Of a stretch of DNA of 36,937 nucleotides, positions 1 to 36,937 are shown in pieces. The stretch is from Bacteroidales bacterium (lineage in GTDB: Bacteria; Bacteroidota; Bacteroidia; Bacteroidales; P3). The first letter of the stretch is position 1. Each line of letters begins with the position of its first letter. The stretch covers positions 1 through 36,937 of the forward strand of contig JAKSML010000018.1 in NCBI GenBank assembly GCA_024400665.1. The letters are read 5' to 3'. The notes beneath the pieces were generated by a model, which was given only the letters and a program-made list of their open reading frames with translations, ran no database searches and had not been told where the DNA came from. The translations under genes were made by a program, and so were the position numbers.

Positions 1-57
1 TACCAGTAGCCTACCACTCCTTTGTGGCTAAATGTTAAAATTTGGACGAGAGGGGCA
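1..57. repeat. Dispersed intergenic element, copy 1
   Basis: This segment carries, on the minus strand, a stretch reading TCCAAATTTTAACA followed by GGAGTGGTAGG and ACTGGTA. The same elements occur in the same order on the plus strand near 22455-22530. The two copies are in opposite orientation about 22 kb apart. I infer a dispersed noncoding repeat. The window begins inside it, so its outer end is not visible. Confidence 0.5.
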
Positions 58-78
58 GAGATTTTTTAACAAATGATT

Positions 79-148
79 GAATAATGAGTAATGAATAATG
101 AGTAATGGATAATGAGTAATGAATAATGAGTAATGAATAATGAGTGGG
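79..148. repeat. 14-bp tandem repeat (GAATAATGAGTAAT), five copies
   Basis: Five head-to-tail copies of GAATAATGAGTAAT occur, the third with GG for GA at its start. The last copy runs into GTGGGGCGG. The 25-bp end of the array (129-153) recurs exactly at 568-592. No coding potential is apparent. Confidence 0.85.
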
Positions 149-211
149 GCGGGAGCCGGCGGGTGGGGCCTGGAGGCATTTGGGGGCGGGGGCTGGCGGG
201 GGGATGGGGGA
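146..211 (+). other. G-rich tract with G-quadruplex potential
   Basis: Many runs of three to six G occur on the plus strand, including four runs of five or six G between 182 and 210 with short loops. The tract ends about 20 bp before the -33 box of the promoter at 229-259. Whether a quadruplex forms is inference. Confidence 0.5.
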
Positions 212-228
212 TTTTTTTTGGGAAAAAG

Positions 229-259
229 TTTGGTGTTTGGGATTTTTTTGTTATATTTG
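229..259 (+). promoter_or_regulatory. Bacteroidetes-type promoter (TTTG-N19-TATATTTG)
   Basis: TTTG at 229-232 is separated by 19 nt from TATATTTG at 252-259, matching the TTTG / TAnnTTTG promoter of Bacteroidetes. Transcription would begin near 266 and produce the structured leader at 300-541, and possibly the two genes beyond it. Confidence 0.7.
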
Positions 260-300
260 CATTTGCTAACGGATGGGTTAGTTGCTAATAATTAGTTTAA

Positions 301-354
301 AAAGAGACAGATAACACATTAAATGATTTAAAGAAAGAGACAGATAACACATTA
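301..354. repeat. 21-bp direct repeat, two exact copies
   Basis: The same 21 bases, beginning AAAGAGACAG and ending ACACATTA, occur at 301-321 and 334-354 with a 33-bp period. A degenerate third copy begins near 364. They sit in the presumed leader transcript just before the large hairpin. Confidence 0.85.
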
Positions 355-401
355 GATTATTAAAGAAAAGACATAGATAAGGCGTTTTTGCTTTTCGTAA
401 C

Positions 402-515
402 GTGATTCGAAATCTGGACAATTTCGTATTAGTACGCAAGAAAAGGGAAACGCTCGCGGTGAATACCGTGAGCTTTCTTGTTCGTACTAATAGGTAGTCC
501 AGAACCTCGAATCAC
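402..515 (+). ncRNA. Large nested hairpin: structured leader or small RNA candidate
   Basis: Five nested helices can be read directly: 402-410 with 507-515 (9 bp), 413-419 with 497-503 (7 bp), 427-436 with 483-492 (10 bp), 437-443 with 474-480 (7 bp), and 452-460 with 465-473 (9 bp, one G-U) closing a GAAT loop. About 42 pairs form one rod with asymmetric internal loops. An intrinsic terminator follows at 502-541, and a promoter lies at 229-259. The rod shape and roughly 110-nt length recall 6S-type RNAs (the 6S-Flavo family), but no family match was tested. A cis-acting attenuator for the genes at 656-2244 is the main alternative. Confidence 0.65.
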
Positions 516-541
516 AACATAAAGTTCGCGGTTCTTTTTTT
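502..541 (+). terminator. Intrinsic terminator overlapping the large hairpin
   Basis: GAACCTCGAA (502-511) pairs with TTCGCGGTTC (525-534) with one mismatch and a 13-nt loop, followed by seven T (535-541). Its left arm uses bases that also form the outer helix of the 402-515 structure, so the two folds are mutually exclusive. This is either the end of a small RNA or a terminator/antiterminator switch. Confidence 0.65.
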
Positions 542-567
542 ATGTCTTGTTTGAACAGGTATTTTTT

Positions 568-592
568 GAGTAATGAATAATGAGTGGGGCGG
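568..592. repeat. Second copy of the GAATAATGAGT repeat end
   Basis: These 25 bases are identical to 129-153, the last copy of the 14-bp tandem array plus its G-rich tail. The element therefore occurs on both sides of the structured RNA. Confidence 0.75.
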
Positions 593-655
593 TTGCCGTC
601 ATTTGTCAATTTTCCTTTTTAATAAACGTAATATTAATCAAAAATTTTCAACACA

Positions 656-808
656 ATGAAGAACAAGAAACATGTGTATGTCTCCCCGAGTGTGGAGACG
701 ATGGATTGCAAGGTGGAGCGTGGCTTCCAGTGCAGCGGTACGGGCTGCGACGGCGGTATGCTCGAAGGTCTCACTGATGGCGGCAGCGCTAATAATTTGT
801 TTGACTAA
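656..808 (+). CDS. Small Cys- and Gly-rich Bacteroidales peptide (50 aa)
   Basis: The 50-codon frame begins at the ATG at 656 and ends at the TAA at 806-808, 17 bp before the next gene. The start reads MKNKKHVYVSPSVETMD, followed by a segment with three Cys (CKVERGFQCSGTGC) and a Gly/Asp/Asn-rich tail ending NLFD. Short proteins with a Lys-rich start, a 'Y-x-x-P-x-V-E' segment and a Gly/Ser tail recur upstream of lipoprotein genes in Bacteroidales. I know of no assigned function. There is no signal peptide or membrane segment. The tight spacing suggests co-transcription with the lipoprotein at 826. A modified-peptide precursor is possible, but no maturase lies nearby. Confidence 0.7.
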   Translation: MKNKKHVYVSPSVETMDCKVERGFQCSGTGCDGGMLEGLTDGGSANNLFD

Positions 809-825
809 AGCGAGGAGGTGAGACT

Positions 826-2244
826 ATGAAGAAAGTTCTTTTAGGTCTGGCCGCTATGGCTATGGTGGGCATGATGATGACTTCGTGCCAGAAGGATGAG
901 GGGCTGAGCAAGGATACCTTCACCGCTACCACTGAGAATGGTAACAGCAAGACGCACCTTGACGGGCTGAACTTGAAGTGGGATGATGAGGGTGAGAGCA
1001 TTATGGTGATGGGCAGCAATTATCAGCGTGCTGAGTATTTTGCCATTTCCGTCACTAACGACAACACTTGCGCCACTTTTGCCTGCCAAGAGGGCGAGGA
1101 GGTGGATGCCGATGCTTACCAGATTTACTATCCTGCCTCGATGGTGACTGCCAATGGCACGATTGAGCTGCCTGCCGAACAGGAGTATGCAGAGAACAAC
1201 GTGAAGGGGTTCCCGATGTATGCTGAGACGCAGGGCCATGCCTTCCAGTTCACGAACCTGTGCGGCTTGTTCCGCTTGCAGTTGCAGAAGGATGACGTTG
1301 TGGTCAGGAGCATCAGCATCACTACCGACAAGGGTGTGAACGGTGCTTTTGCTGTCAGCACGAGTGCTGCGGGTGCTTTCCAGTTTGAGGCCTACACTGC
1401 TAACGATGATGCCCAAAAGACTGTCACGCTTGACTGCGGCAACGGTGTGAGCATTGACGAGCTGACTGACTTCAACATTTATCTGCCTGCTGGTGAGTAC
1501 AGCACATTCGACATCACTATCACTGCCACGGATGGCAGCTATTGTGAAAAGAGCCTTAATGGGAACGCTATCACTATCAACCGCAACGAGCGTGTGACGC
1601 TTACCCGCGAGGGGGAGGCACTGACGTTTATCCCCAAGGATGTCATTAACGGACTTTTCTCAATTGCGCCAGGAACACAAGTGTATTTTTCCAAAGGCAA
1701 CTTGGATAATAATGGCAGCTACTTCTTTGTCGAGAACCAGTATAACTTTGGCGGTCGTTATCGCTGGACTTCGATAAACGGTACTTCCGCTTTAGATGAC
1801 TGGGGAAACCACATTGATGGTAACTGGCGTACACTTAGTTATGATGAGTGGTGCTACATAATGAGCAGGAGAGTTGATGGTGCCAGCAAGCGTGGCGTGG
1901 GCACGGTGAATGGCGTTCACGGCCTGATTCTCCTACCCGACACATGGACGCTTCCTGCTGGCCTGACGTTCAATAGCGGTTTTAGTTCGTGGACTCGCAA
2001 CCAATATACCGCTGCCCAGTGGGCTGAGATGGAAACCGCAGGTGCTGTATTCTTACCTGCTGCGGGTGGTAGAACTGATGGATATAATAACAGTGATCGT
2101 GGCTACTATTGGATGTCCGATTTGGCCACCTCTGGTGCATCCTATCTGGAAATCAGAGAAAACACGATATTCTTGAACGGCCTCGCTTATATACATAATT
2201 CTGAAATGTCTGTCCGGCTTGTTCAGGAATATCAAGGCAATTAA
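826..2244 (+). CDS. Fimbrillin-like / FISUMP-like surface lipoprotein
   Basis: The 472-aa product begins with a type II signal peptide; the lipobox ends at Cys21 (MMMTSC) and is followed by QKDEG, so outer-membrane anchoring is expected. Residues about 30-270 are beta-rich and resemble Bacteroidales fimbrillin-like lipoproteins (THLDG, DGLNLKWDDEG, ITINRNERVTLT). Residues about 280-470 resemble the Fibrobacter succinogenes major paralogous domain (FISUMP): VYFSKGNL, WRTLSYDEW, LPDTW, FLPAAGGR, GYYWMSD, and a closing SVRLV. The start is supported by a clear GAGGAGG about 8 bp upstream, unusual for this genome. It follows the 50-aa peptide gene by 17 bp. The ligand and role are unknown; adhesion or a pilus/tip subunit is an inference. 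Confidence 0.8.
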   Translation: MKKVLLGLAAMAMVGMMMTSCQKDEGLSKDTFTATTENGNSKTHLDGLNLKWDDEGESIMVMGSNYQRAEYFAISVTNDNTCATFACQEGEEVDADAYQIYYPASMVTANGTIELPAEQEYAENNVKGFPMYAETQGHAFQFTNLCGLFRLQLQKDDVVVRSISITTDKGVNGAFAVSTSAAGAFQFEAYTANDDAQKTVTLDCGNGVSIDELTDFNIYLPAGEYSTFDITITATDGSYCEKSLNGNAITINRNERVTLTREGEALTFIPKDVINGLFSIAPGTQVYFSKGNLDNNGSYFFVENQYNFGGRYRWTSINGTSALDDWGNHIDGNWRTLSYDEWCYIMSRRVDGASKRGVGTVNGVHGLILLPDTWTLPAGLTFNSGFSSWTRNQYTAAQWAEMETAGAVFLPAAGGRTDGYNNSDRGYYWMSDLATSGASYLEIRENTIFLNGLAYIHNSEMSVRLVQEYQGN

Positions 2245-2252
2245 ATTATTGA

Positions 2253-2330
2253 CGGGCAATCCCGAAGGGGAGTGCCCGATTATAGGAGACTTATGGAAGG
2301 CTCGGGCTTGTTGCCCGAGCTTTCTTTTTT
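2253..2330 (+). terminator. Two hairpins and T tract after the lipoprotein gene
   Basis: CGGGCA (2253-2258) pairs with TGCCCG (2273-2278). A second, stronger stem, GCTCGGGC (2300-2307) with GCCCGAGC (2313-2320), has a 5-nt loop and is followed by TTTCTTTTTT (2321-2330). The second hairpin is a convincing intrinsic terminator for the plus-strand transcript. Confidence 0.85.
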
Positions 2331-2455
2331 GGTAGGGGGGGGGATAGGAGGGAATGGGAGAGAATGGGAGAGAATGGGATGGGGCTAATGGGGCTAATGG
2401 GGCTGATGGGGCGGGGGCGGGGAGAATTGAGAATTGAGTATTGTCGGCGGGGGGG
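2331..2455 (+). repeat. G-rich low-complexity spacer with GGGGCTAAT and GGGAGAGAAT repeats
   Basis: Between two convergent genes lies a G-rich tract with three near copies of GGGAGAGAAT and four GGGGCTAAT/GGGGCTGAT units, ending in GGGGCGGGGGCGGGG. It has strong quadruplex potential on the plus strand. No gene is supported here. Confidence 0.6.
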
Positions 2456-2468
2456 AGGTGATGGCCTT

Positions 2469-4010
2469 TTATTCTTCTTCCCAGAAGTCGGCATTCTTGA
2501 TGTTCAGCTCTTTGGGGAGGAATTTGGGGTTGTTGATGCCCGCGCGTTTCTGCTGCTCGTAGTCGCGCAGTATGCGGAAGGTCTTCGGGGAGAGCAGCAG
2601 TATCGCGATGATGTTGATCCATGCCATCAGGCCCACGCCCATGTCGCCCAGGCTCCATATCACGCCTGCTTCTTTGAGGCTGCCGAACAGGACGGAACAG
2701 ACGAAGAGCACCCGCAGCACTGCGACCACCACTTTCTCGCTTCGGTCGTCGCCAAAGCGTGCTTCGCGGCGCATGATTTCCTCTTCTGTGGCGCCCCGTT
2801 GCAGTTGCTTTCTGATGCGGCCTATCCTGCGTTCGCGCGCCTTGCTGAAGAGGTATATAAGATTTGTCTCGGCATAGTAGTAGTAGGCCATCACCGTCGT
2901 GAAGGCGAAGAAGAAGAGGGTGACGCAAATCACGATACCGCCCCAGTTGTGTCCCAGGAGGGTGCCCAGTGCCGCGATGGTGTATTCCACTCCGGGCTGC
3001 CCCAGTTCGGCGACGGGCGATTGGACCAGATAGCCACCTGTGGCAGCATCGATTACGTTGTAGCACTTGGTGGCAAGCAGCATCACCGCGGTGGCAGTAC
3101 ACACCAGCAGGGTGTCCACATATACCGAGAAGCCCTGCACCAGTCCCTGTTTGACGGGGTGGTCCACTTTAGCGGCGGCAGCCACTATCGGTGCCGTGCC
3201 TTGTCCCGCCTCGTTGCTATAGATACCGCGTTTCACGCCCCACGCCACCGCGGCGCCCATGATGCCGCCGAGTGCCTCGTGCATGCCGAACGCGCTGGTA
3301 ATCATGTCGCGGAATGCCTCGGGGACGGCAGGTGCGTTGGCAATCAGCACCACCACGCTCAGGACGATATAGGCTATCGCCATAAAGGGGGTGACGATTT
3401 CTGCCACAGCCGATATGCGTTTCACGCCGCCCAGCACCACCATCGCTATCAGGCTCGCCACCGCGATGCCGACCACCCATGGGGCGACATGGAAGGTGGT
3501 TGAGAACGACATGGCGATACTGTTGCTATGGATTGGGGGCAGGCAGATGGCGCATGCCAGCACCGTTATCAGGGCGAAAAGGACAGCCAGCCAGCGACAG
3601 TTGAGGCCTTTCTCGATATAGTAGGCGGGGCCGCCGCGAAGCTCCTTGCCGTGACGCTGCTTGTATATTTGTGCCAGACATGCCTCGGCGTAGGCGGTGC
3701 CAGCGCCGAAGAAGGCGATGATCCACATCCAGACGATGGCTCCGGGGCCGCCAAAGCCGATGGCCATGGCCACACCGACGATATTGCCTGTTCCCACACG
3801 GCCCGAAAGGGCGAGGGCGAAGGCCTGGAACGAGCTGATGCCCTCCTTCTTGGTCTTGTCGTTCTTGAACAGGAGGCGGACCATCTCGCCGAGGTGGCGG
3901 ACTTGTACGAATCGTGTCCCGATTGAGAAATAGAGGGCTCCGAGGAGGCAGAGGCCTACCAGCGGCCAGCTCCAGACGCAACTGTTGAGAAAGGTGATTA
4001 TTTCGTCCAT
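2469..4010 (-). CDS. Alanine/glycine:cation symporter family protein (AGCS)
   Basis: The 513-aa polytopic inner-membrane protein should import alanine or glycine with Na+ (or H+). Family signatures are visible: the N-terminal GTRFVQVRH region, the SGRVGTGNIVGVAMAI loop near residues 65-85, GGPAYYIEKGL near 125-135, and SNEAGQGTAPIVAAAA near 260. About ten to eleven hydrophobic segments follow the usual layout, and the length is normal for the family. The final 60 residues form a charged cytoplasmic tail. The start at 4010 is the first Met before a conserved-looking N-terminus. A Bacteroidetes promoter lies 32 bp upstream (4042-4073). It stands alone, convergent with the lipoprotein gene. Substrate specificity cannot be told from sequence alone. 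Confidence 0.92.
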   Translation of the reverse strand: MDEIITFLNSCVWSWPLVGLCLLGALYFSIGTRFVQVRHLGEMVRLLFKNDKTKKEGISSFQAFALALSGRVGTGNIVGVAMAIGFGGPGAIVWMWIIAFFGAGTAYAEACLAQIYKQRHGKELRGGPAYYIEKGLNCRWLAVLFALITVLACAICLPPIHSNSIAMSFSTTFHVAPWVVGIAVASLIAMVVLGGVKRISAVAEIVTPFMAIAYIVLSVVVLIANAPAVPEAFRDMITSAFGMHEALGGIMGAAVAWGVKRGIYSNEAGQGTAPIVAAAAKVDHPVKQGLVQGFSVYVDTLLVCTATAVMLLATKCYNVIDAATGGYLVQSPVAELGQPGVEYTIAALGTLLGHNWGGIVICVTLFFFAFTTVMAYYYYAETNLIYLFSKARERRIGRIRKQLQRGATEEEIMRREARFGDDRSEKVVVAVLRVLFVCSVLFGSLKEAGVIWSLGDMGVGLMAWINIIAILLLSPKTFRILRDYEQQKRAGINNPKFLPKELNIKNADFWEEE

Positions 4011-4041
4011 GGTGGATTAAGTGTTTAAGTGAAACGATTTG

Positions 4042-4073
4042 CAAAGATACGACTTTTTTCCCACATAGACAAA
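4042..4073 (-). promoter_or_regulatory. Promoter of the AGCS symporter
   Basis: On the minus strand, TATCTTTG (complement of 4042-4049) is preceded at 20 nt by TTTG (complement of 4070-4073). The position, about 30 bp before the symporter start, fits a short-leader promoter. Confidence 0.75.
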
Positions 4074-4187
4074 AATATATATAAAAATTGTGAAGAAAGG
4101 TCCAGTATGAAGAAATTGTCATGGCTTCCCCTCTATCGAAAGTTCCTTTCTGCACAACTGATATGGGGAACATTGTGTGGCAGGCTG

Positions 4188-5477
4188 TCAGCGAGATGAG
4201 GGGGCTGGAGCATCGCCAACGATGTTGGGGAAGTATATACCCCAAGTGCTGTTCTGATAGGCCGCAACGCTGCCACTCGGGACGTGCAAGGTGGCATTAG
4301 CGGCTATGTTCTCGAACGCCTCATAGCTTATGGATGGAGGAACACTTCTCTCACAAGTGACACTGGCAAGGCTCTTGCAGCCCCGGAATGCCTGTACACC
4401 AATCTTGGTAATGTTTTCCGGTACGGTAAGGCTGGCAAGGCGCTCGCATCCTTGGAACACCCAATCGTCAATCAAGGTGAGGCCGCTACCGAGCTTGATG
4501 CTGACAAGACTTTTACAGTCCCCAAAGGCATACTTATCGATATGGGTGACGCCGTTCGGCAGGGTGAGGCTGGCAAGGCTTTCGCACCCATAAAAGGCAT
4601 ATTGTCCAATCCACTCGAGACTTCTCGGCAGGTTTATATATTCGAGACTTTTGCAATCCATAAATGCGTTAGATCGAATTGCCGTAATGGTTCGAGCCAT
4701 ATTGGCAGTCCTGAGTTTGGTACAGCCCACAAATGCACTGCTTCCAATCTCGACGATGCCGTCCTTGAGGGAGACTGATTGGAGGTTATCACACTCCATA
4801 AAGGTGCCATAATTAATGGAGTCTATACCGCCTGGGACTGTAATCCAATAAATGCCGCATCTATAAAACGCTTCGGCGCCAATCGAAGTGACGCTCTCGG
4901 GAATGACAACATCGGCAAGGTTGCTGCAGTTATAGAAAGCGTAATCGCCAATCCTGCTGACGCTTTGGGGAATGACAACATTCCTCAGGGATGAGCACCC
5001 GCCGAAGGTTTCTGTTTGGATTTCTGTGACGCCCTCAGGGATGTCGATACTGACAAGACTCCAACAGCGGCAGTATGCCCTGCTTCCAATTGATGTGAGA
5101 CTTTGCGGAAGGGTGATAACTGCAAGATGGGCGCACGAATCAAACGCCCTCTCCCCTATCGTGGTGACGCCCTCAGGGATGTCGATGCTGGTAAGATTAC
5201 AGCAATTCCCGAATGCGTAATCCTGAATTAGCGTCAACGGAGCCGTGAAAGTGGCTGTGAAGACATTGCCTCCTACTGACGTGATGTCCTCAATGGCGTT
5301 GTTATAGGCGGCAACGAACATGATACGCTCTTCCAAATTGTCGCCATCCGATGTGGCATAAACCATATTCCCTTCAATGGGGGCGATATCATCCTTCTTG
5401 CAGCTGCCACAGAGCATGGCTGCCAAAATTACGACCATCATGAGGCCACTGATCCGAGTTGTGTTAATCCTTTTCAT
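4188..5477 (-). CDS. BspA-type leucine-rich-repeat (LRR_5) lipoprotein
   Basis: The 429-aa product has a lipoprotein signal peptide with a lipobox ending at Cys26 (MLCGSC) followed by KKDD. From about residue 80 to 400 there are roughly fourteen repeats of about 23 residues of the form 'L-x-x-I-x-I-P-x-x-V-T-x-I-G-x-x-A-F-x-x-C', the LRR_5/BspA repeat. The end (LHVPSGSVAAYQNSTWG) is the usual closing cap of such proteins. BspA-like proteins are surface adhesins or protein-binding scaffolds in Bacteroidales. The precise ligand is unknown. The gene stands alone, and no promoter with both boxes was found upstream. The 177 bp downstream contain the AGCS promoter and nothing else recognised. Confidence 0.9.
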   Translation of the reverse strand: MKRINTTRISGLMMVVILAAMLCGSCKKDDIAPIEGNMVYATSDGDNLEERIMFVAAYNNAIEDITSVGGNVFTATFTAPLTLIQDYAFGNCCNLTSIDIPEGVTTIGERAFDSCAHLAVITLPQSLTSIGSRAYCRCWSLVSIDIPEGVTEIQTETFGGCSSLRNVVIPQSVSRIGDYAFYNCSNLADVVIPESVTSIGAEAFYRCGIYWITVPGGIDSINYGTFMECDNLQSVSLKDGIVEIGSSAFVGCTKLRTANMARTITAIRSNAFMDCKSLEYINLPRSLEWIGQYAFYGCESLASLTLPNGVTHIDKYAFGDCKSLVSIKLGSGLTLIDDWVFQGCERLASLTVPENITKIGVQAFRGCKSLASVTCERSVPPSISYEAFENIAANATLHVPSGSVAAYQNSTWGIYFPNIVGDAPAPSSR

Positions 5478-6006
5478 ATTATTGCGTTTTTTAAGTTATT
5501 CTTCACCATTTTTTTTAGCAGACGCGCTCGCTTTGATGCGATTTTTTGCGTATGCTTTGCTATATAGAGTCATACATACCGTTTTTTTTACCCTACATGC
5601 CGATTTTTTATGATTATTTATGACTTTATGTTAAATAATGCCGATTTTGGACACTTCTATTTAACATTAATCGGACGGGATGGAGAGAGGCACCAGGAGG
5701 CACACAAAAGAATAATTCACGTTTCATAGAATGGCTGTCGAGGTTGTTCGACTCATTCGATTCGTTCGACTCCTCTATCATACATTTAGGCTTCCTGTCA
5801 GCAGCGACACAAAAAATATTCATAAGCAGAGCACCCTCTGCACTCATATCGCACACCTCGGCTGTATCTTTGCAATCGGAATAATAATGACACATACAGC
5901 ACAATTCATTGATACTATGACAGCAACAAAATCTCACAGTCAAAAAACAGGAGCTCACTCGATGTCCAACCCTGCAAGCCATAGGCCGCGAGAGCCGACG
6001 GAGGCT
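5478..6006. other. 529-bp intergenic region without a convincing gene
   Basis: This stretch is AT-rich on its left half. It holds a duplicated ATGCCGATTTT (5598-5608 and 5639-5648 region), an interleaved pair of inverted repeats (5628-5674, listed separately), and a short direct repeat of TTCGACTC around 5746-5772. An open frame at 5731-6018 lacks family resemblance or a start context and is not called. Confidence 0.5.
5628..5674 (+). other. Interleaved inverted repeats (possible pseudoknot)
   Basis: ATGTTAAATA (5628-5637) is complementary to TATTTAACAT (5658-5667). CCGATT inside its loop (5641-5646) is complementary to AATCGG beyond it (5669-5674). The helices interleave as in an H-type pseudoknot. 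No function is known, and chance pairing of the short second helix is possible. Confidence 0.35.
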
Positions 6007-6588
6007 TCAGCGGTTTGAGCCAGAGAGCAGCTTGTAGTAGAGCGCACGCTCGAAGCCGTACTTGGCGAGGGTGCGGTTGTAGCGGTAGCCGAGGCGTTGG
6101 AGACTGCGGATGCTGGCGGGGTTGTGGGGCGAGACGGTGGAGCAGAGCAGCTGCACTCCTTGGCGGAGGGCCGCCTCTTCGAGATGCCGCCCCAGAAGCT
6201 GCTGGAGGGCATGGCCTCGGAAGTGGGGATGGACGATGCAGATCTTGTAGTTTGCCGCCTTGTGAACGTCTGGGGAGAGGATGCCGTCGAGCCCTTGCAG
6301 GGAGCATGAGAGGTCCTCCGCGCTACCAGCCTCGGGAAGGTAGAGCACCGCGAGGGCCACGAGCCTCTCTCCTATCCTGGCACCCACGGCGGTGTGCGGC
6401 GCAGAAAGGCAGGCCTGCCACATCTCGGGCGTGTTGCGGCGGAGCTGGTCGGGACGCTCCAGCGAGGCAATCACCGCAGCCTCAAGTTCCAGCACCTCGC
6501 CGAGATTGTCTGACGAAAGTGGAAGAATATGGAAATCGGTATTATTCATCTTAGTAGTCGCCATGGCGTTGAGAATTATAATAGGCAT
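6007..6588 (-). CDS. GNAT-family N-acetyltransferase
   Basis: The 193-aa product resembles Gcn5-related acetyltransferases: an N-terminal helix pair (LGEVLELEAAVIASL), a central strand (AVGARIGERLVALAVLYL), a motif-A-like segment (KICIVHPHFRGHALQQLLGRHLEEAA, near residues 120-145) corresponding to the acetyl-CoA pyrophosphate loop R/Q-x-x-G-x-G/A, and the C-terminal 'N-P-A-S-I-R-S-L-Q-R-L-G-Y' that is common in the fold. The acceptor substrate is unknown. Three in-frame starts exist (6588, 6564, 6549). The last gives a tidier N-terminus; the first has AGAGG immediately upstream. The gene is isolated, with an AT-rich repeat region upstream. Confidence 0.75.
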   Translation of the reverse strand: MPIIILNAMATTKMNNTDFHILPLSSDNLGEVLELEAAVIASLERPDQLRRNTPEMWQACLSAPHTAVGARIGERLVALAVLYLPEAGSAEDLSCSLQGLDGILSPDVHKAANYKICIVHPHFRGHALQQLLGRHLEEAALRQGVQLLCSTVSPHNPASIRSLQRLGYRYNRTLAKYGFERALYYKLLSGSNR

Positions 6589-6599
6589 CCTCTAATAAT

Positions 6600-6740
6600 T
6601 TATCTATTTGAAACGAAAATTGCCGTAAATTAGACGCAAATTTTCGTAAATCATTATTAAACAACAGATTAATTCACGGTAATTTACGTGCAATTTACGT
6701 TAATTCACGTTAAATAAATCTCATTTGCGTCAATTTTTAG
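6600..6740. repeat. AT-rich region with repeated AATTTACGT / AATTCACGT words
   Basis: Words of the form AATTTACGT or AATTCACGT and their complements recur at least six times here, including the run between 6660 and 6715. It could be a cluster of binding sites or a decayed repeat. No protein is recognised that would bind it. Confidence 0.45.
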
Positions 6741-6810
6741 AAGTTACCCATAGAAAGAGGCGGAGACACCATTCAATGCCCCCGCCCAAATAGTCAGATG
6801 TATAGATGTT

Positions 6811-6869
6811 TAGATATTCAGATTGTCAGACTTTCAGATTATCTGAACATCTAAATATCTGAATATCTA
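6811..6869 (-). terminator. Nested hairpin downstream of urocanase
   Basis: TAGATATTCAGAT (6811-6823) is the exact complement of ATCTGAATATCTA (6857-6869), and inside it TTCAGA (6833-6838) pairs with TCTGAA (6842-6847). It lies 10 bp past the urocanase stop on the minus strand, so it may terminate or stabilise the long minus-strand transcript. No T tract follows, so intrinsic termination is uncertain. Confidence 0.5.
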
Positions 6870-6879
6870 ACAATCTTAT

Positions 6880-8880
6880 TTAGAAGAGACTGTCGAGGAC
6901 CTTGTCGTCGACGAGGTTGGGCATGGTCACCTTGAGGTCGGGGTTGCTGTCCATAGCACGCTTGATGGCGAACATGGCGCCCTCGTTGCGGGCCCAACTG
7001 CGGCGGCTGATGCCGTTGTTGACGTCCCAGTAGAGCATGAGCTTGAGGCGACGGTCGCAGTCGGCAGAGCCATCGAGGACCATACCGAAGCCGCCGTTCA
7101 TCACCTCGCCCCAGCCTACGCCGCCACCATTGTGGATGGAGACCCAGGTAGCGCCGCGGAAGGAGTCGCCGATGACATTCTGCACAGCCATGTCGGCGCA
7201 GCGGTTGGAGCCGTCGTAGATGTTGCTGGTCTCGCGGAAGGGGGAGTCGGTGCCGGAGACATCGTGGTGGTCGCGGCCGAGGACGATGGGTGCGGAGATC
7301 TCGCCCTTGCGGATAGCCTCGTTGAAGCGCTCGGCAATCTTGGTGCGGCCTTCGCAGTCGGCATAGAGGATACGGGCCTGGGAGCCGACGACGAGGTGGT
7401 TCTCGTTAGCGCCCTTGATCCACTGGATGTTGTCGCGCATCTGCTGCTGAATCTCTTCAGGAGAGTGAGAGGCGATATTGTTGAGAACTTCCATAGCGAT
7501 CTTATCGGACTTGTCGAGGTCCTCGGGCTTGCCGCTGGTGCAGACCCAACGGAAGGGACCGAAGCCGTAGTCGAAGCACATGGGGCCCATGATGTCCTGG
7601 ACGTAGGAGGGATAACGGAAGGCGGAGTGGTCGGCGTTCCAGATATCGGCACCGGCGCGGCTGCTCTCTAACAGGAAGGCATTGCCGTAGTCGAAGAAGT
7701 ACATGCCCTTGGCGGTGAGCTTGTTGACGGCTGCCACATGGCGGCGGAGCGACTCCTGCACCTTCTCTTTGAAGAGTTCGGGCTTGTCGGCCATCATGAC
7801 CTTGGCATCCTCAAAGCTGACACCCACGGGATAGTAGCCACCAGCCCAGGGGTTATGGAGGGAGGTCTGGTCGGAGCCGAGGTCAACCTGTATGCCTTTC
7901 TCGGCACAGTATTCCCAGAGGTCAACCACGTTGCCCTGATAGGCGAAGCTGCGGGCAATCTTTTTGGCGCGGGCGTCGTTGACTTTGGCGAAGAGCTCGT
8001 CGAGGTTCTCGTGCACCTCGTCAACCCAGCCCTGGTCGAAACGCTTCTGCGTGGCAGAGGGGTTGATTTCGGCGGTGATGGAGACCACACCGGCGATGTT
8101 GCCAGCCTTGGGCTGAGCGCCGCTCATGCCGCCAAGACCTGCGGTGATGAAGAGCTTGCCAGCGGTGCCGCCGCCGAGCTTGCGGGCTGCGTTGAGGACG
8201 GTGATGGTGGTGCCGTGGACGATGCCCTGAGGTCCAATATACATGTAGGAGCCAGCAGTCATCTGGCCGTACTGAGTGACACCCATAGCGTTGAAGCGCT
8301 CCCAGTCGTCGGGCTTGGAGTAGTTGGGTATCATCATGCCGTTGGTGACGACCACGCGGGGAGCATCCTTGTGGGAGGGGAAGAGGCCCATAGGGTGGCC
8401 ACTATACATGGCGAGGGTCTGCTCCTCTGTCATCTCGCTGAGGTATTTCATCACGAGGCGGTACTGAGCCCAGTTCTGGAAGACGGCACCGTTGCCACCA
8501 TAGGTGATGAGCTCGTGGGGATGCTGAGCCACGGCGGGGTCGAGGTTGTTCTGAATCATGAGCATGATGGCAGCAGCCTGACGGCACTTGGCGGGATACT
8601 GGTCGATGGGACGCGCATACATAGGATAGGTGGGACGCAGACGGTACATATAGATGCGGCCGTATTTGCGGAGCTCTTCGGCAAACTCGGGAGCCAGCAT
8701 GGCATGGTCCTTGGGGTCGAAATAGCGGAGGGCGTTGCGGATGGCCATCTCTTTCTCAGCCTTGGTGAGGATGTCCTTGCGCTTGGGAGCGTGGTTGACG
8801 GTAGTGTCGTAAGGTTGCGGAGCGGGCAGCGGATTGGGGATACCCTGGCGCAATTCGTTTTGGAATTCTTCGAGTGTCAT
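6880..8880 (-). CDS. hutU: Urocanate hydratase (urocanase)
   Basis: Urocanase converts urocanate to 4-imidazolone-5-propionate using tightly bound NAD+, the second step of histidine breakdown in the cytoplasm. The 666-aa product carries ITYGGNGAVFQNWAQY (near 125-140), the NAD-binding GLGGMSGAQPKA (248-259), the GSDQTSLHNPW segment (335-345), and FRWVCTSGKPEDL with the candidate catalytic Cys at 447. It is about 110 residues longer than the Pseudomonas enzyme, as I recall for Bacteroidetes forms. hutH, hutI and ftcD are not in the window. The gene is last in the minus-strand array, 31 bp after the subtilase, and probably shares its transcript. Confidence 0.97.
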   Translation of the reverse strand: MTLEEFQNELRQGIPNPLPAPQPYDTTVNHAPKRKDILTKAEKEMAIRNALRYFDPKDHAMLAPEFAEELRKYGRIYMYRLRPTYPMYARPIDQYPAKCRQAAAIMLMIQNNLDPAVAQHPHELITYGGNGAVFQNWAQYRLVMKYLSEMTEEQTLAMYSGHPMGLFPSHKDAPRVVVTNGMMIPNYSKPDDWERFNAMGVTQYGQMTAGSYMYIGPQGIVHGTTITVLNAARKLGGGTAGKLFITAGLGGMSGAQPKAGNIAGVVSITAEINPSATQKRFDQGWVDEVHENLDELFAKVNDARAKKIARSFAYQGNVVDLWEYCAEKGIQVDLGSDQTSLHNPWAGGYYPVGVSFEDAKVMMADKPELFKEKVQESLRRHVAAVNKLTAKGMYFFDYGNAFLLESSRAGADIWNADHSAFRYPSYVQDIMGPMCFDYGFGPFRWVCTSGKPEDLDKSDKIAMEVLNNIASHSPEEIQQQMRDNIQWIKGANENHLVVGSQARILYADCEGRTKIAERFNEAIRKGEISAPIVLGRDHHDVSGTDSPFRETSNIYDGSNRCADMAVQNVIGDSFRGATWVSIHNGGGVGWGEVMNGGFGMVLDGSADCDRRLKLMLYWDVNNGISRRSWARNEGAMFAIKRAMDSNPDLKVTMPNLVDDKVLDSLF

Positions 8881-8911
8881 AGTATATTATTGTTTAATTA
8901 TTATATTATAT

Positions 8912-11260
8912 TCAGAAACTAAATTGGATACCGGCTTGAAGTGCTGGCAACTGGAGGGTGCATCCGCATTTGGAGTGAACCATGGCGGATTCACAACGAA
9001 GATAGACGCCAAAGAGGTCGTAGGAGATGCGCGTGATGGCGCCCAAGACAAAGTTGTAGTCGTACAACGAACTGCTATTACGAGGCACCTGGTAGTCGGT
9101 AGAGACTTTCCAGTCATTGACTTCCTGTTCGAGGCAGTAGTGGCGATAGGCATTCCAGCCTACAAAGAGACCCAGGTCCCAGTGCCAGCCCTTGCTGTCG
9201 ATGCCGCCAGGGACGAAACGGACGCGCTGGAACAGTTCGAAGTCGAACTGCTGCATATTGAGCTTCTTCTGCGTGATGCCCGTCATATCGGTGAGACCTA
9301 TCTCTTCATCCAACTTATTGATACCATCCGTGGCATAATTATTGTGCGTCCAGTTCCACTCCAGTCCCATGCCGAGGCTGTAAGCCTTGCCGTAGGCCCG
9401 CATGATGCGGAAGCCAAGATGGCCAGAAGGTGACCAAGGCAGAAGGTTGTCATCATAGCTATAGAAATTGTCGCCATACATGAAGTAGATGTCTTTGCGC
9501 CATTTGGCACAGCTGCCCCAGATGGAGGGCTTCATGTAGGCCTCATCGATAGTATAATTCTCAAGGTCGTATCTGTTGCCGGTAATGATGCCGACAAAGG
9601 GTTCGTTCCGATTCCAGAAACGCATACGGTCGGCATTGCTGAGGCGGAAGTGGTCGGTGTAGCCCGCATAGGAGACATTCAGCGTGCAACTGTCCAAAGA
9701 GCCTTTGTAGAATCTGATGCAGGGGTCTGCGGTGTCCCCAGCATATCCCACTGAGGAATAGGAGACCAAAGAGCCGTCGGGACGCTGCTTGTTGTAGAAT
9801 ATAGTGGGGATCTGATTATCATTTCTTGTCGGATTCAGATCTTTGTAGTTCGAACCGTTGGGACGCACCAGGAGGTGGACCTCCACGCTGTCCTTAGTCT
9901 CACGCATGGCAAAGGTAGGCGCCTTATGCTGCGGGGTCTTATCGGTGAAGTAGGAGGCCTGCGGAACGCCATAGCCCATAGCGTAGTCAAAATAGGGATA
10001 CAAGTCGGCAGACTTTTGTATCTCGTCCATCATCTGCATGGCGGTCTTCTCTGGCATAGCCTGCCAAGCACAGGCAGCAAAGCCCGCGACAAGGGGGCAG
10101 GAGAACGAGGTGCCATCCGCCTCGGTGATGGCCGCATCACCTTTATCGGAAGCCACAACAGCATGACCGAAAGCGGCAACATTCGGCTTCATGCGGCCAT
10201 CGGACGAAGGACCCAATGAGCTGAAGCTGATATGGTCATACTCTGTCAAAGAGGGTTTGATGCCGCCCACGCAGAGGACGCTGTCGGCATCAGAGGGAGT
10301 GACGATAGTCTTCCACTGCCTCACATCGGCCTCATTGCCAGCCGAAGCGCACACGAGGATGCCTTTTCGCGCAGCCATGTTGGCAGCCTTAGCCACGTAG
10401 GAGGTGCCGTCCATATCCTTGGTGTAGTAGCGTTCCTTGCCGTAGCCGAGAGAGCTGCTGATGATGTTGGCACCATGCTGGTCGGCACGTTCCATGCCCT
10501 GCATCCACCAAACTTCTTCCTTGAAAGGCTCCAACTCCACCTCGGTGCGGTACAGCAGAAACTCTGCGCCTGTGGCCAGACCAATCCTGTTGTTATTAGG
10601 CATTCCAGTGATGCACGAAAGGGTCATCAAGCCATGGGCGTTCCATCCATAGACATCGGCTTTCTTGAGAGGGAAATTCCAGGTGTCGAGGATACGGTGT
10701 CCCTCGTGCAGATGTTTGAAAGCGTCGTGGGTGTTGACGCGGGGAAATCCTGCGTCGAGCACAGCGATACGGATGCCCGTTCCGTCGATGCCGTTGTCGC
10801 GAAAGAGCTGGCCCTGCATACGTTCAAGCTGCCAGGTAAGTTGTGAGACATCCTTGTCGTCAGCAGCCTGATACTGTTCTTCTACAGTCTTGCACAAGGC
10901 CAGCTGAAGGTCGGAGGCAATGAGCACGATGTCCTTTACGAAAGAGAGTTCGCGAATTGCCTCAATCTGGTCGGGCAAAGCCATCACAGCCACGGCGTTG
11001 AGCCAGCGGCTCTGACCCACCTCCTCAATGGCGAGCGCGTCAATCTGCGAGACATAGCTGCCGTTGAGCGGATAGTTACTGATGTCGTAGAGGTCGGCGC
11101 CACATTGGCGGTAGCGCTCTATGGCCTTGGCATCGAAATAGGCGTAGGGGTCGAAGGTGGTGCCCTGCTTATCGGTGAGGAACACCCAGTAGCACGACTG
11201 GCTGAAGGCGGGGAGGCCGGCCAGGGCTAACATGACGATGAGGAATATTTTCTTTATCAT
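8912..11260 (-). CDS. Secreted subtilase (S8) with barrel-like C-terminal domain, copy A
   Basis: The start chosen at 11260 gives MIKKIFLIVMLALAGLPAFSQ, a type I signal peptide; a Met 8 codons earlier is possible. Numbering from that earlier Met, the S8 catalytic residues are Asp177 (AVLDAGF), His217 (NAHGLM), Asn317 (ASAGNE) and Ser393 (GTSFSCP). The Asp and His motifs deviate from the usual D-T-G and H-G-T. Residues about 570-790 alternate aromatic and polar positions in strands separated by turns and end with Phe (LQAGIQFSF), typical of an outer-membrane barrel; no T9SS C-terminal domain is seen. It is a diverged paralogue of the upstream gene, 34 bp away by this start. A surface-anchored self-displayed protease is inferred. 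Confidence 0.85.
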   Translation of the reverse strand: MIKKIFLIVMLALAGLPAFSQSCYWVFLTDKQGTTFDPYAYFDAKAIERYRQCGADLYDISNYPLNGSYVSQIDALAIEEVGQSRWLNAVAVMALPDQIEAIRELSFVKDIVLIASDLQLALCKTVEEQYQAADDKDVSQLTWQLERMQGQLFRDNGIDGTGIRIAVLDAGFPRVNTHDAFKHLHEGHRILDTWNFPLKKADVYGWNAHGLMTLSCITGMPNNNRIGLATGAEFLLYRTEVELEPFKEEVWWMQGMERADQHGANIISSSLGYGKERYYTKDMDGTSYVAKAANMAARKGILVCASAGNEADVRQWKTIVTPSDADSVLCVGGIKPSLTEYDHISFSSLGPSSDGRMKPNVAAFGHAVVASDKGDAAITEADGTSFSCPLVAGFAACAWQAMPEKTAMQMMDEIQKSADLYPYFDYAMGYGVPQASYFTDKTPQHKAPTFAMRETKDSVEVHLLVRPNGSNYKDLNPTRNDNQIPTIFYNKQRPDGSLVSYSSVGYAGDTADPCIRFYKGSLDSCTLNVSYAGYTDHFRLSNADRMRFWNRNEPFVGIITGNRYDLENYTIDEAYMKPSIWGSCAKWRKDIYFMYGDNFYSYDDNLLPWSPSGHLGFRIMRAYGKAYSLGMGLEWNWTHNNYATDGINKLDEEIGLTDMTGITQKKLNMQQFDFELFQRVRFVPGGIDSKGWHWDLGLFVGWNAYRHYCLEQEVNDWKVSTDYQVPRNSSSLYDYNFVLGAITRISYDLFGVYLRCESAMVHSKCGCTLQLPALQAGIQFSF

Positions 11261-11294
11261 TATAGTATATATTTCTATATTCAATTATTGTGAA

Positions 11295-13808
11295 TTAATG
11301 GATACCCAACGTGAACCAAGCCAAATCAATGGCAACGCCGACCTCGAGACGGGGCAAGGGGGGAACGGTCATGTTGTGGTTCAACAGACCCGTCATGCGA
11401 TAACGGGCATACAACGAGAATCCACAACCAGAGAATCGGGTGGTGAGACCCCAGTCGTAGGGGTGGAGGGGCAGACGCTGCTTGAGGATGCCTTTGTTGT
11501 CATCCTGATGGAAAAGGATGTCCTCACGATAGCGGTTGTAGCCGAAATAGGCACCAAGATCCCAATTGAACTCGCCCGCACCTGTTGTCATCAGACGGAC
11601 GCGCTGGAAGAGCTCCACATTGAAGGCGTTGTCTATCACACTGCTGTCCTTGAGGGTGATGTTGCTACGGTCGAGCGGCATCTCGCAGTTGCTATAGCTA
11701 TTGAAGAGGGGCTCGTTGGTGGCCATGCGGAAATGCGCGTTGCGCCATTCGATGCCCATGCCTAATTTGTATCTCTTACCCGTATTCCAGATAGCACGTC
11801 CGCCCAAGGTCCACACGGGCGACCAGCCTTTCGTCTGGTATTCCCACTCGCTGCCCGAGGTGCGGGTGGCGAAAAGGTTGCCCAAAGAGAAATAGAGGCC
11901 CTCCCATTCGGTGCCATGTTCTTTCACTTCCAAATCCTTCAGGGTATGATTTGCCCTGTCACCCCGGTAATGGTCATACGAATAATCATCATCTATTTCA
12001 ACCACCTCCTCAAGCACCTCCAGATCTTCATCATCCACTACAATAACCCCCTCCACATCAGAAGAGTCTTCACGACAGAATCTCCACCTGAACTCGTTGG
12101 GTTCTGCGCCTGTCTTGAAACGCATATTGTCCTCTGCCGAGAGTTTGTAGGTGAGCAGATAGCCGTTGCAGCTGACGTTCAGCGTGCGGTCAACCAGGCC
12201 TTTCTTGGGGACCTTAATACCATTATAGCCATAAATGCCACTATAGACACGGACACATTCATCGGTCCAGGACTCAATCATTCCGTCAAGACCCGTGACG
12301 TTGATGAAGATATTGATCTTGCGCTTCTCATAAGAGTCGCAAGTATCGTTATAGTAGGCTTGGTGTTGGTTTTCATTATAATTATATATCGCTATAGAGT
12401 CGAAATTGAAAAAGACATAGTCGCTTTCCTCGGCAATGGTCACACACTTAGGGACAGCGGCTTTGCCATCCAAGAAGTAGGATGCCTGCGGGACGCCGTA
12501 GCCGACACTGTAGTCGTGATAGGGATAGAGGTCGGCGCTCTCTATCACGTCCTGCTTCATCTGAAGAGCCGTGCGGTTGGGGCGGGCCTGCATGGCACAT
12601 GCCACAAAGCCAGCCGTGAGCGGACAGCTGAAGGAGGTGCCACGCTCTAACTCGTATCCCGTATCGTGCTTCGGGTCTGCAACGATGGCAAGACCAAAGT
12701 TCACCACGTCGGGCTTCTGGCGACCATCGGCTGTAGGACCATAACTGCTGAAGGAGATATGGTTGTAACTTGTGAGTGAACTACAAATACCACCTACGCA
12801 CAGTACGTTTTCGGCATCTGCGGGAGTGACGATGCGCCTCCAGTTGTAATCATTGCCCTCATTGCCAGCCGAATTGCACACCACTATGCCTTTCTGCACT
12901 GCCATGTTGGCTGCCTTGGCCACGTAGCTGGTGCCATCCATGTCTTTGGTGTAGTAACGGGCGTCGCCATAGCCCAGCGAGGAGCTGATAATCTGGGCGC
13001 CGTTCTTATCGGCCCACTCGGCTGCCTGTGCCCACCATATCTCTTCTCTTTTAGGTTCAGTCTCGACCTCGGTACGAGCCAGCAAGAACTCGGAGCCTGT
13101 GGCCAGACCTATCTGCACGGTGTCGTTCATGATGCCGGTGATACAGCTCAGCGTCATGGTGCCGTGACCGCCATAGCCATACACATCTTCTTTTTTGTTC
13201 GGGAAATTCCATGTCTTGATAATCCGGCCGTTGTCGCGCAGATGCTTGAATGCGGCATGGGTGTTCACACGGGGGAAGCCGGTATCGAACACGGCGATAC
13301 GGATGCCCTTGCCGTTGATGCCTTTCTCGCGGAAGAGCAGTCCGCCTTGGCGCACCAACTGGTCGGCCATATAGGGATTTGCGCCTTCAAACTCATCGGA
13401 GAGGCCACCACCTGGTATCGAGGGTTCGGCCATTACTTCCGAATGGCTGGCCAGCGTGCCTTCTGCGTCTATCTGCTGCACACGCAGCACAAAGGGCAAT
13501 GCCTCAATGCGGGCTATCTGGTCGGGCGTGGCGGTGACGCCGATAGCATTGAGCCAACGGCTGCTGCCCACCTCTTCGGTAGCGATGCGGCACACCTGAC
13601 TCACGTACTGCTCGTTGAGCGGATAGTTGCTGATGTCGTAGAGGTCGGCACCGCATTGTTGATAACGGGCTATGGCCTTGGCATCAAAATAAGCGTATGG
13701 GTCGAACGTGGTGCCCTGCTTGTCTTTCAGGAAGACCCAGTAGCACGGCTGGCTGAAGGCAGGAAGCGCAGCCAGAACAACAAGAGTTATAAAGAATATC
13801 TTTTTCAT
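11295..13808 (-). CDS. Secreted subtilase (S8) with acidic linker and barrel-like C-terminus, copy B
   Basis: The 837-aa product has a type I signal peptide (ALPAFSQ), an N-terminal prodomain-like region (22-150) and a full S8 catalytic set: Asp175 (VFDTGF), His215 (GGHGTM), Asn316 (NSAGNE), Ser392 (GTSFSCP). A beta-rich region follows (450-575), then a very acidic linker at about 581-612 (VVDDEDLEVLEEVVEIDDD), then about 200 residues with barrel-like strands (LGGRAIWNTGKRYKLGMGIEW, FNWDLGAYFGYNRY, GFSLYARYRMTG). No T9SS C-terminal domain is visible. The start overlaps the recO stop by 4 bp, indicating translational coupling. The paralogue downstream lacks the acidic linker. The substrate is unknown. 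Confidence 0.88.
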   Translation of the reverse strand: MKKIFFITLVVLAALPAFSQPCYWVFLKDKQGTTFDPYAYFDAKAIARYQQCGADLYDISNYPLNEQYVSQVCRIATEEVGSSRWLNAIGVTATPDQIARIEALPFVLRVQQIDAEGTLASHSEVMAEPSIPGGGLSDEFEGANPYMADQLVRQGGLLFREKGINGKGIRIAVFDTGFPRVNTHAAFKHLRDNGRIIKTWNFPNKKEDVYGYGGHGTMTLSCITGIMNDTVQIGLATGSEFLLARTEVETEPKREEIWWAQAAEWADKNGAQIISSSLGYGDARYYTKDMDGTSYVAKAANMAVQKGIVVCNSAGNEGNDYNWRRIVTPADAENVLCVGGICSSLTSYNHISFSSYGPTADGRQKPDVVNFGLAIVADPKHDTGYELERGTSFSCPLTAGFVACAMQARPNRTALQMKQDVIESADLYPYHDYSVGYGVPQASYFLDGKAAVPKCVTIAEESDYVFFNFDSIAIYNYNENQHQAYYNDTCDSYEKRKINIFINVTGLDGMIESWTDECVRVYSGIYGYNGIKVPKKGLVDRTLNVSCNGYLLTYKLSAEDNMRFKTGAEPNEFRWRFCREDSSDVEGVIVVDDEDLEVLEEVVEIDDDYSYDHYRGDRANHTLKDLEVKEHGTEWEGLYFSLGNLFATRTSGSEWEYQTKGWSPVWTLGGRAIWNTGKRYKLGMGIEWRNAHFRMATNEPLFNSYSNCEMPLDRSNITLKDSSVIDNAFNVELFQRVRLMTTGAGEFNWDLGAYFGYNRYREDILFHQDDNKGILKQRLPLHPYDWGLTTRFSGCGFSLYARYRMTGLLNHNMTVPPLPRLEVGVAIDLAWFTLGIH

Positions 13809-14545
13809 TGTAATACAGTATGTAATATTTCGTGCGATTTGAAATTATGAAATTCGGAGAGATGAAGCTGAAAATAGTCCAAGAGACGGTTGATGAGCTC
13901 GGTGCGCTGCGACAGCGTGGTGAGCGGGCATTCCGTGTCGTCATGTATGGCTTGGAGATAGGTGTGGAGCAGCAGCGATGCCGAAGGGGTGAGGGTGTTG
14001 TCGGCGGCATAGCAGAAACAGCCCTCGCGCAAGTCGAAGAGCGGCTCGCGCGCGCTGTAGTTGTCCATAGGCTCAATGCCCAGATGGTGCGAGAGACGCA
14101 GCATGAAGAGGATGGGGAAATGACCATAGGAGGCAGCGGCTGGCTCTTGCAGCCGAGCCAAGGACTCTACCACATAGTCGAAGAGTGGCTGGTCGGGCTC
14201 CTCCTCGCGGAGCGACTTGTAGAGCAGCTCTGTCATAAAGAAGACGACGGCATTGCGCACCGCTTCGTCCTCCATGCTGGCTGTGACAGACGAGACCTCG
14301 CCGATGTGAGGTGCAACCTCCTTGAGATAATTCAGCTGAGTCTTGGGGTTGTTATAAACCACAAGGTCAAGATACCGCAGCGGCTGCAGCAGGTTCTGCT
14401 TGGTTTTGCTTCCACCCTTGCGGACTCCTTTGAGGATGTAGGAGCGCACGCCCAGCTGCCGCGTGAAGAGCTTGGCTATCACCGAGGTCTCGGAATAGGC
14501 TGTGGTGTGGAGCACCAGGGCTGGGGTGGAGAGCGTGGGCGTCAT
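13805..14545 (-). CDS. recO: DNA repair protein RecO
   Basis: The 246-aa product has the RecO layout: an N-terminal OB fold (TPALVLHTTAYSETSVIAKLFTRQLG, then YILKGVRKGGSKTK) and a helical C-terminal domain. RecO anneals DNA and, with RecR, loads RecA on SSB-coated single strands in the RecF pathway. The Bacteroidetes version lacks an obvious C-terminal Cys4 zinc site; one Cys pair (EGCFCYA) is seen. It overlaps porZ by 4 bp upstream and copy B of the subtilase by 4 bp downstream, so it is embedded in an envelope/secretion transcript rather than with repair genes. Confidence 0.93.
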   Translation of the reverse strand: MTPTLSTPALVLHTTAYSETSVIAKLFTRQLGVRSYILKGVRKGGSKTKQNLLQPLRYLDLVVYNNPKTQLNYLKEVAPHIGEVSSVTASMEDEAVRNAVVFFMTELLYKSLREEEPDQPLFDYVVESLARLQEPAAASYGHFPILFMLRLSHHLGIEPMDNYSAREPLFDLREGCFCYAADNTLTPSASLLLHTYLQAIHDDTECPLTTLSQRTELINRLLDYFQLHLSEFHNFKSHEILHTVLQ

Positions 14546-16869
14546 CGTATTATCAATATTTTAGTTACCGAACGCATCTTGCCCATCTTGTCGGAAGCGA
14601 AGACGAAATAGGTGCCGCTTGCCACAGGCACGCCGTTCTGATTACAGCCGTTCCACACCGCCTGTCCGCCATGTGCCGTGGTGGAGAAGACCGTGTGGCC
14701 GCGGGCATCGGTGATATGCACCAGGGCGTCGCGAGTGAAGCCATAGACGCAGATGGGACCGTCATAATCGGGTCTGACAGGATTGGGGAAAGCGTGAATA
14801 TCAACCAGCGGGTATTCGTCAGCCTCTGTAGCTGTGGAGCGGTAGGACTGAAGGCCCTTGTCGGTACCGATATAGAGGATGCCGTTGTCGGGATGGACGG
14901 CGAGGGCGACAATCTTGTCGGATGCCAGCGAGCTGTTGGCGGTAGTGAAGTGACTGAGCTGCTGCAGGCCGTTGGCAGAGATGAGGTAGAGGCCGTTGTT
15001 GGCGGTGCCCACCCATTTGCGGTTGGCGCCATCGACGGCGATGCAGGTGATGTTCTCGTATGCCATCAGATACTCATTGATGCCGTCTTCGTTGTAGAGG
15101 ATATTGCTGCAGTTCACCGGAGCCTGCTCGCCGCGGCCTCCGTTCGAGAAGGCGCGATAGCCGTCATAGATGACCTTGATGCCTTTGTCTGTGCCAAACC
15201 AGATATCGCCGCTATGGTCCTGGACAATGCAGTTGACAGTATGGGTCTCCAGCTTGCTGCCACGGTTAGGGCTGACGTAAGCCATCTTGTCCACACCGTC
15301 GTGGACATAGATGCGGTTGGCGCGGCCGACTATCCATTTGTATCCCGTCACGCTGTCATAGATAATCTTGTCGATTTCCTTCTTCTCTTTTGTGAGGTCT
15401 TGCAGCATCGGGCTAATGTCAAACGAGGCCCAGCTGCCATCCTTATAGCGGACAGCGAGGCCTTTATCGACCAGCGAATTGGTTATCCACAGATTGCCTT
15501 TCTCGTCGTAGGCGAGACCCGAGACGCGGAGATGGTCCATCCCCTCAGAAGAATAGCGCTGCAAAGCGTTGTCGGTATTCGTCTGGTCAAAAAGTTCTTG
15601 GACGACATTGTCCTGAATGTCCAGCACGCCATAGCCCCACGAGGTGGCCGAGATATGGTTCTTGTGCTTAGGATCGACAGCCATGTAGAGCACATCTTGG
15701 AAGGCAACGTCAATATCTCCGCGGCCTATCTGCGTCCAAGCCGTGCCATCATAGATGGAGAGGCTGCCCGGGAGATAGGAGTTCTCGTAGGTAGGCTTCT
15801 TGCCTCCGGGGCAGAGATAGAGATTGTCGTATGTGGCGACGAGGCTATAGACATAGTCGTTATTTGTCGGCCCTGCGGGTGCGAAAGATGCAGACACAAC
15901 CCTGTCGGGCGAGAGACGCACCACGCCAGCCCATATATGGCCAGCCCACAAGGTGCCGTCGGCATCACAGTCGATGTCGTTTGCCACAAAGCCGAAATCG
16001 GGCATCTGGCTCGTCGTCTCTTGCAGCTGAAAATCCTTGTCGTATATATCCACCTGGCTGTAACGGTTTACCAGGAGCCTGTCATGATGACTGCGCAAAG
16101 AGGCAACACGCCCCTTGTCGATGCTGCCCCAGCTGTTCTCGGTCTGCTGATAGAAGAGCGTCATACTGTCGGGGTTGTCTATGCAAGCAGCCACAACGAG
16201 TTTCCCGTCCAAGACTTCGAGCCTTCTCACCGAGAGGCTCGCAAAAGGCGACACAGTGTCACGGCGCCATTCGTCATAGATGTGAAGACGGCGGCTGTTG
16301 CTCGGAGCGTACAGCAGCCCGTCGGCCGTGGCAGCCACAATCAAGCTGTCGGTGAAGGCCACATCATAGACCGTTCCGTTCTGTCCGCCATCTCCGAGAT
16401 AGTAGGTCTCCTCTATCTCACGGCGGGGCACATTCACCACCACGATGCCGAAACCTGTGGCGAGGTAGAGCCTGCTGCCGCGAAAGCGCATACTGTATAT
16501 CTGCTTGTCGCCGCTGATGTTGCCCGTGCGGATATCGGCCACATTCTCTGTGCGCCCGTCCATAATCAGGTCCAAGCCCGAATTGCTGTAGGCCACAGCC
16601 AGGCAACGCAGCTGCTCGCTGTAGGCAAAGGTGGCGATGCCCACGTCCGAGAGCCCCGATACCTTTGTCAACGGCTTGACGGAGAACTCGTCCTTGTCGT
16701 AGTAGAACATGGCCGACCGTGTGGCGCAATAGACGCGGGAGCCAGCGGTTTGGACATGACGGACTTCCACAAAGGAGTTGTGGTCGCGCCATTCTCCCAC
16801 AGCCTGCGACCATGCCGAGAATGTGCCTAACAGCAGCAGCGTCAACAAAAGGTACCTCTTCATATTCAC
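14542..16869 (-). CDS. porZ: PorZ-like T9SS beta-propeller protein
   Basis: The 775-aa product has a signal peptide (LLLLGTFSAWSQ) and two stretches of propeller repeats (LYLATGFGIVVV, LWAGHIWAGVVRL, IWFGTDKGIKVIYDG, KWVGTANNGLYLI, LYIGTDKGLQSY), the two-component-regulator/PorZ propeller pattern. The last about 85 residues (FPNPVRPDYDGPICVYGF to ILIIR) form a T9SS-type C-terminal domain with the A-W-N-G and G-T-Y-x-F motifs. In Porphyromonas, PorZ belongs to the surface attachment complex with the sortase PorU. Adjacency to recO supports the call, since I recall this pairing in other T9SS genomes. A second Met two codons later (16863) is an alternative start. Confidence 0.85.
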   Translation of the reverse strand: MNMKRYLLLTLLLLGTFSAWSQAVGEWRDHNSFVEVRHVQTAGSRVYCATRSAMFYYDKDEFSVKPLTKVSGLSDVGIATFAYSEQLRCLAVAYSNSGLDLIMDGRTENVADIRTGNISGDKQIYSMRFRGSRLYLATGFGIVVVNVPRREIEETYYLGDGGQNGTVYDVAFTDSLIVAATADGLLYAPSNSRRLHIYDEWRRDTVSPFASLSVRRLEVLDGKLVVAACIDNPDSMTLFYQQTENSWGSIDKGRVASLRSHHDRLLVNRYSQVDIYDKDFQLQETTSQMPDFGFVANDIDCDADGTLWAGHIWAGVVRLSPDRVVSASFAPAGPTNNDYVYSLVATYDNLYLCPGGKKPTYENSYLPGSLSIYDGTAWTQIGRGDIDVAFQDVLYMAVDPKHKNHISATSWGYGVLDIQDNVVQELFDQTNTDNALQRYSSEGMDHLRVSGLAYDEKGNLWITNSLVDKGLAVRYKDGSWASFDISPMLQDLTKEKKEIDKIIYDSVTGYKWIVGRANRIYVHDGVDKMAYVSPNRGSKLETHTVNCIVQDHSGDIWFGTDKGIKVIYDGYRAFSNGGRGEQAPVNCSNILYNEDGINEYLMAYENITCIAVDGANRKWVGTANNGLYLISANGLQQLSHFTTANSSLASDKIVALAVHPDNGILYIGTDKGLQSYRSTATEADEYPLVDIHAFPNPVRPDYDGPICVYGFTRDALVHITDARGHTVFSTTAHGGQAVWNGCNQNGVPVASGTYFVFASDKMGKMRSVTKILIIR

Positions 16870-16875
16870 GATGTT

Positions 16876-17391
16876 TTACTTTTTCTTTGGTGATATAAGC
16901 AGTTGGCAGAGCAGCATCAGCACCCACGATGCCACTGCGTTAAGCAGCATGGAGAGCATCGTCATCCAGAAATTGCCAAAGCTGAACGACTCTATCAAGC
17001 TAAAGGTGAGGCTATACACGAGAGCCATCACAAACAGATAGGCAGCAAAGGACTGGAATGGAACGCTGTGGATGCTCGGAGTGTCGATTTCCACAGTGGG
17101 GTCGTCGCGTGTGAGCATACGGTTGCCGATGACGATGCGGACAAAAGCCATCATCGTGCAGCTGAAAGCGTGGAAGCCCGGAATATTGCAGAACAAATCG
17201 ATGAGCATGCCCGCAGCAAAGGCGATGAGCAGCGTAGGGATGTTGCCCACGCGCGTAGGCAGCATCAGCACGGCGAGGATGTAGATGAACGGGATGACGT
17301 ATCCGCCCAAATACACATAGTTGAAAATGAGTATCTGCAGCACAATCAGCGCCAAGAAGCGGAAGATGTTGGAGAAAATCAGTTTTGTCAT
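16876..17391 (-). CDS. mreD: Rod shape-determining protein MreD
   Basis: The 171-aa product is strongly hydrophobic with about five membrane segments and the P-F-I-Y-I-L-A-V-L-M-L-P near residue 33, as in Bacteroidetes MreD. MreD sits in the inner membrane with MreC and RodA/PBP2 in the elongasome that directs lateral wall synthesis. It overlaps mreC by 4 bp (ATGA), which confirms identity by order. It is followed 6 bp later by porZ. Confidence 0.92.
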   Translation of the reverse strand: MTKLIFSNIFRFLALIVLQILIFNYVYLGGYVIPFIYILAVLMLPTRVGNIPTLLIAFAAGMLIDLFCNIPGFHAFSCTMMAFVRIVIGNRMLTRDDPTVEIDTPSIHSVPFQSFAAYLFVMALVYSLTFSLIESFSFGNFWMTMLSMLLNAVASWVLMLLCQLLISPKKK

Positions 17392-18230
17392 ATCTTTTCG
17401 TCCTCCTTAATAGTTTTAGCCATCAGCGTATCCTGCTCGGCTTTGAATTTGTTGTCGATAATATAGACATGGTCCAGTTTGGTAAATTCCGTGGCAAGGC
17501 GCACCTTGATGGTGTAGAAGCCGCTGCCGCGCTCTGTCGTGGCCTGCTCCACAAAGCCCACCATAACCCCTTCGGGGAAGTCGTTGGCCATGCCGCTCGT
17601 CACCACGGTGTCATTCTTGTGCAGCTTATAGGTGGTCGGGATATCGATGAGCGTGGCATAGCGGAAGTCGCCGCCGCTCCACACGAGGGAGCCGTTGGTG
17701 TTGATGCGCGGAATCTTCACGCTGTTGCGGCTGTTGGAGTGCAGCACAGGCATCACGGTTGCGAAATTGTCTGTGGCGTTCACCACCACGCCCACGATGC
17801 CCTGCGGCGACATCACAGCCTGATCGACCTTGATGCCCTGACGGCGGCCTTTGTTGATCATGAGGTAGTTGTTGCGCTGGTTCCACGAGCTCTTCACCAC
17901 TTGGGCCTCGGTGTAGCTATAGCGGAGCCTATAGACGGTGTCTTCGCGGACGAAGGTCTGACGATTGTAGCTGATATACGATTCTGCCAGCTGGGCACGC
18001 AGCTTGGCGTTCTCCTCGGCCAAGCGGTCGTTCTCATGGCGCAGGCCGAAATAGTCGCCCACCGACTGCACCGCTCCATAGCAGCCTCCTGCAATGGCAT
18101 TGCCGGCATGGATGATCTTGGAGCCTTGGTAATGGCTGTTCTGGGTGATAAAGATAATTGCCAGTATCTCCAGCAGCAGAAACACGAACACGTAGTTGAA
18201 ACGTTTGAAAAAAGCCAGTAATGATTCCAT
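17388..18230 (-). CDS. mreC: Rod shape-determining protein MreC
   Basis: The 280-aa product has one N-terminal membrane anchor (VFVFLLLEILAIIFI, residues 14-28), a coiled-coil segment (LRHENDRLAEENAKLRAQL, about 62-80), and the periplasmic beta domain with VNKG-like 'LMINKGRRQGIK', 'GIVGVV' and 'TSGMANDFPEGVMVG'. These are the standard MreC signatures. It scaffolds the elongasome in the periplasm. It follows gmk by 5 bp and overlaps mreD. mreB and pbp2/rodA are not in the window. Confidence 0.95.
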   Translation of the reverse strand: MESLLAFFKRFNYVFVFLLLEILAIIFITQNSHYQGSKIIHAGNAIAGGCYGAVQSVGDYFGLRHENDRLAEENAKLRAQLAESYISYNRQTFVREDTVYRLRYSYTEAQVVKSSWNQRNNYLMINKGRRQGIKVDQAVMSPQGIVGVVVNATDNFATVMPVLHSNSRNSVKIPRINTNGSLVWSGGDFRYATLIDIPTTYKLHKNDTVVTSGMANDFPEGVMVGFVEQATTERGSGFYTIKVRLATEFTKLDHVYIIDNKFKAEQDTLMAKTIKEDEKI

Positions 18231-18235
18231 CTATG

Positions 18236-18805
18236 CTATATACTGAGGTAAATGTTAATGACCTTCTGCGTCTCATCGACAGCATCGGCCAAGATATCGT
18301 TGATAATCGTCACATCGAACTTGTCGGCCATTTCCAACTCTTTCGTGCTGCGGGCCAGACGTTTGAGGATGGCTTCCTCGCATTCTGTGCCGCGGGTGCG
18401 CAGACGTCTTTCCAGCACTTCCACGCTGGGCGGCATCACAAAGATGGCCAGGGCGTCGGAGCCGAAATATTGCTTGAGGTTCATGCCGCCTTTCACATCC
18501 ACATCGAAGATGATGACGTGGCCGTTGTCCCAGATACGGTTGATCTCCGATTTGAGGGTGCCGTAGCGAGTGCCTGCATAGACCTCTTCCCATTCCAGGA
18601 AATCGTTGGCCTGCACGCGCTGTTCAAAGGCCTCGGGTGTGAGGAAATAGTAGTCTTTGCCGTCTTCTTCGCCAGCTCGGGGCTGGCGGCTTGTGGCAGA
18701 GATGGCAAACTCGAAACAGTCGAAACGTTTCAATATCTCGCGGATAATGGTAGTCTTGCCACTACCCGAGGGAGCCGAAAACAGTATTACTTTGCGATGG
18801 TTCAT
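18236..18805 (-). CDS. gmk: Guanylate kinase
   Basis: The 189-aa product phosphorylates GMP to GDP with ATP. The P-loop SAPSGSGKTT is at residues 9-18, followed by the GMP-binding segment SATSRQPRAGEEDGKDYYF, then YGT and IFDVDVKGGMNLK. The length is normal. It lies 3 bp after the helical-repeat gene and 5 bp before mreC. Confidence 0.97.
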   Translation of the reverse strand: MNHRKVILFSAPSGSGKTTIIREILKRFDCFEFAISATSRQPRAGEEDGKDYYFLTPEAFEQRVQANDFLEWEEVYAGTRYGTLKSEINRIWDNGHVIIFDVDVKGGMNLKQYFGSDALAIFVMPPSVEVLERRLRTRGTECEEAILKRLARSTKELEMADKFDVTIINDILADAVDETQKVINIYLSI

Positions 18806-18808
18806 TGT

Positions 18809-19918
18809 TTAAAATTTACGGTCGAATATTCTGTAAAAGCTCTCAACGACAGAGGGCTTGGAATCCCATTGGTACTGCTGCGCCACTTCGGCCACGTATG
18901 CCAGGGCTTCTTCGCGGTCTGTGTAGGCGTTGAGGTTCAGGATGAAGTCGCTATAGGCTTTCATGTTGTTGTGGAACAAGTCGCTCATAAAGCTGAACTT
19001 GTCGTTGATGTTGATGATGGTGCGCAGGTCGTCAACCTTGCGGGCGTTCACACTGTTTTCCAGTGCCTCCTCCACGTTGCGGCTGTGCTGGTTGAGTTTG
19101 TCGGCAAGGGTGCGGACTGCGGGAGTGCCCTGCTTCTCGGCGCTGAGATAGTCAAAGAGCGAGCCCTCTTTCTGCTTAGGTGCCTCGGGCTTGGCGGGAC
19201 CATCGGTGAAGAGTTCGTCGTTGGGGTTGCCCTCCAGCTTGTCGATAGTCGGCTCCATGATGGGCGCAGCCTCTTTGGCCGACGGCTCCTGAGCAAAGAC
19301 AGGCTTCTGCATCTCTGCCTCGGCAAGACGTTTCTCTTCAGCGGCCTTCTTGGCGGCAGCCTCCTCGGCAAGACGCTTCTCTTCAGCGGCCTTTTTGGCG
19401 GCAGCCTCCTCGGCAAGACGCTTCTCTTCGGCGGCCTTCTTGGCGGCAGCCTCTTCGGCAAGGCGTCTCTCTTCGGCAGCCTCTTCGGCAAGACGTCTCT
19501 CTTCGGCGGCCTTCTTGGCGGCAGCCTCTTCGGCAAGGCGTCTCTCTTCGGCAGCCTTCTTGGCGGCAGCCTCCTCGGCAAGGCGTTTCTCTTCGGCGGC
19601 CTTCTTGGCGGCAGCCTCCTCGGCAAGGCGCTTCTCTTCAGCGGCCTTCTTGGCGGCAGCCTCCTCGGCAAGACGTTTCTCTTCGGCAGCCTTCTTGGCG
19701 GCAGCCACAGCCTCGACCTGAGACGCTACTTTATTGACACTATCTGCAAGATGACCTTGCTGGTCGAGCTGCAGCGCCACCATGTAGAGGTTGCGCAGCT
19801 CCTGCAAGATGATATCTATCTCAATTTGGGGTATCTCACCCTGATTTTGACGAATGCGCGAGGCTATCAAACCCAGCCTTTCGAGGCCTTCAATTAACGA
19901 GTTTCCTGTATTATTCAT
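18809..19918 (-). CDS. Long-helix protein with 15-residue Ala/Glu/Lys repeats
   Basis: The 369-aa product has no signal peptide or membrane segment. Residues 1-70 are a helical domain ([31 protein letters not shown]). Residues 72-201 hold eight 15-residue repeats of [15 protein letters not shown] plus one shortened 10-residue copy, a TolA-like charged helix that may be a single alpha helix or coiled coil. A Pro-rich linker follows (205-260). The last about 110 residues form a conserved-looking helical domain ([25 protein letters not shown]). It heads the nine-gene array; a promoter lies about 70 bp upstream. The function is unknown. Its place before gmk and mreCD hints at a cytoplasmic scaffold role, which is inference. 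Confidence 0.8.
19316..19705 (-). repeat. 45-bp coding tandem repeat
   Basis: Eight 45-bp units plus one 30-bp unit encode the 15-residue repeats of the gene at 18809-19918. Units are nearly identical at the DNA level, differing mainly by synonymous changes and Lys/Arg switches. Copy number is likely to vary by slippage. The repeat keeps open frames in other frames and on the other strand, which are artefacts. Confidence 0.9.
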
Positions 19919-19988
19919 AACAACATGCTTTATTATTTCATTGATTAAAAAACATTTGCGCTAAAACACTACGCGCAAAATATTTTGT

Positions 19989-20020
19989 CAAAGATACAAT
20001 ATAAAATGCAAATAACCAAA
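19989..20020 (-). promoter_or_regulatory. Promoter of the nine-gene minus-strand array
   Basis: On the minus strand, TATCTTTG (complement of 19989-19996) is preceded at 20 nt by TTTG (complement of 20017-20020). It is the only two-box promoter seen upstream of the tightly packed genes from 19918 down to 6880. Confidence 0.75.
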
Positions 20021-20101
20021 AAAAGTTATTCACCGATTAAAATTCGGGCTTCTCTGCCGACTTCTTCATTTTCGCGTCAGCGGTCGCCAAAGGCTCCTGT
20101 T

Positions 20102-21892
20102 TTATTTCAATATGCCTGTTTTATAATAGATTAGCTGTAACAAGGCTTTGGCCCTCTGCAAACGCTCAGCCGAAGGCGGGGTGTCGTTCTTGATTTCCTT
20201 CATGTCGATGCAGTCGAGGCCCGTCACACCAGCCTCATCTATCAGGTTCATGCCGTTCTTGTAGGCATGGAGGGCAAAGCGGTCCTGATATGTGGCACTC
20301 AGCACGTTGCGACTGAATATATAGTCCTCGGCATTCATGCCCATCTGAGCCAGCAGGGTGGCTGCCATGTCGCTTTGGTTCATCAGCACATCCACCTCAC
20401 GCGGCCCCTCCACAGCCCCGCCCAGCCATATCATGGGGATGCGCGAAACATGGTAGTCGGCCGTCGAAGGATACTGCCCCGTGGGGATGCCGTGGTCGGG
20501 CACGATGATGAGGAGCAGGCTGTCCCACAGCGGGCTCTTGCGCAGCGCTTCCACAAAGGCACCCACGCAGGAGTCGGTATAGGCGTAGGCGTTCTGCTTG
20601 GCATCGGCAAGGCGGCTCATGGGCACATCCCAAGGCTCGTGACTGCTCAGCGTGAGGACCATGCTGAAGAAAGGCTCACGCATCGGAACCTCTTGCGGCT
20701 GAAGCACGTAGGCATCGGGGGCGCCCCAGTTGCTCAGCTTGTTCGATTGGGGGAACGCCTCGCTGCCACGCACCTCGGCAAAGCCCGTCTCGCTGAAGAA
20801 CCCGCGCATATTGGTGAAGTCGATGTCGCCGCCATACACCACCGAGGTGTGATAGCCCTGCGCCTGCATGTCGCGAGCCAGAGCCGGCAGCTTGCGTCCC
20901 ATGTCCGACTTCTTCATCAGCGAGGTGGTCGGCAGCCCCGGCCACCCATTGAGGAGCGACACCAACCCTCTGTCGGTGCGGAAGTTATTGGCATAGCAAC
21001 GGCTGAAATAGACCCCCTCGCGGGCATAGCGGCTGATGTTCGGCCCCACGCTGTCGTTCATCACCATCTCGCTGCCGCCCCCTTCCCACACAAGAAGGAG
21101 AACATTGGGGCGCGAGGTCCGGAGCAGCGTGTCGGAGATGTCGCCTTGCGAGAGATAGGCATCCCCCGTGAGGCGGGCAAGCCCTGCCTCGTCGAAAGTC
21201 TGGAACTGCTCCGCGAGGTTCTCAGTCTTGGCAAGGGAATGGAGCATATTGAAGGTGGGGTTCAGCGCAGCATGGTTGAGGAAAGGCTTAGACGAGAAAT
21301 AGGCATAGCTCGGGTTAGCCGTCGATTCCGTGGTGCCGCCGCGCACGCCCAGCAGCAGCAAGCCCCCCACCACAACCAGCAGCAGCGAGGGCCAGCCCCC
21401 GCGACCCTTGAGTGACTTGTCGGTAACCCGTCTCAGCAGCCACACCAATCCCCATGTCAGCAGCCCTATCACAACGGCGCCGCCCACACAGGCCCATACC
21501 GACACACTGGCCAGCATATCCTTGGGATTCTGCGCATAGATGAGGTCGTTAGCATCCATCTTGGCACCCCAAAAGCGGTACAGCACCACATCGCCCACGA
21601 AGATAACCGTCACCAGCAGAGCCGCCACAATATAGTAAGGCGTGAGCACCTTTCGGAGCGGGAACTTCTTCACGAAACAGCTCACCGCAACCACCGCGAA
21701 AGGCAACAGCATGAGGTAGCACGCCGTGACCGAATCCAGCCGCAAGCCATGCCACACCACCGCGAGCCAGTCGCCAAACGCCAGCCCCTCGCCGTAGCAC
21801 AAGTTGCCCAGCATAAAGACAGCCTTCTGCCCAGCGAACACCGCCAGCCATGCAACATACATCCGAATGAGAAAAAGCATCCTCTGTTTCAT
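20102..21892 (-). CDS. LtaS-type sulfatase-fold membrane phosphotransferase
   Basis: Starting at 21892 (MKQRMLFLIRMY), the product has 596 residues; an upstream Met at 21934 would add 14 charged residues and is less likely. Four to five membrane segments occupy the first about 190 residues. A periplasmic alkaline-phosphatase-fold domain follows, with candidate metal ligands in LLVWEGGGSE, the nucleophile Thr in FRTDRGLVSLL, His in TLSSHEPW and Asp-His in VPDHGIP. LtaS-like enzymes in Gram-negative bacteria transfer glycerophosphate or phosphoethanolamine to envelope glycans or lipids. The donor and acceptor here are unknown. It has its own promoter (22048-22076), and a 183-bp spacer separates it from the next array. 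Confidence 0.88.
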   Translation of the reverse strand: MKQRMLFLIRMYVAWLAVFAGQKAVFMLGNLCYGEGLAFGDWLAVVWHGLRLDSVTACYLMLLPFAVVAVSCFVKKFPLRKVLTPYYIVAALLVTVIFVGDVVLYRFWGAKMDANDLIYAQNPKDMLASVSVWACVGGAVVIGLLTWGLVWLLRRVTDKSLKGRGGWPSLLLVVVGGLLLLGVRGGTTESTANPSYAYFSSKPFLNHAALNPTFNMLHSLAKTENLAEQFQTFDEAGLARLTGDAYLSQGDISDTLLRTSRPNVLLLVWEGGGSEMVMNDSVGPNISRYAREGVYFSRCYANNFRTDRGLVSLLNGWPGLPTTSLMKKSDMGRKLPALARDMQAQGYHTSVVYGGDIDFTNMRGFFSETGFAEVRGSEAFPQSNKLSNWGAPDAYVLQPQEVPMREPFFSMVLTLSSHEPWDVPMSRLADAKQNAYAYTDSCVGAFVEALRKSPLWDSLLLIIVPDHGIPTGQYPSTADYHVSRIPMIWLGGAVEGPREVDVLMNQSDMAATLLAQMGMNAEDYIFSRNVLSATYQDRFALHAYKNGMNLIDEAGVTGLDCIDMKEIKNDTPPSAERLQRAKALLQLIYYKTGILK

Positions 21893-21966
21893 AATCCAAT
21901 CCCTCTCCCCGGCCTCCGCAGCCCGCCGCCACACCAGCCGCCGCCTTGCCGAAATATTAATTAAGG

Positions 21967-22017
21967 TAGGCTCTAAAAACTCAACTTATTATTCGTAGGT
22001 GTTCGACGGAGAGCCTA
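21967..22017. repeat. 8-bp inverted repeat TAGGCTCT / AGAGCCTA
   Basis: TAGGCTCT (21967-21974) and AGAGCCTA (22010-22017) bracket 35 bp in the leader of the LtaS-type gene. It could form a hairpin in the leader RNA or be the end of a lost mobile element. Support is weak. Confidence 0.35.
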
Positions 22018-22047
22018 TTTTGCCGCTTCGCACCTGATTTCAATCTG

Positions 22048-22076
22048 CAAAGATACTAAATTATCTTCTATTTCAA
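22048..22076 (-). promoter_or_regulatory. Promoter of the LtaS-type gene
   Basis: On the minus strand, TATCTTTG (complement of 22048-22055) is preceded at 18 nt by TTG (complement of 22074-22076). The leader would be about 150 nt and includes the inverted repeat at 21967-22017. Confidence 0.6.
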
Positions 22077-22165
22077 TACTATTTTCTACATTTTTATGAT
22101 GGTTTTCTTGGGATTGGGTAATTATCAACATGTTGCACCTATGGTTTTTTTTAGGAGCCTTGGCT

Positions 22166-22410
22166 GTTAGCTGATTCCCAGTCGGGTTATTCGTTCCAGA
22201 CGGCAGAAATTATAGACCAAGCTCTTGAAAAAGATGTTTGATTTCGCCCTTATGTCCGACAGTTCTTGTCGTAAGCCTGGGCATCCTCCGTTTTGCCTCA
22301 CTCCGCTCGCAATCCCTGCGGGACAACCATCGACAGCCACTGGCTGTCTTCATCCTCTTCAATGCCGAACACATGCTCCACTCGGCTGCGGATAGACGAC
22401 TTCCTGCTCA
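22166..22410 (-). pseudogene. Remnant of an IS5-type transposase C-terminus
   Basis: Read on the minus strand, 22410 to about 22303 gives SRKSSIRSRVEHVFGIEED, containing the R-V-E-H-V-F-G motif around the last catalytic Glu of IS5-like DDE transposases, and then hits a stop. In another frame, 22230 to about 22171 gives KSLVYNFCRLERITRLGIS and a stop, the usual 'L-Y-N-x-C-R' end of these enzymes. The middle (WLSMVVPQGLRAE and following) does not fit and looks like an inserted or rearranged repeat. No intact transposase or terminal repeats are present. Confidence 0.7.
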
Positions 22411-22454
22411 ATTCCTTAAAATCCCCCAAATGTTAAAAAAATCCCACCCACCCT

Positions 22455-22531
22455 GTCCAAATTTTAACAAATCGTGCCAAGGGACTGGTAGGGGAGTGGT
22501 AGGGGACTGATAGGGGACAGGTAGGGGACTG
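22455..22531. repeat. Dispersed element copy 2 with 11-bp GGGGACTGGTA array
   Basis: TCCAAATTTTAACA near 22456-22469 is followed by five G runs spaced 11 bp apart (22481-22531) with the unit GGGGACTGGTA and variants. The same order appears inverted at window bases 1-57. The five regularly spaced GGG/GGGG runs could form a quadruplex. Confidence 0.65.
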
Positions 22532-22627
22532 AAAAAACACCAAATGTTAATTCAAATGTTAAAAAATCCGCCCCTCAAAACAGCCCCCTCAAAGCCCCTT
22601 CCCCTCCCCACGAGCAGCCCCGCCCCA

Positions 22628-22714
22628 CCTCCGTCCCACCTCCGCCCTACCTCCGCCTTACCTCCGCCTTACCTCCGCCTTAGCTCCGCTCTAACTCCGC
22701 TCCCAGAGCGGAGC
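22628..22714. repeat. 11-bp CCTCCGCCTTA array ending in a hairpin
   Basis: Seven 11-bp units run from 22628 to 22704 (CCTCCGTCCCA, CCTCCGCCCTA, three CCTCCGCCTTA, then two degenerate). GCTCCGCTCT (22683-22692) pairs exactly with AGAGCGGAGC (22705-22714). The 11-bp period matches that of the G-rich array 100 bp upstream. Confidence 0.75.
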
Positions 22715-22947
22715 CTTTCCGACCCCCAGACGGCCCTCCCCACCGCCCTCCCCAGCCCGATGAGGATTGGATGCCGAAATGTTAAAAAGGATGAGAAACT
22801 TGAACCCTCGCACAATATCACGGCACGAATCCCGTTATGCTATGGATTTTATTTATTATTCACCAAACCTACCTTATGCAACAAAACCACCTTTTCACAC
22901 TCATATAGTTGAAATCCATAAATTTATACAAACTTAACAACACCAAC

Positions 22948-23553
22948 ATGAAAAAGATTTTGTTCCTAATGACCGCAATGCTTGCCCTGACGGCAACCGC
23001 TAACGCACAGGTGAAACTACAATTTGTTGACCTACAACTTGGCCTATCCACCACGGCACAAGGGTATGGATACTCGCTGTTCGACAAGGCCGTAGGCGAC
23101 AACAACGCAAGCTTCGTAGCGATCAGCATGGGCTGGGGTAAGACCAACTCGCACACCACGGGCGCTCTTTTAGATTTCTCAACCATAACGATGCCGAACT
23201 ATGACGAGTCTGCCTCAGTCCTAACCCTCGGCTTCGAAATGCGTGACTACACAGACATCACAGAGTCGTTCCGAGTCTATTCGGGCGAGGTTTTGGGCGC
23301 CGCCTATCTTGGAAACGCATACACCCTGAACGGCGTAGCCGAGACCGCCCACCGTTGGGGCATGAAAGCGGCACTATCCGTAGGCGCAGAAAAGCGCTAT
23401 GGCGAACATCTGTATTTTGGCGCAAGCATGCACCTCTTCGCCATCTACCCCTTCTCTGCCTCGACCTTCGAGCCCACCGCAGCCGTCCCTCAGAGAAGCC
23501 CCCACCTCATCTTCGGCAACAAACTCATGATCACCGCCGGCTACCAGCTATAA
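22948..23553 (+). CDS. Secreted barrel-like outer-membrane protein
   Basis: The start at 22948 gives MKKILFLMTAMLALTATANAQ, a type I signal peptide with cleavage after ANA; a Met 13 codons upstream would bury it. The mature about 180 residues are rich in short alternating strands (VKLQFVDLQLGLSTTAQGYGY, FVAISMGWGKTN, VLTLGFEMRDY, AALSVGAEKRYGEHLYFGAS) and end in ITAGYQL. An eight-stranded outer-membrane barrel is plausible. No family is recognised. It stands alone, followed by a 14-bp perfect hairpin. Confidence 0.8.
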   Translation: MKKILFLMTAMLALTATANAQVKLQFVDLQLGLSTTAQGYGYSLFDKAVGDNNASFVAISMGWGKTNSHTTGALLDFSTITMPNYDESASVLTLGFEMRDYTDITESFRVYSGEVLGAAYLGNAYTLNGVAETAHRWGMKAALSVGAEKRYGEHLYFGASMHLFAIYPFSASTFEPTAAVPQRSPHLIFGNKLMITAGYQL

Positions 23554-23590
23554 GCCAGCCTCATCTTCAACACACACCCACGAACTTTAT

Positions 23591-23632
23591 GATAATGTCT
23601 GGCTCGTGGTTGCATCCAAGCCAGACATTATC
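23591..23632. terminator. 14-bp perfect hairpin after the barrel-like gene
   Basis: GATAATGTCTGGCT (23591-23604) is the exact complement of AGCCAGACATTATC (23619-23632), with a 14-nt loop. No T tract follows on the plus strand. The core GTCTGGCTCG is shared with the hairpin at 28409-28436. Confidence 0.65.
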
Positions 23633-23695
23633 ATCCTTACAAAATCCCCCAACCCTTGCCGAACAAACTAAAAATAGCAAAAAATCAAAAAAAAT

Positions 23696-23725
23696 TTTGT
23701 ATATCAAAAAAAATTCGTATCTTTG
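23696..23725 (+). promoter_or_regulatory. Promoter at the left edge of the AT-rich island
   Basis: TTTG (23696-23699) and TATCTTTG (23718-23725) are spaced by 18 nt. The nearly identical string TATC(A/G)AAAAAAAATTCGTATCTTTG also precedes 27199. The first open frame after it is a 9-codon peptide (23748-23777, MAWKEAHQS); the next real gene starts at 24018, leaving a leader of about 280 nt. Confidence 0.75.
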
Positions 23726-23777
23726 CACCCACAAACAGACCGAAAGTATGGCCTGGAAGGAAGCGCATCAAAGCTAA

Positions 23778-24017
23778 TTCCGACAGTGTGAACTTCGACA
23801 ACTCACAAATTTGATTTTGGAATTACAAGATTGACGCTCACTTGGTTGTATCGCTCTCTATAACGATATAACTCAAGTGGAGTAGTTACCACTCTTGTCT
23901 GAATCAAAGGAAGTCGAAGTCCCACACTGAAGATAATTGGTTGGATGAACAACTCCACTTTCTTTGTAGATAACCCGCACATTTTGAGTTGTTGCAGTGC
24001 AAAAAAATAAATAATAT
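23778..24017. other. Noncoding leader with imperfect inverted ends
   Basis: ACAACTCACAAAT (23798-23810) and ATTTTGAGTTGT (23981-23992) are imperfect inverted repeats bracketing about 170 bp. It may be a structured leader or a small non-autonomous element. A minus-strand frame across 23803-24219 runs into the next gene and is not called. Confidence 0.35.
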
Positions 24018-24617
24018 ATGTCTGTAAGTTATTTAGAATGCAGTTTCTGTGGAACAAACAATGGGAATCGGTATCGCGATCGTTATGGTAATATCTGCGT
24101 AACAGAAGCCGATTCATACCCTGACTTCTATCGTTGCTCATCCTGTGGAGTAGTGCTTTGTCGTTCTTGTGCATACAAAGTTGGGAAAGAGCGTTCTGCA
24201 CATCACGTATTTTCATCATCAGAACATTGGGTTGAATGTCCTCGGTGTGGAGGAAAGCTAATTCACATCCTTAGTTCCAAAGGACAAAGTAGTGGTAGTG
24301 GTTGTTTTATCACATCTGCGACATTAAAATCTCTAAACAAACCTGATGATTGTTACGAGCTCAATCTTTTTCGCACATTTCGCGATAACTGGATGAAAGA
24401 GAATCACCCTGAGGATATAGCCCAATACTACCACATCGCTCCTAAAATCGTTGACGCCATCGACAAATCAGACGAATCCGCAAGTATTTATTCCTCTATC
24501 TGGGAGTCTTACCTTAAAGATTGCCAATCTTTAATTGAGCAAGGCAATGAGGAAGAAGCATACACCCAATATAAACAAATGGTTTCTGATTTAATAAAGG
24601 ACTATTACACAGATTAA
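24018..24617 (+). CDS. Cys-rich zinc-ribbon protein with CFI-box C-terminal domain
   Basis: The 199-aa product has Cys pairs at 8/11, 40/43, 48/51 and 74/77, plus Cys27, a RING- or double-ribbon-like zinc-binding set. After a Gly/Ser linker (SSGSG) comes CFITSATLKSLN at 96-107 and LFRTFRDNWM near 118-126, the signature of the CFI-box C-terminal domain seen in diverse bacterial proteins of unknown role. There is no signal peptide or membrane segment. Base composition is much more AT-rich than the neighbours, as for the small genes that follow, suggesting a shared foreign origin. Function unknown; zinc binding and a protein-interaction role are inferred. Confidence 0.75.
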   Translation: MSVSYLECSFCGTNNGNRYRDRYGNICVTEADSYPDFYRCSSCGVVLCRSCAYKVGKERSAHHVFSSSEHWVECPRCGGKLIHILSSKGQSSGSGCFITSATLKSLNKPDDCYELNLFRTFRDNWMKENHPEDIAQYYHIAPKIVDAIDKSDESASIYSSIWESYLKDCQSLIEQGNEEEAYTQYKQMVSDLIKDYYTD

Positions 24618-24660
24618 CATAGTTATCAAAATTTAGTTAACATTATAATAATTAAAAAAA

Positions 24661-24820
24661 TGAATGTTTAGCTGCTATCGTAAGACTTCTTATTCTTGTC
24701 GCAATTTTCGGATTATTTTGGTGGTGCCGTGAAGAAGCATTAACTGGCTTAGCCGTGGTCCTGCTTTTTGCTGGTATAATCCTTGCATTTTATTTCTTTT
24801 ATCGAACAATTGAAGGATAG
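24661..24820 (+). pseudogene. Frameshifted small membrane protein
   Basis: From about 24669 to the TAG at 24818-24820, one frame reads AAIVRLLILVAIFGLFWW, then CREEALTGLAVVLLFAGII, then LAFYFFYRTIEG: two membrane segments, 51 codons, without an in-frame start. The ATG at 24661 reads MNV and stops. One extra T in the run of three T at 24668-24670 would join MNV to the hydrophobic frame. It is either a one-base loss or a sequence error. Confidence 0.55.
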
Positions 24821-24931
24821 CCATACTATACCAACAATTACCCCAAAGCCCCTTTTAATCCAAACCATGACATCTAAAGAGTCATTTCTAAAATAACCAA
24901 CGATACTTAAACACAAATAATATAACAGATC

Positions 24932-25078
24932 ATGAGCGCATTCCTTAGATTCATAATCCGAACTGCTATTCTTGCCGGCATAATACTTATAGCCATCCTT
25001 CTTGATTCAGATGCATGGTCGGTAGTTTTGGGGGTTCTTGACTTTATTCTTGCCCTTGTTTTTCTTGCAAACCGCTAA
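24932..25078 (+). CDS. Small hydrophobic protein (48 aa)
   Basis: The frame runs from the ATG at 24932 to the TAA at 25076-25078: MSAFLRFIIRTAILAGIILI, then AILLDSDAW, then SVVLGVLDFILALVFLANR. Two membrane segments are separated by an acidic turn. The layout matches the frameshifted protein at 24661-24820 (short basic start, helix, acidic turn with Trp nearby, second helix), so the two may be related or of one type. No family is recognised. It lies in the AT-rich island between the CFI-box gene and the 77-aa gene. Confidence 0.6.
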   Translation: MSAFLRFIIRTAILAGIILIAILLDSDAWSVVLGVLDFILALVFLANR

Positions 25079-25181
25079 ACTATTAAAAGCCAAAAATTAT
25101 TCTAAAATATATTATCAAGAAAAAAATAGCTTCACACAAAAAATACTAATTATTAATCACAAACCATTAACAATCAGAATT

Positions 25182-25415
25182 ATGTTCACAATTAAAGTTA
25201 TCGATACCCGATATAACTGCCCCGCAGAAAATGAAAAAGTATCTATAGAAGTAAAAGGCGGACTTTTTAGATTTGGTTTCCGCCCTGACGAGTACACCGA
25301 CAGAGACGGAGAAGTCCATTACGATGACCTTGACGATGTGAAAGTTGCAGTATATCTTCGCGGGAAAAAGCAATTTGAGGGATATATCAGCGGACGAAAG
25401 GTTTTTTATCTCTAG
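25182..25415 (+). CDS. 77-aa beta-rich protein of unknown function
   Basis: The ATG at 25182 gives MFTIKVIDTRYNCPAENEKV; an earlier in-frame Met (25038) would add an unlikely AT-rich stretch overlapping the previous gene. Strands such as VSIEVKGG, LFRFGFR, the D-R-D-G-E-V-H-Y turn, VKVAVYLRGKK and the ending GRKVFYL resemble a small immunoglobulin-like or transthyretin-like sandwich ('tunable' D-x-D-G turn). No secretion signal is seen. It closes the AT-rich island and is followed by a 16-bp perfect hairpin. Function unknown. Confidence 0.6.
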   Translation: MFTIKVIDTRYNCPAENEKVSIEVKGGLFRFGFRPDEYTDRDGEVHYDDLDDVKVAVYLRGKKQFEGYISGRKVFYL

Positions 25416-25450
25416 CCCAACTCCATCATCTCTTGGGAATCATATCTCAG

Positions 25451-25485
25451 AATCTAGTTCGGATTTCCGAAATCCGAACTAGATT
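25451..25485. terminator. 16-bp perfect hairpin between convergent genes
   Basis: AATCTAGTTCGGATTT (25451-25466) pairs exactly with AAATCCGAACTAGATT (25470-25485) around a 3-nt loop. It lies between the island's last gene and the convergent ATPase gene, so it could serve both strands. The flanks lack long T runs. Confidence 0.75.
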
Positions 25486-25531
25486 GATATTTAAAATTAC
25501 AGCAATTCAAACCATGCTATTACATAATAAA

Positions 25532-26872
25532 TCATCTCTCCTCGCCTAAACATGGAAGCATGCAGATGGGGAGGAGGGTGGTTTCGGCATCCTGTCGCAG
25601 GTCTTTGGCATAGACAAGGTAGCGTTGGCCGATACGAGAGGAGTATTTTTTGCAAAAGGCATCAAGCGAGGCATGAGTGGCATAGCCTGACGATTTCACC
25701 TCGATGGGCACAATTTTGTTGCCTCGCGACAAAAGGAAGTCGGTCTCGTAATAGTGTTTCTCATCGCGCAGCCAAGTGTGATAGTACAACTTATTGCCCG
25801 AAGCGACAAGCATCTGTGCCACCAAGTTCTCATAGACATAGCCCAAATTGGCCGACAATTTATCGCTGAGCAATTTCTCATAAATGATGTTTTCGGTAAA
25901 GTCTTTGTCCCAAAACGCTAAGGTTATAAAAAGGCCTGTATCCGATGCGAAAAGTTTGTAGCGACTCATGTTCAACGTCATACCCATGCCCACATTAGGG
26001 TCATCCACATGATAGGCAATATTCACGGCTCTGCTCTGCCCTAACTGCTGGATAAAATCCTCTTCGACAGATGCCGACATCTGTCCGACTACCGAAGAGG
26101 GGACGTATCGTGACACATTACGGCTGAGCAAGGCGGGAATGGAGAGATAGATGTTCGACAAACGCCCCGAAACATCCAGCTTGTTGAAATCGTCCGCATA
26201 AAGACGCACAATATTCCGCTTTATGCTATCCACACGCCGCAAGTCCCGCGTGGACAGATAGGCGTTCACAGCCTGCGGCATGCCTCCAACAAGCATGTAA
26301 AGCCGCAAATCGCGGCTTGCCGTGCGATAAGCGGCTGCCCCCAAAGGCTTTTTCTGTTCCCAGAATGTGCGAAGCAAAGGCATTGTGACTTCGTCGCCCA
26401 AAGCCCAACGAAACTCCTCGTAATCCATCGGAAACATCTGAATGCGAACCTCCTCGCTTGGGATGGTGATATCGCTCACATTACGCCGAATGCTGATGAG
26501 CGACCCTGTCTCGATATAATCATAACGGCCATCCTTCACCAGGTACTTGATTGCCTGCCGTGCCTTGGGGCACTGCTGAACCTCGTCGAAAATGATTACA
26601 GACTTGCGTTTTTTGAGACTGACACGGTATGTGGTTTGAAGATAAAGAAAGATTCGATCCAAATCCATCAAATCCTCAAACAATGCCTTCACAGCTGGCG
26701 AGGCTTCGTTGAAATCGACAAGGATATATGAATCGTACTCATTTTTGGCAAATTCTTCCACAATTGTTGACTTCCCAATACGCCTTGCTCCCTCAACAAG
26801 CAACGCTGTTTCGCCTTGACTCTGGATTCTCCAGGCCTTCATCTGTTCATAAACCTTTCTTTTAAAGACCAT
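25532..26872 (-). CDS. AAA_14 / DUF4143 ATPase
   Basis: The start at 26872 (MVFKRKVYEQMKAW) is preferred over a Met six codons earlier. Walker A GARRIGKST lies at about residues 28-36, Walker B VIIFDEVQ at about 90-97, and a sensor-like GSLISI follows. The C-terminal half matches the DUF4143 layout and contains YETDFLLSRGNKIVPIEVKSS, a PD-(D/E)xK-like nuclease signature. Such ATPases are very common and mobile in Bacteroidales, and their biological role is unsettled. The gene has its own promoter at 26904-26935. It faces the AT-rich island across a strong hairpin. Confidence 0.9.
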   Translation of the reverse strand: MVFKRKVYEQMKAWRIQSQGETALLVEGARRIGKSTIVEEFAKNEYDSYILVDFNEASPAVKALFEDLMDLDRIFLYLQTTYRVSLKKRKSVIIFDEVQQCPKARQAIKYLVKDGRYDYIETGSLISIRRNVSDITIPSEEVRIQMFPMDYEEFRWALGDEVTMPLLRTFWEQKKPLGAAAYRTASRDLRLYMLVGGMPQAVNAYLSTRDLRRVDSIKRNIVRLYADDFNKLDVSGRLSNIYLSIPALLSRNVSRYVPSSVVGQMSASVEEDFIQQLGQSRAVNIAYHVDDPNVGMGMTLNMSRYKLFASDTGLFITLAFWDKDFTENIIYEKLLSDKLSANLGYVYENLVAQMLVASGNKLYYHTWLRDEKHYYETDFLLSRGNKIVPIEVKSSGYATHASLDAFCKKYSSRIGQRYLVYAKDLRQDAETTLLPICMLPCLGEER

Positions 26873-26903
26873 TACATTAATATTTATCACAAGTTACGAT
26901 ATG

Positions 26904-26935
26904 CAAAGATACGATTTTTTTATTATCCCCACAAA
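26904..26935 (-). promoter_or_regulatory. Promoter of the DUF4143 ATPase
   Basis: On the minus strand, TATCTTTG (complement of 26904-26911) is preceded at 20 nt by TTTG (complement of 26932-26935). The TTTG belongs to the first unit of the tandem repeat at 26926-27040. Confidence 0.75.
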
Positions 26936-27040
26936 TTTTTTTGGCCTAAATTCATAATCCCCACAATTTTTTTTGGGAACAAATCCATAATCCCCACAAA
27001 TTTTTTTTGCCAAATTCCATAATCCCCACAAATTTTCTAA
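26926..27040 (-). repeat. 32-33 bp tandem repeat carrying the -33 box
   Basis: Four units begin with TCCCCACAA at 26926, 26958, 26991 and 27023 (periods 32, 33, 32) and include ATTCATAA or ATTCCATAA. On the minus strand each unit reads TTTGTGGGGATTATG or a close variant (TTGTGGGGATTATG in one), so -33-like boxes are repeated upstream of the ATPase promoter. Confidence 0.85.
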
Positions 27041-27044
27041 AAAA

Positions 27045-27152
27045 GCCGAAGGGCGTATCGGCGATTTTTATCGGTGGATTTTCGACCTTGAACGACCGCA
27101 AATCAAACGAGACAAGCAACACGTTTTTATCTTGGCGAAAGCAGATTTATGA
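27045..27152 (+). pseudogene. Possible C-terminal gene remnant
   Basis: One frame reads AEGRIGDFYRWIFDLERPQ, then IKRDKQHVFILAKADL and TGA at 27150-27152, with natural-looking composition but no start; the upstream part is the tandem repeat. It looks like the end of a protein whose remainder has been lost. I do not recognise the family. Confidence 0.3.
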
Positions 27153-27191
27153 GAGATTGTATTATTTTTTTTCATATCGAAAAAAAATTCG

Positions 27192-27199
27192 TATCTTTG
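27192..27199 (+). promoter_or_regulatory. -7 box upstream of the secreted helical protein
   Basis: TATCTTTG at 27192-27199 follows the same A-rich spacer as the promoter at 23718. No good TTTG lies at 19-20 nt; a weaker -33 is assumed. The leader to 27396 would be about 190 nt. Confidence 0.55.
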
Positions 27200-27395
27200 C
27201 AAAAGATATAATCATAGAAAGTTTCTCACAACAAACTCATTCTCATACCACAAGCACTAAAAACCACCACCTCGCACATCTTCTTTTTTCAAGAAAATAT
27301 CATCCAACAGACCATCACATACTCACAAGCGGGATTAGCGGAGTTCTGCCCGCCGACTGAGAAATATAGTTCCATAGGACTCCACCTTTCATACT

Positions 27396-28373
27396 ATGAA
27401 GAAAATTGTACTGCTTTTGACCGTCATGTCGCTCACCTTAGGTGCCAACGCCCAGTTGGGAAACCTGATTAACGCCGCCGCGAAATCGGCCAAGAAATCT
27501 ATCGAGAAGCGTGTGGATAAGGAGGTTGACACCCTTACCAACAATGCCGTCTCGAGCGTCAAGAATGCAATATTCGGCAAATTAGGCATCAGCCAGCCCC
27601 ACACTGCCGCCACCTCTTCCGACGGCTCAGCCTCACGCTCCACAGCGGTGACTCCTAAGGACTACATGTCCCAGCTGCCCAACTTCCCCACCGACGACCA
27701 GATTGCCGACTATGCCTGCATCATGAGCAAGGACAACCCCTCTCCGCTCAAGATGATGACGAACCCCGTGGCCGCCTACCTGGCCAAGGTGGCCATGATG
27801 ACCAGCAATGCCGCAGGCAGCGTCAACACTATGACTGAGGAGCGTGCCGCCCAGGTCGAGGCCAACTACAAGAAGCAGATTGAGGACTTCTACGGCGTGA
27901 GCGCCGAAGAGTTGGAGAAGATGAGCGAAGAGGAGATTCAAGAGCTCACCTACAAGAAGATGTACAGCGAAGGTACACTGGAGGTGACGCAGAAGAACGC
28001 CGAGATGATTGCTCCCGTGCAGGCCATGATGGACCAATACACCGCCGTGTCCGACAAGATTGACGCCCTCTTTGCCAAAGCCGACGAGGATTGCCAGGGC
28101 ATCTGGGACAGCAAGTATAAGACCGCCTCACAGCTCTGCACCTACTTCAAGGATGCCGCCGCCATCTATAGCAACGCCACACGCCAAGCCATGGAGCTGC
28201 GCCGCACCGAGCAGATGAAGATGGCCGAGCAGATGGACAAGGAGATCGCCGACTATGTGGTCAAGAACCCCACCTCCAACGCCGACCAGGTCAGCTACAC
28301 CTACCTCACCATGATAGCCTACCTCGGCGACGCAGCACGCATAGCCACCCTCTATCAGCCCAGCATCGAATAG
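27396..28373 (+). CDS. Secreted helical protein of unknown function
   Basis: The 325-aa product has a type I signal peptide (MKKIVLLLTVMSLTLGANAQ). The mature part is almost entirely predicted helix: a Lys/Ala-rich start (INAAAKSAKKSIEKRVDKEVD), a Ser/Thr/Pro-rich spacer (68-90), then long amphipathic helices (ERAAQVEANYKKQIEDFYG, RRTEQMKMAEQMDKEIADY). Two Cys lie near 108 and 230. No family is recognised. It is followed by a hairpin and stands alone. Codon use is GC-rich like the chromosomal core, in contrast to the AT-rich spacer before it. Confidence 0.8.
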   Translation: MKKIVLLLTVMSLTLGANAQLGNLINAAAKSAKKSIEKRVDKEVDTLTNNAVSSVKNAIFGKLGISQPHTAATSSDGSASRSTAVTPKDYMSQLPNFPTDDQIADYACIMSKDNPSPLKMMTNPVAAYLAKVAMMTSNAAGSVNTMTEERAAQVEANYKKQIEDFYGVSAEELEKMSEEEIQELTYKKMYSEGTLEVTQKNAEMIAPVQAMMDQYTAVSDKIDALFAKADEDCQGIWDSKYKTASQLCTYFKDAAAIYSNATRQAMELRRTEQMKMAEQMDKEIADYVVKNPTSNADQVSYTYLTMIAYLGDAARIATLYQPSIE

Positions 28374-28408
28374 AAACTCATCCCCTGAAAATGGGCATAG
28401 CCTAAACA

Positions 28409-28436
28409 CTGGCTCGGATCAAAGGGTCCGAGCCAG
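28409..28436. terminator. 10-bp hairpin after the secreted helical protein
   Basis: CTGGCTCGGA (28409-28418) pairs with TCCGAGCCAG (28427-28436) around an 8-nt loop. There is no T tract. The stem core is the same as that of the hairpin at 23591-23632. Confidence 0.6.
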
Positions 28437-28474
28437 ACTATCAAAATTCTTTCATACAAAGCGCAATAAACATC

Positions 28475-28482
28475 TAATTTTG
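28475..28482 (+). promoter_or_regulatory. -7 box upstream of the MNT gene
   Basis: TAATTTTG fits TAnnTTTG and lies 27 bp before the ATG at 28509. A convincing -33 TTTG is not seen. Confidence 0.4.
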
Positions 28483-28508
28483 CCGTTATCAATACAAATG
28501 GGCACAAG

Positions 28509-28805
28509 ATGGACAAAACGATGATCGATATTATCCGCGAATTTTTCGCCACACAGCCTGTCACCAAAGCTTGGCTGTTCGGCTCTTTCGCTCGTGGGGA
28601 ACAAGACTCCAACAGCGATGTGGATTTGTTGGTCACGTTTGACAAAAACGCCCATGTGGGGCTCTTCAAATATGCCCATATCACGAATTGCCTGCAAGAC
28701 CTTCTTGGAAGAAAAGTCGATATGGTTGTTGAGGGCTCACTACTCCCCTTTGCCGCCGAAAGTGTAGAACAGGACAAAATGCTTATTTATGAAAGAGCCA
28801 ATTAG
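28509..28805 (+). CDS. MNT-type minimal nucleotidyltransferase (antitoxin-like)
   Basis: The 98-aa product is a minimal nucleotidyltransferase with GSFARGEQDSNSDVDLLV, i.e. the G-S-x(n)-D-x-D active-site pattern near residues 25-41, and a third acidic residue in KVDMVVEG near 70. In intact MNT-HEPN pairs (MntA/HepT), such a protein neutralises the HEPN RNase toxin by transferring AMP to it. Here the partner gene is present only as a 15-codon stump overlapping its end. An alternative start lies 12 bp downstream (28521). The enzyme looks complete, so it may be an orphan antitoxin or act on a distant partner. Confidence 0.85.
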   Translation: MDKTMIDIIREFFATQPVTKAWLFGSFARGEQDSNSDVDLLVTFDKNAHVGLFKYAHITNCLQDLLGRKVDMVVEGSLLPFAAESVEQDKMLIYERAN

Positions 28806-28836
28806 AGACCGCGGCCGATTAGAACATATTGATTGA
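28789..28836 (+). pseudogene. Truncated HepT (HEPN toxin) start
   Basis: An ATG at 28789, overlapping the MNT gene by 17 bp in another frame, reads MKEPIRDRGRLEHID and stops. This matches the usual beginning of HEPN/HepT proteins ('M-x-E-x-I-R-D-x-G-R-L-x-H-I'). Everything beyond codon 14 is missing and is replaced by the promoter region of the next gene. Confidence 0.65.
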
Positions 28837-28839
28837 TTT

Positions 28840-28887
28840 TGCATTTTTTTAGTGCAGATTTTAAAGAAAAGTGCATTTTTTAGTGCA
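28840..28887 (+). promoter_or_regulatory. Duplicated palindromic box TGCA-T(n)-AGTGCA
   Basis: TGCATTTTTTTAGTGCA (28840-28856) and TGCATTTTTTAGTGCA (28872-28887) are near-identical, each bounded by TGCA, and centred about 32 bp apart. They lie just upstream of the -7 box of the M16 protease promoter and could be operator sites; the binding protein is unknown. Confidence 0.5.
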
Positions 28888-28905
28888 TATTCGAATTATT
28901 TTTCG

Positions 28906-28913
28906 TATCTTTG
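28906..28913 (+). promoter_or_regulatory. -7 box of the M16 protease gene
   Basis: TATCTTTG at 28906-28913 lies 55 bp before the ATG at 28969. The -33 region falls in the second palindromic box and is not a clear TTTG. Confidence 0.6.
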
Positions 28914-28968
28914 AAATCTCGAATTTGTGCGAAATATTAATATAAATAATTAATCAATAGTTTTTTAC

Positions 28969-31893
28969 ATGAAAAAAGTACGTCTTATTTTGTGTTTCGT
29001 AGCCCTCGCTGTTGCCTCCTGCGGCACGCTGATGGCTCAGAAAACGTATCAGTACAAGACCTACCCCAACGACCCGCTGAATGTGCGTGAATATACGTTG
29101 GACAATGGTCTGAAAGTGTTCATGAGCGTCTATAAGGATGCTCCCAAGGTGCAGACCTACATCGCCGTCCGCGCCGGCTCTAAGAACGACCCCCACGAGA
29201 CCACCGGCCTCGCCCACTATCTCGAACACATGATGTTCAAGGGCACCGAGCGTCTCGGCACCACCGACTGGGCTAAGGAGAAGGTGCTCATCCAGCAGAT
29301 TGAGGACCTCTTCGAGGCTTACCGCATGTTTGACGACGAGGCCACCCGCGCCGCCATCTACCACAAGATTGACAGCCTCAGCTACGAGGCCTCCAAGATT
29401 GCCGTCGCCAACGAGTATGACAAGGCCATGAGCGCCATCGGCGCCACCGGCACCAACGCCTTCACCAGCAACGACTACACCATGTATGTCGAGAACATCC
29501 CCAACAACCAGATTGAGACCTGGTGCGAGATTGAGGCCGACCGTTTCCAGCACCTTGTGCTGCGCCTCTTCCACACCGAGCTGGAGACCATCTACGAGGA
29601 GAAGAACATGAGCCTCACCAAGGACAGCCGCAAAGCCAACGACGCTATGTTTGCCGCCCTCTTCCCCCACCACCCCTACGGCACCCAGACCACCCTGGGC
29701 ACCCAGGAGCATCTGAAGAACCCTTCGATGCGCAACATCCGCAACTTCGTGGCTCAGTACTATGTGCCTAACAACATCTGCATCTCTATGGCCGGCGATT
29801 TCGACCCCGACGAGGCCATCAAGATTATCGACAAATACTGGGGTGCCATGAAGCCCGTGCAGCTGCCTGAGTTCACCTACGAGAAAGAGGCTCCTATCAC
29901 CAGCGTCATCACCAAGACCGTGAGCGGCCTCGATGCCGAGAACACCATCCGCGCCTATCGTATCGACAGCGGTAACGGCAGCCGCGACGCCATGCTCGCC
30001 GACCTTCTCGAAAGCGTGCTCAACAACGGCAAATGCGGCCTTATCGACCTCAACATCAACCAGCAGCAGCGCTGCATGGGCGCCTACGCCGGCACCTATA
30101 CCCTCAACGACTACGGCGCCTTCATGTTCGGCGGCCAGCCTGTGGCAGGCCAGACCCTCGAACAGGTCCAGGCACTCTTCGACGAGCAGATTGCTCTCGT
30201 AAAGCAGGGCAAGTTCGATGACTGGATGCTCGAAGCAGCCATCAACAACATGAAGCTCGCCATCATGAAACGCGCTGAGAGCAACAACAGCCGCGCCAGC
30301 CAGATGGCCTACGCATTTGTCGAGCACCGCAACTGGGGCGACGTCTGCAACGAGATCAACGTCCTCTCCAGAATCACCAAGCAAGACCTTGTCAATTTCG
30401 CCAACCGCCTCTTCAAAGACAACAACTACGTTATCGTCAACAAGCTGAAAGGCGAGCCCGAGCCCATCCTCAAGGTCTCCAAGCCTCCTATCACCCCCAT
30501 CGAGGTGGGCCGCGACAATGAGAGCGCCTTCCTGAAAGACATCAAGAGCCGCCAGGTCAAGCCCATCGAGCCCTCATACGTCGATTTCAGCAAAGACCTC
30601 CAGAAAGGCAAAGCCACCAACGGCGCCGAGATTCTCTATGTGCAGAACACCGAGAACGAGACCTTCAACCTGGTCTATCGCTTCGACTTCGGCAGCCGCG
30701 CCGGTATGCAGGGCAAGACCATCGACCTCGCAGCCGACGTGCTCGAATACCTCAGCACACCCCAGCACACCGCCGAACAGCTCCAGCAGGAGTTCTACAA
30801 ACTGGCCTGCAACTACAGCGTCAGCGTAGGTGCTGAGAACATCAATGTCAACATCAGCGGCTTGAGCGAGAACATGGACAAGGCTGTTGCACTCGTCGAT
30901 GAGATCATCACCAGCTGCCAGCCCGACGACCAAGCCCTGCAGATGCTTGTGGCCCGCATCCTCAAGAGCCGCGAAAACGCCAAGCACAACCAGCAGAGCT
31001 GCTTCTCCGCCCTTGCCAACTACGGCATCTATGGCGACGACAGCCCCACCAAGGACCAGCTCAGCGAGGCCCAGTTGAAAGCCTTCACCTGCAAGCAGCT
31101 CACCGATGCCATGCACCAGCTCTTCCACTACAAGCACCGCATCCTCTACTACGGCCCCGAGAGCCTCAAGGACATCGCCAAGAACTCCGTCGGCAGCGAC
31201 CACAAGATGAACCTCAAGACCCCCGCCAACAAGAAAGTCCAGCCCAAGGCTGTGAACGAGAATGTGCTCTACTTCGTTGACTACAACGCCAACCAGACCT
31301 ACATGCGCGAATACTTCCGCAGCGAGAAGTTCAACTTCAAGAACGCTCCCGTCATCAACATCTTCAACGAGTATTTCGGCGGCAGCATGAACGCCATCGT
31401 CTTCCAGGAGATGCGCGAGAAACGCTCCCTCGCCTACAGCGCCCAGAGCTTCTACAGCTCGCCCAGCGACAAGGACGGCTACTTCGTGAACCACGCCATC
31501 ATCGCCACCCAGAACGACAAGCTCGTCGATGCCCTCAACGCCTTCAACGAACTCTTCAACGAGATGCCCGTGGCCGAGGCCAACTTCCAGCTTGCCAAAG
31601 ATGCACAGATCAACAACATTCGCACCCAGCGCACCACCAAGATTGGCATCATCAACAGCTACCTCTCCTACGAGAAGATGGGCTACAGCCTGAAGAAGAA
31701 CCACTCCAAAGAGCTCTTCGAAGCCTATCCCGCCATCACCATGCAGGATGTCGTCAACTTCAACCACAAGTACATCAAAGGACAGAAGAAAGTCTATATG
31801 TGCTTAGGCAAAGAAAGCGACATGAACTTCAACGAACTGGCCAAATTCGGCAAAGTGAAGAAACTCACCCTCGAAGACATCTTCGGATACTAA
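28969..31893 (+). CDS. M16 family zinc metalloprotease (pitrilysin-like)
   Basis: The 974-aa product has four M16 domains in two halves. The inverted zinc motif H-Y-L-E-H is at residues 83-87 (GLAHYLEHMMFKGTE), and the third ligand is probably a Glu in HTELETIYEEKNM near 210. The second half lacks the motif, as is usual, and keeps the R-x-Y-type substrate segment (EMREKRSLAYSAQ). The signal sequence ends VASCGTLMAQ: Cys18 fits a lipobox, but cleavage after LMAQ by signal peptidase I is equally possible. It is probably a periplasmic peptidase that degrades peptides. It stands alone, between a -7 box and a strong terminator. Confidence 0.93.
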   Translation: MKKVRLILCFVALAVASCGTLMAQKTYQYKTYPNDPLNVREYTLDNGLKVFMSVYKDAPKVQTYIAVRAGSKNDPHETTGLAHYLEHMMFKGTERLGTTDWAKEKVLIQQIEDLFEAYRMFDDEATRAAIYHKIDSLSYEASKIAVANEYDKAMSAIGATGTNAFTSNDYTMYVENIPNNQIETWCEIEADRFQHLVLRLFHTELETIYEEKNMSLTKDSRKANDAMFAALFPHHPYGTQTTLGTQEHLKNPSMRNIRNFVAQYYVPNNICISMAGDFDPDEAIKIIDKYWGAMKPVQLPEFTYEKEAPITSVITKTVSGLDAENTIRAYRIDSGNGSRDAMLADLLESVLNNGKCGLIDLNINQQQRCMGAYAGTYTLNDYGAFMFGGQPVAGQTLEQVQALFDEQIALVKQGKFDDWMLEAAINNMKLAIMKRAESNNSRASQMAYAFVEHRNWGDVCNEINVLSRITKQDLVNFANRLFKDNNYVIVNKLKGEPEPILKVSKPPITPIEVGRDNESAFLKDIKSRQVKPIEPSYVDFSKDLQKGKATNGAEILYVQNTENETFNLVYRFDFGSRAGMQGKTIDLAADVLEYLSTPQHTAEQLQQEFYKLACNYSVSVGAENINVNISGLSENMDKAVALVDEIITSCQPDDQALQMLVARILKSRENAKHNQQSCFSALANYGIYGDDSPTKDQLSEAQLKAFTCKQLTDAMHQLFHYKHRILYYGPESLKDIAKNSVGSDHKMNLKTPANKKVQPKAVNENVLYFVDYNANQTYMREYFRSEKFNFKNAPVINIFNEYFGGSMNAIVFQEMREKRSLAYSAQSFYSSPSDKDGYFVNHAIIATQNDKLVDALNAFNELFNEMPVAEANFQLAKDAQINNIRTQRTTKIGIINSYLSYEKMGYSLKKNHSKELFEAYPAITMQDVVNFNHKYIKGQKKVYMCLGKESDMNFNELAKFGKVKKLTLEDIFGY

Positions 31894-31912
31894 TCACCTA
31901 TCATACATAAAG

Positions 31913-31951
31913 ATACAGGGCATCGCAATGTGTGATGCCCTGTATTTTTTT
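31913..31951 (+). terminator. Intrinsic terminator of the M16 protease gene
   Basis: ATACAGGGCATC (31913-31924) pairs exactly with GATGCCCTGTAT (31934-31945) around a 9-nt loop, followed directly by six or seven T. Confidence 0.92.
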
Positions 31952-31982
31952 CAAAAAAGTCATCCATGTCGAAAAAAAAGTG

Positions 31983-31990
31983 TATTTTTG
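31983..31990 (+). promoter_or_regulatory. -7 box of the IgGFc-like gene pair
   Basis: TATTTTTG fits TAnnTTTG and is followed by GCA as at the other promoters in the window. It lies 28 bp before the ATG at 32018. No clear TTTG is seen at the -33 position. Confidence 0.55.
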
Positions 31991-32017
31991 CAAATTATAT
32001 ATACTTAAAAATAAGAC

Positions 32018-34390
32018 ATGAAACGGCTGCTCATAACGATTGTACTCATGCTTCTGTTCCTCGGCGCAAAAGCACAGTCCGACACCGAGTTCTGGTTTGC
32101 ACTGCCAGTGATATGCTACGACACTTCGCAGGAAATACATTGTGCCACTTACGATTCGCCAGCCAACATCACCGTGGAGTTCCTTTACGATGACACCACA
32201 TACACCACCAGCCTCACCCTCAACGCTTTCAGCCATCAAGGTGTTCCCATCCCCGCCATGAACGGCTACCAAGTCATGACGCCACAACGGCGTGGCGTCC
32301 ACGTCACCTCCAATGTCCCCATCGACTGCTGCTACGACAAGCACGGTACCTCGGGCGAACGCTACACCCTCAAAGGCCACACCGCCCTCGGCACCGACTT
32401 CCTTGTCCCCGGACAGAATTATTATCCTCTCGACGCAGGTGCGCATCCTTCTGCCGAGATTATCGCCACCGAGGACAACACCGACATCCAAATCCACGCC
32501 TACGTCTCGCTCTACGGCGGCATACCGGCCTTCACCCCCCTCAACATCACCCTCCAGCAGGGCGAATGTTATACCATCATGCTCGATGACAACAGCGCCA
32601 ACAACGACATCACCGGCACTACAATCCACGCTTCACGCCCCATCGCCGTGAATGTCTCCTACCCCTCGGTCTCTGTCCTTCACGACGACACGCTCAGCAT
32701 CGACGACCTCGGCGAGCAGCTTGTGCCCGTCAATATGCTGGGTTCCCGCTACGCCGCCATCACAAAATTTAGCAGCGAAAGCCGTATCTTTATCTTCCCC
32801 ACCGAGAGCAACACCTCTGTCACCATCGACGGCACAGACATCGGACGGACAATCAGCCCGGGCGGCTTCTACAACTGCCTTCTCGACACCGCCATTGAGA
32901 TACACTATATCGTTGCCGACAAACCTGTGGCCGTCTTTCAAACCACAATAGACCAAATGCCTTTGAACCCGCCCCCTCCTACCAATATTGGAGGCACCCT
33001 CCTGCCGCACCTCGATTGCACAGGGTCACGACAGGCTTCAATGGTCAGCTATGCACCTGTGAATGGGACCAACGTTTCCTTCGTTGGGAACGGGCGCTTC
33101 TGCTACGTCATCTGCAAAACAGCCGACACAAGCTCGTTCACTCGAATCTGCTACGGACACGCCGTCTCACAAGTATTCTTAACTTTCAGTCCATTCCCTG
33201 GCGATAGTACCCTATCATGGGGGTTCAATAAAACGCAATGGGACGGTCTTATGTCATATATAAATTCAACAGGCAAATTCATCCTCTTTGGCAACGAACA
33301 AAGCACTACGTTCAACTCTTTCACATGCCATACAAGCTACGACTCCGTATCGCCGTCGTTCCTCTACTTCGACTCCTCGCAACACATCTTCTGCACCGGC
33401 GACAGCATCCGCCTGCCCCTCCACCGCTACGGCGTTGACGACCTGGTGCTCGACGGCCCCAACGGACTACACATCAGCGTCGCAGGCGACACCGTCGTCC
33501 TCCCAGCCGACACCACAGCCTCGGGCACCTACCACATCTCCGCCTACGACACTTTGGACTGCGACAGCAAGCTCCTCACCGACTCCATCACCATCGCCGT
33601 CATGGAAAGCTATAACGACGCCATCTTCGACACCATCGTCCAGAACCAGCTGCCGTGGCAACGTTTCGGCATCACCTTCTCCTACGACGCCGACACCCTC
33701 ATCTTCCGCCCGGGAGCGGACAACGCCTGCGACAGCACCATCGACTATCACCTCAAAGTCTATTTCAACCACTACGACACCGCCTTCTACTACGCCTGCC
33801 CCGACCAGCTGCCCGTGACCTACGACACCCTCACCTTCGACCACGAGGGCGACTACTCTTTCGCCCAGGCTGGCAGCCACGGCGAGGACAGCATCTTCAC
33901 CTTCTCGCTACACATCATCCCCAGCACCGACACCACCATCTACGACAGCATCCTCGAAGCACAGCTGCCCTGGTTCGCCTTCGACACCATCTTCAACGAC
34001 ACCATTGCCGACTTCATCTACCACACCTACAACGAAGCCGGCTGCGACAGCATCATCCACTACAACCTACACATCTACTGGGAAGGCGACCACTGCGACA
34101 CCTCGCTCACCTTCACCAACGTGGTGACACCTAACGGTGACGGCGCCAACGACAAATTCGTCATCGGCGGCCTCATAGAGAACAACTGCTTCAAATACAA
34201 CGAGCTCACCATCCTCAACCGCTGGGGCACACCTGTCTATCACAAAACCAACATCGCCACCGACGAAGACTGGTGGGACCCCGCAGCACAGCGCGCCCCC
34301 ACCGGCACCTACTTCTTCCTCTTCAAAGCCCACGGCGTCAACATCTACACCCAGCACGCCGGCGTAATCGAAGTGCTCCACGACAAATAA
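32018..34390 (+). CDS. IgGFc-binding-like T9SS surface protein, copy 1
   Basis: The 790-aa product has a signal peptide ending GAKAQ. Residues about 22-400 match the bacterial IgGFc-binding N-terminal-like domain (TDSEFWFALP, YTLKGHTALGTDFLV, AEIIATEDNTDIQI, GEQLVPVNMLG). Residues about 530-700 hold three diverged repeats of about 75 residues (NQLPWQRF, DQLPVTYDTLTF, AQLPWFAFDTIF, each followed by a C-D-S-x-I/T segment). The last 91 residues (TNVVTPNGDGANDKF onward) are the gliding-motility-associated C-terminal domain, a type B T9SS signal. Secretion by T9SS and cell-surface display are expected. A paralogue follows 45 bp later, probably in the same transcript. Confidence 0.88.
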   Translation: MKRLLITIVLMLLFLGAKAQSDTEFWFALPVICYDTSQEIHCATYDSPANITVEFLYDDTTYTTSLTLNAFSHQGVPIPAMNGYQVMTPQRRGVHVTSNVPIDCCYDKHGTSGERYTLKGHTALGTDFLVPGQNYYPLDAGAHPSAEIIATEDNTDIQIHAYVSLYGGIPAFTPLNITLQQGECYTIMLDDNSANNDITGTTIHASRPIAVNVSYPSVSVLHDDTLSIDDLGEQLVPVNMLGSRYAAITKFSSESRIFIFPTESNTSVTIDGTDIGRTISPGGFYNCLLDTAIEIHYIVADKPVAVFQTTIDQMPLNPPPPTNIGGTLLPHLDCTGSRQASMVSYAPVNGTNVSFVGNGRFCYVICKTADTSSFTRICYGHAVSQVFLTFSPFPGDSTLSWGFNKTQWDGLMSYINSTGKFILFGNEQSTTFNSFTCHTSYDSVSPSFLYFDSSQHIFCTGDSIRLPLHRYGVDDLVLDGPNGLHISVAGDTVVLPADTTASGTYHISAYDTLDCDSKLLTDSITIAVMESYNDAIFDTIVQNQLPWQRFGITFSYDADTLIFRPGADNACDSTIDYHLKVYFNHYDTAFYYACPDQLPVTYDTLTFDHEGDYSFAQAGSHGEDSIFTFSLHIIPSTDTTIYDSILEAQLPWFAFDTIFNDTIADFIYHTYNEAGCDSIIHYNLHIYWEGDHCDTSLTFTNVVTPNGDGANDKFVIGGLIENNCFKYNELTILNRWGTPVYHKTNIATDEDWWDPAAQRAPTGTYFFLFKAHGVNIYTQHAGVIEVLHDK
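33918..34377 (+). repeat. 460-bp identical segment, copy 1
   Basis: This segment, covering the third internal repeat and nearly the whole T9SS C-terminal domain, appears base-for-base identical to 36300-36759 (offset 2382). Upstream, the similarity continues with scattered differences to about 33730. Confidence 0.85.
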
Positions 34391-34435
34391 ACCACAACGC
34401 ACATCAACATCTCTGCCTCTCATTATACGTCACCC

Positions 34436-36769
34436 ATGAAAAGAAACATCTTGGCACTCACGTTGTTCACGCTGCTGTTCTTCGGTGCGAAAGCACAGAC
34501 CGACACTTCTTTTTGGTTTGCCTACCCCTACTATACGTTGCACCGCATGACTACGGCGGACCACGCATTCTACACCTACGACCAATCGACCGACATCCAC
34601 GTTGAATTTTTCGACATGGACACTGCCACGGGTGAGGTAATTTCCGACCGCTCCTTTACTCAGAACTTGCCTCCCAACTGGGCTTTCCAAACAGGCACCA
34701 GCGTATATATGCGTGGCGACACCTGCTATCGAACCACAGGCATCCACGCCACCACCTCCGCCCCCGTCACCAGCGTCTTCATCTCGCGCGACCACTACAC
34801 CCTCAAGGGCCACAACGCCCTGGGCACCCATTTCCTTGTCCCAGCGCCCAAGAACAGGACCCGTCCCTACGATGACAACTACATACGCTCGCTCCGCACC
34901 TGCATCGAAATCATCGCTACCGAGGACCACACCCAGGTGCAGATAGACCCCGCTGCCGACCTTCTCTGCGGCACCCCCGCCCACACTCCGCTCAACATCA
35001 CCCTCCAGCGCGGCCAGACCTACTATGCCCCCGCCGCCAGCACCGACCCGCAGCACCAGCTGGGCGGCAGCATCGTCACCTCCAACCACCCCATCGCTGT
35101 CAACATCACCGCCGACAGCGTCACCAGCAGAGAAAACGACCACTACAATGTCATTGGGGAGCAGCTGGTCCCTACCCGTCTGCTTGGCAAAGAATATGAA
35201 CTACAACGCTTTGAACAAAACGAATTCGAAAACCTGCAAGTGACCTTCTACCCCCTATACGACAGCACCCGCTGTCTCTATTTTGGCAACAACTACCGCA
35301 CCTCGTTCATCCTCAACCGTGGCGACGACACGACCGCCTTCACCTACAGCAGCACCAACTATTACGAGTTTGACAAGCCCGTGGCCGCCTTCGCCACCGC
35401 CTACTACTACGGCTACTTTGGTGGCACCGAACTGCCTCGCAAGAACTGCTCCGGTTCCTGCCAGGCTGCACTCACCCCCACCGCCTTCTGCTCACACAAT
35501 ATGTACGGTCTATACGTTCCAGACTCTACCAAGAATCAGTTCAGTCTCTCATCTGGCGACCCGACGTCCACCATCCACCTCTCAAACGACTGGAACGACA
35601 CCACACGGGCTTTCGGCACGTTTGAATGGCAATCCGGCTTCGACAGACTCTACAATCCCGCCCCATTCCAGCTGGCCGAACTTCGCAACGACATCGACAC
35701 CCTCTGCGGAAGCACATTCACCATCCTCACCGACTATGCCCTCGACAAAGGCTATATGTATTTCAACATGGACCAACACTACTGTCAGGGCGATACCGTG
35801 TTCTTCGAATTTGAACGGGAGGACATCAATCACTTCCAGCTCACCGGCCCCAACGGCTTCTTCAACACCGAGGCCGACTCCCTCTATATAATAGCCGACA
35901 CCGCCTACATTGGCTGGTACCATCTGCGCAACACCGACCCCACCGCCTGCGACACCATCAACGACTCTATCTTCATCACCATACACACACCCCTCTACCA
36001 AGAACTGTCCGACACCATCGTCGAAAACCAGCTGCCGTGGCAACGCTTCGACACCACCTTCCTCAGCAATATCGACACCACCTTTATCCGTCCCACTGGT
36101 CTCGCAGGCTGCGACACCACCATCGACTATCACCTCAAAGTCTATTTCAACCACTACGACACCGTCTTCTACTACGCCTGCCCCGACCAGCTGCCCGTGA
36201 CATACGACACCCTCACCTTCGACCACGAGGGCGACTACACTTTCGCCCAGGCTGGCAGCCACGGCGAGGACAGCATCCTCACCTTCTCGCTCCACATCGT
36301 CCCCAGCACCGACACCACCATCTACGACAGCATCCTCGAAGCACAGCTGCCCTGGTTCGCCTTCGACACCATCTTCAACGACACCATTGCCGACTTCATC
36401 TACCACACCTACAACGAAGCCGGCTGCGACAGCATCATCCACTACAACCTACACATCTACTGGGAAGGCGACCACTGCGACACCTCGCTCACCTTCACCA
36501 ACGTGGTGACACCTAACGGTGACGGCGCCAACGACAAATTCGTCATCGGCGGCCTCATAGAGAACAACTGCTTCAAATACAACGAGCTCACCATCCTCAA
36601 CCGCTGGGGCACACCTGTCTATCACAAAACCAACATCGCCACCGACGAAGACTGGTGGGACCCCGCAGCACAGCGCGCCCCCACCGGCACCTACTTCTTC
36701 CTCTTCAAAGCCCACGGCGTCAACATCTACACCCAGCACGCCGGCGTAATCGAAGTGCTAAAAGAATGA
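34436..36769 (+). CDS. IgGFc-binding-like T9SS surface protein, copy 2
   Basis: The 777-aa product has the same layout as copy 1: signal peptide ending GAKAQ, IgGFc-binding-like region (TDTSFWFAYP, YTLKGHNALGTHFLVP, EIIATEDHTQVQI, GEQLVPTRLLGKEY), three repeats of about 75 residues and the gliding-motility C-terminal domain. The N-terminal two thirds differ clearly from copy 1, whereas the last about 250 residues are nearly the same and the final 153 codons identical in DNA. The extreme ends differ (EVLKE against EVLHDK). No promoter is seen in the 45-bp gap. The gene is followed directly by the palindromic repeat array. The binding target is unknown. Confidence 0.88.
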   Translation: MKRNILALTLFTLLFFGAKAQTDTSFWFAYPYYTLHRMTTADHAFYTYDQSTDIHVEFFDMDTATGEVISDRSFTQNLPPNWAFQTGTSVYMRGDTCYRTTGIHATTSAPVTSVFISRDHYTLKGHNALGTHFLVPAPKNRTRPYDDNYIRSLRTCIEIIATEDHTQVQIDPAADLLCGTPAHTPLNITLQRGQTYYAPAASTDPQHQLGGSIVTSNHPIAVNITADSVTSRENDHYNVIGEQLVPTRLLGKEYELQRFEQNEFENLQVTFYPLYDSTRCLYFGNNYRTSFILNRGDDTTAFTYSSTNYYEFDKPVAAFATAYYYGYFGGTELPRKNCSGSCQAALTPTAFCSHNMYGLYVPDSTKNQFSLSSGDPTSTIHLSNDWNDTTRAFGTFEWQSGFDRLYNPAPFQLAELRNDIDTLCGSTFTILTDYALDKGYMYFNMDQHYCQGDTVFFEFEREDINHFQLTGPNGFFNTEADSLYIIADTAYIGWYHLRNTDPTACDTINDSIFITIHTPLYQELSDTIVENQLPWQRFDTTFLSNIDTTFIRPTGLAGCDTTIDYHLKVYFNHYDTVFYYACPDQLPVTYDTLTFDHEGDYTFAQAGSHGEDSILTFSLHIVPSTDTTIYDSILEAQLPWFAFDTIFNDTIADFIYHTYNEAGCDSIIHYNLHIYWEGDHCDTSLTFTNVVTPNGDGANDKFVIGGLIENNCFKYNELTILNRWGTPVYHKTNIATDEDWWDPAAQRAPTGTYFFLFKAHGVNIYTQHAGVIEVLKE
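36300..36759 (+). repeat. 460-bp identical segment, copy 2
   Basis: Partner of 33918-34377. Identity stops within the last codons of each gene, where one reads CTCCACGACAAATAA and the other CTAAAAGAATGA. Confidence 0.85.
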
Positions 36770-36770
36770 A

Positions 36771-36937
36771 GAAAGTCCAGTGGACTTTCGATAGCGTAGC
36801 GGAGAACAAAAAAGAAAGTCCAGTGGACTTTCGATAGCGTAGCGGAGAACAAAAAGAAAGTCCTGTGGACTTTCGATAGCGCAGCGGAGAACAAAAAGAA
36901 AGTCCTGTGGACTTTCGATAGCGCAGCGGAGAACAAA
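36771..36937. repeat. 42-43 bp palindromic tandem repeat, four copies, running off the window
   Basis: Units start at 36771, 36814, 36856 and 36898. Each carries GAAAGTCC-NGT-GGACTTTC (8-bp perfect stem) followed by GATAGCG(T/C)AGCGGAGAACAAA. The loop is AGT in the first two and TGT in the last two, while the stem is unchanged. The last unit ends at the window edge. Open frames across it on both strands are artefacts of the period. The first hairpin may also help to end the preceding transcript. Confidence 0.9.

Follow-up and report, generated by a model that had tools for sequence, protein, structure and literature searches.

Tandem S8 proteases joined to putative outer-membrane barrels in a Bacteroidales lineage

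Two proteins encoded side by side in the window (the whole 36,937-nucleotide stretch of Bacteroidales DNA that we analysed), P0001 and P0002, are interpreted here, with a probability of roughly 0.6, as tandem copies of a subtilisin-like protease that faces the periplasm, is tethered to the outer membrane and descends from a fused two-gene unit. The protease-barrel unit itself is real and widespread, and in the window's lineage it is fused. The ancestral unit would have encoded an exported S8 protease and, after it, a dedicated outer-membrane barrel of about eight strands. As proposed, the fusion protein would be exported by Sec, its S8 domain would fold with the assistance of the prodomain, and BAM would insert the barrel by way of a C-terminal aromatic signal. 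The protease would then be held at the periplasmic face of the outer membrane on a linker of 34-79 residues, where it could cleave envelope or arriving substrates. The parts belong to known families, and the combination and probable location are likely to be new; in the literature covered, mostly outside subscription journals and preprints, we found no account of a small outer-membrane barrel that accompanies a subtilase, whether as its neighbour or as a fusion.

Gene order and domain layout

The upstream gene, P0002, lies on the minus strand at 11295..13808 and encodes 837 aa. Its signal peptide (residues ~1-19) was judged by eye, and is followed by an S8 peptidase domain with a complete triad (12495..13313, minus strand; residues 166-438), a small beta domain of approximate limits (12114..12458, minus strand; residues ~451-565) and a putative barrel domain (11298..11909, minus strand; residues 634-837). 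P0001, the downstream gene, occupies 8912..11260 on the minus strand (782 aa); its start was taken as the ATG at the head of the signal peptide, and the upstream TTG of the mechanically called ORF was not used. Here the signal peptide, again judged by eye, spans residues ~1-20, the S8 domain 9968..10783 (minus strand; residues 160-431; triad D169/H209/S385), the small beta domain approximately 9638..9928 (minus strand; residues ~445-541) and the putative barrel 8915..9502 (minus strand; residues 587-782). The computed order is the same in both proteins: signal peptide, conserved prodomain, S8 domain, small beta domain, linker and a C-terminus of ~200 residues. The initial annotation, which had described two ORFs at these positions, each with a signal peptide, an S8 domain and a C-terminal region of about this length, was correct in that respect. 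From the beta domain to the first strand, the linker of P0002 measures 79 residues, the longest among 95 aligned homologues; residues ~555-633 (window ~11910-12146) appear acidic-rich by eye. The window comes from a partial genome assembly of 1.54 Mb, with a completeness of 65%.

P0002 and P0001 stand in tandem between mreC-mreD-porZ-recO on the upstream side and a urocanase gene on the downstream side, with recO (13805..14545, minus strand) directly upstream of P0002 and porZ at 14542..16869 (minus strand). Among named relatives, recO lies directly upstream in 68 of the 72 loci with room for it and porZ is found in 65 of 69; a stricter count bound to ORF limits gives recO in 52 of 72, which is lower because untrimmed ORFs overlap. 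Neither gene had a match in 27 loci of other families, which have flanks of a few kb and include two barrel-only and two protease-only loci. The T9SS/cell-shape operon previously noted for this region is present here, with porZ, recO, mreD and mreC all in place, and a survey beside recO-porZ recovered the setting in named relatives but not in the 27 other-family loci. Since this context is lineage-specific, a link to the T9SS via porZ was discarded, and recO is placed outside the proposed mechanism. The constant neighbour of the protease in the other families examined is the barrel gene. When ten neighbours from six loci were scanned, eight matched something, without a common theme, and two carried a T9SS tail. 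We found no paper treating porZ together with recO.

A long fusion ORF is present in 77 of the 78 named loci, the 78th (L110) beginning at a contig end, and more than one copy occurs in 17 of the 78. The titles of these loci often mention ruminant guts.

The protease domain and the T9SS sorting domain

PF00082 matched the two proteins at 131 and 138 bits (cut-off 21.8). Alignment A2, made up of 95 full-length homologues after removal of three incomplete ORFs, shows no variation at D169, H209, S385 or N309 (P0001 numbering). By this match and the conserved D-H-S triad, both proteins are classed from sequence as S8 subtilases, and they are presumably active proteases. The small beta domain is common to the fused proteins and the unfused S8 orthologues. 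The idea that it represents a decayed T9SS tail was dropped after a profile comparison gave a probability of 0.2%.

The T9SS sorting domain TIGR04183 gave no match in P0001 or P0002 at E≤1, in agreement with the earlier claim that both lack a T9SS C-terminal domain, and none in 27 orthologues at the same threshold (rows of the orthologous-protease profile A3, with fused rows trimmed ahead of the barrel). As a positive control, the model was found in 10 of 10 scanned S8 paralogues, nine of them above the cut-off. With the control positive and P0001 and P0002 unmatched, we rejected the two proteins as T9SS type A cargo. The paralogue matches are ~31-41% identical to P0002. The window's own genome contains one S8 paralogue (L046:2361-4064) whose end resembles a T9SS tail, scoring 21.8 against the TIGR04183 cut-off of 23 bits. 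S8 peptidases are described as putative T9SS cargo in a published study (PMC11982257). The Bacteroidota S8 proteases that carry TIGR04183 share the prodomain and S8 architecture of P0001 and P0002; they differ in possessing the CTD, which the orthologues of P0001 and P0002 lack, and in having no neighbouring barrel (0 of 17 S8 paralogue loci, with flanks of ~1 kb only). One Bacteroidota S8 branch is equipped with a T9SS tail, and a related branch with what appears to be a private outer-membrane barrel, separate or fused.

SprA_N was detected in 369 of 393 genomes of the order, compared with 84 of 393 for the S8 orthologue, and T9SS presence was consequently useless as a discriminator. The rarity of the orthologue argues that the barrel is not a core T9SS part. 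It also makes it unlikely that the barrel is PorT itself; PorT is commonly assigned to the PF13568/PF13505 superfamily.

These data bear on an alternative in which the barrel serves to display the protease at the cell surface or to anchor it there, whether autotransporter-like or with assistance from the T9SS. The tailed S8 paralogues look surface-exported, so substrates of the protease family may be extracellular, and both the high frequency of SprA_N in the order and the T9SS tails on two of the ten genes scanned beside the pair in other families are in keeping with such a display. Absence of the tail from all 27 orthologues and from P0001 and P0002 argues against it, as do the barrel features described below, and we consider surface display unlikely.

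The putative C-terminal barrel and its proposed orientation

The C-terminus contains eight conserved, amphipathic and strongly alternating segments; 38% of sequence windows within it pass for alternation, versus 12% in the S8 and beta domains. In P0001 the strands predicted from hydrophobic alternation are residues ~589-601, 609-622, 626-639, 668-685, 690-704, 733-748, 750-763 and 770-782. Of the 95 aligned homologues, 90 end in F, L or Y. P0001 terminates within its last strand (...GIQFSF), but P0002 extends eight residues beyond the aligned end, so that of the strand pattern initially described the pattern itself is conserved and the terminal strand holds for P0001 only.

Part of the family directly matches known outer-membrane barrel families at E≤1. 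In a set of 44 barrels that includes 37 separate proteins, PF13568 was found in 12 (best 8e-10) and PF13505 in three (best 9.1e-5); among 40 fused C-termini the corresponding numbers are five (best 1.4e-5) and three (best 3.4e-5). One of two separate partners from a whole-genome search scored above the PF13568 cut-off. At E≤1, no barrel family was found in whole P0001 or P0002, and the PF13568 genome search did not pick up the fused domains of genomes G000, G398 and G139 at that threshold. Profile comparison of fused C-termini with eight PF13568 proteins was weak (2%), with a mixed set reaching 73% and controls 0.6% and 0.1%. Solved structures were compared with two alignments: A4, which contains separate barrels and leaves out two of the 39 (L193, a near-copy, and L220), returned only PorV at an unusable E of 0.073 over 60 positions, and A1, built from 40 C-termini, returned SUMO chains at E 0.0013, which were taken as spurious. 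Other strays were weak NCBIfam matches on the 44 barrels (PorV/PorQ in two, best 7.2e-5) and, among the 40 fused C-termini, the Pfam Sialidase N-terminal domain in three (best 0.0063) and DUF7011 in one. By a simple hydrophobicity score, with the start codon picked for the best score, all 39 separate barrels that were scored begin in a signal-peptide-like manner; about ten of them do not adjoin the protease.

The barrel call of the initial annotation gains support from strand pattern and partial family matches but not from profile scans of whole P0001 and P0002; profile searches of the C-termini were positive in part of the family and weak or empty elsewhere. Family matches in part of the family, the strand pattern, the terminal signal and the separately encoded homologues all support a protease that lacks a T9SS tail and is joined to its own predicted outer-membrane barrel. 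The domain resembles the small PF13568/PF13505 barrels in size, in strand pattern and, for part of the family, in direct matches, and differs in adjoining or being fused to an S8 protease. Mere operon conservation, with the C-terminal domain being a non-barrel beta domain, would fit the silence of the single-sequence P0001 and P0002 scans over this region and the weak profile comparison with PF13568 proteins. It fits poorly with the separate homologues that match outer-membrane barrel families, with the fusion itself and with the eight alternating segments and their F/L/Y ends, and we hold it to be very improbable.

Short turns of barrels usually face the periplasm. With strand limits set by us from the alternation pattern, connections 2-3, 4-5 and 6-7 are short (mean 3.0, 4.1 and 1.0 residues), and connections 1-2, 3-4, 5-6 and 7-8 are longer (mean 8.3, 30.9, 28.5 and 7.4 residues). 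This order would place both barrel ends, and hence the protease, in the periplasm, an orientation that we infer solely from loop parity. An eight-stranded barrel is too narrow for the passage of a folded protease domain. Loop parity, which would put the N-terminus inside, and the narrowness of such a barrel lead us to prefer an OmpA-like tether, with an active protease at the inner face of the outer membrane, to an autotransporter, and both count against surface display in general. Serine protease autotransporters (type Va) likewise combine a signal peptide, an S8 passenger and a C-terminal barrel, but their barrel is of another family, and here about eight strands are predicted. PF03797, the 12-strand Autotransporter barrel of type Va, had no match at E≤1 in P0001, P0002, the 44 barrels or the 40 fused C-termini, and no type V barrel family matched at that threshold. 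The EprS model NF051851 matched weakly and far below its cut-off, in P0001 (E 0.026, residues 140-177) and in 8 of 27 orthologues (best 5.8e-7). The autotransporter-like arrangement previously suggested for these proteins was accordingly abandoned on family (matches to OMP_b-brl/OMP_b-brl_2 in part of the family, none to type V), predicted strand count and loop parity. OmpA-type proteins join an eight-stranded barrel to a periplasmic soluble domain; in OmpA that domain follows the barrel and binds peptidoglycan, whereas here the protease precedes the putative barrel.

Mean column entropy is 2.5 and 2.8 bits in the 31- and 28-residue outer connections versus 1.0-2.3 bits in the strands. This variability, together with the conservation of pair and fusion, would suit a sensor-protease unit, as opposed to a passive tether: the outer loops would detect a signal at the cell surface and thereby gate the protease in the periplasm. 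However, variable outer loops are usual among outer-membrane proteins, and we judge such a unit quite unlikely. It is doubtful, too, that Bacteroidales have a two-part envelope protease system in which a dedicated barrel not only tethers a periplasmic subtilase but also controls it, with variable surface loops coupling outside signals to periplasmic proteolysis and the fusion fixing the complex in some lineages.

Pairing and fusion of protease and barrel

A search with A1 through 393 Bacteroidales genomes gave matches in 131 of them (E≤0.001). Outside the fused group, the stronger matches are ORFs of ~235-285 residues, while among the weaker ones (above ~1e-12) there are longer ORFs (300-530 residues), which probably encode other proteins of the outer membrane. 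Across the order, the C-terminus is usually a separate exported protein of ~240 residues, encoded directly downstream of the protease. The 27 loci of other families comprise 17 with a separate barrel ORF directly downstream of the S8 ORF, five fusions, one single frame with a stop (L154), two with a barrel only and two with a protease only.

Profile A3 gave 86 matches in 84 of 393 genomes at ≥493 bits, the next match scoring 413 bits; at most three candidates per genome were scored, and further copies may be missed. These 84 genomes divide into 14 with a fusion, 56 with an adjoining barrel, six cut by contig ends and eight with no adjacent barrel. The 14 are accounted for by 15 intact genes in 13 genomes and by G357, which has an in-frame stop. 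The 56 consist of 44 and a further 12 from a wider profile (weakest G194, 28 bits); in a few of the 44 the barrel match is weak, as for G233 and G080, at 24-26 bits in the A1 search (G080 scored 28 bits when the 27 other-family loci were examined). In the eight non-adjacent genomes, a barrel lies elsewhere in four and none was seen in four (G250, G093, G067 and G185). The pair is conserved, the barrel being fused or directly downstream in 70 of 84 genomes, with caveats attached to 14 of the 70. In a sample of the phylum, the orthologue was found in 4 of 296 genomes (E≤1e-130), one being the window's own, and the barrel is directly downstream in all of the remaining three. S8 and barrel distances correlate across 51 adjacent pairs (r 0.65, compared with at most 0.30 in 1000 re-pairings), as could arise from shared ancestry alone.

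In an S8 tree of 90 rows, the fused proteins require a single change (support 88), and the clade has support 98 when G357 is included. The tree was built by a quick method with the window's P0001 and P0002 left out; two duplicate rows were removed, a further two at contig ends carry no label, and L232, L234 and L212 were relabelled by hand as adjacent. The fusion probably arose once, in the ancestor of the window's lineage and a few related lineages, as the tree suggests. Because the trait is mixed within family codes f4 and f19, there may have been horizontal transfer or loss. The G357 gene (L154:2679-5084, with the same region in L228) holds protease and barrel in one frame with a single TAA between them; it was counted as fused, not adjacent, for this reason, and reflects either a stop codon within a fused gene or a mistake in the assembly.

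Given the fusion, protease and barrel are likely to be physical partners, and the fused form offers a direct handle on a putative periplasm-facing subtilase at the outer membrane. Because about a fifth of the order's genomes (84 of 393) carry the orthologous protease, its substrate is a testable question of envelope biology.

Barrel relatives also occur in other surroundings. Genome G395 encodes two of ~285 residues (L172 and L173) and has no orthologous protease at the 493-bit level. At L219, L222, L223 and L220 the relatives lie away from the orthologous protease and beside other genes, a PLP-enzyme-like gene (by eye) in the case of L222 and L223, so other partners of the barrel may exist.
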